DNA of 64,000 bases from positions 1 through 64,000 of the forward strand of contig WTXI01000086.1 of assembly GCA_022376515.1 (NCBI GenBank), read 5' to 3'. Positions 1-64,000 of this stretch are shown here, piece after piece. The translations under genes and the position numbers were made by a program. The notes beneath the pieces were generated by a model, which made no database searches, had not been told where the DNA came from, and saw only the letters and a program-made list of their open reading frames with translations. This DNA comes from Lactifluus volemus. Taxonomy: Eukaryota > Basidiomycota > Agaricomycetes > Russulales > Russulaceae. Positions within the stretch are counted from its first letter, which is position 1. Every line of letters begins with the position of its first letter.

Positions 1-930
1 ACTTGTACGTACGTTCGGTAAATTCTTTCCTACGGGCTTATCTGGTTATCTTCCGTGGACTTTTGCTCTGTATAGAAACGCGTTTTGTTTGTGACTCATC
101 ATTGCTTTTTAGTTCCGTTTTGCGTAACGCACTCTTGCAGCACCCATCACATCCTGTTGGATATAACCTAGTTGAATAATTCTAACACTAATATACCCCA
201 CTCTGGTCCGCATCTCGAATTACTTGCTTCTCAATGCTTCCGTGGAATGGAAGCTAGCCATATCTCGTCCAGTTCTCGCATCGGGGAGAGTCTCAGTCGG
301 AGTGTCCATTTGGGCGTTAAAAATTGGAGTGTGAAACTTGCAACAACCGCCGAATAAGGCCGCGCTCAGTTTTCCTTCAACCAACATGTCTCAGCTTCAG
401 GTATATTGTAAAATTAGACAATGAGGGTCCGTCAATTGGTGTGGTGTCCCGGCGCGATTATGCCGTGTGCCGATGCAACAAGTAACAACAACAACAGGAC
501 AGGTACGTACATAGACACCAAACTGAGGGAGTGCGCATCAAGTACCACATCTTGAAATTGCGGTATTCCTTATTGATTGTTGCCCAACTCGGCAAGATTT
601 CCCCCGGCTGTCTTGCCGAAGGAATGGTCAAAGCAGCATGCAGCCGAGGAAGCTCCGTATTCATATTTAGAACCTGAGCCGGCAGCCTTTTTTGGCTAGC
701 TACTAAGAAGTTGGAGGAGCTTCTTGTCCGAACCTTCCGAGCTAGGACTCCCTCGACAAGTGTTGATACGGGTGCAGGGTCCAAGAAGGCAATAAATTGG
801 GAAACGGAAACAGGGTTTTGGCGGTGAGGGAGTCATGAGATGTCATCAACAAAACTCGTGATGAGGTGAGTCTTTAATTGAAGTTCCCACACCTGTCTGC
901 ACCAATGTTTGTAGTGGTCTTGCCTTCAGC
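1..930. other. no recognisable gene
   Basis: I see no ORF with a recognisable domain on either strand. The longest open frame (minus strand, about 458-784) ends in a run of cysteine codons and resembles no family I know. A short ATG frame near 385 runs into a GTATAT that could be a splice donor, but nothing supports it as a gene. Base composition is unlike the LTR elements downstream. Confidence 0.5.
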
Positions 931-975
931 CAATGTAGACCCAGTAAGTAGCATATACTTGGCAGTGACAAGTGA

Positions 976-1077
976 TGGGAGGACAATGAGGCCACCCTAG
1001 TTAACCTAATCATGTTGTTGATTTCTGATTCCACCTTCAACCAGATCAAGGACAAGTTGAGCACCAAGGAGGTGTGT
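976..1077 (+). pseudogene. relic of a copia gag (UBN2-type) domain
   Basis: About 34 codons read RWEDNEATLVNLIM-type sequence, followed by ISDSTFNQIKDK and KEV. This aligns with the Gag of the two copia elements in the window (copia-2 residues 62-96, with WEDDEAALIN and PDSAFN at the same spacing). The frame breaks on both sides, so this is a short, old fragment of a copia-like gag and not a gene. No LTR of its own is visible. The assignment rests on the motif match alone. Confidence 0.55.
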
Positions 1078-1078
1078 G

Positions 1079-1398
1079 TTGTAATATATCTCAGCATGAA
1101 TGAAGAGAACACTATTACATTTTGTAGCTAACCTGTTGTAATATATCTATACAGGCATTGATAAGTTTTTATGTGGCTATGAGATGAAAAAAGAAAAAAG
1201 CTCACCTCAGCACAAATGAAGAGAATGCTGAGGTGCTGCTGCTTAAGGTGGGGGTTTTTATCTTCATATCAATGTGTGCTATGTGAAAGCATAACAGAAG
1301 GCTCCAGTGGAGCAGAATGTCACAGTCAGGTCACCATGTCATTGTCAGGTTCATTCAGAGTTGTGTGGTTGCAAAGACTGAGACACACAGGTCTAGTC
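1079..1398. other. unassigned degraded sequence
   Basis: AT-rich intergenic sequence with a twice-used phrase (TTGTAATATATCT, near 1078 and 1136). Nothing codes for a recognisable protein. Confidence 0.4.
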
Positions 1399-1467
1399 AT
1401 GTTATGGTTATGTGGGCTGGGCGGCCCATTTCTTGCTATTCTTCTATCTATTTTTTGTCTTGTGTTA
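1399..1467 (+). repeat. fragment of A-family gypsy LTR
   Basis: The first ~68 bp match the start of the A-family LTR (TGTT-A-C/T-GGTTATG, then GGCCCATTTC, then TCTATTTTT and CTTGTGTTA) found at 37401, 45366 and, inverted, at 9260-10194. The rest of the LTR is missing. Confidence 0.7.
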
Positions 1468-1489
1468 CAATCTTGATCCCCACTCCCTT

Positions 1490-1898
1490 TGTTATGGAAT
1501 GTAGGACACGTTGGACCATATGCTTCCAATACTGCTTACTCACTAGGATGACATTCCTTTCCATGTGTTTCCTATTGTGCTGACTGATCTATTGTCTCAC
1601 ATCTTACATCAGAAAAACCCATTTTGCCTTAAACTGTATTAGATGCTCCTTAAAGCTTACTTAAGATGTTGGTAATTAGATCCTCAATGTTGGTAAGTTG
1701 AGGATCTAATTACCAACATCTTAAGTAAGCTTTAAGGAGCATCTAATACAGTTTAAGGCAAAATGGGTTTTCCTGATGTATTGTTTGTCCAGATTCATCC
1801 AGTGTTATTGTCCCCAGTCCCCATTGTCTCATGATTCCTATTGTCCTGATCCCTTGCTTATTGTTACACCTCATTTGGTAGAACAATTAGCATAAACT
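1490..1898 (+). repeat. truncated B-family gypsy LTR with MITE inserted
   Basis: The sequence starts TGTTATGGAATG and follows the B-family LTR (compare 21172-21687) through its ATTGT-rich upstream half to GAACAATTAGCATAAAC. It is then cut off just before the position of the TATA box. A palindromic MITE at 1607-1778 interrupts it. The downstream half of the LTR is absent, so this is a dead 5' fragment. Confidence 0.8.
1607..1778. mobile_element. 172-bp palindromic (foldback) MITE, TA target duplication
   Basis: The element is an almost perfect inverted repeat. An arm at 1605-1687 is the reverse complement of 1698-1780 (82 of 83 positions by eye, flanking TA included), separated by the 10-nt spacer TGTTGGTAAG. 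Ends read CATCAG(A/G)AAAACCCATTTT. TA flanks both sides, and the surrounding B-family LTR resumes at the matching position, so TA is the likely target duplication, as in Tc1/mariner/pogo-type transposition. It has no coding capacity. Confidence 0.8.
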
Positions 1899-2034
1899 AG
1901 GGTGCAACATAGGTAGGGTAAACCCTGGAGTTTGGTGGGTAAGGGTCTCATGGGTGTGGGTCAGGGTCTTGATTTCCAGACCCTGGCCCAACCTGTACCT
2001 GTAGGTGCGGGACCCACACCAAACTTGTGGGTGG
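1899..2034. other. G-rich flank of copia-1
   Basis: G/T-rich spacer containing GGGTC and GGTGGG phrases. It resembles the G-rich tract that resumes after copia-1 at 8068 and is probably the same pre-insertion sequence. Its last five bases, GGTGG (2030-2034), are the left target duplication of copia-1. Confidence 0.6.
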
Positions 2035-2507
2035 TGCTGGAATATTATAGCAGAGTGGGAAAGGTGGGTGGATGCCGAGGGCGAAAAGGATAATGCGCAG
2101 AACGTGCGCAGGCTCGAGGATGGGACGTCAGATGTCAACAGCGCCCCAAGGGCCACCGGAAGTGGGTAGCGACCACTCCCCGTTGGGGGCGATCGTCCAC
2201 GGCTGTTAATCATGGTACACTTTTGTTTTTCGCATCAAGACCCTCTTTGTATATTAGTTGACTCAGTTTCATTGATGGGTGATGAACTGATCACTCAGAG
2301 CTGATCGAGCGGCCGTCTTTGGGGTAGTAACAGCAGTAGCACATGTTTTTGATGTATAGTAGCTCTAAGTATTTCTACCAAAGTCGTAAGGGCACAATCT
2401 GACAGCCCACTTGTTTCCCCATCCTCGCGTGATCCCGTTTTATTTTTCCACTGCTCGTTTTCACTTCGCGTGCCCTGTAAAGCCTTCGGAGTCTTAAAAA
2501 GACTTCA
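2035..2507 (+). repeat. copia-1 5' LTR (473 bp)
   Basis: Begins TGCTGGAATATT and ends GACTTCA. It contains one TGACTCA site and a GC-rich block near 2170-2203 shared with the copia-2 LTR (CTCCCCGTTGGGGGCGATCG). Confidence 0.95.
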
Positions 2508-2522
2508 GGTTATGGGCCCTGC
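2508..2522 (+). promoter_or_regulatory. primer binding site, half-tRNA initiator Met
   Basis: GGTTATGGGCCCTGC directly abuts the LTR. It is complementary to the anticodon arm of eukaryotic initiator tRNA-Met (GGGCCCAUAACC core), not to its 3' end. This is the half-tRNA priming known from copia-type elements. The same motif abuts the copia-2 5' LTR. Confidence 0.85.
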
Positions 2523-2602
2523 AGTTGCCCATTAAATCAGTACGAGATCACAAAGATTTAAAAAAGAATAACTTACCTTTTCATTTCACCAAAATCAACA
2601 AC

Positions 2603-4137
2603 ATGAACGAGGAGAAAGGGGTCAAAATAGTTCAGCTAGCTGCGGACGGATCAAATTGGGTCAATTACCGAGACCGCATGCTACTCGTTATCAAGTCGCA
2701 CAAGTGGAGAGATCACCTTACCGAAGTCAAGCCGACGAAGCGTTACATTGACAGTGGCACCATAAACGGTGCATCGCCTCAAGAACGCTGGGATGACGAT
2801 GAAGCCGCGCTCATTAATTTGATCGTGTCGTCGATCCCCGATTCGGCGTTCAATCGCATCAAGAGCAAAGGAAATGTGCAGGAAGTGTGGCAAGCGTTGA
2901 AGGACATATACGAAACTCGATTGCCACTGATCACCATCGAGTTGCGATGGCGCATCGGCAATACGAGGTGCGGGGAGGACGATGATCTTCGCGCACACTT
3001 CGAGAAGCTATCGGAAATGAGAGAAAATCTGGAATCATTGGGAAGTCCACTCTCAGATCTGGAATATGCTTACACCTTGTTCCGTTCACTTCCCCCTTCC
3101 TACAAAAGCACCATGCAGGCCTTGAATGCCTCAGCAGACCTCACCAAGTCCCTCATTATGCCTTCAAACGTTATCCAACTCGCCTTAGATGAATACGATT
3201 CACGAAACGAAGACAAGCCCAAGCAGGACGCGGACGAAGCGTTTGCCACGTCGCAGCAAAAACAAAAGGGCAAAGAGAAGAAGAAAAAGCGCGACATCGA
3301 GTGCCACAATTGCAAGAAGCGTGGGCACGTCAAGGTGGAGTGTTGGTTGAAGGGCGGAGGCCAGGAAGGTGGGGGGCCGAAGAAGAAGGCCGGGAACAGC
3401 TTGAGCGCAGGCAGCACAAGCAACGCGAATGCGAGCGGCGCGACGACCGCGGCCGCAGAAGGCGATATTGAGGCCTGGGCAGTCATAGAAGAGTTGCCAG
3501 ACCAGTCAGCGGTCGCAGCGAGCTCGCCACGCGACGTGCCATACGATGCCAAGCTATTCGATTCCGGGGCATCGAATCATATGTCCCCCTTCCGTGAAAA
3601 ATTCACCACTTACCGTCAAATCCCGCCGCGCGCTATTATTGCTGCCGATAAGCGGGTGTTCTATGCAGTTGGCATTGGGGACCTCAGGATAGAGGTCCCA
3701 CACGGGAAGTCATTCACCCCCATCATTTTGAGAGAGGCCTTGCATGCTCCTGATATGGCCATGACAATAGTATCAATCTCTCGCATTACAAGAGCTGGAA
3801 GTTCAGTCACCTTTGAGAAGAATTCCTGCATCATCAAAAACCCACGAGGCAAGACGCTCGGGATGATTCACGTCAACTCGAGTGGACTCTACAAAGTCGA
3901 CCACAGTGTGACAGCTTCAGCCGCAGTCACACTCGAAAGAGTCACACTATCGGCGCTGCATCGTCGCCTTGGACACGTCAGCGTCGACACTGTCCGCTCG
4001 CTCATTCGACATGGCTCCATCGAGGGCATCGATCTCATTGATGAAGGATCATCATTCACATGTGTTTCTTGTGATTACGCTAAGATGACCAGGAAGGTGA
4101 TCAGGCCAGTCAGAGAAGCCCCACAGTCCACAGCCTT
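2603..4137 (+). pseudogene. copia-1 Gag-protease-integrase N-terminal part
   Basis: Start chosen at the ATG reading MNEEKGVKIVQLAADG, by alignment with MVEGHSTKIVQLAADG of copia-2; the frame is open from 2525. Domains in order: copia Gag (UBN2-like), CCHC knuckle (CHNCKKRGHVKVEC), aspartic protease with active site FDSGASNHM, and the GAG-pre-integrase zinc region (LHRRLGHVS, then CVSCDYAK). Coding stops where the 605-bp solo LTR is inserted after the GCC TT of an alanine-phenylalanine pair. It would package RNA, process the polyprotein and integrate cDNA. The interruption makes it non-functional as a polyprotein. Confidence 0.9.
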
Positions 4138-4742
4138 TGTTACGGACTAACACGTGTTTGCTGACTCATACTATACATTATCGGACTGCTGACTCATTTC
4201 TGCTGACTCTCTTGCTTATGCGAATGGACTGCCAATCGCTTTTGTTTCAGATCGCTTACTTATTGCTCTCACGATACAGCCTCACACAGCACCGTACAGC
4301 CGCAAGTAACAGCCACATGCACAGGATGACTTGCTGATTCCTGAAACATGTTTCAAACCCTAAAAGCTGTACGAAGGTCACAACCCTTACGGCTGTGTAC
4401 ATAGCCTCGTTCTTCTCTATATAAACCCTGTACCTCTGCCCTAGAGACCTTAAGTCTCAGTTTTGTTTCGCAATCCAAGTCTTCTATCTATTAGAACCTT
4501 GCTTGCCTAGAAGCATCAGACCTGAGAGAACCCTCTTGACATCACGCTCTTCGACTTCTTGACACTTTGGTCTTATCCCTAAGCCCAAAGTCCTTGACCT
4601 CTGAAACGCTCTTGACTTAGTCGTTTACTAAGTCTCATCTCTATCGAACCTTTGATCTTGACTTGCACGTCTTGCAAGTCTAGTTCTCGGCTTTACGAAC
4701 GATCGTACACTTCGTACAAAGGTCCTACTTGGAACCTTAACA
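4138..4742 (+). repeat. solo LTR, 605-bp family
   Basis: Begins TGTTACGGAC and ends CCTTAACA. It is flanked by the 5-bp duplication GCCTT (4133-4137, 4743-4747), and removing it restores the copia-1 reading frame. It has a TATA box (CTATATAAA) near 4418 and two TGACTCA sites near the start. A truncated relative lies at 8278-8453. No internal coding region of this family is present in the window, so its identity is unknown. Confidence 0.92.
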
Positions 4743-5026
4743 GCCTTTGGAGAAGAGATACACTCTGATGTGTGGGGGCCATCTCCTCTCAATAGTATTG
4801 GTGGGAGGTGCTATTACATCACATTCACTGACGACTACACTCGATATACCTGGATTAAGACCCTCAAAGCCAAGTCAGAAGCTTCAGCCGCCTACAAGGA
4901 CTTTGTCGCTTGGGCGTGCACGCAGCACAGCGCCGTTATCCGCCGTTTTCACTCTGACTGGGGGGTGAGTACATGAGTAAGGATCTCATGGGTTTTCTTC
5001 GAGAGCAAGGCACAGAATAGCGACTG
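4743..5026 (+). pseudogene. copia-1 integrase core, frameshifted
   Basis: This continues the protein after the solo LTR: GEEIHSDVWGPSP (first integrase aspartate) and ITFTDDYTRYTW. At about 4958 a G run is one base short compared with copia-2 (HSDRGGEY in the intact element), which shifts the frame. A TAG at 5018-5020 replaces the glutamine codon of GTEQRL. The integrase core would therefore not be made. The lesions look like ordinary decay. Confidence 0.9.
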
Positions 5027-7600
5027 ATGACCCACGACACACCTCAACACAACGGTATTGCCGAGTCATTGAACCGGCGCCTAATGGAGCGGGTCCGCGC
5101 TCTCCTTCACCACTCTGGCCTCCCCAAGACTTTGTGGGGTGAGGCACTTCACCATGCTACCTGGCTGAAGAATAGATCATCTACCCGCATTCTGGGCATT
5201 ATCACGCCCTACGAACGCCTCAACGGGCACAAGCCAAATATGGCTGGTGTTCCCGAGTGGGGCCAGCGGGTATGGGTCTGGAACCTCAAGGGCAACAAAC
5301 TCGACGCGCGTGGCCTCTTGGCACACTGGGTGGGTTTTGACAAAGAGAGTACCCATGCCCATAGAGTCTATTGGCCAGAGAAGCATTCCCTTTCTGTTGA
5401 AAGAGATGTCAGATTCACCTCAGACACAGTCATTGTCTATACACCATCTACAACATATCCAGTCTCTCAGTCTCAAGTACAAGCGCAACCTCAAGCTCAA
5501 GTTCCTCAAATTCAGCCCGCCGCTGCTCCGAGTCCGAAGACGGCGCAGCCGATGCAACAGCCCGACACCAACGATCCCGACGCCGCTGCGATCCCGGATC
5601 TGCCGGATGACGACGTGGACGACCAGGGGCAGGCTCTGGGTGATGACGACATGCCGCTCTCACCGCTGACGCCGATAGAGCAGACGCCGCTGCCTCCGCC
5701 GCCACCCAAAGCGCCGCGCAAGCCAAAACCGCCGCCGCTACCGCTGGGCGATCCGCCACGCTGGTCGACTCGTATTCCAAAGCCGTCCAGCTACGCAAGA
5801 CGCATTGCCAGTGGAGAAGGCACCACAGGCAGCAGTGCAAGGGGGAGCTCAAGGGGACGAGGAGGAAGAGCCGCAGCATTGCCGATTCAGCAGCTGCAGT
5901 TGGACACATCACTCGATGATTCGTTTGCCACTGCACCTGATGCACCTGATAGCACTGAGATGGCATTCTTTTCCGAGATCGACATCACCATGGTCGCAGC
6001 CGTTCACGACGCAAATGGCGATCCGCGTTCGATCTCCGAGGCGCAATCTCGCCCTGACTGGCCCGAGTGGCAGCGGGCGATGGATCGCAAAATTAGATCG
6101 CTCGAGCACGCCGGCACGTGGGAGACGGTGCTGCGCCCTGCCAACAAGAATGTCGTCGGCAGCAAATGGGTTTTTCGCCTCAAGCGCAAGGCCGACGGCA
6201 GCATAGACAAGTACAAGGCACGACTTGTCGCACGCGGATTCACGCAGGTCCACGGGGTAGATTATTTCGACACATTTTCACCTGTTGCTAAATTGTCTAG
6301 CATCCGCATCATTCTCGCAATTGCTGCGCGGTATGATTGGGATGTGGACACTTTCGACTTCAACAGTGCCTATCTGAATGGAGAATTGGGAGAGCAGGAG
6401 GAAATTTATATGCAAGAGCCTCCTGGTTATGAAGATGGTAGCGGCTATGTTAAATGGCTCTGCAAGTCCCTTTACGGACTGAAGCAGGCTGGCCGCTGCT
6501 GGTATGAGATGCTGACGCGCGCTCTTACTGATCTCGGGCTTTGCGTCACACAGGCTGACCCGGGAGTTTTTCGCGTGCAGGTGAAGGACGATGTCCTGAT
6601 CCTTGCAGTCCATGTAGATGACTGCGTCATCACCAGCAGCTCAGTCGAGCTTATGCAGCGTTACAAAACAGAGTTGAACGCGCGGTATGCTCTTACCGAC
6701 TTGGGACCGATACATTGGCTCCTAGGTATCCGAGTTACCCGAGACCGTGTTGAGCGCACCATTTCACTCTCCCAGTCTGGCTACATCGATTCCATTCTCG
6801 CGCGCTATGGCCTAGCCGATGCTAAGGCGCAGCAGTCACCCATGGTGCCGCACATCGTTTATTCAAAAGATCAATGTCCCGCCGATGAAGAGTCCGCATC
6901 CCATATGCGGAAGGTGCCTTATAGGGAAGCTATAGGCAGCCTCATGTACGCAGCTGTTGCTACTCGTCCCGACATTGTGTTTGCTGTGTCAACACTTTTG
7001 CAATTCCTCGATAACCCAGGGGAGCTGCATTGGGACACGGTAAAGCGAGTCCTGCGCTACCTGTCAGGGACCAGGCACTTCGAACTGACTTACGGCGGGG
7101 AGCGTCATGACCTGTATGGGTACACGGACGCGGATGGTGCCTTGCAGCTGCACCGCCACGCTATCTCTGGATATGCGTTCCTTATTGATGGAGGAGCGGT
7201 TTCCTGGCGTTCCCGGAAGCAGGAGATTGTGACGCTGTCTACAGCAGAAGCAGAGTATGTGGCGGCGACGCATGCTGCAAAGGAAGCAGTATGGCTTCGT
7301 CGCCTTAAAGGAGAGTTGCTCACTCCTATTGCTAATCTGACTATGATCTACTGTGACAATCAGGCAGCTCTCAAGCTAGCTACAGATGACAACTATCGAG
7401 CTAGGACGAAGCATATTGATATTTGTTATCATTACATTCATCAAGTTATCACTGCGGGGGAGTTATCTTTGACCTACTGCCCAACTGAAGACATGACAGC
7501 CAATGTTCTTACGAAGGCGTTGCCGACTTGGAAGGTCGCGCGACACGTCGGCGGTCTCGGACTTCGTCAAGGGCCGACAGCGCTCGTGGGGGAGTGCTAG
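5027..7600 (+). pseudogene. copia-1 integrase C-terminus, reverse transcriptase, RNase H
   Basis: An open frame of 857 codons, with no start of its own; it is the downstream part of Pol. It holds the last integrase catalytic residue (HNGIAESLNRR), a long Pro/acidic linker, RVT_2 reverse transcriptase (WVFRLKRKADG, DTFSPVAKLSS, DFNSAYLNGEL, LYGLKQAGRCWYEML, and the catalytic HVDDC box) and RNase H (GYTDADG, STAEAEY, YCDNQAA, TKHIDI). The reading frame is still open although the upstream part is broken. The C-terminus runs into the 3' LTR. Confidence 0.92.
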
Positions 7601-8067
7601 AATATTATAGCGGAGTGGGAAAGGTGGGTGGATGCCGAGGGCGAAAAGGATAATGCACAGAACGTGCGTGGGCTCAAGGACGGGACGTCAGATGTCAACG
7701 GCGCCCCGAGGGCCACTGGAAGTGGGTAGCGACCGCTCCCCGTTGGGGGCGATCGTCCACGGCCGTTAATCACGGTACACTTTCATTTTTCGCATCAAGA
7801 CCCTCTTTGTATATTAGTTGACTCAGTTTCATTGATGGGTGATGAACTGATCACTCAGAGCTGATCGAGCAGCCGTCTTTGGGGTAGTAACAGCAGTAGC
7901 ACATGTTTTTGATGTATAGTAGCTCTAAGTATTTCTACCAAAGTCATAAGGGCACAATCTGACAGCCCACTTGTTCCCCCATCCTCGCGTGATCCCGTTT
8001 TATTTTTCCACCGCTCGTTTTCACTTCGCGTGCCCTGTAAAGCCTTCAGAGTCTTAAAAAGACTTCA
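7595..8067 (+). repeat. copia-1 3' LTR (473 bp)
   Basis: Pairs with 2035-2507 at the same length. It is preceded by the polypurine tract GTGGGGGAG and followed by the target duplication GGTGG. Differences from the 5' copy are transitions. Confidence 0.95.
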
Positions 8068-8277
8068 GGTGGGGTGGTGGAGGGGCTGTGGCAGTGGGGG
8101 CGGGGCAGGCCACATGCATGCACAACGTGGAATGGGTGGTGTTGGGAACAGTGGGGGTGTTGGAACAGCACATTGAGGGGGTGGCAGTGTCAGGACAGTA
8201 ACCGCTGTGTTGGGAACAGCAGCAGGGGGTTAGCAACTGTGTGTAGACAGCAACAGCCACGTCAGGAACAGTGGTGG
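8068..8277 (+). repeat. G-rich minisatellite-like tract
   Basis: Imperfect repeats of phrases such as GGGAACAGTGGGGGTGTTGG and GTCAGGAACAGTGG. This is the sequence into which copia-1 and the 605-family LTR inserted. I see nothing that codes. Confidence 0.6.
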
Positions 8278-8453
8278 TGTTATGGACTGACACATGCTTG
8301 CTGACTCATACTATACATTTTCGGACTGTTGACTCATTTCTGATGACTACCTTGCTTATGCAAATGGACTACCAATCGCTTTGTTTCAGATCGCTTACTT
8401 ATTTCTCTCACGATACAGCCTCACACAGCACTGTACAGCTGCAAGTAACAGCC
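8278..8453 (+). repeat. 5' fragment of 605-family LTR
   Basis: TGTTATGGACTGACACATGC and the following ~170 bp match the start of the solo LTR at 4138, including both TGACTCA sites. It stops at AGTAACAGCC, where Gypsy-C begins. CAGCC (8449-8453) would be the left target duplication. The rest of this LTR does not reappear anywhere in the window. Confidence 0.85.
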
Positions 8454-8964
8454 TGTTACGGAATGCAGGACATGTTGCACCTTAGGCTTCCATAACCTGC
8501 TTACTCACTGTGATGATGTCCCTTCCACATTGTTCCTATTGTGCTGACTGTTCTATTGTCTTGGTTTCCTATTGTTTGTCCCTATCTGTCCAGTGTCATT
8601 GTCTTGAGTCCCTATTGTTCTCAGTTGCTATTGTTCTGACCTTATGCTTATTGTCTCGCCTCATTGGGGACAACAATTAGCATACTTATATAAGTAGGCC
8701 TTTGCTGGTAGCTCGTACCCCAGCTTCGGCTTTAACCCAAATCGACTTGTTTCACTCTCCAGAAAGACAGAGCTCTCCCCTCCTCTTCCCCTCTTTTCTC
8801 TTATCCCCCTAAATGCCCTAATAAGGCCCTTGAAGCTTGGTGGTTGTGCTACAACACCACAGGACTCAGCGCATCAGCACTTGGAGTGTCCCTGAGCCCA
8901 GGTCTTAGGAGAGACCAGAACAATCAGACCCTTGTTGGGACCTGGCCCTAGTTGAGCTGTAATA
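8454..8964 (+). repeat. Gypsy-C 5' LTR (B family, 511 bp)
   Basis: Starts TGTTACGGAATG and ends GCTGTAATA (the usual terminal CA mutated to TA). It has a TATA box (TATATAAG near 8689) and an upstream ATTGT-rich array. AGCTTCGGCTTT at 8722-8733 is the exact reverse complement of the primer site at 8965-8976. Confidence 0.9.
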
Positions 8965-8976
8965 AAAGCCGAAGCT
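8965..8976 (+). promoter_or_regulatory. self-priming primer binding site (B family)
   Basis: AAAGCCGAAGCT immediately follows the LTR and is the perfect reverse complement of LTR positions 8722-8733. That pairing partner lies ~33 nt downstream of the TATA box, where the transcript 5' end is expected. This matches Tf1/sushi-type self-priming. Confidence 0.75.
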
Positions 8977-9124
8977 CTTACCTACCAGTGTATGTCCACC
9001 TGGGACTACCTACAATGACCAGAATACATTCGGATCAAAGAATTGTTGATCGATGCACACCTGAACAAGAATACAGCAGTACGACAAGCCTTCTTGACTT
9101 CTTACCACCACCATCGATTTTACA

Positions 9125-9259
9125 ATGATGTCCTCCCCCCCTCCGTCTCCCTCCCCTCTCTCCCCTTCCCTTAAGCTTAGTAACCTTGGCTCTGTGCTAT
9201 GGGCAGCCAGCTGGAAGCAGTTGGCAGAGATTGCAGCCATGAGACTTTCCAACCCTCCC
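9125..9259 (+). pseudogene. R1 protein, N-terminal part
   Basis: Starts at ATGATGTCC (the second ATG matches the ATG of R2 at 47829). It encodes 45 codons of Ser/Pro-rich sequence, then KLSNLGSVLWAASWKQ and a segment ending RLSNPP, where Gypsy-A is inserted. The frame continues exactly at 33188 after the Gypsy-A target duplication. I do not recognise the protein. Confidence 0.65.
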
Positions 9260-10194
9260 TGTCATGGTTTGCAGGGACCGTGGCTCGAAGTGAGTGTCGT
9301 TCAGGTTGGCTATTTGCTGTGGCGAGTTGGACAAGACTAGCAACACCAAATAGTCAATTCTAGCATGCGCAGGCAAGGTCCTGTAAGGAGTAGACTTGAC
9401 TGTGCGAACTCTCGGTGTTCATATCATGCGAGATGGACTAGCGGACTGGTGCATGCGATGGTCGGAGTTACCATTCCTAAAAAGGATAGATGGTGGCAGA
9501 TGGGTTAATGACAATGTGTAGGTTCAACCGCAACACGGGTGCAAGTGTACTATGGCCAGAAAGGATCTTTCTAGCCCTAGTACGTTAGTGCGAGGTTAAA
9601 CTAAGGTTCGAGGGTGGACGCAGTGTGAGAAGTGGGAATTACTTCTCGCAGTGTGTTCGTATTAGGGTTCAGGCATCTGTGAGCTAGTTCCAAAGGTAAT
9701 GGACCAAGCAAACAGATGTCTGATGGTGGCGTGAAGTACCTAGATCAAGGTACGAAGAGGGGATTCACAAGAAGAGAGGAGAAGATGCAATGTGAGTGTG
9801 AGCAGGAGACAATGAACTGCGATTCTGGACAAAGCTGAAGCTGGGGCTTTAGCTCATCCACAGGGCCCTATTTATGTGTACAGAGGGCCAGCCAACTATC
9901 CTACAAGGGTCACAGTAAAGTAGCGAAGTCAAGACCATTGACTAAGGACCTGAGTCAGTTCTGATGACTCAAGAACTGACTCAGTGCGTCTGACTCAAGA
10001 TCTGAGTCAAGAACGCTGACTCAAGATTTGAGTCATGATCCCTGAGTCAAATACACGTCCAAAATGGTGACGCACAGCCCCTAGAAGTTGAACAGAGGGG
10101 GCTGGCCAAGGAAAGGGGTCCTAGGTCATAACACAAGTTGAAAAATAGATGGAAAACAGTAGGAATGGGCCAGACGGCCCACATAACTGTAACA
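9260..10194 (-). repeat. Gypsy-A 3' LTR (935 bp)
   Basis: Read on the minus strand it starts TGTTACAGTTATG and ends CATGACA. A purine tract (AAGAGAGAGGG) precedes it on the minus strand. It contains the TGA(C/G)TCA array at 9951-10049. Confidence 0.93.
9951..10049 (-). promoter_or_regulatory. cluster of TGA(C/G)TCA sites in A-family LTR
   Basis: Eight perfect TGACTCA/TGAGTCA heptamers lie within ~100 bp, upstream of the TATA box in LTR orientation. This heptamer is the classic Gcn4/AP-1 bZIP site. The cluster is conserved in every A-family LTR in the window. Confidence 0.75.
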
Positions 10195-10231
10195 GTACCC
10201 TCTCTCTTAGGTGCATGTACCACCATGTGCC

Positions 10232-11976
10232 TCAGTCTCCTCTGTCCATGGATTCCCAGTCAATGTCATCCCAGAGCGCCTCACCTGCATCTACATCATC
10301 CACATCATACTCATCCCAGTGATGAGCAACAGGCTGTAACTCCGTGGCCTTGATGGGACACTTCCTCCCATAGTATTGGTGGTCAGGGAAGACCTGGCAC
10401 CTGTAAACGGTGCAACGCACATGGGGGTGGTAACAGTTGTGGGAGTAGTGCCCCCTCTTCTGGCAATAGAGGCACTCCCTCCACAAGGGGCAATCTTCGT
10501 ACTTGTGGTCCACCCCGTCTCTGTTGCACTTCCCACAGTAGAAGGAATGCTTGCCCTTCCTCTTGCGCTTACCCATGATTCTCAGAGGGCTGACTCTGGA
10601 ATCACCACCAGATGGCCCCCCATGCGATGAAGACGTGATAATGGGTGAATGTAGGCCATCCCCATCTGCTGCACGTACCCCCTGGAGTTGGTGATCACTG
10701 TCACCTGCAGAAGGTTGGGCCCAGCTGAAGACCTTCCAGGGATTGTAAGGGGATTTGGGTCGCAGCGTGTGGGGGTCTCCAGTGACATGACCTCCGGCTG
10801 GAACCTCATGTCCGCTGCTAGAGACTCCAGGGCTTCCTGGATAGGCAAGAGTTGGGGAGGTGGTGTTGGGCCCGGGAGAGGAGATGGAGTCCTCAGATGG
10901 TACGAGGGGCTTTGGCGAGGTTCTTGGCAAGGCGAGCAGGTGGTCCTCCTGTATGGTGGAGGCGCTGATCTGGGCTGGTCCTGCTGGGGTGTCCGTGGCA
11001 AGGGATGTCTCTGAGAAGGACCACTCTCCCCCCTCACAGACCGTGAGGGTGTTGAACGACAAGTCGAGAAGTTTGAGGTAGTCCTCCTCTGAGTTTGGGT
11101 ATTGGAACACAAGGTGTAGGGCATTACTCATGGAGGAGGAGGTAATGGGAGTAGTGATGGTTCGGATTCGTCTCTTCCTCTTTGCTTTTATCCTTCCTCC
11201 CCCTATCGCATTGGGGTTATGCTGATAGAATTCCTTAATGAGCTCTGGAGCCTTTACATTGCCAGCGGGTTCCCAACTATCATGAGTGGGTGAATATCCC
11301 TTCCAACAAAGGAGATACTCAAGCTTTTCTGCCTTCCCTTTCTTGTGCGCATCAATGATCTGTTCCACCTCATATTCTGGTTCGCCTTCCATCAGATCAG
11401 GTGGCGGTTCTGCGAAGTTGCGCCCATGCTCCTCCGTCTCCTTGTAAGGTGTTAACAAGGACACATGGAAGACATTGTGAATGTGCCAGTGTGGGGGAAG
11501 CTGGAGGCGATACACCACTGGGGAAATGACATCAATGATGGGGAATGGGCCATATCTTTTTGGCCCTAACTTTATGGACGGATATATTGTCTTTAGGTTT
11601 GTTCCCTCCAACAATACTTGTTGTCCTTTTTTGAATGGGTAGAAGCATCTTTGGCCCTTCTTTCTCTGGTGTCGTTTCAGCCACAGTTCCTGTGCTTTTT
11701 TGATAGCATCTTGAGCACGTTCCCTAGCCTCTTTCAGCCACATTTGCCTCTGGTGCAATGCAGGGACATTTGTGCTTTTTCTGGAGAGGCGAATGATTGG
11801 GTTTGTGCCCCACAAGAGCTCAAAGGGAGTCTTCCTTGTGCTCGCATTTGGCCAGGAATTGTGGACAAATTGGGCGAGAGGAAGAAGGTTTGCCCAGTCG
11901 TCTTGTTGGCTGCTTCCATAGATCTGTAAATACTGTTCCACCCACTGATTGGCACGTTCTGATTGTCCATCAGTCT
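10232..11976 (-). pseudogene. Gypsy-A Pol C-terminus: integrase end, chromodomain, zinc-knuckle extension
   Basis: One open frame on the minus strand (597 codons; the first 16 come from the copia-2 LTR). Order: integrase catalytic tail ([15 protein letters not shown]), the integrase C-terminal GPY/F-like region ([12 protein letters not shown]), a chromodomain at about residues 218-270 ([28 protein letters not shown]), a basic patch KAKRKRRIR, and a ~200-residue Pro/Ser linker. Then come a Cys/His cluster at 497-556 ([43 protein letters not shown]) and an acidic tail. The chromodomain would target integration to marked chromatin. The ~300-residue extension is not standard for chromoviruses. 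Gypsy-D carries it too. Confidence 0.88.
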
Positions 11977-12461
11977 TAGTGTGCAAAAATCGGGAGGAAC
12001 GAGCGGTGGCAGCGGCGGCAAACAATAAAACGGGGGAGCGGGCAGGCGTGCGCGCGGAACGGGAACAGTAGGACGAGACTCTTTCGGAGTCTCGTCTGGT
12101 TACTATATATTGTTCTATAGGCTAGTGGAATTGCTAATTGAAGAAGGGGGACTAGTAGTTTAAGGGAATGGTCTCGATCTTGGCCTCGAGAGCGGCCGCT
12201 CGTAGTGAACGTGGGCGCGGGACTAAGTCCTCGGCGCGGGGAATATACTAACTAAATAAAAGGGGTGTCGAGGATAGAAAAGGAATGGTATAGTAGGTAA
12301 ACGGCTGTGGGCGATCGCCCCCAACGGGGAGCGGTCGTTATCCACACCGGCGGGTCCTCGGGGTGCCTAGGACGTTGGCTGTCCCGTCCTTGGTACCCCC
12401 TAACGCTGGGCGCCGTTTTCGGCCGCCAGCCTTTCTCCCGCGTCCTCGTGATTCCTCGTCA
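11977..12461 (-). repeat. copia-2 3' LTR (485 bp)
   Basis: Matches 16851-17335 along its whole length by eye. It contains a perfect 10-bp stem (GACGAGACTC and GAGTCTCGTC, 12072-12096) just downstream of an ATATATAG TATA-like box in LTR orientation. Gag-Pol terminates inside this LTR. Confidence 0.95.
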
Positions 12462-15400
12462 CTCCCCCGCGAGCGCCGTCGAGGGCCTGCAACAGACCGA
12501 GTGCGGCAGCGTGCCGCGTGACCTTCCAGGCCGGTAGCGCCTTCGTGAGGATGTCGGCTGTCATGTCGTCGGTGGGGCAGTAGGTGATGGATAGCTCCCC
12601 CGTGTTGATGACTTGTCGGATGTAGTGGTAACGAATGTCGATGTGCTTTGTTCTGGCTCGATAGTTATCATCAGTGGCAATCTTGAGGGCTGCCTGATTA
12701 TCACAGTAGATCATAGTTGAATTTTCGAAAGGAGTTAGCAACTCTCCTTTGAGGCGGCGAAGCCACACTGCTTCCTTCGCAGCGTGGGTCGCCGCCACGT
12801 ATTCTGCTTCCGCGGTGGACAGGGTGACGATCTCCTGCTTGCGAGATCGCCACGAGATCGCCCCTCCATCGATAAGGAACGCGTAGCCCGATATGGCGTG
12901 GCGGTGCGGCTGCGATGCGCCGTCTGCGTCTGTGTATCCGATGAGGTCGTGCTGCTCACTGCCGTAGGTGAGCTCGAGGTGTCGCGTGCCCGATAGGTAG
13001 CGCAGGACGCGTTTCACCGCGTCCCAATGCAGCTCCCCCGGGTTCTCGAGAAATTGGGAGAGGGTCGAGATCGCGAACGCGATGTCGGGGCGCGTGGCGA
13101 CTGCGGCGTACATGAGGCTTCCGATTGCCTCTCGATATGGTGTTTTTCGCATATGGGCTGCCTCTGTCTCATCAGCAGGGCAATCATCTTTGGAATAAAG
13201 TATGTTTGGGATCATGGGTGAGCTCTGAGCCTTGGCATCACCCAGTCCATATCTCGCAACAATAGACTTGATGTATTCTGATTGCGAGAGCGAGATGGTG
13301 TGCGCGGCGCGGTCTCGGGTGACTCGGATCCCGAGGAGCCAACTGATCGGCCCCAAGTCGGTGAGGGCGTAGCGCGCGTTCAGCTGCGCCTTGTACCGTT
13401 GCATGAGCTCGCTAGAGCTGCTCGTAATGATGCAGTCGTCGACATGGACTGCAAGGATTAGGACGTCGTCCTTCTCCTGCGCTCGGAAAACGCCCGGGTC
13501 GGATTGCGTGACGCGGAGGCCGAGGTCGTTGAGCGCGCGCGTGAGGGTGTCGTACCATCGACGCCCGGCCTGCTTGAGCCCGTAGAGGGACTTCCGCAGC
13601 CGTTTCACGCTGCCGCTGCTCTCCTCGAAGCCCGGGGGTTCCTGCATATAGATCTCTTCCTCCTCCCCCAGCTCACCATTTAAGTAAGCGCTATTAAAAT
13701 CGAAAGTGTCTATGTCCCAGTCATAGCGCGCTGCGATCGCGAGGATGGTGCGAATACTGGCTAGTTTCGCAACCGGGGAGAAGGTGTCGAAGTAGTCGAC
13801 GCCGTAAATCTGTGTGAACCCGCGCGCGACAAGGCGCGCCTTGTATTTGTCGATCGCGCCGTCGGCCTTACGCTTGAGTCGGAAGACCCACTTGCTGCCG
13901 ACGACGTTTTTGCCTTCAGGGCGGGGAACCGTGTCCCAGGTGCCCGCGCGTTCGAGCGTCTCGATCTCGCGTTCCATCGCGCGCTGCCACTCGGGCCAGT
14001 CGGGGCGGGATCGCGCCTCGGAGACGGAGCGCGGGTCGCCGTTCGCGTCGTGCGCTGCCGCGGTCATCGTCATATCGATCTCTACATGAAATGCCATCTC
14101 TGCATAGCTAGGTTCTTCAGGGGCTGTGACAAAAGACTCGTTAGCTGAGTCTGTTCCGCGCTGGGATAATGTCACCCGGCGCGCGTGCCCTCGGAGGCTG
14201 GTTTCTGGGGCATCTTCTTCTCTGGTGGCCTGCTCGCCCTGCGACAGCTTCGCTATTCGTGCCGATCGGCGCGGCGGCTCGGATCGTACTTGCGGGGGCG
14301 GCTTCACTTTCTTCGGCGCTCGGGGCGGCTGTGGCGGTGGTGGTGCTGGCTCCGGTGGTGTGATCGGCGACGGCATCACATAGTCGTCTTCTGCCGCTTG
14401 GTCCGGGGCCTCGGCGTCGTTTTCTGGCTGTTCCGAAGTCGGGTCGGGTTCCGGAGCGCCGGCGTCGGGATGCCGCGTTTGGGGCGTCGGGATGACGCTG
14501 GGCTGACTTTTCGGGGCTACGACTTTGTTCTGGACTTGTACTTGAGGTTGTGAGGGGATGTACACTGTCACTGTGTCAGTGGTGAACTTTACATCTCTCT
14601 CAGCTGTGATGGAGTGCTTCTCTGGCCAATATATCCTGTGGGCATGGGGGCTCTCTTTATCATAGCCTACCCATCGTGCTTGCAAGGCCCGGGCATCTAG
14701 TTTCGAGCCCTTGAAGCTTTTGACCCACACCCGCTGGCCCCATTCCGGAACGCCGGCCAAATTTGGCTTGTGTCCGTGGAGGCGTTCGAAGGGGGTGATC
14801 GCGCCTAGCGCGCGCGTGGACGTCCGGTTCTTCAACCAGGTGGCATGCTGGAGTGCCTCGCCCCATAGAGATTTGGGGAGGCCGGACTGGTGGAGGAGGG
14901 CGCGGACGCGTTCCATGAGGCGCCGGTTGAGCGACTCCGCGATGCCGTTGTGCTGCGGGGTGTCGTGCGTGGTGAGCCGTTGCTCCGTCCCACGTTGCCG
15001 GAGGAAGGCCTTGAGATCGTTGCTGGTGTACTCGCCCCCTCGGTCGGAGCGGAAACGGCGTATCGTCACGCCGTGCTGCGTGCGCGCCCATGCCGCGAAC
15101 TCCTTGTAGGCGGCGGCGGCGTCCGATTTCGCTTTGAGGGTGTTGGTCCAGGTGTACCGAGAGTGATCGTCAGTGAAAGTAATGTAATAGCACTTCCCAC
15201 CAAGGCTGTTGACAGGAGAGGGCCCCCACACATCAGAGTGGACTTCTTCTCCAAAGAAGGTGGCAGGTGGGGCTTCTCTTTCAGGTCTGATGGCTTTTCT
15301 GGTCGTCTTAGCATAATCACAAGAGTCACAAGTGAAGGGGGATCCTTCATCAATAAGATCCACTCCTTGGATGGAGTTGTGTCGAACGAGAGAGCGTAGG

Positions 15401-16749
15401 GTGTCGACGCTGACGTGGCCCAGGCGACGGTGGAGTTCGAAAAGTGTGACTCGTTCGGGTGTGACTGCGGCCGAGGCTGTCACGGGGTGCTCGACTCTGT
15501 AGAGTCCGTTCGCGTTCGCTTTGATGGTTCCGACGACTTTTCCCTTCGCGTTTTTAATGGTGCAGCTTTCCTTTTCAAAGGTGACTGAATTTCCCAGCTT
15601 GGTGATTCGTGATATTGATACTATGGTCATAGCCATGTCAGGAGCATGCAGGACTTCTCTCAAGATGACTGAAGTGGAAGACTCCCCATGAGGGACCTCT
15701 ATCTTGAGGTCCCCGACGCCTATCGCATAAAATACCCGTTTATCGGCCGCGATTATCGCACGCGGCGCGATTTCTCGATATGTAGTGAATTTTTCGCGGA
15801 AGGGGGACATGTGGGTGGACGCCCCGGAGTCGTAGAGCTCGGCGTCGATCGTGGCGGTGCGTGGCGCGCTGGCTGCGGCAACCGGGTGGTCGCTGACTTC
15901 TTCTATAGCTGCCCACGCCTCGATATCGTTTGGTTCGGCCGCTGTCGTCGCGGTGTTCGCGCCAGCGCCTCTGCGTTGCGGGAACTGGCCTTCCTGGCCC
16001 CCGCCTTTTTGCCAACATTCGGCTTTGATATGGCCTCGTTTTTTGCAATTGTGGCACTCGATATCGCGTCGTTTTCCTCTTCCCTTCCCTTTCTGCGAGG
16101 ACGCGGCGAACGCTTCGTCCGCGTCCTGTTTCGTCTTGTCTCCTTGGAGACGGTCGTACTCGTCCATCGCGAGTCGAATCACGTTCGCGGGCGCGATGGT
16201 CGCCTTCGCGAAGTCAGCCGAAGCGTTTATAGCGCTGACTATTCCCTGGTATGAAGGGGGAAGTGACCGGAGCAGAATGTAAGCAAATTCCAGATCAGAA
16301 ATGCTACTTCCCAAGGATGCTAATTTTTCCTTCATATTTTGCAGGTTTTCGAAGTGTGTGCGAAGGTTCTCGTCGTCTCCGCACTTGATGGTGCCGATGC
16401 GCCACCGCAGCTCGATCGCGACTAGCGGCGATCGCGTTTCGTGGAGCTCCTTCAGGGCCTCCCACACTTCCTTCGCAGTCGTCTTGTTTTTGATGCTGTT
16501 GAATGCGGAATCGGGGATTGACGACGCGATTACGTTTATTAGCGCGGCTTCGTCGTCTTCCCATCGCTCGTCGGGTGTGGCGCCGTTTATGGTGCCACCA
16601 ACGATGTAGCGTTGCGTCGGCTTCGTATTGGTCAAGTGGTCCTTCCACTTATGGGACTTGATTACGAGCATCATTCGGTCGCGGTAATTTTCCCAGTTTG
16701 TGCCATCAGCTGCCAGCTGGACTATTTTGGTACTGTGACCTTCAACCAT
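12400..16749 (-). CDS. copia-2 Gag-Pol polyprotein (1449 aa)
   Basis: A complete single-ORF copia polyprotein. Domains: Gag (UBN2-like, ~10-215); CCHC knuckle C232-C245 (CHNCKKRGHIKAEC); protease DSGASTHM at 307; GAG-pre-integrase H440/H445/C474/C477; integrase D505 (HSDVWG), D569 (RSDRGGEY), E605 (GIAESLNRR); Pro-rich linker (~735-880); RVT_2 RT 915-1165 with D1017 and HVDD at 1102-1105; RNase H from ~1270 (GYTDADG, STAEAEY, YCDNQAA). The start is the first ATG, ~100 nt after the 5' LTR. There is no frameshift signal, so Gag:Pol balance must be set otherwise. All catalytic residues I can check are present, so it is probably functional. Confidence 0.96.
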   Translation of the reverse strand: MVEGHSTKIVQLAADGTNWENYRDRMMLVIKSHKWKDHLTNTKPTQRYIVGGTINGATPDERWEDDEAALINVIASSIPDSAFNSIKNKTTAKEVWEALKELHETRSPLVAIELRWRIGTIKCGDDENLRTHFENLQNMKEKLASLGSSISDLEFAYILLRSLPPSYQGIVSAINASADFAKATIAPANVIRLAMDEYDRLQGDKTKQDADEAFAASSQKGKGRGKRRDIECHNCKKRGHIKAECWQKGGGQEGQFPQRRGAGANTATTAAEPNDIEAWAAIEEVSDHPVAAASAPRTATIDAELYDSGASTHMSPFREKFTTYREIAPRAIIAADKRVFYAIGVGDLKIEVPHGESSTSVILREVLHAPDMAMTIVSISRITKLGNSVTFEKESCTIKNAKGKVVGTIKANANGLYRVEHPVTASAAVTPERVTLFELHRRLGHVSVDTLRSLVRHNSIQGVDLIDEGSPFTCDSCDYAKTTRKAIRPEREAPPATFFGEEVHSDVWGPSPVNSLGGKCYYITFTDDHSRYTWTNTLKAKSDAAAAYKEFAAWARTQHGVTIRRFRSDRGGEYTSNDLKAFLRQRGTEQRLTTHDTPQHNGIAESLNRRLMERVRALLHQSGLPKSLWGEALQHATWLKNRTSTRALGAITPFERLHGHKPNLAGVPEWGQRVWVKSFKGSKLDARALQARWVGYDKESPHAHRIYWPEKHSITAERDVKFTTDTVTVYIPSQPQVQVQNKVVAPKSQPSVIPTPQTRHPDAGAPEPDPTSEQPENDAEAPDQAAEDDYVMPSPITPPEPAPPPPQPPRAPKKVKPPPQVRSEPPRRSARIAKLSQGEQATREEDAPETSLRGHARRVTLSQRGTDSANESFVTAPEEPSYAEMAFHVEIDMTMTAAAHDANGDPRSVSEARSRPDWPEWQRAMEREIETLERAGTWDTVPRPEGKNVVGSKWVFRLKRKADGAIDKYKARLVARGFTQIYGVDYFDTFSPVAKLASIRTILAIAARYDWDIDTFDFNSAYLNGELGEEEEIYMQEPPGFEESSGSVKRLRKSLYGLKQAGRRWYDTLTRALNDLGLRVTQSDPGVFRAQEKDDVLILAVHVDDCIITSSSSELMQRYKAQLNARYALTDLGPISWLLGIRVTRDRAAHTISLSQSEYIKSIVARYGLGDAKAQSSPMIPNILYSKDDCPADETEAAHMRKTPYREAIGSLMYAAVATRPDIAFAISTLSQFLENPGELHWDAVKRVLRYLSGTRHLELTYGSEQHDLIGYTDADGASQPHRHAISGYAFLIDGGAISWRSRKQEIVTLSTAEAEYVAATHAAKEAVWLRRLKGELLTPFENSTMIYCDNQAALKIATDDNYRARTKHIDIRYHYIRQVINTGELSITYCPTDDMTADILTKALPAWKVTRHAAALGLLQALDGARGGVTRNHEDAGERLAAENGAQR

Positions 16750-16836
16750 TTTACAGGATGTTGGTTTTGATGGAGAGAGGAGGTGTAAGTGTTTTTAAGC
16801 TCTGAGGGTTCTCGTACTGATTTTAAGATGCAACAG

Positions 16837-16850
16837 CAGGGCCCATAACC
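16837..16850 (-). promoter_or_regulatory. copia-2 primer binding site, initiator tRNA-Met half
   Basis: On the minus strand GGTTATGGGCCCTG abuts the 5' LTR end (CACTA). It is the same site as in copia-1 and complementary to the initiator tRNA-Met anticodon arm. Confidence 0.85.
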
Positions 16851-17335
16851 TAGTGTGCAAAAATCGGGAGGAACGAGCGGTGGCAGCGGCGGCAAACAAT
16901 AAAACGGGGGAGCGGGCAGGCGTGCGCGCGGAACGGGAACAGTAGGACGAGACTCTTTCGGAGTCTCGTCTGGTTACTATATATTGTTCTATAGGCTAGT
17001 GGAATTGCTAATTGAAGAAGGGGGACTAGTAGTTTAAGGGAATGGTCTCGATCTTGGCCTCGAGAGCGGCCGCTCGTAGTGAACGTGGGCGCGGGACTAA
17101 GTCCTCGGCGCGGGGAATATACTAACTAAATAAAAGGGGTGTCGAGGATAGAAAAGGAATGGTATAGTAGGTAAACGGCTGTGGGCGATCGCCCCCAACG
17201 GGGAGCGGTCGTTATCCACACCGGCGGGTCCTCGGGGTGCCTAGGACGTTGGCTGTCCCGTCCTTGGTACCCCCTAACGCTGGGCGCCGTTTTCGGCCGC
17301 CAGCCTTTCTCCCGCGTCCTCGTGATTCCTCGTCA
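16851..17335 (-). repeat. copia-2 5' LTR (485 bp)
   Basis: Same sequence as the left copy by eye. The GC-rich block conserved with the copia-1 LTR (CTCCCCGTTGGGGGCGATCG) lies in its upstream half. Confidence 0.95.
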
Positions 17336-17340
17336 AGTCT

Positions 17341-18579
17341 GTGGGTGATAAGCGGAGCTGATGTTCTGTGTGATTCCTAATAGTTCACACATCTGGCAGG
17401 TGAAGTGCTCAGTAAAATGGGGATCTCTGTCCGAAATGACATGGTGGGGGCAGCCAAAGAGAGGGAAGATGCATTCCACATAGAGCCAGGCCACTTCCTC
17501 TGCGTCAATTGTCTTTTGACAGTGCAGGAAGAAGGCTGCCTTCGAACAATCGTGGTCCACTATAGTGAGGATTGAGTCATACCCCTTCGAAACTGGGAGA
17601 TTGGTGATGAGGTCAAGTGAAATTGTCTGGAAGGGGATCGCTTTTCGCTCAACAGTGATCGGCATCAGTGGTGGTTTGGGTTTCACAGTGTTAGGCTTCA
17701 TCATTTGGCAAGTTGCACACCCTTTGACGTAACTCTGAATAAATTGTTGCATCGTTGGCCACCAGTAGTCTTCAGACACCTTCTGAAGTGTCGTGGCAAT
17801 GCCTGGGTGTCCAGCCAAGGTATGGTCATGGTATTCACATAGGATCTGTTGCTTCAGACCTTCCCGATCCACAACCACAGGTCTCCCTTGATGTACCCAG
17901 TGGTGATTTACTGAGTCCAATGGGTAGGAGCGATGCAGCTCTGTGAAATAGTTTGGTGTGCGTGCTTGCCAATCCCAAACCTGCTGTTCAAGATCGCTGA
18001 CTTCCACTGCCCACGTGAAAAGTTTGTCAGGTAGGACAAGGGTGTTTTCATTATCATGTTTCCCTTCGTCCACTCCTGGTGGTCTGGACAGTGTGTCAGC
18101 CCTATTCAGCTTGCCAGGGTGGTGCACTAGCTTGTAATTGTAGTCCGCAAGGTCACTAAGGTACCTTGCTATGCGTTGGTTAATTCTCTGGGGTTGCTGG
18201 TAGTATCGAAGATTGTTATGGTTGGTGTGCACAATGGCAGTGAAAAGAGAGGAGAGGAACAAGTGTCTCCATTGCCACAGATCTCGGATCACTGCTAAGA
18301 GCTCTCTATCATGGATGTCGTACCCTCTCTCAGCCTCGTTCAACGTCTGGGAGTGGTAGCCCACCGGACAGAGCCTCTGTTTGTCATTTCTTTGATAGAG
18401 GATGGCTCCAGTGGCATACTGGGATGCGTCCACCTCCATCTCGAAGGGGTGGTCATAGTCAGGTCTTTGGAGGACAGGATTGGACTCTATGATTTGGAGG
18501 AGTGCATCCAAGGCTTTGGTGCATTCATCCATCCACTTGAATGGTCATCTCTTCTTCAGCAAGGCAGTAAGTGGTGCCG
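17341..18579 (-). pseudogene. Gypsy-A Pol: RNase H and integrase core
   Basis: Minus-strand frame of ~399 codons. RNase H begins at DECTKALDALLQII and includes EMEVDASQYATGAIL, GYHSQTLNEAERGYDIHDRELLA and TNHNNLRYYQQPQRINQRIARY. The integrase zinc finger follows (H and H in YHDHTLAGHPG, then CATCQ). The core has ISLDLITNLP, VDHDCSKAAFF and VISDRDPHF, ending SSAYHPQT at the copia-2 junction. The reading frame resumes at 11971. A solo A-type LTR separates it from the RT part at 19464. Confidence 0.9.
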
Positions 18580-18584
18580 CAAGG

Positions 18585-19458
18585 TGTTACAGTTATGCGG
18601 GCCATCCGGCCCATTTCTCGTTGTTTTCCATCTATTTTTCGACTTGTGTTATGACCTAGGATCCCTTTCCTTGGCCAGCCCCCTCTGTTTGTCTTCTAGG
18701 GGCTGTGCATCGCTATTTTGGACGTGTACTTGACTCAGGGATCATGACTCAAATCTTGAGTCAGCGTTCTTGACTCAGATCTTGAGTCAGACGCACTGAG
18801 TCAGTTCTTGAGTCATCAGAACTGACTCAGGTCCTTAGTCAATGGTCTTGACTTCGCTACTTTACTGTAACCTTTGTAGGATAGTTGGCTGGCCCTCTGT
18901 ACACATAAATAGGGCCCTATGGACGAGCTAAAGCCCCAGCTTCAGCTTCGTCGAGAATCACAGCAGTTGTTCGCCTGACGCTCAATCTCCCTCTCTTCTT
19001 GTGAATCCCCTCTTCGTACCTTGATCTAGGTACTTTGCGCCACGATCAGACATCTGTGAACTTGTTCCATTTCCGTGAAACCAGTTCCCAGACACCTGAA
19101 CCCTAATACGAACGCGTTGTGAGAAGTAGTCCCCACTTCTCACCCCACGTCCGCCCTAGAACCTTAGTTCAACCTCCCACGAGTGTCCTTGGAAGGCGAG
19201 CATCCCTTGCATTCCAAATACACTTGTGCCCGCATTGCGGTTGAACTTACAGATCGTCCTTTGTCCATCTGCCACCATCTATCCTCTTTGGGAACGGTAA
19301 CTCCAACCATCGCATGCGCCGGCCCGTACTACCCGCCTCACGCGATACGAACCCGAGAGTTCGCACAGTCAAGTCTATCCTTCACAGGAACTTGCCTGTG
19401 CATTCTTCAATTGAATACTGAAGCTCACTTCGAGCCACGGTCCCTGTGAACTGTGACA
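18585..19458 (+). repeat. solo A-type LTR, short variant (874 bp)
   Basis: Begins TGTTACAGTTATG and ends AACTGTGACA. The target duplication CAAGG lies at 18580-18584 and 19459-19463, splitting the Gypsy-A RT/RNase H coding region. It keeps the TGA(C/G)TCA cluster, the CATAAATAGG TATA box and AGCTTCAGCTT. It is ~61 bp shorter than the 935-bp LTRs, and several internal blocks differ, so it is a subfamily. Confidence 0.93.
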
Positions 19459-19463
19459 CAAGG

Positions 19464-20686
19464 TGTGCAAAGTGGGGAATGAATGGTCTCTGGTACCCCA
19501 AAACACCAAGCGTGCTCCGGACCTCCTTTACTGAAGACAAGGTTCAAGGCCACTGAGATAGTCCCTTCCTCTTTGTGGGATCGATGCGGATGGTCCCATG
19601 TTCCACATGGATGCCAAGGTAGTCAATGCTGGTCTGCTCAAACTTGCACTTCGACAGTTTGAGGAAGAAGGATTCTTGGTGGAACATCTCAAGGATTTCT
19701 CGAACTATCCTTCTGTGTTCTCCTACATCTCCTCCTGTGGCAACTAAGACGTCGTCCATGTATACAAACACCTTTCCTGGGTAGTGGTTCATGATCTTGG
19801 CAAAGACCTGATCCATGCAACGTTGAAAAGTGGCCAGAGAGTTCTGGAGGCCAAAGAGCATCAACTTTGGTTGGTACAGGCCAAAGGGAGTCTTAAATGT
19901 GGCCTTCCACCAATCCTCAGGGTGAATCTGGATGTTATGATAGCCCCAACGAATGTCCAATGCCATGAAGAGGGTGCGTCCATGCAGCGCTTCCAGAATT
20001 TGTTCAATGCGAGAGATGGGGTACACATCTCGGATCGTCCAACTGTTCACCTCCCTATAGTCCTGAATGGGTCGAAGACTCCTATCTCTCTTCTTTATGA
20101 AGAACCAAGGGGTCGATCAAGGAGAGTTGGACTTTTCGATGCATCCCCACTGCTCATTCTCTTTTAAGAACTTCTGGGTCACTTCTCTTTCCTCCCTTGT
20201 GAGGGTGTAGACTTTACAATTAATAGTAGCTGGGGTGTCCTCCTTCAAGACAATGGCATGATCTTCTGGTCGTGAAGGCGGGAAGTGGTGGGATTTCTCC
20301 TTGTCAAAGACGTCTGCATAGTCCCGGTATTGGGGTGGTAACACCTTGTGTTTTTCCCCACTGGCTACCTGCTCTTGGTGCACTTTTATGGCCCATTCCT
20401 GGGCCACATTGGTGCGATCAATGCAGGCTGGTTCCTTCTCCCTTTCCTTGTGTATTTGGTGGGGATGCTGGTATTTTCTCCACTTGGTTTCGATCCGTAC
20501 TCCCCCATCCCGTACCTCTCCCTTGGCCCAATTGATGCGAGGATTGAACTCTGAGAGCCAGGGATGTCCTAGGAGTACGTGATCCTTGCCAAGATTGGTG
20601 ATGTAGAACCACTGGAGGGTGTCCTTGCTTCCTACGAGACATCGAAGGATGCAGTATTCCGTGAGCTTTCCAGCCTGGTTCTAAGT
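19464..20686 (-). pseudogene. Gypsy-A Pol: protease tail and reverse transcriptase
   Basis: Minus strand. It begins in the protease tail (FYVTNLGKD, LLGHPWLSEFNPRI) and continues into the RT: FFIKKRD, IQDYREVNSWTIRDVYPI, ALDIRWGYHNIQI, FGLYQPKLMLFGLQNS and the catalytic VYMDDVLVA box. The thumb follows (LGIHVEHGTIRIDP). A TGG to TGA change near 20115 (before STPWFF) stops translation. The left end is cut by the solo A-type LTR at 19458 and the right end by the solo B LTR at 20692. Confidence 0.9.
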
Positions 20687-21171
20687 CCCATTGTTACAGC
20701 TCGACTAGGGCCAGGTCCCAACAAGGGTTCTGGTTGTTCTGGTCTCTCCTAAGACCTGGGCTCAGGGACACCTGAAGTGTCGACACGCTGAGTCCTGTGG
20801 TGTTGTAGCACAACCACCAAGCTTCAAGAGCCTTATTAGGGCGTGTAGGAGGGTAAGGGGAAAAGAGGGAAAGAGGAGAGGAGAGTTCTGTTCTTTAGGA
20901 GAGTGAAACAAGTCGATTTGAGTTAAAGCCGAAGCTGGGGTACAAGCTACCAGCTGAGGCCTACTTATACAATCTGTGCTAATTGTTCTACCAAACTAGG
21001 GTAGACAATAAGCAGGTGGTCAAGAACAATAGGGAACAAGAACAATAGGGACGCGAGACAATAACACTGGACCAATCAGGATGAACAATAGAGCACCAAG
21101 ACAATAGAACAGTCAGCACAATAGAAACAGGGAGGAAGGGACATCATCAGTATGAGTAAGCAGGTTAGGGA

Positions 21172-21687
21172 TGTTACAGAATGCAGGACAAGTTGGACCT
21201 TATGCTTCCTAAACACGCTTACTCATCCTGATGACGTCCCTTCCACATTGTTCTTATTGTGCTGACTGATTCTATTGTCCTGACTGCTTATTGTTCGTCT
21301 CGTTCCGTCCAGTGTTATTGTCCCGAAGTCTCTATTGTTCGCGTTCTCTATTGTTCTTGATCTCATGCTTATTGTCCACCCTAGCTTGGTAGAACAATTA
21401 GCATAAACTGTATAAGTAGGCCTCAGCTGGTAGCTCGTACCCCAGCTTTGGCTTTACCTCCAATTGACTTGTTTCCCTCTCCAGAAAGACAGAACTTCTC
21501 CTCTCCTCTTTCCTCTCTTCTCTCGCCCTCCTATACGCCCTAGTAGGGTCTTCGAAGCTTGGTGGTTGTGCTACAACACCACAGGACTCAGCGCATCGAC
21601 ACTTGGAGTGTCCCTGAGCCCAGGTCTTAGGAGAGACCAGAACAACCAGAACCCTAGTTGGGACCCGGCCCTAGTCGAGCTGTAACA
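21172..21687 (+). repeat. Gypsy-B 5' LTR (516 bp)
   Basis: TGTTACAGAATG to GAGCTGTAACA. Eight ATTGT motifs lie between 21247 and 21375, with one inverted copy (ACAAT) at 21393, upstream of TATAAGTAGG at 21411. The transcript-end segment AGCTTTGGCTTT (21444-21455) pairs with the primer site. Confidence 0.95.
21247..21397 (+). promoter_or_regulatory. array of ATTGT motifs in B-family LTR
   Basis: Eight direct copies of (C/T)(T/A)ATTGT and one inverted ACAAT lie upstream of the TATA box. The reverse complement ACAATAG resembles HMG-box (SOX/MAT-type) binding sites. The factor is inferred; the repetition is seen in every B-family LTR here. Confidence 0.6.
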
Positions 21688-21699
21688 AAAGCCGAAGCT
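21688..21699 (+). promoter_or_regulatory. Gypsy-B self-priming primer binding site
   Basis: AAAGCCGAAGCT abuts the LTR and pairs with AGCTTTGGCTTT at 21444-21455 (one G-U wobble, at a decayed CpG). Confidence 0.75.
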
Positions 21700-22012
21700 T
21701 CTACCACCAGTGTATGTCCACCTGGGACTACCTACAACGACCAGACTACATTTGAATCAAAGAACTGTTGATCGACGCACACCTAAACAAGAATACTGCG
21801 GTGTGAGCATACTATCAGTCCAGAGGAATAGAAAGGTGGTGCTGGAAAGAAGCACTCATTTCCTGTTCACACACGATCGAGCACCTGGAACAAGTAGTCG
21901 GTGCAGGAACAGAATTGTTCCAATCTGAACAAGGAAACACGTTGATCCTCTATTTACCGGGGGATCACATTGCCTTCCATACGCAAGGCTGGACAGGAAT
22001 AACGATGGGTCT

Positions 22013-23734
22013 TTGATCGTTGTCTGGGATACAAACAAAGACGACCTAGGAACTAGAGTCATTCCCAGAGAGGACGACGACCTAACCATCGAACAGAAAG
22101 GGAGCATCAGGTTCTTAGAAGACAGAAGACAAACGTACCAATTACACCAGAAACCGACAACCTATCACTCCTATCACGAAGAAGCGGGGTCAAGAACCAA
22201 GTACAGATCCCCCTGTGAATTCATCAACAATCGGTGGTACAACATCTACTGGTCAAACAGCGAGTACTGGACCGATCCTACTATGAAGTTCACCAAATAC
22301 GACTACATCCTCAACGAACTAGCGCTTCCCCCTTCCCTGCAGCCGTCAGAAGCTAGCGAAGACGAGAGCAAAGACAGAGACGGGACGACATCCCCCCGAC
22401 AGGATTCAGCAGGAGCAAACTCCTCCTCTGATGACAGCCAAACCAGAGAACCCCTGCCTACACAAGAAAATGAAGAACCTAGGTTGATCACCCCAGTCAC
22501 CCCCATAGACCGCGCCATGAGTGCCCTTAGCATCACGTCGCCAACCCCCATGTTTACCCGCTCGGCAACTTTGACACAGCCAACCCAAACCATGGCAATG
22601 GCAGGACCAAGCCAGAGTAGTGGTGGCGGAGGTGGTGGAGGTGATGGAGGTGGCGGAGGTGGCGGAGGTGATGGAGGTGGCGGAGGTGGCGGAGGGGGTG
22701 GAGGTGGTGGCAGAGGCGGAGGCAGAGGCGCCGCAGCTGCAGCAGTTGGGGCCCAACCAGTTGCTCCTCCCAGGAACGGGCTAAAAGGGATACCACCTAC
22801 GCCGTTTAAAGGAGAAAAAGGCCTTTACGATGTCTTCAAAACTGAATGGCGCATGTACAAAGCCATCAACCGAAACCACGATGACATGTTAATCCCCTAC
22901 AATCGTGTCATGACAATGTTAGGAATGGTCAAAGGACCACTGGTGTTGGCATGGGTACAAGACTACCTGGACACCATCGAGCAGGAAGTAGTCCAGCATG
23001 GAGAAAACGCAGAAATCCTGTGGACCAACTTTGAGGACGCCCTAGACGATGCCTTCAAAGACACCAATGAAGAAGACGATGTGATCACAAGGCTAGAACA
23101 CCTAGAGATGAAGAAAGGAAACCTGGCCCAGTATACAGCCGAGTTTAATCGTCTCAGGAAGAAGGCAGGGTGGGATGCCGACAGCAACAGCACCATCAGA
23201 ATGTACAAGAGGGGACTGGACTTAGGGCTCCTCACCAGCATGCTCAAACAAGTAGGGGCAAACCCAAACACCCTGAGGGGTTGGCAAGAGCTGGCCACCT
23301 AGCACCACGACGCTTATTAACAATTGAAGCATGAAATCAGCTTCAGAAAGGACGTTCCTCGATGGGCCAACCAACTCATGGCCAAGAAGAAAGAAACCCC
23401 CCCTCAGAAAGATCCCTGGGCCATGGACATCAATGTTACCAGAACCGACTCAGCTAAAGCGGACGAAAAACAAAGGCTGAGAAAAGAAGGACGGTGCTTC
23501 TTCTGCAAAGAACAAGGACACCTCTCCAGGGATTGCCCTAAAAAGAAAGGACAAAATAATTCCAAGCCGCCACAGCAGCCCAGGGCTAGAGCCAACAAGA
23601 AAGAGGACGACGAAACCACACAAGTTGGTGACGACGATGATCCCATCCAGATGCTCAGAAGCATCAGAGCCAAGATTGGGAAGGGAGCCTTCAATGGCGC
23701 CTTGGATGGGCTGGTAGAAGAAGAGGATTTTTGA
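22013..23734 (+). pseudogene. Gypsy-B Gag
   Basis: An N-terminal domain containing CEFINNRWYNIYW has a counterpart in Gypsy-A Gag (EFINQKWYHVEW). An acidic Ser-rich linker and a pure Gly run (about 22617-22725) follow. Next is the retrotransposon Gag core (LKGIPPTPFKGEKGLYDVFKTEWRMYK, shown only in part here, through AEFNRLRKKAGW). The CCHC knuckle reads CFFCKEQGHLSRDC. An in-frame TAG at 23300-23302 replaces an AAG kept in Gypsy-C (LATKHHDAY), splitting the frame. I see no ATG in frame upstream of LIVVWD, so the true start is uncertain. The natural end is the TGA at 23732-23734. Confidence 0.85.
23726..23734 (+). promoter_or_regulatory. candidate -1 frameshift site between gag and pol
   Basis: GATTTTTGA: the Gag frame reads GAT TTT TGA, and the pol frame (-1) reads TTT TTG through the same T run. 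Gypsy-C (36241-36250) and Gypsy-D (40878-40886) have the same sequence. Slippage of the Phe tRNA next to the stop would give Gag-Pol. Confidence 0.5.
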
Positions 23735-24105
23735 ATGGCTCGACCCGTGCAGCCTGGGTGCGAGCCTGTCTTACTCAAATATGTCGTATCTCGAGAACCA
23801 ATACACTGGACATTCCCCTATCGTTCACGAGTGCGACCAAGACGGCTGCCGAAAAAGCATTACTTGACAGTGGTGCTACAGAAAATTTCATTGACCCAAG
23901 AATGGTGGAAAAGCTAGGCCTGGGATCCATAAACCTCCGGGAACCACGAACGGTGTTCAACGTAGATGGGACGGAGAACCAGGATGGTAAAATCACCAGC
24001 TACTGCCTCCTCAACATCCTCAAAGGACGCAAGGAAGCCGCACAAATCTTTTTCATCACGAACTTGGGCGAAGATCGAATTATCTTGGGATATCCTTGGT
24101 TATGA
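23735..24105 (+). pseudogene. Gypsy-B protease
   Basis: A retropepsin-like aspartic protease in the -1 frame relative to Gag. It has the active site ALLDSGATENFIDP, FNVDGTEN, and the flap/second motif RIILGYPWL. It ends at a TGA (24103-24105) where Gypsy-C has TGG (PWLWEFDP), a nonsense change. It would cut the Gag-Pol polyprotein. RT sequence follows directly in the same frame. Confidence 0.88.
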
Positions 24106-27100
24106 GAGTTTGACCCTCAAATTAACTGGAAGGATGGGAAGGTTCGTGGGCCACCGATCAAGCTTTCCACCACGGGGCGAAGCTGGAAGTTGAAGTGGGC
24201 AGCGCGAAGGACGAAAGCATGCAAGACGAGTTTTAGCCAACAATGGGCGCAACGAGAAGGAAAGGGGCAAAGCAAGGTAGCGGTCCCAGAACAGTTCCAG
24301 AAATACGCCAAAGTTTTCTCTGAAGAAGAAGCAAAACGTTTCCCCTCTTTGCGACCAGAAGACCTTGTTATCACACTGTTGCCAGATGCCCCAAAGACCA
24401 TCAATTGCAAGACATACAAATTAACGGCGGAAGAAACCAAATCCATGCGAACATTCCTCACCAAGCAACAGGCCAAGGGTTACATCACGAGGTCGAAATC
24501 GGCATGGTCCAGCCCCTTCTTCTACATCAAAAAGCAGGACGGGAAGCTGAGGCCAGTCTATGACTACAGAAAAGTGAATGAATGGACAGTTAAGGATGTG
24601 TACCCCCTTCCCCGTATCGACACTATCTTTGACCAGATGGGAGACGCTAAGCTCATGTCCAAATTCGACATTAGAGATGGGTATTATAACATTAGAATCC
24701 ACCCCGATAGCCAGTGGATCACGGCAGTCAAAACGGATGAAGGCCTATTCGAAGTGAAGGTCATGCCCTTTGGACTATGCAATGCGCCAGCCGCCTTCCA
24801 ACGGATGGCAGATCGCATCTTTGCCGATCTAAAAAAGAAATATCCTCATTGGGTTCACTGGTACCTGGACGACTTTCTCATCGTGACCCCTGACGACCCA
24901 GAACTGCACAACCAGATCACCAAGAAGTACCTAGAGATCCTGGAAAAGGAGTCGCTCTTCCTGAAGCCAGAAAAATGTCAGTTCGCCAGGAAGGAGATAG
25001 AGTTTCTGGGATATGTCATCAATCAGGGTACCATCCGCATCGACCCAAGTAAGAAGCATGGCCTGGCAGACTGGCCTCGACAACTGAAGTCAGTATGGGA
25101 GGTCCACAGCACACTTGGGGTCTTGGGCTATCAACGGCAGTTCATTCCAGGATTCGCGAATGTGGCTAGGCCCCTAACCAACCTATTAAAGAAAACGACC
25201 AAGTTCGAATGGACCGAGGAATGTACGAAGGCAGTGGACCAACTGATCAAGGCAGTCACTAGCGATCCGGTGTTACAGCGGCCTAATTTAGCCAAACCAT
25301 TTGTGCTAGAAGTCGACGCTTTGCAATACGCCAGTGGGGCAATCCTCCATCAACCAGACAAGGATCAGAAGTTGCGCCCAGTGGGCTACTACTCGCGAAC
25401 GTTCAACCAAGCCGAGAGAAACTATGATATCCAACTATTGGCAATGATCCGAGGGTTGGAACATTGGCGACACCTCCTGCTAAGCTCCCCACACGTTGTT
25501 ACAGTTGTCAGCGATCACGCAAACCTCCAGTACTATCGGGAGGCCCACAAAATTAGCAGGCGAGTGGCACGCTACATCCCAAAGATGGCGGAGTACAACA
25601 TGAGGATCGTACACCGGCCTGGAAAAACTAACAAAGCTGACCCACTGTCACGACGACCAGGGTGTGATCAGGGGGAGAACGATCACGAAGATGTGCTGGT
25701 CCTACCCCCGGAACTTTTTGTACGTCTCTTCACCGAGGAACAATCGCTGGAGCAGGAAGTGGAACGAGCCCAAGAACGGCACCAACAACAGCTGGAAGAA
25801 TGGACAAAGACAGAAGGAGTGCAAAAGCACCAAACACGCTTTGGAGCCAAGTGGTATCACCACGACCGGCTGGCGGTTCCAGAAGACCCCACAGTGCACC
25901 GAAGCATCCTGCAAATGTACCATGACCACAAGATGGCAGGGCACCCAGGGATCATGAGAACTTGGTCCACGATTGCCAAGGACTACTGGTGGCCCACAAT
26001 GAGAACGTTCATCACCAAATATGTGCAAGGGTGTGCAACTTGCCAAAGCACCAAGAGCGGCACGACCAGACCTAAAGTCCCCTTGGTGCCCATACCCCCA
26101 AAACAAAGCTATGCCCCATATTCGACAATTGCCTTAGACCTGATCACAGACCTCCCAGAGTCGCAAGGCTACGATAGCATTCTGACCATCACCGACCATG
26201 ATTGTAGCAAGGTGGCGTTCTTTATCCCCTGCAACAAAACCATCGACAGTGAAGGGGTTGCGAGATGCTATGCCAAAGAGGTGTTCCCCCATTACGGCCC
26301 TCCAAAGCAGGTGATCTCGGATTGCGATCTGTGCTTCGCATCAAAATGGACAAGAGAACTGTGTAGACAATTGGGGATTGACCAGAACATCAGTACGGCA
26401 TACCACCCCCAGACAGATGGCCAATCGGAATGAACGAACCAATGGCTAGAACAATACCTGCGCGTTTATGGAAATTTCCAACAGAATGACTGGGTCAGCT
26501 GGTTGCCTCTAGCCCAATTCGTACACAACTCGTGGATCAATGAAACAACAAAACAAACCCCGTTCGACTTACTCATGGGACACACGCCCACGGTGTGGCA
26601 AACGGATAAGGAAGGAAAGATGCCAGCAGTAGAACAGCGCAAAGATTATCTGATGGAGAAACGTAACCAAGCGCACCAAGCGATCCAAAGGGCGCAAGAT
26701 CTCCTCCAGAAGTGGAACGTGCAAAAGAAGGGCAGGCGGGCATATGAACCCTTCAAGGAGGGAGACCAAGTTTGGCTAGACAGGAAGAATCTCAAAACGT
26801 CACACCCCTTCGCCAAATTAGCCCCGAAACGATACAGCCCGTTCCCAGTGGTCCAGGTGATTAACCCGGTGGTTTTCAAACTGAAACTCCCAGATCAGTG
26901 GTGTCAAAAACGTGTCCACCTGGTCTTCCATGCATCCCTTCTATCCCCATATAAGGAGACGGAAGAGAATGGACAAGCCTTCACAGAACCAGCCCCAGAT
27001 GTAATAGAAGGTGAAGAAGAGTATGAGGTCGAACAAGTGTTGGACTCCAGACAAAAAGACGTGGCAAAGGGCGCCTCGAGTACTTCCTGAAATGGGAGGG

Positions 27101-27296
27101 GTACCCCCACGCTCACAACACCTGGGAGCCAGCTGATCAAGTGCATGCGGACGATTTGGTAGAAGAGTTCCACAAACAAAACCCAACAAAAGCTAGAAAG
27201 ATTATATTAAGACGTGGGAGAATGGACAACAGACAATGCAGCTTTGCCTTCTCTTCCAAGAGCCCCACGAACCCCCCTTCGTTACCCCTCACTTTC
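24106..27296 (+). pseudogene. Gypsy-B reverse transcriptase, RNase H, integrase, chromodomain
   Basis: RT: FFYIKKQDGKLRPVYDYR, SKFDIRDGYYNIRI, VMPFGLCNAPAAFQRM, catalytic WYLDDFLIV. RNase H: VLEVDALQYASGAIL, ERNYDIQLLAMIRG, VSDHANLQYY. Integrase: zinc finger in MYHDHKMAGHPG and CATCQSTK, core IALDLITDLP, ITDHDCSK, VISDCDLCF (the usual DRD is DCD), STAYHPQTDGQSE. At 26431 CGA has become TGA (SERTNQW in relatives). Near 27055 one A is missing from a run, shifting out of RQKRRGKGRLEY. The chromodomain follows (EYFLKWEGYPHAHNTWEP). The frame then continues through an ATG at 27222 (MDNRQCSF) into the extension. It is otherwise well preserved. Confidence 0.92.
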
Positions 27297-28232
27297 TGTC
27301 ACGGTTCGCAGGGACCGTGGCTCGAAGTGAGCTTCGTTTGGGTTGGCTATTTGCTGTGGCGAGTCGGACAAGACTAGCAACACCAAATAGTCGATTCTAG
27401 AACGCGCAGGCAAGGTCCAACAAGGAGTAGACTTGACTGTGCGAACTCTCGGGGTTCGTATTGCGTGAGGCGGTTAACACGGGCCGGCGCACGCGATGGT
27501 TGGAGTTACCGTTCCTAAAGAGGATAGATGGTGGCAGATGGATGAATGATGATGTGTAGGTTCAACCGCAACACAGGCGCGAGTGTAATTGGGATGCAAG
27601 GGAGTCTCGCCTTCCAAGGACACTCGTGGGAGGTTGAACTAAGGTTTGTAATGTGGATGCAGGGTGAGAAGTGAGACTACTTCTCACAACGCGTTTGTAT
27701 TAGGGTTCAGGCGTCTGGGGACTTGTTTCAAGGAAATGGAACAAGTTCACAGATGTCTGATCGTGGCGTGAAGTACCTAGATCAAGGTACGAAGAGGGGA
27801 TTTACAAGAAGAGAGGAGGAGATGTGATGCGAGTGTGAGCAGGAGACAATGAACTGCGATTCTAGACGAAGCTGAAGCTGGGGCTTTAGCTTGTCTACAG
27901 GGCCCTATTTATGCGTACAGAGGGCCAGCCAACTATCCTACAAAGGTCACAGTACAGTAGCGAAGTCAAGACTATTGACTAAGGACCTGAGTCAGTTCTG
28001 ATGACTCAAGAACTGACTCAGTGCGTCTGACTCAAGATCTGAGTCAAGAACGCTGACTCAAGATTTGAGTCATGATCCCTGAGTCAAATACACATCCAAA
28101 ACGGCGACGCACAGCCCCTAGAAGCGGAACAGAAGGGGCTGGCCAAGGAAAGGGATCCTAGGTCACAACACAAGTCGAAAATCAGACAGAAAACAGTAAG
28201 AAATGGGCTGGGCGGCCCGCATAACCGTAACA
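27297..28232 (-). repeat. solo A-family LTR inside Gypsy-B (936 bp)
   Basis: Minus orientation, TG...CA. The target duplication CTTTC (27292-27296, 28233-28237) lies in the Pol extension. Removing it restores the frame LTF-ASSSSND. This shows the A family jumped after Gypsy-B, while B-family copies sit in Gypsy-A. Confidence 0.94.
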
Positions 28233-28237
28233 CTTTC

Positions 28238-29359
28238 GCGAGTTCTTCCTCAAACGACAGATCCACATCACCTACGCCCATCATAGCCAGCATAAACACT
28301 TCTGTTGGGAGGCCATCTGCGCTTCCCATTACTAATTCCCCTGTTACCTCGCTCCCTTACACCTGGGAGGAAATCCAATCTGCAAACCTCAACCTCACCC
28401 TTCCTCAAATCTTCAAAGCTTCCCGGGCAGACGCCGACTTCTTCGATCCCAAATGAGAACACCGCACGTCCCCCAGCTCCTTTATAGTTGACTACCGTCA
28501 AGTTCGTCTCGTGTGTCTGGGGATCCCGTATGACTGGCCAGTGGGGCGCGAAAACAACTACGAGTGGCCTTACAATCCCTATAAGTACTACGAGGATACC
28601 CGACAGTGTCTTCACTGTCTTTTCGACTTCAAGTGGAGGAGAGACCACCCCGGAGCCCAGAGGCGTACCCATATCTTCACTGACGGCCGTAGCACCATGG
28701 TTGCCCAAAGGCTGGGTGACTTCGCTAGACCAGAAACCCCTGAAGAAGAATGGTTTGAGGAGGACAACGAAGGCAGGTTACGCATCAACCTCCTTCGTGC
28801 TCCCATGATCCCCACTGTCGTGGCGGCGCAGACAGACGGTTGGGTCCCGGATCTGCCCCCTCAAACCTGCAGCGTTGGCACCCAGACGACCACAGTTAGC
28901 ACAAAAGACAAAGCCATTCAGGCGTTCCCCACCTACGGGACCACCGAGTATTGGCTCGACCAGAAGGATGGTAATCCCAGGGGTTCTCAGCAGAGAGATC
29001 GGGATATGGAACCACGAGCACGCCTTACTCTTCACCCACACGGACTTGATCGCCTGGGACTCGATTCTGGAGGTCTTCAGAGATTCGATTTTCCAAATGA
29101 CTCTACGCCACGTAGAGAACTGAAGCACTGCCGTTTTCATGACAGAATGATGACCCACAACAGTGATGGGTGTCCCTTCCCCCACTTTTCGTGTATGCCA
29201 GGGCTTGGGGTGTGCCGCGTACCCGAGGTCCACGTGTGGCATGGCGGCGGGTGTCTCCTGGACAGCACAGTCGAAGAGATCAAGAGGAAGCGCAAACAGA
29301 TGGAAGTACTGGATGCTTGTGTCACCAGTCCGTCCCAGTTACGACGTAAAACTGACTAG
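28238..29359 (+). pseudogene. Gypsy-B Pol C-terminal extension, Cys/His-rich
   Basis: This continues the Pol frame after the chromodomain: a Ser/Pro-rich linker, TWEEIQSANLNLTL, and DADFFDPK, then a TGA at 28454-28456 that is most simply a mutated CGA. It stays open to 29359 (VDYRQVRLVCLGIPYDWPVG, YEDTRQCLHCLFDFKWRRDH, CRFHDRMMTHNSDGCPFPHF, HVWHGGGC). The Cys/His spacing suggests metal binding, but I recognise no named domain. No signal peptide or membrane segment is seen, so it is not envelope-like. It occupies the same place as the zinc-knuckle extension of the A family. Confidence 0.65.
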
Positions 29360-29395
29360 GGTGGCAGGTGGGACTGCCTTCTAGAGAGGGGGTAT

Positions 29396-29911
29396 TGTTA
29401 CAGAATGCAGGACAAGTTGGACCTTATGCTTCCTAAACACGCTTACTCATCCTGATGACGTCCCTTCCACATTGTTCTTATTGTGCTGACTGATTCTATT
29501 GTCCTGACTGCTTATTGTTCGTCTCGTTCCGTCCAGTGTTATTGTCCCGAAGTCTCTATTGTTCGCGTTCTCTATTGTTCTTGATCTCATGCTTATTGTC
29601 CACCCTAGCTTGGTAGAACAATTAGCATAAACTGTATAAGTAGGCCTCAGCTGGTAGCTCGTACCCCAGCTTTGGCTTTACCTCCAATCGACTTGTTTCC
29701 CTCTCCAGAAAGACAGAACTTCTCCTCTCCTCTTTCCTCTCTTCTCTTGCCCTCCTATACGCCCTAGTAGGGTCTTCGAAGCTTGGTGGTTGTGCTACAA
29801 CACCACAGGACTCAGCGCATCAACACTTGGAGTGTCCCTGAGCCCAGGTCTTAGGAGAGACCAGAACAACCAGAACCCTAGTTGGGACCTGGCCCTAGTC
29901 GAGCTGTAACA
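29396..29911 (+). repeat. Gypsy-B 3' LTR (516 bp)
   Basis: Pairs with 21172-21687, preceded by the purine tract AGAGAGGGGG and followed by target duplication AGGGA. Confidence 0.95.
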
Positions 29912-29956
29912 AGGGAAGCATAAGGTCCAACATGTCCTGCATTCCATAACACCCAT

Positions 29957-30157
29957 CCACATTGTACACATAGTGAGGGTGAGGAAGTTTCTGGGTGCTA
30001 AGTCCCCATTGTTAGACCGTCTGTTGGTCAAGGAAGTTTTCTGTGGCTCCACTGTTGATTAATGCAATGTCTGTGACCGTTTTGTGAACATTTGAAAATG
30101 AAATGGGCAAATTCAAAGCATTGGCATTGGCATAGCTAATGTACATTTGTTTCAGTC
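29957..30157 (-). pseudogene. Gypsy-A protease, active-site Asp lost
   Basis: Minus strand: MYISYANANALNLPISFSN, then ALINSGATENFLDQ. The catalytic Asp of DSG is Asn (GAC to AAC), and a stop follows in place of an Arg codon (LDQQTV then stop). Gypsy-D has the intact IDSGATENF. It overlaps the end of Gag in the -1 frame and is cut by the solo B LTR at 29951. Confidence 0.88.
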
Positions 30158-32074
30158 CTAAGGCTCGTACCCAGGTCGCGCAGCACAAGCTCTTCGAAAA
30201 TCCTGGGGCACAGAGTCAGTGGAGTCAACCATATCCTTGATAAAATGTTCTTTGTCGTCGTCAGACAACTTCAGGAGCCCTTCCATAAGTTGGTCATGGG
30301 TGATTTCTTTTCTTTCTTCTTCAACAGCCTGCACAGCGGCAAGGCACTGAGCAGGCTTGTTGCCCTTGTTCTGGTTCTTCTTCTTCTCAGGGCACATGTG
30401 GCTCACATGGCCCTGCCGGTGGCAAATGAAGCAGCGACCTTCCGCCACTAACTTCTTCTTTTCTTCAGGAGTAGGCCCCCCTGTGCGGATGGCGTCAATG
30501 TCTATGGCATCAGAGGGTTGTGGTTTTGTTTGCCTGTCCTGCTGGTACCTCCCCAATGCTGCAGCAAGGCGTTGGCGGAAGTTCTGACCTGGCCTGTCTC
30601 CAGAGGTGGCTCTGGCTTTGATCCACCTCCCTTGACACCTTAAGGCCATGTCTTGCCATCCCTTCAAAGTGTCGGGCAAGGTGGCCTCAAAATCAATGAT
30701 CTTTTCACAGAGGGCCCACTTCAAGCCATCCTTGAATCAAAGGAGGGTCCCTTGTTCATTTGGACCCCACTTGGCAAGAGTGATTAGCGTATTGAAATCA
30801 TTGATGTATGTTTTGAGGTCCTCCCCATGCATCTGCAGGGTGAGCAGACACCTCAATGCCTCCTCTCTGGCCACAGTGTTCTGAAATTGAGCTTTGAATG
30901 CTGTGTCGAAGTCCGTCCAGACCTGCTCATTGTTTGGATCAATGGCCAGAAGGTGATTTGGGTGCTGTTGCCACATCGCTACCCCATTCATCAAAGGCTG
31001 GATGATTCCATTGACCCACTGGTCGACTGCTTTGCCTTGGATCCTTCCCACACAGGTGAGGACCCACATGTAGGGGCTGCTTATGGAGGGGTGGTCCCGA
31101 TTCATCTCCCAGAAGACTGTGAAGGCACAGCAGAAGCATGCGAGGTTGTCGCAATCCCCATTGAAAATCTCAGGGATCGTGCCATAAAGGGCCGATGGGT
31201 GGGGTGGCTGGCCTCCTGCTGGTTGTCCTCCTGCAGGAATGCCTCCTCTGCCTCCATCTCCACTTTCTCCCAGCTGTGCCCCAGCCAGAGGTTCTCCTCC
31301 AGGTTGCCCAGAGGAGCTGTATCCTGTGATGCCTGCTAGTGTGGTAACAGCGGTGCCAACCGTAGCTGACCTGATGAACGCACTACCACTGGGCACACTA
31401 GGATGAGGTTGTGGAGAGGGGGAGAGAGCAGCTGGAAACATGGTGGGATCTACCAACATTCCACTGGTTGGGTCTGTCACCATTGACACACTGACGTCAG
31501 AGTATGGTGATTCCATTTGTTTCTGCACTGGGGGCACTTGCAACGTCGAGGTTGGTTCAAGCTGCTGATGAATTCCAGGGGGAACACTGGTTAGAGGGGG
31601 TTGTGCGGCTTGATAGACCAGTTCAAACAACTGTCCAGTAGGTGAAAGTGCTTCGGGTCATTCTGGGGTGCTTCCAGATCCTGAGCCTGCCGGTGTTAAG
31701 GACAGTGCGTGTACTGGATAGTCTGGGTGCTGTGGATCACTTGGTTTCCACCAGCCGAGTTCAAATCGTGCAATGTCGTCGTCTGTGACGTATCTTCCTA
31801 TCTCCGTCGTGTAGGTCTGTGGTTTATCGAACCACTCGACGTGATACCACTTCTGGTTGATAAACTCAATGGGTCTGTGTGGATCTCCTTTGTCAAAAGC
31901 CCAATAGGCACTCTGCTTGGGGTTTTCTTGACATTCTATCCAAAAGGCATGCCCAACTACGTGGTCTGGGAGGTCTGGTTCGTTTCTGGTTTTGACTCTG
32001 GTAAGCTTCCCCTTCTCTGTGGTCCAACCAACTGTTATGGAAGGCATTTTGTCGATCAGTCGCCCACTCTTCAC
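30158..32074 (-). pseudogene. Gypsy-A Gag
   Basis: Minus strand, start at MKSGRLIDKMPSITVGW by comparison with the ATG of Gypsy-D at 38510. The N-terminal domain contains PIEFINQKWYHVEWFDK. A Pro/Ser and Gly linker follows, then the Gag core (LYGTIPEIFNGD, KAQFQNTVAREEALRCLLTL, TYINDFNTLI). The CCHC knuckle is CFICHRQGHVSHMC. The frame is broken near 31650 and 30730 by stops. In Gypsy-D the same protein is open for 487 codons. The end reads QDFRRACAARPGYEP and overlaps the protease frame. Confidence 0.9.
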
Positions 32075-32235
32075 AAGAGGAGCGGTCTCAGTAGCCTATG
32101 AGTTGTTCACTCCAACAAGATGAATGAAAAATTTCTGTGCACTCTGGCACACACCTTCTTGGCCTGAAAAGAAAGTGAGCAATGGTCTGGTTCGTTCAGG
32201 GTACACTTCTTGTGACGAAGAAGTGGAGGGATAGG

Positions 32236-32247
32236 AGCTTCAGCTTA
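32236..32247 (-). promoter_or_regulatory. Gypsy-A self-priming primer binding site
   Basis: On the minus strand TAAGCTGAAGCT abuts the 5' LTR. Eleven bases are the perfect reverse complement of AGCTTCAGCTT in the LTR (32820-32830 on this strand). Confidence 0.75.
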
Positions 32248-33182
32248 TGTCACAGTTTGCAGGGACTGTGGCTTGAAGTGAGCGTCGTTTGGGTTGGCTA
32301 TTTGCTGTGGCGAGTTGGACAAGACTAGCAACACCAAATAGTCAATTCTAGCATGTGCAGGCAAGGTCCCGTAAGGAGTAGACTTGACTGTGCGAACTCT
32401 CGGTGTTCATATCGTGTGAGACAGACTAGCGGACCGGCACATGCGATGGTCAGAGTTACTGTTCCTAAAAAGGATAGATGGTGGCAGATGGGTTAATGAT
32501 GATGTGTAGGTTCAACCACAACATAGGTGCGAGCGTACTATGCCCAGAAAGGATCTTTCTAGCCCTAGTATGTTAGTGCGAGATTAAACTAAGGTTCAAG
32601 GGCAGATGCGGTATGAGAAGTGGGGATTACTTCTCGCAGTGTGTTCGTATTAGGGTTCAGGCATCTGTGAGCTAGTTCCAAAGGTAATGGACCAAGCGAA
32701 CAGATGTCTGATGGTGGCGCGAAGTACCTAGATCAAGGTACAAAGAGGGGATTCACAAGAAGAGAGGAGAAGATGCAATGCAAGTGTGAGCAGGAGACAA
32801 TGAACTGCGATTCTGGATGAAGCTGAAGCTGGGGCTTTAGCTCATTCACAGGGCCCTATTTATGTGTACAGAGGGCCAGCCAACTATCCTACAAGGGTCA
32901 CAGTAAAGTAGTGAAGTCAAGACCATTGACTAAGGACCTGAGTCAGTTCTGATGACTCAAGAACTGACTCAGTGCGTCTGACTCAAGATCTGAGTCAAGA
33001 ACGCTGACTCAAGATTTGAGTCATGATCTCTGAGTCAAATACATGTCCAAAACAGTGACACACAGCCCCTAGAAGTTGAACAGAGGGGGCTGGCCAAGGA
33101 AAGGGGTCCTAGGTCATAACACAAGTTGAAAAATAGATGGAAAACAGTAGGAATGGGCCAGATGGCCCGCATAACTGTAACA
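32248..33182 (-). repeat. Gypsy-A 5' LTR (935 bp)
   Basis: Minus orientation, TG...CA, same length as the left LTR. It carries the TGA(C/G)TCA cluster, a CATAAATAGG-type TATA box and the AGCTTCAGCTT segment. Confidence 0.93.
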
Positions 33183-33187
33183 CTTCC

Positions 33188-34208
33188 ACTTCCTCTGTGG
33201 CACCTCCCCAGCCCTCAGGCTCGCAGGATGAGGCTGGCACCAATTCCCAGGATTTTTCACCACCGGTTTTTACTGGGACCCCCATTTCTCAGCCCTCTTC
33301 AACCCCCGAGTTAATACCCCCCCCAGTGGATATGGCTGGCGGGGGGGGCAAACCCTTGCAGGACCCTGTTTACTTCTCACCAAAGGAGAAACTACCCCTA
33401 CACAGGGCCCTTACTGTGAATGACGAGCTCTCAGTCTTTGACATTCACAACATCTTCTGTCATCGCTGGTTTCTCTCTTGGGACCACCTCATGGCCAACG
33501 TCATCTCGGCCCAAAAGGCTGAAGATGGGAAAAGTTCCTGGGTTGAGTTTACTCCCCCTTACCATGCTCACCTGGTCAAGTGCGCTGTTATGCTTGTGCC
33601 TCGCCCCCTCCAGAAGGTGAAAAAGGTGATGTTTGCATATGTTTTAGAAACTTTAAATGGAGAGGCCCCCAAAGCCTTTTTCAACCTCACAAAGGGCCCC
33701 AGCCTCGCAGCCAAGGCCCAGAAGGAGAAGAAATGTCTTGCATGGAAAAGGAATCATGCATTGAGGTGAGAACACTGACAAATGGTCAAAGAAGCCGCTG
33801 GAGGCCGATCACAACAGACCTGTGAGAAGTGCAGATGCAAGTTTGGCTTTTGTAAGGCCCAGAAGCGACACTGATGCCCTATTTCCAAGGAGATGAGCGG
33901 AAAGGGAGGAGAGGCAAAGGGTAAGGGTAAAGCCAAACCCCCTGCCACCTCGAACAAGCCAAAGGCTCCATCAAAAGCCCCTATCCCCCCCCCCCCCCAC
34001 CTTCAAAGTTGACCCACCACCCACCACCCCCCTCGAGATGGCCAAGAGGCATGCACCCAAAGTAGGCATTGCCGCTGTGGGGCCAGCAACCTTCTTTGAG
34101 CAGTTGAACATCAGGGCTCCCCCTGCCTGTCACTCAAACTGGCTTAACACCATGGCAAAGAGGGGCACGAGGGCACAGGTGATGGAATCAGTAATTGATA
34201 AACCTTGA
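33188..34208 (+). pseudogene. R1 protein, central and C-terminal part; unknown family
   Basis: The frame is open to a TGA at 33767-33769, and coding similarity with R2 continues to about 34208 through further stops. What can be seen: a Pro/Ser-rich linker; a ~130-residue conserved region (with DPVYFSPKEKLPLHRALTVN, FDIHNIFCHRWFLSWDHLM, and YVLETLNGEAPKAFF); then a Cys-rich motif CEKCRCKFGFCK followed by H and C; and a basic KGKGKAKPPATSNKPK tail. It is not an RT, endonuclease or transposase I recognise. A nucleic-acid-binding role is inferred only from the Cys cluster and basic tail. Stops such as those near 33778 and 33872 show decay. Confidence 0.6.
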
Positions 34209-34377
34209 GCTGTGGTTCTGTCAGGGTCTAGATGCAGTGTGTCTGGGTGACACTTTGGACTTTTTATGGTACCAACTCTCTTGTAGGAAGTACCTCGTTA
34301 CATACACCCCAGCACTATATAAATTTGATTTTTTCTTTTTTTTTTTTTTTTTTAAAAAAAAAAATACAGCAGTATGA

Positions 34378-36250
34378 GTGTACTATCAGTCAAGAGAAAT
34401 AGAAAGGTGGTGCTGGAAAGAAGCACTCATCTCCTGTTCACACACGATCAAGCACCTGGAGCAAATAGTGGGTGCGGGAACAGAGTTGTTCCAATCTGAA
34501 CAAGGAAACACATTGATCCTCTACTTACTGGGGGATCACATCACCTTCCATACGCAAGGCTGGACAGGAATAACAACGGGTCTTTAATTGTCATCTGGGA
34601 TACCAACAAAGAAGACCTAGGAACCAGGGTCATTCCCAGAGAGGACGACGACCTAACCCCAGAACAAAAAGGAAGTATCAGATTCTTGGAAGATAGAAGG
34701 CTGACACACCAACTATACTGAAAACCAACAGCCTACCACTCCTATCACGAGGAAGAAGGATCAAGAACCAAGTACAGATCCCCCTGCGAATTCATCAACA
34801 ACTGGTGGTATAACATCTATTGGGCGAACAGTGAATTTTAGACTGATCCCACCATGAAGTTCACCAAGTACGACTACATCCTCAATGAACTAGCCCTCCC
34901 CCCCTTGCTACAACCATCAGAAGCAAGCGAAGATGAGAGTGAAAATGAGGGAGGAGCGTCACCTCCTCAGCAAGACTCAGCTGGAGCAAGCTCCTTCTCC
35001 GAAGACAACCAGACCAGGGAACCCCCACTTACACAAGAAAATGAAGAACCCAGATTGATTACCCCAGTCACCCCCATAGACTGTGCCATGAGTGCCCTTA
35101 GCATCACCTCGCCAACACCCATGTTCACTCACTTAGCAACCTTGACCCAGCCAGTGCAAACCATGGTAGCAGCTGGACCAAGCCAGAGCGGTGGCAGGGG
35201 AGGCAGAGGCAGTGGAGGCGGTGGTGGTGGTGGTGGAGGGGGAGGCACTACAGCTGCAGCGGTTGGTGCCCAACCAGTTGCCCCTCCAAGAAACAGACTG
35301 AAAGAAATACTGCCTACACCATTCAAAGGGGACAAAAGTCTCTATGACATCTTCAAGACCGAATGGAGAATGTATAAAGCCATCAACCGAAATCACGACG
35401 ACATGTTGATCCCCTATAATTGCATCATGACAATGTTAGGAATGGTCAAAGGACCCTTGGTGTCAGCATGGGTACAAGATTACCTGGACACAATCGAGCA
35501 AGAAGTGGTCCAACACGTGAAGAATGCAGAAATCCTATGGGTAAACTTTGAAGATGCCCTAGACGATGCCTTTAAAGACACCAATAAGGAGGACGACGCA
35601 ATCACAAAGCTAGAGCATCTGGAGATGAAGAAAGGAAACCTAACCCAGTACACAGCTGACTTCAATCATCTCAGAAAGAAGGCAGGATGGGACGCCGATA
35701 GCAATGGCACCATCAGAATGTACAAAAGAGGACTAGACTTGGGACTCCTCACTAGTATGCTCAAATAAGTAGGGGTGAACCCAACAACTCTACGAGGATG
35801 GCAGGAACTGGCCACCAAGCACCATGATGCCTATCAACAGTTGAAGCACGAAATCAGCTTCAGGAAAGACGTCTCTAGGTGGGCCAGCCAACTCATGGCA
35901 AAGAATAAGGAAACTGTCCCCCAGAAAGACCCCTGGGCCATGGACATCGACGTCACAAGAACCGACTCAGCAAAAACAGATGAAAAACAAAGACTGAGAA
36001 GGGAAGGATGGTGCTTCTTCTGCAAAGAGCAAGGCCACCTCTCCAGAGATTGTCCTAAGAAGAAGGGACAAAACAATCCCAAAACAGCACAGCAACCCAG
36101 GGTCAGAGCTAGCAAGAAAGAGGATGATGAAGTCACGCAAGTAGGTGACGACGACGATCCCATCGTGGTGCTCAGAGCTATCTGAGCCAAGCTGGGAAAG
36201 GGAGCCTTTGACAGGGCCCTAAATGGACTAGTAGAAGAAGAGGATTTTTG
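34378..36250 (+). pseudogene. Gypsy-C Gag (B family)
   Basis: Aligned along its whole length with Gypsy-B Gag: leader, the N-terminal domain around CEFINNWWYNIYW, an acidic linker, a Gly run near 35200-35245, the Gag core, and CCHC CFFCKEQGHLSRDC. Stops at 34720, 34839, 35766 (TAA, from CAA) and 36183 (TGA, from CGA) break it. The longest open piece is 34854-35768. It ends at the conserved GATTTTTGA. Confidence 0.88.
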
Positions 36251-36626
36251 AATGGCTCGACCCGTGCAGCCTGGGTGCGAGCCTGTCTTACTCAAATATG
36301 TCATATCTTGAGAACCAATACACTGGACATTCCCCTATCGTTCACAAGTGTGACTAAGACGGCTGCTGAAAAAGTGCTACTCAACAGTGGTGCTACAGAA
36401 AATTTCATCAACCCAAGAATGGTGGAAAAACTAGGTCTGGGATTGATAGACCTCCAGGAACCATGAACCGTGTTCAATGTAGACGGAACAGAAAATCAAG
36501 ATGGTAAAATCACCAGCTACTGTCTCCTCAACATCTTAAAAGGGAGAAAAGAGGCTGCGCAAATATTCTTCATAACAAACTTAGGCGAAGATTGAATTAT
36601 CTTGGGGTACTCTTGGCTATGGGAGT
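36251..36626 (+). pseudogene. Gypsy-C protease, active-site Asp lost
   Basis: Reads VLLNSGATENFINP: the DSG aspartate is Asn, as in Gypsy-A. Two CGA to TGA stops follow (before TVFNVDGT and IILGYSWL). It is interrupted by a solo B LTR after WLWE. Confidence 0.88.
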
Positions 36627-37142
36627 TGTTACAGCTCAACTAGGGCCAGGTCCCAACAAGGGTTTGAGTGGTTCTGGTCTCTCCTAAGACCTAGGCTCAG
36701 GGTTACTCAAGGTAATGACGTGCAGAGCCCTGTGGTGTTGTAGCACAACCACCAAGCTTCAGTAGCCTTATTAGGGCATGCAGGAGGGTAGGAGAAAAAG
36801 GGGGAAAGAGGAGAGGAGAGTTCTGTTCTTTAGGAGAGTGAAACAAGTCGATTGGAGTCAAAGCCGAAGCTGGGGTACGAGCTACCAGCACAGGCCTACT
36901 TATATAATCTATGCTAATTGTTCTACCAAACTAGGGTGGACAATAAGCAAGAGGTCACGAACAATAGGGAATGAGAACAATAGGGACTCGGGACAATAAC
37001 ACTGGGCTAAAACGGGGCGGACAATAGGACACCAAGACAATAGGACAGTCAGCACAATAGGAACAATGTGGAAGGGATGTCATCAGGATGAGCAAGCATG
37101 TTTAGGAAGCATAAGGTCCAACGTGTCCTGCATTCCGTAACA
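36627..37142 (-). repeat. solo B-family LTR in Gypsy-C (516 bp)
   Basis: Minus orientation, TG...CA, with target duplication GGAGT at 36622-36626 and 37143-37147. It contains the inverted ATTGT array. Confidence 0.94.
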
Positions 37143-37147
37143 GGAGT

Positions 37148-37400
37148 TTGACCCACAGATTAACTGGAAGGAAGGAAAGATTCGTAGGCCACCTATCAAA
37201 CTTTCCACAACAGGGCGAAGCTGGAAACTGAAGTGGGTGGCACGAAGAGTAAAAGCATGCAAGACAAGCTTCAGCCAACAATGGGCACAGCGAGAAGGAA
37301 AGAGACAGAGCAAGGTAGCGGTCCCAGAGCAGTTCCAGAAGTACACCAAAGTCTTCTCAGAGAAAGAAGCAAAACATTTCCCCCCCTTGCATCCAGAGGA
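37148..37400 (+). pseudogene. Gypsy-C start of RT region, truncated
   Basis: Matches Gypsy-B 24110-24360 (INWKEGKIRRPPIKLSTT, SFSQQWAQREGK, VAVPEQFQKYTKVFSEKE). It stops at 37400 in CATCCAGAGGA, where the Gypsy-D LTR starts. The remainder of Pol is absent. Confidence 0.88.
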
Positions 37401-38336
37401 TGTTACGGTTATGCGGGCCATCCAGCCCATTCCTACTGTTTTCCCGTCTATTTTTCAACTTGTGTTATGACCTAGGACCCCTTTCCTTGGCCAGCCCCCT
37501 CTGTTCAACTTCTAGGGGCTGTGCATCACTGTTTTGGACGTGTATTTGACTCAGGGATCATGACTCAAATCTTGAGTCAGCGTTCTTGACTCAGATCTTG
37601 AGTCAGATGCACTGAGTCAGTTCTTGAGTCATCAGAACTGACTCAGGTCCTTAGTCAATAGTCTTGACTTCGCTACTGTACTGTGACCCTTGTAGGATAG
37701 TTGGCTGGCCCTCTGTACGCATAAATAGGGCCCTGTAGATGAGCTAAAGCCTCAGCTTCAGCTTCATCCAGAATCGCAGTTCATTGTCTCCTGCTCACAC
37801 TCGCATCACATCTTCTCCTCTTGTCTTGTGAACCACATCTCTGTACCTTGATCCAGGTACTTCACACCACTGATCAGACTTCTGTTCGCTCGTTTCCACT
37901 ACTAGAAACAAGCCCACAGACGCCTGAACCCTAATACGAATGCGCTGCGAGAAGTAATCCCCACTTCTCACACCGCATCCACCCTCGAACCTTAGTTCAA
38001 CCTTGCACTAATGTACTAGGGCTAGAAAGATCCTTTCTGACCATAGTACGCTTGTGCCTGTGTTGTGGTTGAACCTACACATCATCATTAACCCATCTGC
38101 CACCGTCTATCCTTTTTAGGAACGGTAACTCTGACCATCGCATGCGCCGGTCCACTAGTCCGTCTTGCGTGATACAAACACCAAGAGTTCGCACAGTTAA
38201 GTCTACTCCTTATGGGACCTTGCCTGTGTGTGCTAGAATCGACCATTTGGTGTTGCTAGTCTTGTCTGACTTGCCACAGCAAATAGCCAACCCGAACGAC
38301 GCTCACTTTGAGCCACGGTCCCTGCAAACTGTGACA
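37401..38336 (+). repeat. Gypsy-D 5' LTR (936 bp)
   Basis: TGTTACGGTTATG to AACTGTGACA. Eight TGA(C/G)TCA sites lie at 37547-37645, the TATA box ATAAATA at 37721, and AGCTTCAGCTT at 37754-37764. Confidence 0.93.
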
Positions 38337-38337
38337 T

Positions 38338-38348
38338 AAGCTGAAGCT
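38338..38348 (+). promoter_or_regulatory. Gypsy-D self-priming primer binding site
   Basis: AAGCTGAAGCT, one base after the LTR, is the exact reverse complement of 37754-37764, which lies 33 nt downstream of the TATA box. Confidence 0.78.
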
Positions 38349-38509
38349 CCTATCCCTCCACTTCTTTGTCACAAGAAGTGTACCCCAAACAAACCAGACC
38401 GTTGCCCACTTTCTTTTCAGGCTGAGAAAGTGTGTGCCAGAGTGCACAGAAATGTTTTGTTCCTCTTGTTGAAGTGAACAACTCATAGGCTACTGAGACC
38501 GCTCCTCTT

Positions 38510-40389
38510 GTGAAGAGTGGGCGATTGATCGACAAAACGGCTTCCATAACAGTTGGTTGGACCACAGAGAAGGGGAAGCTTACCAGAGTCAAAACCAGAA
38601 ACGAACCAGACCTCCCAGACCATGTAGTTGGGCATGCCTTTTGGATAGAATGTCAAGAAAACCCCAAGCAGAGTGCCTATTGGGCTTTTGACAAAAGAGA
38701 TCCACACAGACCCATTGAGTTTATCAACCAGAAGTGGTATCACATCGAGTGGTTCGATAAACCACAGACCTACACGACGGAGATAGGAAGATACATCACA
38801 GACGACAACATTGCACGATTTGAACTCGGCTGGTGGAAACCAAGTGATCCACAGCACCCAGACTATCTAGTACACACGCTGTCCTTAACACTGGCAGGCT
38901 CAGGATCTGGAAGCACCCCAGAACGACCCAAAGAACTTTCACCTACTGGACAGTTGTTTGAACTGGTCTATCAAGCCGCACAACCCCCTCTAACCAGTGT
39001 TCCCCCTGGAATTCATCAGCAGCTTGAACCAACCTCGACATTGCAAGTGCTCCCAGTGCAGAAACAAATGGAATCACCATACTCTGACGTCAGTGTGTCA
39101 ATGGTGACAGACCCAACCAGTGGAATGTTGGTAGATCCCACCATGTTTCCAGCTGCTCTCTCCCCCTCTCCACAACCTCATCCTAGTGTGCCCAGTGGTA
39201 GTGCGTTCATCAGGTCAGCTACGGTTGGCACCGCTGTTACCACACTAGCAGGCATCACAGGATACAGCTCCTCTGGGCAACCTGGAGGAGGACCTCTGGC
39301 TGGGGCACAGCTGGGAGGAAGTGGAGGTGAAGGTGGAGGTGGTGGCAGAGGAGGCGTTCCTGCAGGAGGACAACCAGCAGGAGGCCAGCCGCCCCACCCA
39401 TTGGCCCTTTATGGCACGATCCCTGAGATTTTCAATGGGAATCGCGACAACCTCGCATGCTTCTGCTACGCCTTCACAGTCTTCTGGGAGATGAATCGGG
39501 ACCACCCCTCCATAAGCAGCCCCTACATGCGGGTCCTCACCTGTGTGGGAAGGATCCGAGGCAAAGCAGTTGACCAGTGGGTGGATGGAATCATCCAGCC
39601 TTTGATGAATGGGGTAGTGATGTGGCGACAGCACCCAAATCACCTTCTGGCCATTGATCCAAACAATGAGCAGGTCTGGACAGACTTCGACACAGTGTTC
39701 AAAGCTCAATTTCAGAACACTGTGGCCAGAGAGGAGGCATTGAGGTGTCTGCTCACCCTGCAGATGCATGGGGAAGACCTCAAAACGTACATCAATGACT
39801 TCAATACACTAATTGCTCTTGCCAAGTGGGGTCCAAATGAACAAGGGACCCTCCTTCAATTTAAAGATGGCTTGAAGCAAGCCCTCTGTGAAAAGATCAT
39901 TGATTTTGAGGCCACCTTACCTGATACTCTGAGGGGATGGCAAGATGCGGCCTTGAGACGTCAAGGGAGGTAGATCGAAGCCAGAGCCACCTCTGGAGAC
40001 AGGCCAGGTCAGAACTTCCGCCAACGCCTTGCTGCAGCATTGGGGAGGTACCAGCAGGACAGGCAAACAAAACCACAACTCTCTAACGCCATGGACGTTG
40101 ACACCATCCACACAGGGGGGCCTACCCCTGAAGAAAAGAAGAAGTTAGTGGTGGAAGGTTGCTGCTTCATTTGCCGCCGACAGGGTCATGTAAGCCACAT
40201 GTGCCCTGAGAAGAAGAAGAACCAGAACAAGGGCGACAAACCTGCTCAGTGCCCTGCCACTGTGCGGGCTGTTGAAGAAGAAAGAAAAGAAATCACTCGT
40301 GACCAGCTTATGGAAGGACTTCTAAAGTTGTCTGACAACAACAAAGAACATTTTATCAAGGATATGGTTGACTCCACCGACTCTGCACC
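38510..40389 (+). pseudogene. Gypsy-D Gag
   Basis: The best preserved A-family Gag, open for 487 codons (38510-39973). It has an N-terminal domain (ITVGWTTEKGKL, EFINQKWYHIEWFDK), a Pro/Ser linker, Gly-rich stretches, and a Gag core (LYGTIPEIFNGNRDN, FKAQFQNTVAREEALRC, YINDFNTLIALAKWGP). A TAG at 39971-39973 replaces an Arg/Trp-like codon. The frame then continues to the CCHC CFICRRQGHVSHMC. It is cut at SAP by the 479-bp solo LTR and resumes at 40869. Confidence 0.9.
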
Positions 40390-40868
40390 TGTCACGGTAA
40401 ACGTGACGTGATGGTCACAGGTGACCCTAACTCATCATTTTCCTCGTTTACTCATCGATACGTTGGACGATTCTCCCACCTTCCGTTTAGTTCCATAATG
40501 TTCTGACTGATTCTGTACGTTTCCATACATTCACAGGTACATCCTGAACATTCTAGTACGATCCGACAGTCCAGTATATATATCCCTTGTACCTCTGAGA
40601 CGGGCCTTAAGCTCGTTCTCCTGTAGAACTCAGGTAGTCAGTGCAGTGAGCAATACAAGTGGCTGTTCAGCCTTCCCTTCCCCTTCCTCTCTGAAAGACT
40701 GCTTCCTCTTTGAGTGAAGCCTCTGAAGACTTGTGTGGATCACGCCACAGCCAAGTCCTCTACTCTTTGACTAGACCTTCGTGCCTTAGTCCCTGCGGCC
40801 GCTTCGTCGTTCCACTTAGTCAGCACGACTCAGAACCAAAACCACGCCACGGTGACCTGACCGTGACA
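40390..40868 (+). repeat. solo LTR, 480-bp family (479 bp)
   Basis: TGTCACGGTAAACGTGACG to ACCGTGACA, with target duplication GCACC (40385-40389, 40869-40873). The start is dense in GTCAC/GTGAC words, with one TGACTCA-like site, and TATATATA lies near 40576. The downstream core (TTGTACCTCTG, CCTTAAG) resembles that of the 605-family LTR. Confidence 0.94.
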
Positions 40869-40873
40869 GCACC

Positions 40874-43800
40874 CCAGGATTTTTGAAGAGCTTGTGCTGT
40901 GCAACCTGGGTACGAGCCTTAGGACTGAAACAAATGTACATTAGCTATGCCAATGCCAATGCTTTAAATTTGCCCATTTCGTTTTCAAATGTCCACAAAA
41001 CAGTCGCAGATGTTGCATTAATTGACAGTGGAGCCACGGAAAACTTCCTTGATCAATGGACGGTCCGGCGATGGGGACTTAGCACCCAGAAACTTCCTCA
41101 CCCTCGCTATGTGTACAATGTGGATGGGACTCAGAACCAGGCTGAAATGCTCACAGAATACTGCATCCTTTGATGTCTTGTAGGGAGCAAGGACACCCTC
41201 TAGCGGTTCTATGTCACCAACCTTGGCAAAGATCGTGTACTCCTGGGACATCCCTGGCTCTCAGAGTTCAATCCTCGTATTGATTGGGCCAAGGGAGAGG
41301 TATGGGATGGAGGAGTGCAGATCGAAACCAAGTGGAGAAAGTACCAGCATCCCCGCCAAATACACAAGGAAAGGGAGAAGGAACCAACCCACATTGATCG
41401 CACCAATGTGGCCCAGAAATGGGCCATAAAGGCGCACCAAGAGCAGGTAGCCAGTGGGGGGAAGCATGAGGTGCTACCACCCCAATACCAGGACTATGCA
41501 GACGTCTTTGATAAAGAAAAATCCCATTGCTTCCCACCTTCACGACCAGAAGATCATGCCATCATCTTGAAGGAAGATGCCCCAGCTACCATCAATTGTA
41601 AAGTCTATGCCCTCACGAGGGAGGAAAGAGAAGCGACCCAGAAGTTCTTAAAGGAGAATAAGCAGTGGGGATTCATCAAAAAGTCCAACTCTCCTTGGTC
41701 GACCCCTTGGTTCTTTATAAAGAAGAGAGATGGGAGTCTTCAACCCATCCAGGACTATAGGGAAGTGAACAGCTGGACGATTCAAGATGTGTACCCCATC
41801 CCTCACATTGAACAAATTCTGAAAGCACTGCATGGACGCACCCTCTTCATGGCATTGGACATTCATTGGGGCTATCATAACATCCAGATTCACCCTGAGG
41901 ATCGATGGAAAGCCATGTTTAAGACTCCCTTTGGCCTGTACCAACCAAAGGTGATACTCTTCGGCCTCCAGAACTCTCCAGCCACCTTCCAGCGTTGCAT
42001 GGATTGGGTCTTCGCTAAGATCATGAACTGCTACCCAGGGAAGGTGTTTGTGTACATGGACGACGTCTTAGTTGCCACAGGAGGAGATGTGGGGGAGCAT
42101 AGGAGGATAGTCTGAGAAATCCTCAAAATGTTCCACCAAGAATCCTTCTTCCTCAAACTGTCGAAGTGCAAGTTTGAGCAGACCAGCATTGACTACCTTG
42201 GCATCCACGTGGAACGTGGGACTATCCACATTGATCCTATGAAGAGGAAAGGACTATCTCAATGGCCTCAAACCTTGTCTTCAGTGAAGGAGGTCCAGAG
42301 CACACTTGGTGTTTTGGGGTACCAGAGACCATTCATTCCCCACTTTGCACACCTTGCAGCACCACTCACTGCTTTACTGAAGAAGGGATGACCATTCAAA
42401 TGGATGGATGAGTGCACCAAGGCCTTGGATGCACTCCTCCAGATTATAGAGTCCGATCCTGTCCTCCAAAGACCTGACTATGACCGCCCCTTTGAGATGG
42501 AGGTAGACGCATCCCAGTATGCCACTGGGGCCATCCTCTACCAACGAAATGACAAACAGAGGCTCTGTCCGGTGGGCTACCACTCCCAGACATTGAACGA
42601 AGCTGAGAGAGGGTATGACGTCCATGATAGAGAGCTCTTGGCAGTGATCTGGGGTCTGCGGCGATGGAGGCACTTGTTCCTCTCCTCTCCCTTCACTGCC
42701 ATTGTGCACACCAATCATAACAATCTTCGATACTACCAGCAACCCCAGAGAATTAACTGACACGTAGCAAGGTACCTTAGTGACCTTGCGGACTACAATT
42801 ACAAGCTAGTGCACCGCCCAGGCAAGCTAAACAAGGCTGATGCACTGTCCAGACCACCAGGAGTGAATAAAGGGAAACATGATAACGAAAACACCCTTGT
42901 CCTACCTAACAAACTCTTTGTGCAGGCAGTGGAAGTCAGCGGACTTGAGCAGCAGGTTTGGGATTGGCAAGCACGCACACCAAACTACTTCGCAGAGCTG
43001 CATCGCTCCTACCCATTCGATTCAGTGAATCACCACTGGGTGCACCAAGGGAGACCTGTGGTTGCAGACCAGGAGGATCTGAAGCACAGATCTTGCATGA
43101 GCACCATGACCACGCCTTGGCTGGGCACCCAGGCATCGCCACGACGCTTCAGAAGGTGTCTGAGGACTACTGGTGGCCGACGATGCGACAGTTGTCCAGA
43201 ACTACATCAAGGGATGTGCAACTTGCCAAATGACAAACCCAATACTGTAAAACCTAAACCACCATTGATGCCGATCACTGTTGAACCAAAGGCAATCCCT
43301 TTCCAGACCATTTCCCTTGACCTCATCACCGATCTCCCAGTCTCAAAGGGATATGACTCGATCCTCACAGTAGTGGACCACGATTGCTCGAAGGCAGCCT
43401 TCTTCTTGCCCTGTCAGAAGACAATTGACGCAGAAGAAGTGGCCCGGCTCTATGTGGAACACATCTTCCCTCTCTTTGGCTGCCCCCACCACGTCATCTC
43501 GGACAGAGATCCCCGTTTTCCTGCCCACTTCACCCGCCAGATGTGTGAACTGCTAGGAATTACACAGAACATCAGCTCTGCTTATCATCCGCAGACTGAT
43601 GGACAATCAGAACGCGCTAATCAGTGGGTGGAGCAGTATTTGCGGATCTATGGAAGCAGCCAACAAGACGACTGGGCAAACCTTCTTCCTCTTGCCCAAT
43701 TTGTTCACAACTCCTGGCCAAATGCGAGCACAGGGAAGGCTCCCTTTGAGCTCTTGTGGGGCACAAACCCAATCATTTGCCCCTCCAGAAAAGCACAAAT

Positions 43801-44433
43801 TCCCTGCGTTGCATCAGAGGCAAATGTGGCTTAAGGAGGCTAGGGAGCGCGCCCAGGATGCTATCAGAAAGGTACAGGAACTGTGGCTGAAAAATGCCAG
43901 AGAAAGAAGGGTCAAAGGCACTTCACCCTATTCAAAAAGGCAACAAGTATTGTTGGAAGGAACAAACCTAAAACGATGTACCATCCACAAAGCTGGGACC
44001 AAAAAGATATGGTCCATTCCCCATCATTGGTGTCATTTCCCCAGTGGTGTACTGCCTCCAGCTTCCCCCACACTGGCGCATTCACAATGTCTTCCATGCG
44101 TCCTTGTTAACACCTTACAAGGAGATGGAGAAGCATGGGCACAACTTCACAGAACCGCCATCTGATCTGATGGAAGGCGAACCAGAATATGAGGTAGAAC
44201 AGATCATTGATGCGCGCAAGAAAGGGAAGGCAGAAAAGCTTGAGTATCTCCTTTGTTGGAAGGGATATTCACCCACTCATAATAGTTGGGAACCCGCTGG
44301 CAATGTGAAGGCTCCAGAGCTCATTAAGGAGTTCTATCAGTGCAACCCCAATGCGATGGGGGGAGGAAGGATAAAAGCGAAGAGGAAAAGACAAATCCGA
44401 ACCATCACCACTCCCATTACCTCCTCTCCATGA
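40874..44433 (+). pseudogene. Gypsy-D Pol (protease to chromodomain)
   Basis: The protease is intact at its active site (ALIDSGATENFLDQ) but ends at a TGA (41172-41174). RT: FFIKKRDGSLQPIQDYR, ALDIHWGYHNIQI, VYMDDVLVA; a TGA follows GEHRRIV. RNase H: EMEVDASQYATGAIL, with stops at KKG and QRIN. The integrase zinc finger is frameshifted (HEHHDHALAGHPG is in another frame). Core: [44 protein letters not shown]. More frameshifts lie around 43800-44040. The chromodomain reads [19 protein letters not shown]. The frame ends in ATGA, overlapping the ATG of the extension. Confidence 0.9.
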
Positions 44434-45328
44434 GTAATGCCCTACACCTTGTGTTCCAATACCCAAACTCAGAGGAGGACTACCTCAAACTTCTCACTTG
44501 TCGTTCAACACCCTCACGGTCTGTGAGGGGGGAGAGTGATCCTTCTCAGAGACATCCCTTGCCACAGACACCCCAGCAGGACCAGCCCAGATTAGCACCT
44601 CCACCGTACAGGAGGACCACCCGCTCGCCTTGCCAAGAGCCTCACTGAAGCCCCTTATACCATCTGAGGACTCCATCTTCTCTCCCAGACCTGACGCTGC
44701 CTCCCCAATTCTTGCCTATCCAGGAAGCCCTGGAGTCTCTAGCAGCGGACATGAGGTTCTAACCAGAGGTCATGTCACTGGAGACCCCCTCACACTGTGA
44801 CCCAAATCCCCTTACGATCCCTGGAAGGTCTTCAGCTGGGCCCAACCTTCTGCAGGTGATGGTGCTCATCAACTCCAGGGGGTACGTGCAACAGATGGGG
44901 ATGGTCTATGTTCACCCATCATTGCATCTTTGTCACATGGGGGGCTGTCTGGTGGTGATTCCAGAGTCAGCCCTCTGAGAATCACGGGTAAGCGCAAGAG
45001 GAAGGGCAAGTGTTCCTTCTACTGTGGCAAGTGCAACAGGGACGGGGTGGATCACAAGTACGAAGATTGCCCCTTGTGGAGGGAGTGCCTCTATTGCCAG
45101 AAGAGGGGACACTACTCCCACGACTGTCACCACCCCCATGCGCGTTGCACCGTCTACAGGTGCCGGGTCTTCCCTGACCACCAATACTATGGGAGGAAGT
45201 GTCCTGTCAAGGCCATGGAGTTGTAGCCCGTTGCTCATCACTGGGATGAGTATGATGTGGATAACATAGATGCAGGTGAGGCGCTTTAGGATGACATTGA
45301 CTGGGAATCCATGAACAGAGGAGACTGA
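44430..45328 (+). pseudogene. Gypsy-D zinc-knuckle extension
   Basis: Homologous to the C-terminal part of Gypsy-A Pol: [20 protein letters not shown], a Pro/Ser-rich linker with frameshifts, basic GKRKRKGKC, and the Cys/His cluster ([43 protein letters not shown]). An acidic tail follows with two stops (after KAMEL and GEAL). One base fewer than Gypsy-A before the ATG separates it from Pol by an ATGA overlap. The Cys/His cluster is better conserved than the linker. Confidence 0.8.
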
Positions 45329-45365
45329 GGCGCATGGTGGTACATGCGCCTAGGAGAGAGGGTAC

Positions 45366-46300
45366 TGTTACGGTTATGCGGGCCATCCAGCCCATTTCCC
45401 ACTGTTTTCTGTCTATTTTTCGACTTGTGTTATGACCTAGGACCCCTTTTCTTGGCCAGCCCCTCTGTTCAACTTCTAGGGGCTGTGCATCACCGTTTTG
45501 GACGTGTACTTGACTCAGGGATCATGACTCAAATCTTGAGTCAGCGTTCTTGACTTAGATCTTGAGTCAAACGCACTGAGTCAGTTCTTGAGTCATCAGA
45601 ACTGACTCAGATCCTTAGTCAATGGTCTTGACTTCGCTACTGTACTGTGACCTTTGTAAGATAGTTGATTGGCCCTCTGTACGCATAAATAGGGCCCTGT
45701 GGATGAGCTAAAGCCCCAGCTTCAGCTTTGTCCAGAATCACAGTTCATTGTCTCCTGCTCACACTCGCATCGCATTTTCTCCTCTCATCTTGTGAACCAC
45801 ATCTCTGTACCTTGATCCAGGTACTTTGCGCCACTGATCAGACTTCTGTTTGCTCGTTTCCACTACTAGAAACAAGCCCACAGACGCCTGAACCCTAATA
45901 CAAACACGCTGCGAGAAGTAATCCCCACTTCTCACACCGCGTCCACCCTTGAACCTTAGTTCAACCTCGCACTAATGTACTAGGGCCAGAAAGATCCTTT
46001 CTGACCATAGTATGCTTGTGCCTGTGTTGTGGTTGAACCTACACATCATCATTAACCCATCTGCCACCATCTATCCTTTTTAGGAACAGTAACTCTGACC
46101 ATCGCATGCGCCAGTCCACTAGTCCATCTCGCGCAATACGAACACCAAGAGTTCACACAGTCAAGTCTACTCCTTATGGGACCTTGCCTGCGCATGCTAG
46201 AATTGACTATTTGGTGTTGCTAGTCTTGTCCAACTCACCACAGCAAATAGCCAACCCAAATGATGCTCACTTTGAGCCACAGTCCCTGCGAACCATGACA
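45366..46300 (+). repeat. Gypsy-D 3' LTR (935 bp)
   Basis: TGTTACGGTTATG to AACCATGACA, preceded by AGGAGAGAGGGTAC. Confidence 0.93.
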
Positions 46301-46806
46301 GGAGGCACGAGATGTAGGAGGAGAAGGTGCAGGGGGTGGTGGTCCAGGCAGCAGAGGTGGCAGTGCAGGAGGAGGTAGTCAAGGAGGAGGAGGAGACAAC
46401 AAAAAAAAAGAAAAAAAGTCAGTTTGCATTGAGGCAGGGCAGGCAGCGTGATAATGTACCAGGACATTGGTGCAGGCAGCACGACAATGTAGACTGCCTC
46501 ACAGAGGCAGTGGATCCAAGAGGAAACAAAAGCGGTAGGGGAGGCGTGGGCACAGGAGGTGCATGACGATATGAAGAGGCAAAGCCAGAACAAGAGCCAG
46601 AGCTAGAGCCAGAGCCAGAGCCAGAGAGGAAGGCAGAGAGGGAGGCAGAGAAGGAGGTAGAGAAGAAAGCAGAGGCAGGAGCAGAGAAGGAAGAGACGTG
46701 GAGGAGGCAGTGGTGGGATGTGTTAGGGCGAGGCAGACAATGACAGAGAGGGATAGAGGGAGAGATGGAAAGGGGCGGCAGACTCAAGAGGCATGAAAAT
46801 CAACAT
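46301..46806 (+). repeat. purine-rich low-complexity repeat, copy i
   Basis: GA-rich tract with GCAGGCAGC and CCAGAGCCAGAG runs. It ends in GAAAATCAACAT, where a solo LTR sits. Related to copies at 50874-51447 (same strand) and 51448-52150 (opposite strand). No convincing protein. Confidence 0.65.
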
Positions 46807-47287
46807 TGTCACGGTAAACGTGACGTGATGGTCACAGGTGACCCTGACTCATCATTTTCCTCGTTTACTCATCGATACGTTGGACGATTCTCCCACCTTC
46901 CATTTAGTTCCATAACGTTCCGGCTGATTCTGTACGTTTCCATACATTCACAGGTACATCCTGAACATTCTAGTACGATCTGACAGTCCAGTATATATAT
47001 CCCTTGTACCTCTGAGACGGGCCTTAAGCTCGTTCTCCTGTAGAACTCAGGTAGTCAGTGCAGCGAGCAATACAAGTGGCTGTTCAGCCTTCCCTTCCCC
47101 TTCCTCTCTGAAAGACTGCTTTCTCTTTTGAGTGAGGCCTCTGAAGACTTGTGTGGATCACGCCACAGCCAAGTCTTCTACTCTTTTGACTAGACCTTCG
47201 CGCCTTAGTCCCTGCGGCCGCTTCGTCGTTCCGCTTAGTCAGCACGACTCAGAACCGAAACCACACCACGGTGACCTGACCGTGACA
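46807..47287 (+). repeat. solo LTR, 480-bp family (481 bp)
   Basis: Second copy of the LTR at 40390, nearly identical by eye, with target duplication AACAT (46802-46806, 47288-47292). No internal region of this family is in the window. Confidence 0.94.
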
Positions 47288-47292
47288 AACAT

Positions 47293-47773
47293 TGTGCAAA
47301 CAGTAGTAAATAATACACCCACTGTAATGACTAAGTGAAAATTTCGCAAGTCGCAACTTAGCATATTTTTTTTTGGACTTTAGTTAAATTATATAAATTA
47401 ATTTTTTATTTCTGTTTTGCTTGTCTTAAGTGTCTTACACATCTTAATTACTTAATGTGCTTATCTTTGGCCTTGATTTGCTTACTTGTTATACATACTC
47501 ACTTTCTAAGTAAAAAATAAGCAGCTTGAGCAACTTGACAGGCTTAAAAATGAAATAAGCTGGTTAAGCCAACTAAGTTTTTTCTGGAGTTTCCTGATGT
47601 CCACAGTAGAAGGTGGTGTCTGACCTGCAAGCATGCTTTAAAAAGAGCTTGAAATCACTCTGGGGATGCAGAAAAGGTCCACTTAACTAGTTTATAGTTA
47701 TGCTCTGATGGGCTTGGGGCAGAATTGTTGCTTGTGGGTTCCAAAGTGTCTGCGATCTCTATAATGGTGACAG
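47293..47773. other. AT-rich flank, no gene
   Basis: Begins with the continuation of the purine-rich repeat (GTGCAAACAGTAGTAAATAA, then TGAAAATTTCGCAAGTCGC). It continues as AT-rich sequence without a recognisable ORF. Confidence 0.5.
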
Positions 47774-47785
47774 AAGTATGTGGGT

Positions 47786-49095
47786 CGAGCCTTCTTGACT
47801 TCTTACCACCACCATTGATTTTTCAACGATGTCCTCCCCCCCTTGGTCTCCCTCCACTCCCTCCTTCTCCATCAAGCTGAGTAACCTGGGCACCGCACTA
47901 CAGGCAGCCAGCTGAAAGATAGCAGAGAGTGACAGTCTGAGGCCCTCTAAACCTCCCACTTCCTCTGTGGCACCTCCCTAGCCTTTGGGCTCGCAGGATG
48001 AGGCTGGCACCAATTTCCAGGATTTTTCACCACCAGTTTTTACTGGGACCCCCATTTCTCAGCCCTCTTCAACCCCCGAGTTAATACCCCCCCAGTGGAT
48101 ACAGCTGGCAGGGGGGGGGCAAACCCTCACAGGACCCTGTTTACTTCTCACCAAAGAAGAAACTCCCCCCATGTAGGGCTCTTTCTGCAAATGATGAGCT
48201 CTCAGTCTTTGACATTTACAACATCTTCTAATGCCACTGGTTCCTGTCCTGGGATCACCTCATGACCAATGTCATCTTGGCCCAAAAGGCTGAGGACAGA
48301 AAAATTTTTTGGGTCAAGTTTACTCCCCCATACCACACTCACCTGGTCAAGTGCGCTGTTACACTTGTTCCTCACCCCCTCCAGAAGGTGAAAAAGGTGA
48401 TGTTTGCATACATCTTAGAAACACTCAATGGAGAGGCCCCCAAAGCCTTTTTTGACCTCACAAAGGGCCTGAGCCTCACATCTAAGGCCCAGAAGAAGAA
48501 GAAACACCTTGCATGGAAAAGGAATCATGCATTAAGGCAAGAACACCAGTGAGTGGCTGAAGAAGCTGCTAGTGGCTGATCACAATGGACATATGAGAAG
48601 TGCAGATGCAAGTTCGGCTCTCATAAGGCCCAGAAGTGACATCAATGCCCTATTTCCAAAGGGGAGAGCAGGAAGGGAGGAGAGGCCAAGGGCAAGGGTA
48701 AAACCAAAACCCCTGCCACCTCGAACAAGCCAAAGGCTCCACCCAAAGCCCCCATTGCCCCCCCCACCTTTAAAGTCGACCCACTACCCACCACCCTCCT
48801 TGAGGCAGCCAAGCAGCATGTACCCAAAACTGCTATAGCAGCTGAGGGGCCAGCAACCTACTTTGAGCAGCCAAACGTTGGGGCTTCCCCAGCCTGTCAT
48901 TTAAACTGGCTTAACACCACAGCAAAGAGAGGCATGAGGCAATGGGTGATGGAATCAGTAATCAATAAACCTTGAGCCATAGTTCTGTCAGGGTCTAGAT
49001 GCAGTGTGTCTGGGTGTCACTTTGGACCTTTTCTGGTTCTGACTCTCTTGTAGAAAGTACCTCGTTACATACACCCCCATGCTATATAAATTTGA

Positions 49096-49127
<32 letters not shown>
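47786..49127 (+). mobile_element. R2: second copy of the T/A-tailed retroposon
   Basis: 1342 bp with target duplication AAGTATGTGGGT (47774-47785, 49128-49139). The 5' end (CGAGCCTTCTTGAC) matches R1 and the 3' end is a T run followed by an A run. It is uninterrupted, so it shows the empty Gypsy-A target (AAACCTCCCACTTCC near 47950). It sits in the fossil LINE. Confidence 0.82.
47829..48975 (+). pseudogene. R2 protein, unknown family
   Basis: Homologous to the R1 protein from ATGTCCTCCCCC to KP-stop. It keeps DELSVFDI, the FVTNVIL/SAQKAED-type segment, PYHTHLVKCAVTLVP, YILETLNGEAPKAFFDLTKG, the Cys motif YEKCRCKFGSHK and the basic KGKTKTPATSNKPKAPP tail. It is broken by a frameshift in the N-terminal third and by several stops. 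Comparing R1 and R2 gives an ancestral protein of roughly 360-400 residues. Confidence 0.6.
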
Positions 49128-49130
<3 letters not shown>

Positions 49131-50625
49131 TATGTGGGTGGGACTTTGTGTGAGGTAGGTCATCTGGGAAGGTCTCTAGAACTATTATGGGTTACAGATT
49201 GAAGAAACATTGATATAGGGTAGTAGCTATAAGGACTGGTTGGTCAGATAGGCCTGCTGCTTTCATCAAAGCTGGGATAAGATGTTAGTATCTGCCAAAA
49301 TACCATTTGGCTACCATCTATAAACATTCTGAGGAGGCACTGTGGAGAAGGTCATTGGCCCAATGGTGTTTTGCCACTGTGACCTCCTTCCTAAGGAGTT
49401 TGTTAGTGTTTTTGCAAGCTTTGGGTTCCTGAGTGTCCCAAGTAACTGCCACCACCCAATCACACACATCATCCTATCATGAAGCCCCTTTAGGTAAGAA
49501 CTGTTTCTGGCCATGCTCATTTGTTTGATATCATAGATAAGTTGAAGTGCCACCTGGTCTAAGTCTTCCACAGAGTTGAGAGGGGGGAAATATAAGGATA
49601 TACCTTGAGGAACTAGCAGATCCAGAGCTCTCTTGCCTCATCTGCAAATAACAAACCAGGTGTGCTGTGGAAGGGGGTTGATTGCTAATTCCAAAATGTG
49701 CTGGTAGGTAAACCAGATGCTGGCATGGTCCAAGCCTATGGAGGCTACAAAGTCAACAATTGGGTTCTGGAAAGTGTTATCAAGAATGATAGCAGTGTTG
49801 GTCCACATCAGGTCAATCATTGTATTGTGCTGGTTACCTTCTCCTCTCCAAGTTGGGATGCCTGGGGGAGGTGGCCAGGGCAGGTTCTAGCTAAAAGCCC
49901 ATTCCTCCAGATCATCTGACCAAGGGAAGGACCAGATACTAGAGAGTAACCAGAAGTGTGAATGGGTGTTGAAGTCCCTAGTGATAATCATGGGAATCTC
50001 AGAGTTTGTTTTCAGGTTGAGGATATTATCTAGCAAGGAGCAGTGGCTTGTGTCATAATAGATGTTAATGGCATGGAAGGAGCTGAAGCCCAGATAGACA
50101 TCCAGATTGAGAGTGTGGTAATTTGAGGCCAGGTCAAGGCAGTTAGTGATGTTGGAGTGTGTAAAGTAATGTGACAGTATGCTATAACTTTGCATTGTAT
50201 GCTTTACTTGGTCTTTGGGTATATGCAGTCCCATTTTGGGTTAGTGGCCCCACCCAGGAGGCACATCAGGAAAACTCTACATGGTAAAATCTGCACAAAT
50301 GAACCAAATGGTACAAAAAAACCTAAATGATATATGAAACTGCTGTATTTTGGTTATAATTGGTTTACTTGCAACATCCTTGTTATTTGTTTGAAAAAGT
50401 TTCAGTTTTTTGTGTTTTTTGGTGCTAAGCAAATGGAAATATTACATGACAAACACACAATTATTTTTTTATTTTGCCACACCACTACAATTTGTACCAA
50501 AAATTTTTATTGGAATATGATAATACATTTTACTAGATACTGTATGCAAAATGTGGTGAGCAAGAAATGGGGGAGAAACTTGGAGTGATCCAGAGGGGGG
50601 GGGGTTGATCCGGTAGGGGGGGCAC

Positions 50626-50868
50626 TGTTATTTGGGCTACTGTAGTGTCAGCCCAACGCTTCTTTGACTATTTGCCTTCCTTATTTAGTATATGCTTCGT
50701 CAGGCTTGCCTTTACTGCAGTGGACGGAGTTCTGGGGACTTCAGTCTCATTCTCTCCACTGTAGGTCAGTTGTTATCATTGTCTTTGGTCAATATAGTCT
50801 CATTCTCTCCACTGCAATCCCCTTGGTCCTCTGTGACTCAAGGGCCCTTCACAGCTCCAGTTAAAACA
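50626..50868 (+). repeat. small solo LTR (243 bp)
   Basis: TGTTATTTGGGCTACTG to CCAGTTAAAACA, flanked by the 5-bp duplication GGCAC (50621-50625, 50869-50873). It contains a duplicated phrase GTCTCATTCTCTCCACTG and one TGACTCA. A different family from the others here. Confidence 0.8.
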
Positions 50869-50873
50869 GGCAC

Positions 50874-52150
50874 AGGAAGTGCAGGATATGCAGGAGATGG
50901 GGGAGGTATGGGAGGTGCAAGAGGTGTAGGAGATGTGGGAGGCATGAGAGATATGGGAGGCATGGAAGATGTGAGAGGTGTGGGAGGCATGGGAAGCGCA
51001 TAAGGTGCGGAGGTAGCAGCAGAGGAGATGGGTGATGTACAAGGTGCGCAAGGTGGTGGTGCAGGTGGGGGAGATGGTAGCACAGAAGGAAAAGGAGGCA
51101 GAGACAGAGAAGGCAGAGGCAAAAGAAGAGTTAGGACACTTGGGGTGGGGCAAGCAGCATGACAACATACCAGGAAGGGTAGACCACCCCACAGTGCCAG
51201 TGGGTCCATAAGCACTGATGTGGAGGAGCCAAAAGCAGTGGAGACACAGGACACAGCAGAGGCAGAGACAGAGGCACAGGCACAGGAGAAGAGGGACAGA
51301 AGGATACAGCACGAAAATCAACATGGTGCCAACAAGAATAAACAACACATGCATGTGCCACATGGCACATACAAGACTTTCCATTTATGGAAATGTGAGA
51401 TGGGGGGACTTGGGGGAGAGCATCATGAAAATTTCGCTAAGTCACTCCCATGCACCAACCACATGCATCTGTTATTTATTCTTGTTTGCATGATGTTGAT
51501 TTAAGTATTCATCATTTTTGTGCCTCTGTCTTCCTCATCCTCTCTCCTCTTTGTCACTGTTGTCTCAGTGTCTGGTTCTCACTGTCACCACTATGGCTCA
51601 TGCCACCACACATCTCACTGTCCATGCCTTCTCCTTGCCACCGCGACTGCATTTATTGCTTTGCCCTAGTTTGTCCTGACTATTCTCCCACTTTCTCTAC
51701 AGCCTCTGCTGTCTCCTTTACTGCTGCCTCTGCCACTGCCTCCATTACCACTGCCTTCTCTGCTTGTGCAACTTCCGTCTTCACTGCCATCACCTCCGCA
51801 ACCCCTGGGCCTCCCATGGCCCTTCTGCCTCCCACACCCCTTCTGTCTCTGTTGCAACTTCCTGTCTGCACCTACACTTTCTGTATCTCTTCCCAGTATG
51901 TTGTCATGTTGCCTGCCCCACCCCAACGTGTTCTGACTTTTTTTTTGCCTCCTTTCTGCCTCTGCCTCTGCTGCCTGGACTACCACCTTCTGTGCCACTT
52001 CCACATCCTGCCCCCACTGTCTTCACAGCTGCACTTCCCATGTTCCTTGCCCCTTCTGCACTTCTTACATGCCTTGCCCCTCCTGTGCGCCTTACCCTTC
52101 TCACACCTCCCACAATTCCCACACCTCTACCACCACTTTCCTGTCTTGGA
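50874..52150. repeat. inverted purine-rich/pyrimidine-rich repeats, copies ii and iii
   Basis: The left half is GA-rich (GGAGGCATG-type units, GGGGCAAGCAGCATGACAACAT). The right half is CT-rich and its reverse complement carries the same landmarks (GGGGCAGGCAACATGACAACAT, AAATCAACAT, AACAAGAATAAA). The centre is near 51447. Long spurious ORFs on both strands reflect low complexity. Confidence 0.65.
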
Positions 52151-53397
52151 TTGTTGGATATTGGGATCATGGGTGTAGGGGCAAGGATGCATGTTAATAG
52201 ATTACATAGTTTTTTGTATTTTATCTGATGTTGTTGTGTATCTTGTAATATATATTTTTTAACTTTTTAAATATGATTGACCATAATGGAAACAATGTGA
52301 ATATGGTGCTGAAACCTACAGTCATTGATAAAAACTGTGGTTAATTTAGTGGAATAATACAAAATGTACCATTTGGAACTTTATTAAAGGGGCCACTGGG
52401 CATTGCTTATTCATTCATGGATATTTTTGTAAATTCTGTTCAGACTGTTCATCTGTTTCATTCATTAAGTTATGCTCTTTAAAGCATAATGCTATATAAA
52501 TGAGCTCCATATGGCTAATTTTACCATGTAGGGTTTTTCTAATGCCAATGTCAACCCCTTTAGGGTCTGAGTTCGAACAGGCTATGCTAATTTTGTCATA
52601 CCATGGTTCTTGGACCAGAATGATATCAGCTCATGTGTTAGTGTTGAGGAGGAAGTGGGTTGCCACATTATGGTGGTTCATATTGATAAAAAGAAGAATG
52701 ACACATGTCATTAAGTAGATAAGGGGAGGGGATTTAAGTTCACATGGTCAGAACAGATCTCTCACTGAGTGGCCCACCTTCTTGCACAAGAGACAGATAA
52801 CAGGGCACTCACACATATCTTAGAAAGTATGTTCACTGGCTTTTCTACACCTTAGGGGGTAGTTAATTGCACGGTGGCTGTCTTCACACAGATGATAGTA
52901 TAGGGCATCCTTGGAGAGCATGCAGCAGAAGCCTGTATGGCCAAGTTTGTGGCATTATGAGTACTATAGCATGAGTAGCTTGGCCAGCTACCTTTTGAAG
53001 ATAATGGCTTTGCTAAACATAGCCAAGTGAGAGTGTGACATGGCTTGGGTAATAGAGCTGATGGGGTCTAGAAAGGTGAAAGAGATGCTCAAGTTTGCAC
53101 TAAAGATGAATTGCTAGGGGTGGAGCCAGTGAGGCTAGAGGATAATGTGCAAGTCAGAACAAATTAGGTTGTGCCTCACTTCACTTAGCAGCTGGTCTGT
53201 GGTGAAAAATTTGTTGAACCCTGAATCTCTGGTGAGGACCCCATTAAAGGTGACTTTTGCCAGGCCAGAGGAAGAAACCAGCATCACCCCTGGGAAGAAT
53301 TGGGTTATAACCTGTTCTATTTCCAGCACCTTGTCAAAGGTAACTAGGCCTGCAAAAGTAAGAACAAAGTTGGATGACATGGTGGCTCACTGGCCCT

Positions 53398-53431
53398 ATC
53401 AGGAAAACCCATCTGGCCTTAAAGTGTATTA
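53398..53431 (+). repeat. relative of the MITE terminal repeat
   Basis: ATCAGGAAAACCCATC followed by TGGCCTTAAAGTGTATTA matches the MITE arm at 1608-1641 with about three mismatches. It starts where the fossil LINE stops and ends at the TA into which the pogo element inserted. Confidence 0.65.
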
Positions 53432-55230
53432 CAGTAGACTTGCTTATAACACATGACATAATAATGCATAAATTTGATAATGCATCATATTTTTGATCTC
53501 CTGACATTGTTCCCACTGTAAATACAACAATAATACATAATACATAATACATAATGCATAGGCTTAGTGAGAAATTTGTGCATTACTAGAGGGGCTTAAA
53601 TAGAGATTGTCCTGCCCTGTGAGGGGTAGAATTGCTCAAACACTTGCTTTGAAGTGGGCTGGATGACATAATATACAAAAGCCGGCCCTAAACATTGTTG
53701 GCCAATGGTGCACCATCAAAAAAAAGGCTAAGAATGGTCATTATTGGTCTGTAGCACTATCTATGATGCCGGCACATCTAAAACACAAGCCATGCAACAA
53801 GCCCATCTTACCACCCAGACCTCTGAAACAGCCAAAATGTACCAGCACCCAGGATACCCCTTGCACTGCTGCCCAACCATCAGAAGCTATAACACAATAA
53901 AACCTTACTCTTGCAGACTGGCTAACTGTCTATGCCTTTATTGATGCTCATCCTGCTGTGACACAAGGTAATGTTGTCAGGCACTTTGCAACTCTTAAAA
54001 CAGGAAAGCTTATCTTCAATCAATCAACCTTATCTTGGAAATTGCAAGAATGTCCAAAAGTTAGAAGCCCACATCAATGATAACCCAGCTGCCCTCTCAT
54101 CAAAATGGCCATGTGTTGTGACTTGTCCTCAAGTCGAGCATACACTAGTCCTTTGGATCCAGCATATGGAGGCTAGAGGGAAGGTTATGACAGGTCCAAT
54201 GCTGGTGGAGAAGCGAAAGTGGTTTGAGACTGAGCTACAGATCCCCAAAGAGGAGAGGCTCACTGGAGAAGGCTGGCTCACATCATTTTGCAAGGCATAT
54301 AAGATTCAGGAGCACTGGAGGCATGGAGAAGCAGGCTCAGTTGACTGTGATGCTGTTGAAGAAGAACAAAAGCAATGTTAAAAGATCCTAGCACAATATG
54401 CACCTCGTGATCAATGGAATTTTGATGAAATGGCACTATTCCCCTTGTGAGTTATCAAATTTATGTAGCAGAGTGATATCTAACTCACAATGATAGTGCA
54501 TCACCTGATTGGGACCTGGCAAGGGCACAAATAAGTGGCAAGAAAAAAGACAAATTTCGTATTACAATTGGTCTTGGATGTAACGCAAATGGCAGTGAAA
54601 AGCTTAAGCCAATATTTATTGGCAGATCAAAGAATCCAAGGTGTTTCAAAAAAAAGGATTCACAGTCATGAGGGTTTTATTATCGCCATAACAAAAAGGC
54701 CTGGATGACAGGTGAAATATTTGAGAAGTAAGTGCCAATAATTCACAGCATCTATAGATCTCATACTAGGATAAAGGTGGCTCAATAAACTTGATCTTCG
54801 AATGCGGCAACAGAAGCGACAGATCTGCCTGTGGGTAAACAACTTCAGTGCACACTATGCAGTGATGTACGAACCCACCAATGTCTGGGTCGAGTTCTTT
54901 GAGCCAAATATGACCATGTTTGTGCAGCCATGTGACGCCGGCATCATTAGGTGCTTTAAGGCACTTTACCAATGCAGCCTCTGTTCACGTGCAATTAATC
55001 TGGATGATGCTGGTGAACGTGAAATATACAAAATTAATCTGTTGGAAGCAATGATGATAGCAAAGAGGGCTTGGAATACAGTTGCCTCTGAAACAATTGA
55101 GCACTGCTGGGGTCATTCTCAGATTGAGCTATATGAGTTTTACTACAAACTGACCTGAAAATCCCTTCTAATGCCACTCAATCAGTGAACCCTCCCAAAT
55201 CCCCTACTGCAGCAACCGCTCCCCACTGTA
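53432..55230 (+). mobile_element. pogo/CENP-B-type DNA transposon, dead and truncated
   Basis: Begins after TA with the likely terminal repeat CAGTAGACTTGCTTATAACAC. It encodes a broken CENP-B-like transposase. The right end is obscured by the LINE inserted from about 55200, and no right terminal repeat is seen with confidence. Confidence 0.75.
53744..55158 (+). pseudogene. pogo-like transposase (CENP-B HTH plus DDE)
   Basis: The Tc5/CENP-B-type HTH is clear in 53971-54381: HTLVLWIQHMEARGKVMTGP, MLVEKRKWFE, GWLTSFCKAYKIQEHWRHGE. The DDE core follows with stops and frameshifts: WNFDEMALFP (first D), then FRITIGLGCNANGSEKLKP, and GFYYRHNKKAWMTGEIFEK. The frame at 54802-55158 reads ICLWVNNFSAHY, PCDAGIIRCFK and IDLLEAM-like KINLLEAMMIAKRAWN. 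The second catalytic Asp (normally VDN) is Asn (VNN). It would cut and rejoin TA-flanked ends, but at least four lesions make it inactive. Further coding similarity may run to ~55230. Confidence 0.85.
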
Positions 55231-58185
55231 CAGTAAAAAGACATGACCGTAAGAGTCAGGGGTGGGAATGGGAAGGGATTGAACGTAGAGGCAATGGGCA
55301 AGGGGAGGGGGTTTTGTGATGATGGAGCGAGTGAGAGAATGGGCCTCCGTCGAGGAGGAAGTATAAGAAGTGAAGCCTGGGTGTGACCAGGTCGAGGAGT
55401 ATGGGGGGGAAGGGTAAGAGAAGGGGAAAAGAGCGGGGGTTCTGGACTTAACAAGGGACCAAAGGTTCGTAAGGGGTAGGAAAGTGGAATGCCAGCGTGA
55501 GATGGGGTTTGTCCAGACTGAAGTGATCAAAGGGGAGGACGGGGGGAGTGATGAAATACGTGTAATGTACTGGGATCGTAGTTTGAGAAGGGTATAACGT
55601 ATAGGGGGGATACTAAGTAAGTGGTGTAACGGCACGGTAGGTGTAGTATGGAAAGCCCCACTGAGGCGGCGACATGCCTGGTTCTGTGCCACCTGTAGGG
55701 GCTGCACCAAGCCTTTCTGTCTGACGTCAGTGAACCAAATGGGAGAACCATACATGAGAATCGGAAGGATTACCGCCAAGTATACCTTACGCCAATTAGC
55801 GAAGTCAAGGCCTCGAATAGAGTTGCCTAGGACCCCGAGGGCTGCAAGGGACAAGCGAGCCCAGGAGGCCATGATGGAGATGTGTTCTTTCCATGACAGC
55901 GTGGGGTTGAAGTAGATACCGAGGTAGCGGACAACCTTGGACGTTCTAACAGAGTACTCACCGTTGGACTGGTCACGGAGAGTGAGGCGAGTTATAGGAG
56001 GGCCAAAATGGCGTTTGACATGGCGGGAACAGAAAATCATGAATTCCGTTTTCTCCGGGTCGAGCTGGAGCCCCACATCAAAGAGCCAGGAAGCTGCTTG
56101 TTCGTATAAACGCGTGGCCTTCGATGCCGCAGAGCGATACATTTCCCCACTGGCAGTGATGCAGCCATCGTCAACATATAACTGGAAGGAGGTGAAGGGG
56201 GAAGAGTCCAAAGAGTTAAGGAGAGTGAGGAGGGGAGCCATATAAATAGCTGAAAGGATAGGCGAGAGGGGTGATCCCTGAGGGGTGCCGTAAGAGAGTG
56301 ACTGGGGGTCATGTGTGTAACCATTAAAGGAAAGTGAGGCCGCCCGATCGGAAAGGAAAGAAAGGGTCCATTGGACCAGGGGCGAAGGGAAGCCGTAAAT
56401 ATGAAGGAGGTGTGCTACCTGGGCAGGGTTCAGGTTGTCAAAGAAACCCTGAATGTCAAAGAAGATGGTCGCAGCAACGTGCCCGGCCTTGAGGCAAGAC
56501 TGGGCGAGATGGGCCAGGTGGCCGGTGCCATCCACGGCACTGCTGTAATCCCGGGAGCCAAATTGGAGGGGGGGGAGGATGCGATAGGTGTTGAGGTCGG
56601 CCGGGAGGCGTTTGGCGACAATCTTCTCCAAGAGCTTGCTGGCACATTCCAGGAGACTGATGGGCCTGTAGGCCTTGGCCAGGGAGTAGTCCGGTTTGCC
56701 TGGTTTGTGGAGGACCACAACCCAGGCCACCCACCAAGGGTGGGCCCCAAGGGAGAGAGCGGCAGAGAAGAGAGTAATGAAGCATGAGGGGGAAGCAGCA
56801 AAGGCCCATTTGAGAAGTTTGTAGCCGATGCCGCTAGGGCCAGGAGCCGATTTGTTGGAAGTGGGCGCTAGCGCTGAATGGATTTCTGAAAGAGTGATGG
56901 GGCCATGATGCCGGGTGGGTAAAGGAAGGGGGTCCGAAGAGAGTGTGACCGCTTTTCCAGGAGGGAGGGGCAGGAAGAAACGGGACTGGAGGATGGTCGC
57001 CATGGCAGGCGGGTCGGTAACCAAGGAGTTCGTGACGGAGTCTAGAAGAGGAGGGATGAGGGAGGCAGAGCGGCCATGTCTCCAACGGGCAGCTTTCCAG
57101 AGGTTGTCCAGAGAGCAGTGGTCGAGGAAGTCGTGAGCGGCGTCTCGTTTGGCCTTTGTAATGGTGGTACAGAGAGCATGGTAGAGAGGCGCGCGAAGAG
57201 GAGGTGGGGCTTGCTTCCAGAGGGCTAGAGTGGCAGAGCACTCCTGGTTCCACCACCGGGCCCCCTGGGGGTCCGGGGTCGAACGGCAGTCAAAGAAGTC
57301 GGAGCAGACTGTGTCTATATCCTGCAGGAGGCGATCAGCTTCCCTGAAGAGATCGGCGTCAGAAGTGATCAGGGGGGTGGTCGGGAGGGCACGGAAGGCG
57401 TGTTGCCAGGTGTCTTCCATGTCATCGATCACCTTGAACCCCAGGAGGTCTCGGGTGGGGGGGAAGGAAGAGGGGAGTGGAGGGAGAGAGTGGTGGAAAG
57501 AGTGGCATGGTCGGAGTGAAGAGAGAGATCGAAAGAGACGGTGATAGGAGAGAAAGAGATCAAGTACGGAAGGTTCATGTCCCGGGGGTCCCCGCCAGGT
57601 AGGTGTACCTAGGGGGTTTAGACAGGCGAGGTCCTGTGACATTATCCAGTCCTCTAGGAGGGGGCCCCAGGAGGAAAGAGCGTGTCCAGGAGGCGACCAC
57701 ATGGCGCTGTGGGTGTTGAAATCTCCTACGACCAGGGTGGGAACTGCGTTGTCGAGTGAAGAGGAGAAGAGGCCGTGGAGGCCGTGGCCATGATCTGGGA
57801 CAGAGTGATAGAAGTTGTAGAGACGAAAGGAGGGCGCGGAAATGAATGTGAAGTCGACGGCCATGCCGGATGGGGAAGAGAGGCCGTCAATCGATCGAAG
57901 GATCGGAGAGCAGATGGACATGAGGGAGTGGTGGACGTAAAGGAGGGTCTTGGCATGTTGGCCTGGTGTGAGAATGGGGCTCAGGCATGTCCATTTGTCA
58001 TTAGTGGCCCCCCTGAGAACTGGGAGACTGTCAGGGTCTGAGTCTGAGCGAGAGGTGGAGACGTGGCTGAACCAAGGTTCTTGGATGGTGAGGATGTGGT
58101 GGTCAGAAGATTGGAGAAGGGCATGCATCATGTGATTGCAGCGGCGCATGTTCACCAACAATATCTTAATATGGTTTAGAGACAT
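55204..58185 (-). CDS. LINE ORF2: endonuclease and reverse transcriptase (993 aa)
   Basis: An intact frame. The endonuclease/exonuclease/phosphatase domain has N12 (LLVNMRRCN), E36 (ILTIQEPWF), D155/N157 (VVGDFNTHSAMW) and SVLDLFLS at 206. The usual SDH end motif is not obvious (CHSFHHSL). RT: KAYRPISLLECASKLLEK (~505), FFDIQGFFDN with D577, YGTPQGSPLSP (~632), catalytic YVDD at 670-673, and ASWLFDVGLQLDPEKTEF. No RNase H domain is recognisable in the C-terminal 250 residues. It would nick target DNA and prime cDNA synthesis there. The start ATG overlaps the ORF1 stop. Confidence 0.92.
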   Translation of the reverse strand: MSLNHIKILLVNMRRCNHMMHALLQSSDHHILTIQEPWFSHVSTSRSDSDPDSLPVLRGATNDKWTCLSPILTPGQHAKTLLYVHHSLMSICSPILRSIDGLSSPSGMAVDFTFISAPSFRLYNFYHSVPDHGHGLHGLFSSSLDNAVPTLVVGDFNTHSAMWSPPGHALSSWGPLLEDWIMSQDLACLNPLGTPTWRGPPGHEPSVLDLFLSYHRLFRSLSSLRPCHSFHHSLPPLPSSFPPTRDLLGFKVIDDMEDTWQHAFRALPTTPLITSDADLFREADRLLQDIDTVCSDFFDCRSTPDPQGARWWNQECSATLALWKQAPPPLRAPLYHALCTTITKAKRDAAHDFLDHCSLDNLWKAARWRHGRSASLIPPLLDSVTNSLVTDPPAMATILQSRFFLPLPPGKAVTLSSDPLPLPTRHHGPITLSEIHSALAPTSNKSAPGPSGIGYKLLKWAFAASPSCFITLFSAALSLGAHPWWVAWVVVLHKPGKPDYSLAKAYRPISLLECASKLLEKIVAKRLPADLNTYRILPPLQFGSRDYSSAVDGTGHLAHLAQSCLKAGHVAATIFFDIQGFFDNLNPAQVAHLLHIYGFPSPLVQWTLSFLSDRAASLSFNGYTHDPQSLSYGTPQGSPLSPILSAIYMAPLLTLLNSLDSSPFTSFQLYVDDGCITASGEMYRSAASKATRLYEQAASWLFDVGLQLDPEKTEFMIFCSRHVKRHFGPPITRLTLRDQSNGEYSVRTSKVVRYLGIYFNPTLSWKEHISIMASWARLSLAALGVLGNSIRGLDFANWRKVYLAVILPILMYGSPIWFTDVRQKGLVQPLQVAQNQACRRLSGAFHTTPTVPLHHLLSIPPIRYTLLKLRSQYITRISSLPPSSPLITSVWTNPISRWHSTFLPLTNLWSLVKSRTPALFPFSYPSPPYSSTWSHPGFTSYTSSSTEAHSLTRSIITKPPPLAHCLYVQSLPIPTPDSYGHVFLLYSGERLLQ

Positions 58186-61100
58186 TGGCGTCGGGCAGCC
58201 GCACGTTCAAAGTTGAGCCAACGTTGCTCCTCTGGCAACAAAGCAGCAAGTTCGGAGGGGGAAGGGCTGTCAGGACGAGAGGCAAGGGAGAGGACGTGGG
58301 CCGGGAAGTTGGACGTGTCTACAGGGTTGAGGTGGTGGAAGACCGGGATAGGGTGGGGCCTGGAGATAGCAGAAACAGGCGGAACTGTTGACAGAGGATG
58401 AGAGGTAGCGGGTGTGGGCGAGGTTGGGGCCTCGTCCCTCTCTGAGGGGGTCGGAAGGCGGTATGCGGCTCTCAGAGGGCAGGAGACGTCAAGGGCAGAA
58501 TGGCCTACCGGCGAGGGGCCTTTCCCTGACCGTTTCTTGGTCTTTGAGCAGTTAATGCAGGTAGACTCGCACAGGCAGGTGGACTGTTCTTTGTGTGAAA
58601 GAAGGTTGGGGCAGAGGAGAGCATGTTGATCTAAAGAGTGGGGGCCGCCGCAGCGGGGACAGATAGTCTTGCCTTCCGGGACTCAACAGCGAGCTGCCTG
58701 ATGACCGAGACCCCAGCAGCGGTTGCACTGTTGGAGGGTGGGTCTGGCTTCAAAGCGCTGAGCAGTTACTCATTGGCCGAAGAGGGCGGGAGGAGAACGA
58801 ATGAGGGATGGGACGGTTTTACCGTCCGGGTCGACGAGGCTGAGGAGAACGGAGGAGTGGCAGGCGAAGAAGTCGACATCTTTCTTGAGCCAGTGAGGGG
58901 CTGCAAGGAAAGTGATACCAGAGCAGACTGGGTTGGATTCCAGTTCTTGGCGGATGTCTTGTTCAGAAGGAAGGTTGCCTTCTTCATCCCGGATGACTGG
59001 GACACCATTGAGGAGGACCCGGACAGAGCCCTTTTGTGGGGTGAGGAGGCAAGGAGGGAAAGGGTCTGTGAGAATCTTGCGGAGGCGGAAGATCGCCTCC
59101 ATGGGGGGGAACCAGCAAAAGTGAGAACAAAGTTGTGTGAGTTGGGGCCCTGCCAGTGTCCAGCGAGGAGAGAGACCCCGTCGGAGGGCACCGTGGATTG
59201 GCAGATGGCCTTTTGCAGGTCACGAGTGATCACCCCCTGGTCCCCTCTTTTGGGCTCGGTGAGAATGATGGGGGTAGTGCGGATGAGCAAGTAATCAGTG
59301 GTGAGGGAGGGAGGAGGAGCCTTGGTGGGTGGCGCCTTCTGTGTGGAAGGTTTAGTGAGGTAAAGATCGATGATGGCGGGGGCCGTGAGGTTGTTATTGG
59401 TCAATTTCTTGCCCCACTTGGCATGGTAAGCAGCCAAGAGTTGAGGGCGGGACATTTTGAGAAGTTCCTCCTTAGTGAGCATGGAGGATGGAGGAGGAGA
59501 CTGAGAGGAAGGCACGGGAGGGCTGTTCTGACGTGTGGTGGGCCTTTGGCTTGCGGGTTGTTTCCCTTTCCCCTTCCGGCGGCCATGGACAGCACTGATC
59601 CAGGGGCCGGTGAGGGAAGGAGCCTCATCCAGGGGGCCACTCTGGGGTTGGCGGTCGGCTTGGCCGGAGGGGCGATTATTGGTGCGGACGGGGGGTAGAC
59701 AGAAAGGAGGGGAGGGAAGGAATGGTCATCGACAGGATCATCGATGCGGGCAACAGGGGGAGAGGAGGGGCCATCCCAGCCACTGGGTTGAGGGAGGACT
59801 GGCATGGCGGTCTGTGGGGGTTCGCCATAGTCCATTTTGAAGTCGGGGCCAAAGTCAGGGTAGCCTTCCAACATTTCCACTCTGGTGTCAAGGTTCTTCA
59901 CTTTCAAAGAGAGCGACGAGAGGTGGGCCAAGATTTCGGTGAGGTTTGGAGAGGACGAGGTTGGAGGAGTGGGGGCAGGGGGGTCTGCAGGGAGAGGGGT
60001 CAGAGTGAGGGGTTGGATGGGTTGGACGGTCGGGGCTTGGCTGGGAGAGGCTGGAGGGATTCCTGGACCGGGGAGGAAAAGAGCAGGGGGTTCGTCCGGG
60101 GGGCAAATTGGGGATGCTTGAGGGGTGCGATTGGGGGAGGGGTAAACGGACTGGGCCCGGGATGGGGGGCGTGCTAGGGGGTCAACATGATGGGTCTTGC
60201 GGGAAGATTTAGCAGCAGATTTCGGAGGAGGGGGCAATGCCTGGACAGCGGCTCGCATCGCCGCTTCTTTGGCTTTCTGGGCCTCAATACGGAGTTGCTG
60301 TTTGTAAGCGAGGAAATCAGCGTCCATTTGTTGACGAAGGGAGGCCCGGTAGGCCTCATATTTCTCAGAGAGTTCGTGGGAGGCTTGCGTTTGTAGGTGG
60401 GCAAATTCGTCTTTGTGAAGGGCGGTCACTTGGGCCCGTGCATCGTCTAGGGACTCACGGGTCAAAGCAGCAATGGTAGTGTGGCGTTCTTCCTCCGCCA
60501 GGGAGGGGATCACACAGTCAGAGATGTGTTGGGCCATGTCTCGGACCCAAGTATTGAGTTCAGGGTGGGAAGTGTCAGAGGGGAGGTTAAGGACATGCCC
60601 AATCAAGGTAGCCTTAATTTCCGTGAGTTGATCGGTAACCCAGCGATCGGCCAGCTGGGAGAGATCACGGTGAGTGGCATTAAAGACGGACGTATGGGCC
60701 ACCTGGACATCGTGGCCACAGGACATGAGGGCAGCCTGGAAGCGATGTTCCACCGAGGCTGTCTCACAATTCTCGAGGCAACGCATGCACAGGGACCATT
60801 GGGCAGGGTCAGTGCTGAAGGTGGAAAAGAAAGAGTCTATTGCTCGGATCCCGGCAGCGGTAGAGGCCACCGAGGATTCAAGTTCAGGGGAAGGGTGGGG
60901 GAGGGGGTGAGTGTCTCGGGGGTTGTCAGGGTCAAGGGTCATGCAAGAGCGGCACATGCCCCCATGGATCTGGAGGATGATAGTGGCTGCGACACAGAAC
61001 CAAAGCTCTCTAGAGATGGCGGAATCCGGGGAGGAGGAGGGAGTGGTGAAACCGTGACTGAAAAACTCCCCAAGGCGTTCGAGAGCCGCCCTGGTGACAC

Positions 61101-61308
61101 TGCCGTTGACGGTCACATCGAAAAAGGAGGAAGGAGGGGTAGGAAGGAGGTCTATAGTGAAAGAGGGGAGGGAAGTAGCTCCGGTGACAAAGTGCACGTC
61201 TCCAAGGCCGGGAGGGACAGGGACAGGCAGGGAAGGGTGTAGAGGGGTGTAAGGAATAGGGAGAGCGGGGGGTTCCCCAGAGGAGTGAGGTGGGACAACG
61301 GGGTCCAT
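58176..61308 (-). pseudogene. LINE ORF1 (nucleic-acid-binding), frameshifted
   Basis: Minus strand. The first 635 codons (61308-59401) are open: a Pro-rich N-terminus, a helical region with an Arg/Lys/Glu-rich stretch likely to form a coiled coil (residues ~290-370), and a Pro-rich linker. A one-base shift near 59510 moves into the frame with MLTKEELLKMSRPQLLAAYH. A second shift lies in a seven-base C run near 59110 (after NFVLTFAG). Two TGA codons follow (after ALFGQ and before VPEGK). A CCHC knuckle CNRCWGLGHQAARC and a second CPRCGGPHSLDQHALLC close the protein. Similarity between this LINE and the fossil copy supports the joined order. It would bind element RNA. Confidence 0.85.
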
Positions 61309-61430
61309 TGGAGGAGGAGGAAGGGAGAGGAAATGTCGACAAAAACAAGCAAGGATGATGATAGCAGAGTCAAGTGGTAAAATGTTGAGGAATGCAGAGT
61401 CAGGTTGCGAGATACCAGGCGGGTTCTGAC

Positions 61431-61600
61431 TAGGGATGGTGGTGGTAAGAGGTTAAGGAGCTCTGAAGAAGACCCAAGTTGTCAATGATGTCCCTCAGGA
61501 GGCATTCATGAGCCTGCTATATGCTAAACCACTTGTCCATCCAAGTCTACTTGTAATAGCTGGCATTCTCATGCAATAGTGAGTTTCTTACTGTTCCTAC
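61431..61600. other. junction between LINE and hAT relic
   Basis: I see no gene. A phrase AAGTCTACTTGTAATA (61543) resembles an inverted pogo end but is too short to rely on. Confidence 0.4.
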
Positions 61601-61601
61601 A

Positions 61602-64000
61602 TTGAGTGTTCTAGCTCTAACAATTGTGAGCATTAAGCCTGTCACAGATAACAACAGTGAAGAATTTCAGTTATTCAATGATGATAGTGATAGCAAGGCA
61701 GATGGTCCTCTAGCTCAGCCAACACCTAATTGTTTAGAAGTACCTCTCACTTCTCAATCTAACACACTTTGCACAGACACCATCAACTCCAATGCTGAGC
61801 CTTCTTCAATCACTAATATGGCATTATTCTTCATTGAATATGTTAACAATGAGGTGAGACAATGAGATGATGCAATGCTTGTTTGTAAGCAATGCATCCT
61901 TCATCATTAGTGTAATCTGACAGAACTACAGGCAGGAAGGCATTAGTGAAGCAAAAGTGGCTTACTATGGCCTGACCACTGGTACTAGCAACCTTTGGAA
62001 TCACCTGAAGTGGAAGCATAAGGCCATGTATTGGGAAGCTGCAGTAAAGTACAACTGGCCTATCCTCAAGTCTCTAGATCAACAGAACAAGCTCAGCATG
62101 CAGAAAAACTCATGTGCATGCCAGCTTCTGGCCTATAGTTGAGATGAATTCGTCTGATGCCTTCTTCACTGGATTGTTGCAGATGACCAGGTGAGCATAG
62201 TCTTATCTCATTTCATTTGTAGCTTATCTCTCAACCATAGTCACTTTGTATAGTTAATCGCTGTGAATTTCATGATATCTGCTATTTTCTTTGACTGGAA
62301 ATTGAGACCATCCCACATCACAACAAAATATGTGAACAAGTTACTGTTGAATGGGAAAATGAGTTCAGAAATTTGTGTAAAGCACTTGCTGTTGGTCATT
62401 TCCCTCAATGACAGTTGCACTGATCCATAATGGCAAACAGAACTTGTGTAGCCAGATAACCTTCACTGCAGATATCTGGTCAAGTGCAAACTTAATGTCA
62501 TATCTTGCTGTAACATCACACTGGCTTACTTAGGACAGCAGTACTCTTGTTTTGAAAGCTGCTCTAATTGGCTTTCACTGCCTTACCAAATTACATACAG
62601 GTAAAAATATTGCCTTTGCCATCATGTCTCTCATCAATCATGCTGGTATTGACCCATGCAAAGTATATGACCATGTATTAAACCAAGAATGTTACTGAAA
62701 TGACTAGATCAGTCATTTTACTCTTGACAATGCTGCAAATAATGACGTTGCCATGAAAGAGTTGGAAATCTTACTTCTCAAGTGTGAGATTATTTTCAGT
62801 CCTCTTGATAATTGCATCAGGTGTTACCCAAACATTATCAATATCTACACCTGCCACATTGTTGCCACCAATACTCAAGTTGGCATGAGATACATGGAGA
62901 GTAATGGTCTGGATGGTGAAGACAACTCAGACAAGTTTGATCCTTCCCTTACTTCACAGGACAATCTTATCAAATGTATTGCAAATATTGTCTGCTACAT
63001 ACACTTGTCAGAAACCAGAAAGGCCAAATTTATGTGTCTTGTCAAGCTATGCCTCGAAGATCCCAAATTAAGGAAAGATCCTGAGTTCATCAGTGCTGCC
63101 AAGACAAAGAAGGGATAGCCACTAGAACTCAAGTTACATGTCAAGACTTGATAGGATTCTGTTTACCAGATGCTCATGCATTTTCATTTTCTGAAGAAGG
63201 TGAGTGCATGTGTTTGAACTTTAAATGAACTGTTGGCACTGACTCTAGGTATTCAGGCTGTAGTTATGTACTTCACAAATAACCTGTCAATCCAAACTAT
63301 GGAACTAAGTGCTACCAACTGAAAACATGCAAAGGCCTTGGAATGTGTTCTATAAGTATGTTCTTAAATACTCTTTGCATGTCACATTAATGGGTCAACC
63401 TTACAATCCATGAGGCTGCACATGAGGTTTTGCAAACTATGTCATCTGAATCAATGCCAGTCTTGTGTGGTGCTATTGCTAGTTTCAAACTTCTCATGAC
63501 TCAGTAGAAATGGATGAGTAAGGGAAACTTGGAGCTAAAATGCTGGGCAGATATTGGCTTGTGCTGGGCATGGAAATATTCCCAGTGGATGGACGACACT
63601 AGGGCATACATTGTCACCTTGGGTATGTACCTGCTTTACAGTGTTGTTACTGAATCACATGATATACATTGGCTTCATAGTTCTCAATCCTACCTCACAC
63701 TTCACATGGTTCCAAGATGAATGGGAGGAAAAGTATATAAATCTGGCTAAAAAGGTCATGCTTAATCTTGTAAGTGTTTACCTGTAGGCTGTAACTGCAT
63801 TCCATTACTCACTATTTGTCATAGATGTCCAAGTGTCACAAAGAGAACCCATCAGTTGTGGAAGCTGTTCAAACCCAAGTTCTCCCCAAGTGTCTATTGT
63901 ACATGATGTTGATGCACTTATAAATTGAGGATCATCGCAAACACCCCAGATCTGACTCAGCATCAATGTGAAGTGTCAAAGGTGAATTCACAAAGTACAC
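61602..64000 (+). pseudogene. hAT-superfamily transposase relic, runs off the window
   Basis: Plus strand. An acidic N-terminus (61602-61865) is followed by a BED-like zinc finger (QEGISEAKVAYYG, TSNLWNHLKWKHKAMYWEA; 61935-62140). WIVADDQ ends at a GTGAGC donor (62191). After the exon come CEFHDICYFL, LEIETIPHHNKI and VEWENEFRNLCKALAVGHF. Then FTADIWSSANLMSYLAVTSHWL (first catalytic Asp), LVLKAALIGFHCL, HFTLDNAANNDVAMKELE (second Asp), RCYPNIINI. Near 63130 is a KTRWDSVY-type motif with Arg-Trp now two stops. Last come SMPVLCGAIASFKLLM, DDTRAYIVTLG, and WEEKYINLAKKVML. At least six lesions. It continues beyond 64000. Confidence 0.85.
62191..62240 (+). other. probable 50-nt intron in the hAT gene
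   Basis: GTGAGC...CATAG between GATGACCAG and TCACTTTGT. Removal joins VADDQ to SLCIVNRCEFHD in phase 0, matching the usual order of this hAT group. A second likely intron lies at 63200-63256. Confidence 0.6.

Follow-up and report, generated by a model that had tools for sequence, protein, structure and literature searches.

The window, by which we mean the whole 64,000-nucleotide stretch of Lactifluus volemus DNA that was analysed, contains two copies of a repeated element, R, on the plus strand and a LINE on the minus strand. R copy 1 is split into two pieces, at 9085-9259 and 33188-34362. The 5' piece comprises the true 5' end (CAAGCCTTCTTGACTTCTTACCACCACCAT..., with a match to the R 5' pattern at 9088), the 5' UTR and the start of the open reading frame (ORF); the 3' piece, which is the interval singled out by the initial annotation, comprises the remainder of the broken ORF, the 3' UTR and a T/A-rich tail. 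On either side lie the plus-strand target duplications AATACAGCAGTACGA (9070-9084) and, as read in the sequence, AATACAGCAGTATGA (34363-34377), which agree at 14 of 15 positions. R copy 2 (47786-49127) is complete from end to end, is 85% identical to copy 1, contains a broken ORF and a T/A tail, and is framed by two identical plus-strand duplications, AAGTATGTGGGT at 47774-47785 and at 49128-49139 (12 of 12 positions). The direct target duplications with an A tail and the single ORF without a reverse transcriptase (RT) that had been described for these copies are thus borne out in both. The ORF core is broken in each, by three TGA codons in one and by three TGA codons and one TAA codon in the other.

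The initial annotation had placed the 5' base of R at 33188. We observed that in six of the seven other copies compared (L003-L008) similarity extends about 175 bp upstream of this point and ends at one common position; the seventh, L002, is interrupted and shows no extension. We found the missing 5' piece of about 175 bp 24 kb to the left, at 9085-9259. Therefore, R copy 1 begins at 9085, a nest of LTR retroelements lies inside it, and 33188 is the edge of that nest, being the first base past the nest's 5-bp duplication. The nest (9260-33182, about 24 kb, limits set by eye) contains the repeat pairs 9260-9992 / 32248-32980, has the termini TGT...ACA and is flanked by CTCCC (9255-9259) and CTTCC (33183-33187), which are identical at four of five positions. 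It appears by eye to be a minus-strand element interrupted by gypsy-like and copia-like elements and a solo LTR. The earlier claim of two copies with a common 5' start and a common 3' end consequently stands, whereas its 5' coordinate does not. An unoccupied target related to the copy 1 site, matching the duplication at 12 of 15 positions, is present on the plus strand at 21792-21806, in another gypsy-like element. The copy 1 arrangement, in which a gypsy-like flank is followed by the 5' piece of R and then the LTR edge, occurs a second time on contig C168 (L099, C168:151200-152700), which is either a duplicated segment or a haplotype copy of the window locus.

The minus-strand LINE of the window, LINE88, encodes a 635-residue ORF1 without a Pfam match (59401-61308) and an ORF2 with endonuclease and RT domains (55204-58185; RVT_1 3.1e-28, Exo_endo_phos_2 4.1e-9), the C-terminus of which is shorter than in other copies. 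Adjoining the shortened end, at 54700-55200, we noted what resembles, by eye, part of a DDE transposase gene. Upstream, at 61436-61460 on the same strand, LINE88 carries a 5' box, CTCCTTAACCTCTTACCACCACCAT, that resembles the 5' end of R in sequence. This LINE and two others discussed below, LINE60 and LINE-P, are putatively Tad-like; the three names, like the labels of the R types A to F, were coined in the present analysis.

Searching the assembly from which the window was taken (628 contigs, 62.4 Mb in total) with R gave at least 43 DNA matches, ten of them covering nearly the full query and two only the T/A tail, and the repeat is therefore real rather than a chance resemblance. A protein search of the genome with a 160-residue core of the R protein gave at least 119 matching stretches, a lower bound in which a single copy may yield several stretches. 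The 77 loci that were fetched contain 86 copy clusters, in 62 of which a script recognised both ends; 17 clusters have no recognised 5' end and seven no recognised 3' end. A target duplication (score of at least 10) was found for 55 of the 62 end-to-end copies and for none of the other seven, while a control pairing 5' flanks with the 3' flanks of other copies gave only 3 duplications in 310. Duplication length is 10-21 bp overall, mostly 12-18 bp, with 40 of 55 at 14-16 bp. The duplication ends exactly at the aligned R start in 27 of the 55 copies and within 1 nt of it in 40, and its first base is A in 48 and its second in 38. Among these 55 framed copies there are 52 distinct duplication strings. 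Strings are shared within two sets, L044/L045 and L053/L054/L076, each of which therefore looks like copies of one locus. The initial annotation had suggested looking for many copies with the same 5' end but different targets, and one aligned start with 52 distinct duplications is what the genome presents.

Framed copies measure about 1.30, 1.43 or 1.51 kb, 53 of 55 falling between 1.29 and 1.53 kb and two being longer. We distinguish six types by sequence and ends: A, to which the window copies belong, B, C, F, D and E. Type A starts with CAAGCC, types B and C mostly with CATTCC, and some B copies with CAGGTC. An A-rich 3' run is present in the A, B, C, E and F copies examined; type D (L051-L076) has no A tail but terminates in short sequences like ACACTC, ACACAC and ATTCAC, its duplications still being about 14 bp long. 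A related copy on the minus strand, L043, has similar 3' sequence and does have an A run. One type E copy, L079 (C224:273000-275300), sits inside a frame that by eye resembles an F-box or leucine-rich-repeat host gene, giving a fused frame, and a database protein that matches R, P0134, is labelled PF12937.

An intact ORF of 381-459 codons spans the element in 20 of the 62 end-to-end copies. According to alignments and two structure models (pLDDT 74 and 81), the encoded protein begins with a poorly ordered N-terminus. Its compact core consists of two helices followed by a two-strand hairpin and another helix pair, beyond which come a long basic helix, a finger of the C2H2 type (C-x2-C ... H-x-C) and a tail rich in Pro and Lys. 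Type E, like many of the relatives from Russula and Lactarius, has a small additional domain at the C-terminus. The initial annotation had called the protein unknown, and profile scans leave it so, with no Pfam family above the cut-off and zinc-finger families and MAJIN near it. Fold searches returned nothing at E <= 0.001; BEN-domain chains (4x0g, 4ix7, 7yun) recur among the weak matches to the core, and we regard this likeness as a lead only. We read the R protein as private to the element and as probably binding nucleic acid, a role that we infer.

The R protein is under strong purifying selection. Within the young types B and D, dN/dS of the core is 0.088 (n=9) and 0.094 (n=10), within C it is 0.16 (n=4) and within A 0.21 (n=7), and between type representatives it is 0.10-0.39; these values are ratios of means for copies picked by hand from the 74 with an in-frame core, stop codons being skipped. 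Neutral simulations with transition and CpG bias (0, 30 or 60% CpG mutations, 200 runs each) gave medians of 0.61-0.71 and a minimum never below 0.17. Differences at CpG sites, summed over pairs, make up 406 of 937 for type B and 235 of 539 for type D.

Among the matches listed by protein searches, at least 120 in each, relatives of the R protein occur in Lactifluus, Lactarius and Russula, and the core is conserved across three genera. One species could contribute several sequences; L. quietus, for example, supplied four of those used for the tree. That tree, built from 52 cores and rooted only at the midpoint, separates one clade of type E, Russula, Lactarius and one metagenome row from a second of types A-D, type F and metagenome rows, and both clades are represented in the present genome.

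Both ends of R connect it to LINEs of the same genome. A search for the R 5' end with three mismatches allowed found 57 places, and the reversed control pattern found none. Nine of the 57 read CCCTCCTTGACCTCTTACCACCACCAT, and one of these, L078, of which 2.5 kb were read, proved to be a LINE 5' end with an ORF1 frame of 484 residues. On C627, C372, C423 and C619 a LINE ORF2 lies downstream of the 5' box on the same strand, and we named this LINE LINE60. Its copy on C627 (L088, L093) begins with CATCCCTCC directly past the duplication AACGTGGGGTGTGTG and ends with AATTC, an A run and the same duplication, AACGTGGGGTGTGTG. The first 30 nt of R match the LINE60 5' 30-mer at 26 (type A), 24 (B), 24 (C) and 25 (D) positions, a likeness reached by none of 200,000 shuffles for any of the four types. 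In type E the box joins the start codon directly (CTCTTACCACCATG), and one E copy, L106, has five extra bases ahead of the box. The box held in common is short and may be a convergent functional motif, a point against the best reading given below.

At the 3' end the connection is clearest in type E. Downstream of its R ORF, the C224 copy of this type encodes the C-terminal part of a LINE ORF2, and all four E loci (C224, C426, C83, C598) have the ORF2 C-terminus of LINE-P 366-381 bp downstream of the R core. The tail of L079 is 93.5% identical over 524 bp to the C31 copy of LINE-P at its 3' end, a match that takes in the stop codon and 3' UTR and extends as far as the A run, and the tail of L106 (C83) matches the LINE-P 3' end at 86.4% over 522 bp. 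By eye, these two E copies have the target duplications GATACTCCTCTACTC (L079) and ATCCCAGATGTGGTTC (L106). LINE-P itself has ORF2 in long frames (1339 codons on C31, 1321 on C17 and C322), and stop-free long ORF2 frames exist in copies of both LINE60 and LINE-P. LINE-P, the source of the type E 3' end, does not begin with the R-type 5' box, and we count this against the best reading as well. The LINE-P copy on C31 (L100, C31:86900-90600) opens, right past its target duplication, with a tandem array of several units of about 19 bp each (CATGGACCTTAATCCAGTA).

For the other types we compared 3' ends with those of the three LINEs by shuffling, in 21 comparisons uncorrected for their number. The last 45 nt of type A resemble LINE-P with a score reached by none of 2000 shuffles in each of three copies tested, whereas the likeness of type A to the LINE60 and LINE88 ends is weaker (12 to 488 of 2000 shuffles). 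Types C and F resemble LINE-P weakly (3 and 4 of 2000), and for B and D no likeness to any of the three LINE 3' ends emerged, which again counts against the best reading. Patterns drawn from R 3' ends (D, A, A2, B), with the C445 places read, led to no LINE partner. Each of the 19 places of the D pattern is no more than about 0.5 kb from an R core place, all 13 of the A pattern lie within R loci, and the six of the A2 3' UTR are five R loci and a place on C445. The B 3' UTR gave 27 places, five of them more than 1 kb from any R core place (C53:12830, C607:343285, C614:83555, C110:10547 and C445:1275782). The two C445 places from the A2 and B searches are 5'-truncated R copies (L104, L105); the other four are either interrupted or truncated R copies or, possibly, a partner LINE. 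Searching 79 R loci by tblastn with the window ORF2, which includes the RT, and with three ORF2 C-terminal pieces, we found no RT in line behind the R ORF, within flanks that often extend only 0.5-1.5 kb. LINE ORF2 matched in these loci only at the E tail, and there just by its C-terminus, in a LINE that holds an inserted D copy (L066) and in opposite-strand fragments (L006, L031).

From these observations we conclude, with a probability of about 0.85, that R is a non-autonomous, protein-coding, LINE-mobilised non-LTR retroposon of the Russulaceae. The missing A tail of type D and the seven end-to-end copies for which no duplication emerged also weigh against it. Framed R is too short for an autonomous LINE, having one ORF and neither endonuclease nor RT; a fixed 5' end with variable duplications, and end sequence held in common with an autonomous LINE of the genome, place it among the LINE-dependent elements. 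A SINE it is not, given its length in 53 of 55 framed copies and an ORF under selection, and an Rfam search of four R loci and one LINE locus found no Pol III RNA family (tRNA-, 5S- or 7SL-type). The initial annotation had likened R to an ORF1-only LINE derivative. This part is not upheld, the R profile showing no similarity to the ORF1 of LINE88 or LINE-P, the two compared (hhalign probability below 1%), and a private ORF set between LINE-like ends describes R better.

We envisage the following cycle. The 5' box may act as the transcription start, as an internal or initiator promoter. The R RNA would be translated into R protein, which would in turn bind R RNA, and a LINE endonuclease/RT would capture this RNA in trans by way of its 3' end, which resembles that of a LINE. 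Target-primed reverse transcription at A-rich nicks would then copy the R RNA, often to its full 5' end. Going further, we tentatively propose, at somewhat less than even odds, that R is a stable LINE parasite that uses a private, non-ORF1 protein to load its RNA in cis on the RTs of at least two LINE families, that has swapped LINE 3' ends, and that predates the split of Russula, Lactarius and Lactifluus.

The initial annotation already weighed an element against two retrocopies of one host mRNA, and preferred the element. If LINEs had made processed retrocopies of a single mRNA or of a host gene family, these would likewise be intronless, have A tails and target duplications, lack an RT and encode a conserved protein. 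However, they are not expected to have LINE-like ends on both sides, as several R types do, or to form several subfamilies, each with its own insertions, under purifying selection, and a common aligned start recurs in many copies inserted at different sites, with 52 distinct duplications. A multi-exon parent gene together with ragged 5' ends had been named as the finding that would overturn the element; the starts are aligned, the loci read contain no intron-bearing parent, and in 74 of 86 clusters the core spans 150-170 codons, stops being allowed, with no gap of intron size. We therefore consider retrocopies very improbable. Slighter still is the chance that R is a transcript chimera fixed by accident, the protein of which has no role and owes its low dN/dS to mutation bias. 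The proportion of differences at CpG sites (406 of 937 in B, 235 of 539 in D) would suit such a bias, but the observed dN/dS of 0.09 lies below the neutral minimum, which was never under 0.17, and the core is conserved across three genera.

More serious, although in our judgement unlikely, is the idea that R is a deletion derivative, in the strict manner of HAL1, of a full LINE whose ORF1 was the R protein and which is now extinct or absent from the assembly. LINE-like sequence at both ends and the ORF2 piece kept by type E would follow from such an origin, and two Lactarius gene models (P0081, P0115) appear by eye to pass from R protein into sequence like the C-terminus of a LINE ORF2. Nevertheless, the duplications frame R without an RT, none was found behind the R ORF in the 79 loci (flanks often 0.5-1.5 kb), hhalign finds no relation between the R protein and the ORF1 of LINE88 or LINE-P, and the two ends of R resemble two different LINEs. 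A LINE-dependent retroposon with an ORF of its own remains our preferred reading.

LINE parasites without an RT are mostly protein-free SINEs or LINEs minus ORF2. R differs in having a protein that is apparently its own and strongly selected, between ends resembling two different LINEs. If the fuller reading of R as a stable parasite were true, R would follow whichever LINE is active, and it would represent a class of protein-coding retroposons that are neither SINEs nor cut-down LINEs. Should the R protein act in cis, it would give a handle on what a parasite must supply to win the RT of a LINE, and on the independent invention of ORF1-like functions. A number of "hypothetical proteins" of Russula, Lactarius and Lactifluus would be relabelled as mobile-element genes. 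We found no description of R in the literature searched, a search that lay outside Repbase and most subscription papers, so that a prior entry is possible.

Several known systems resemble R in part. HAL1 (half-LINE-1) of mammals carries an A tail, as most R types do. According to PMC4859970, it is LINE-derived and consists of the ORF1-coding part alone; HAL1 descends from LINE-1, while the R ORF has no LINE ancestor detected among the ORF1s of LINE88 and LINE-P. PMC5391098 describes TRE5-A.2 of Dictyostelium discoideum, which has no ORF2 and is apparently mobilised in trans by the ORF2 protein of the full element. TRE5-A.2 and R are alike in having one ORF and no ORF2, and the trans mobilisation of the former is a direct parallel for the cycle proposed for R. 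TRE5-A.2 descends from a single LINE, whose ORF1 it has retained (PMC5391098), whereas the R protein matches neither LINE ORF1 compared and the R ends resemble two LINEs. SINEs with a LINE-derived 3' tail are mobilised in trans, as R would be; unlike SINEs, R is 1.3-1.5 kb long and has an ORF of about 380-460 residues. In their 3' ends, R types E and A are similar to SINEs of this kind (PMC3747384). For the 5' end, R can be compared with the trypanosomatid LINEs of the ingi/L1Tc clade and their SINE-like partners, which have a promoter, Pr77, in common (PMC8190864). R and LINE60 likewise share a 5'-terminal box; in contrast to the partners that carry Pr77, the box of R is about 30 nt long and only a candidate promoter, and R encodes a protein.
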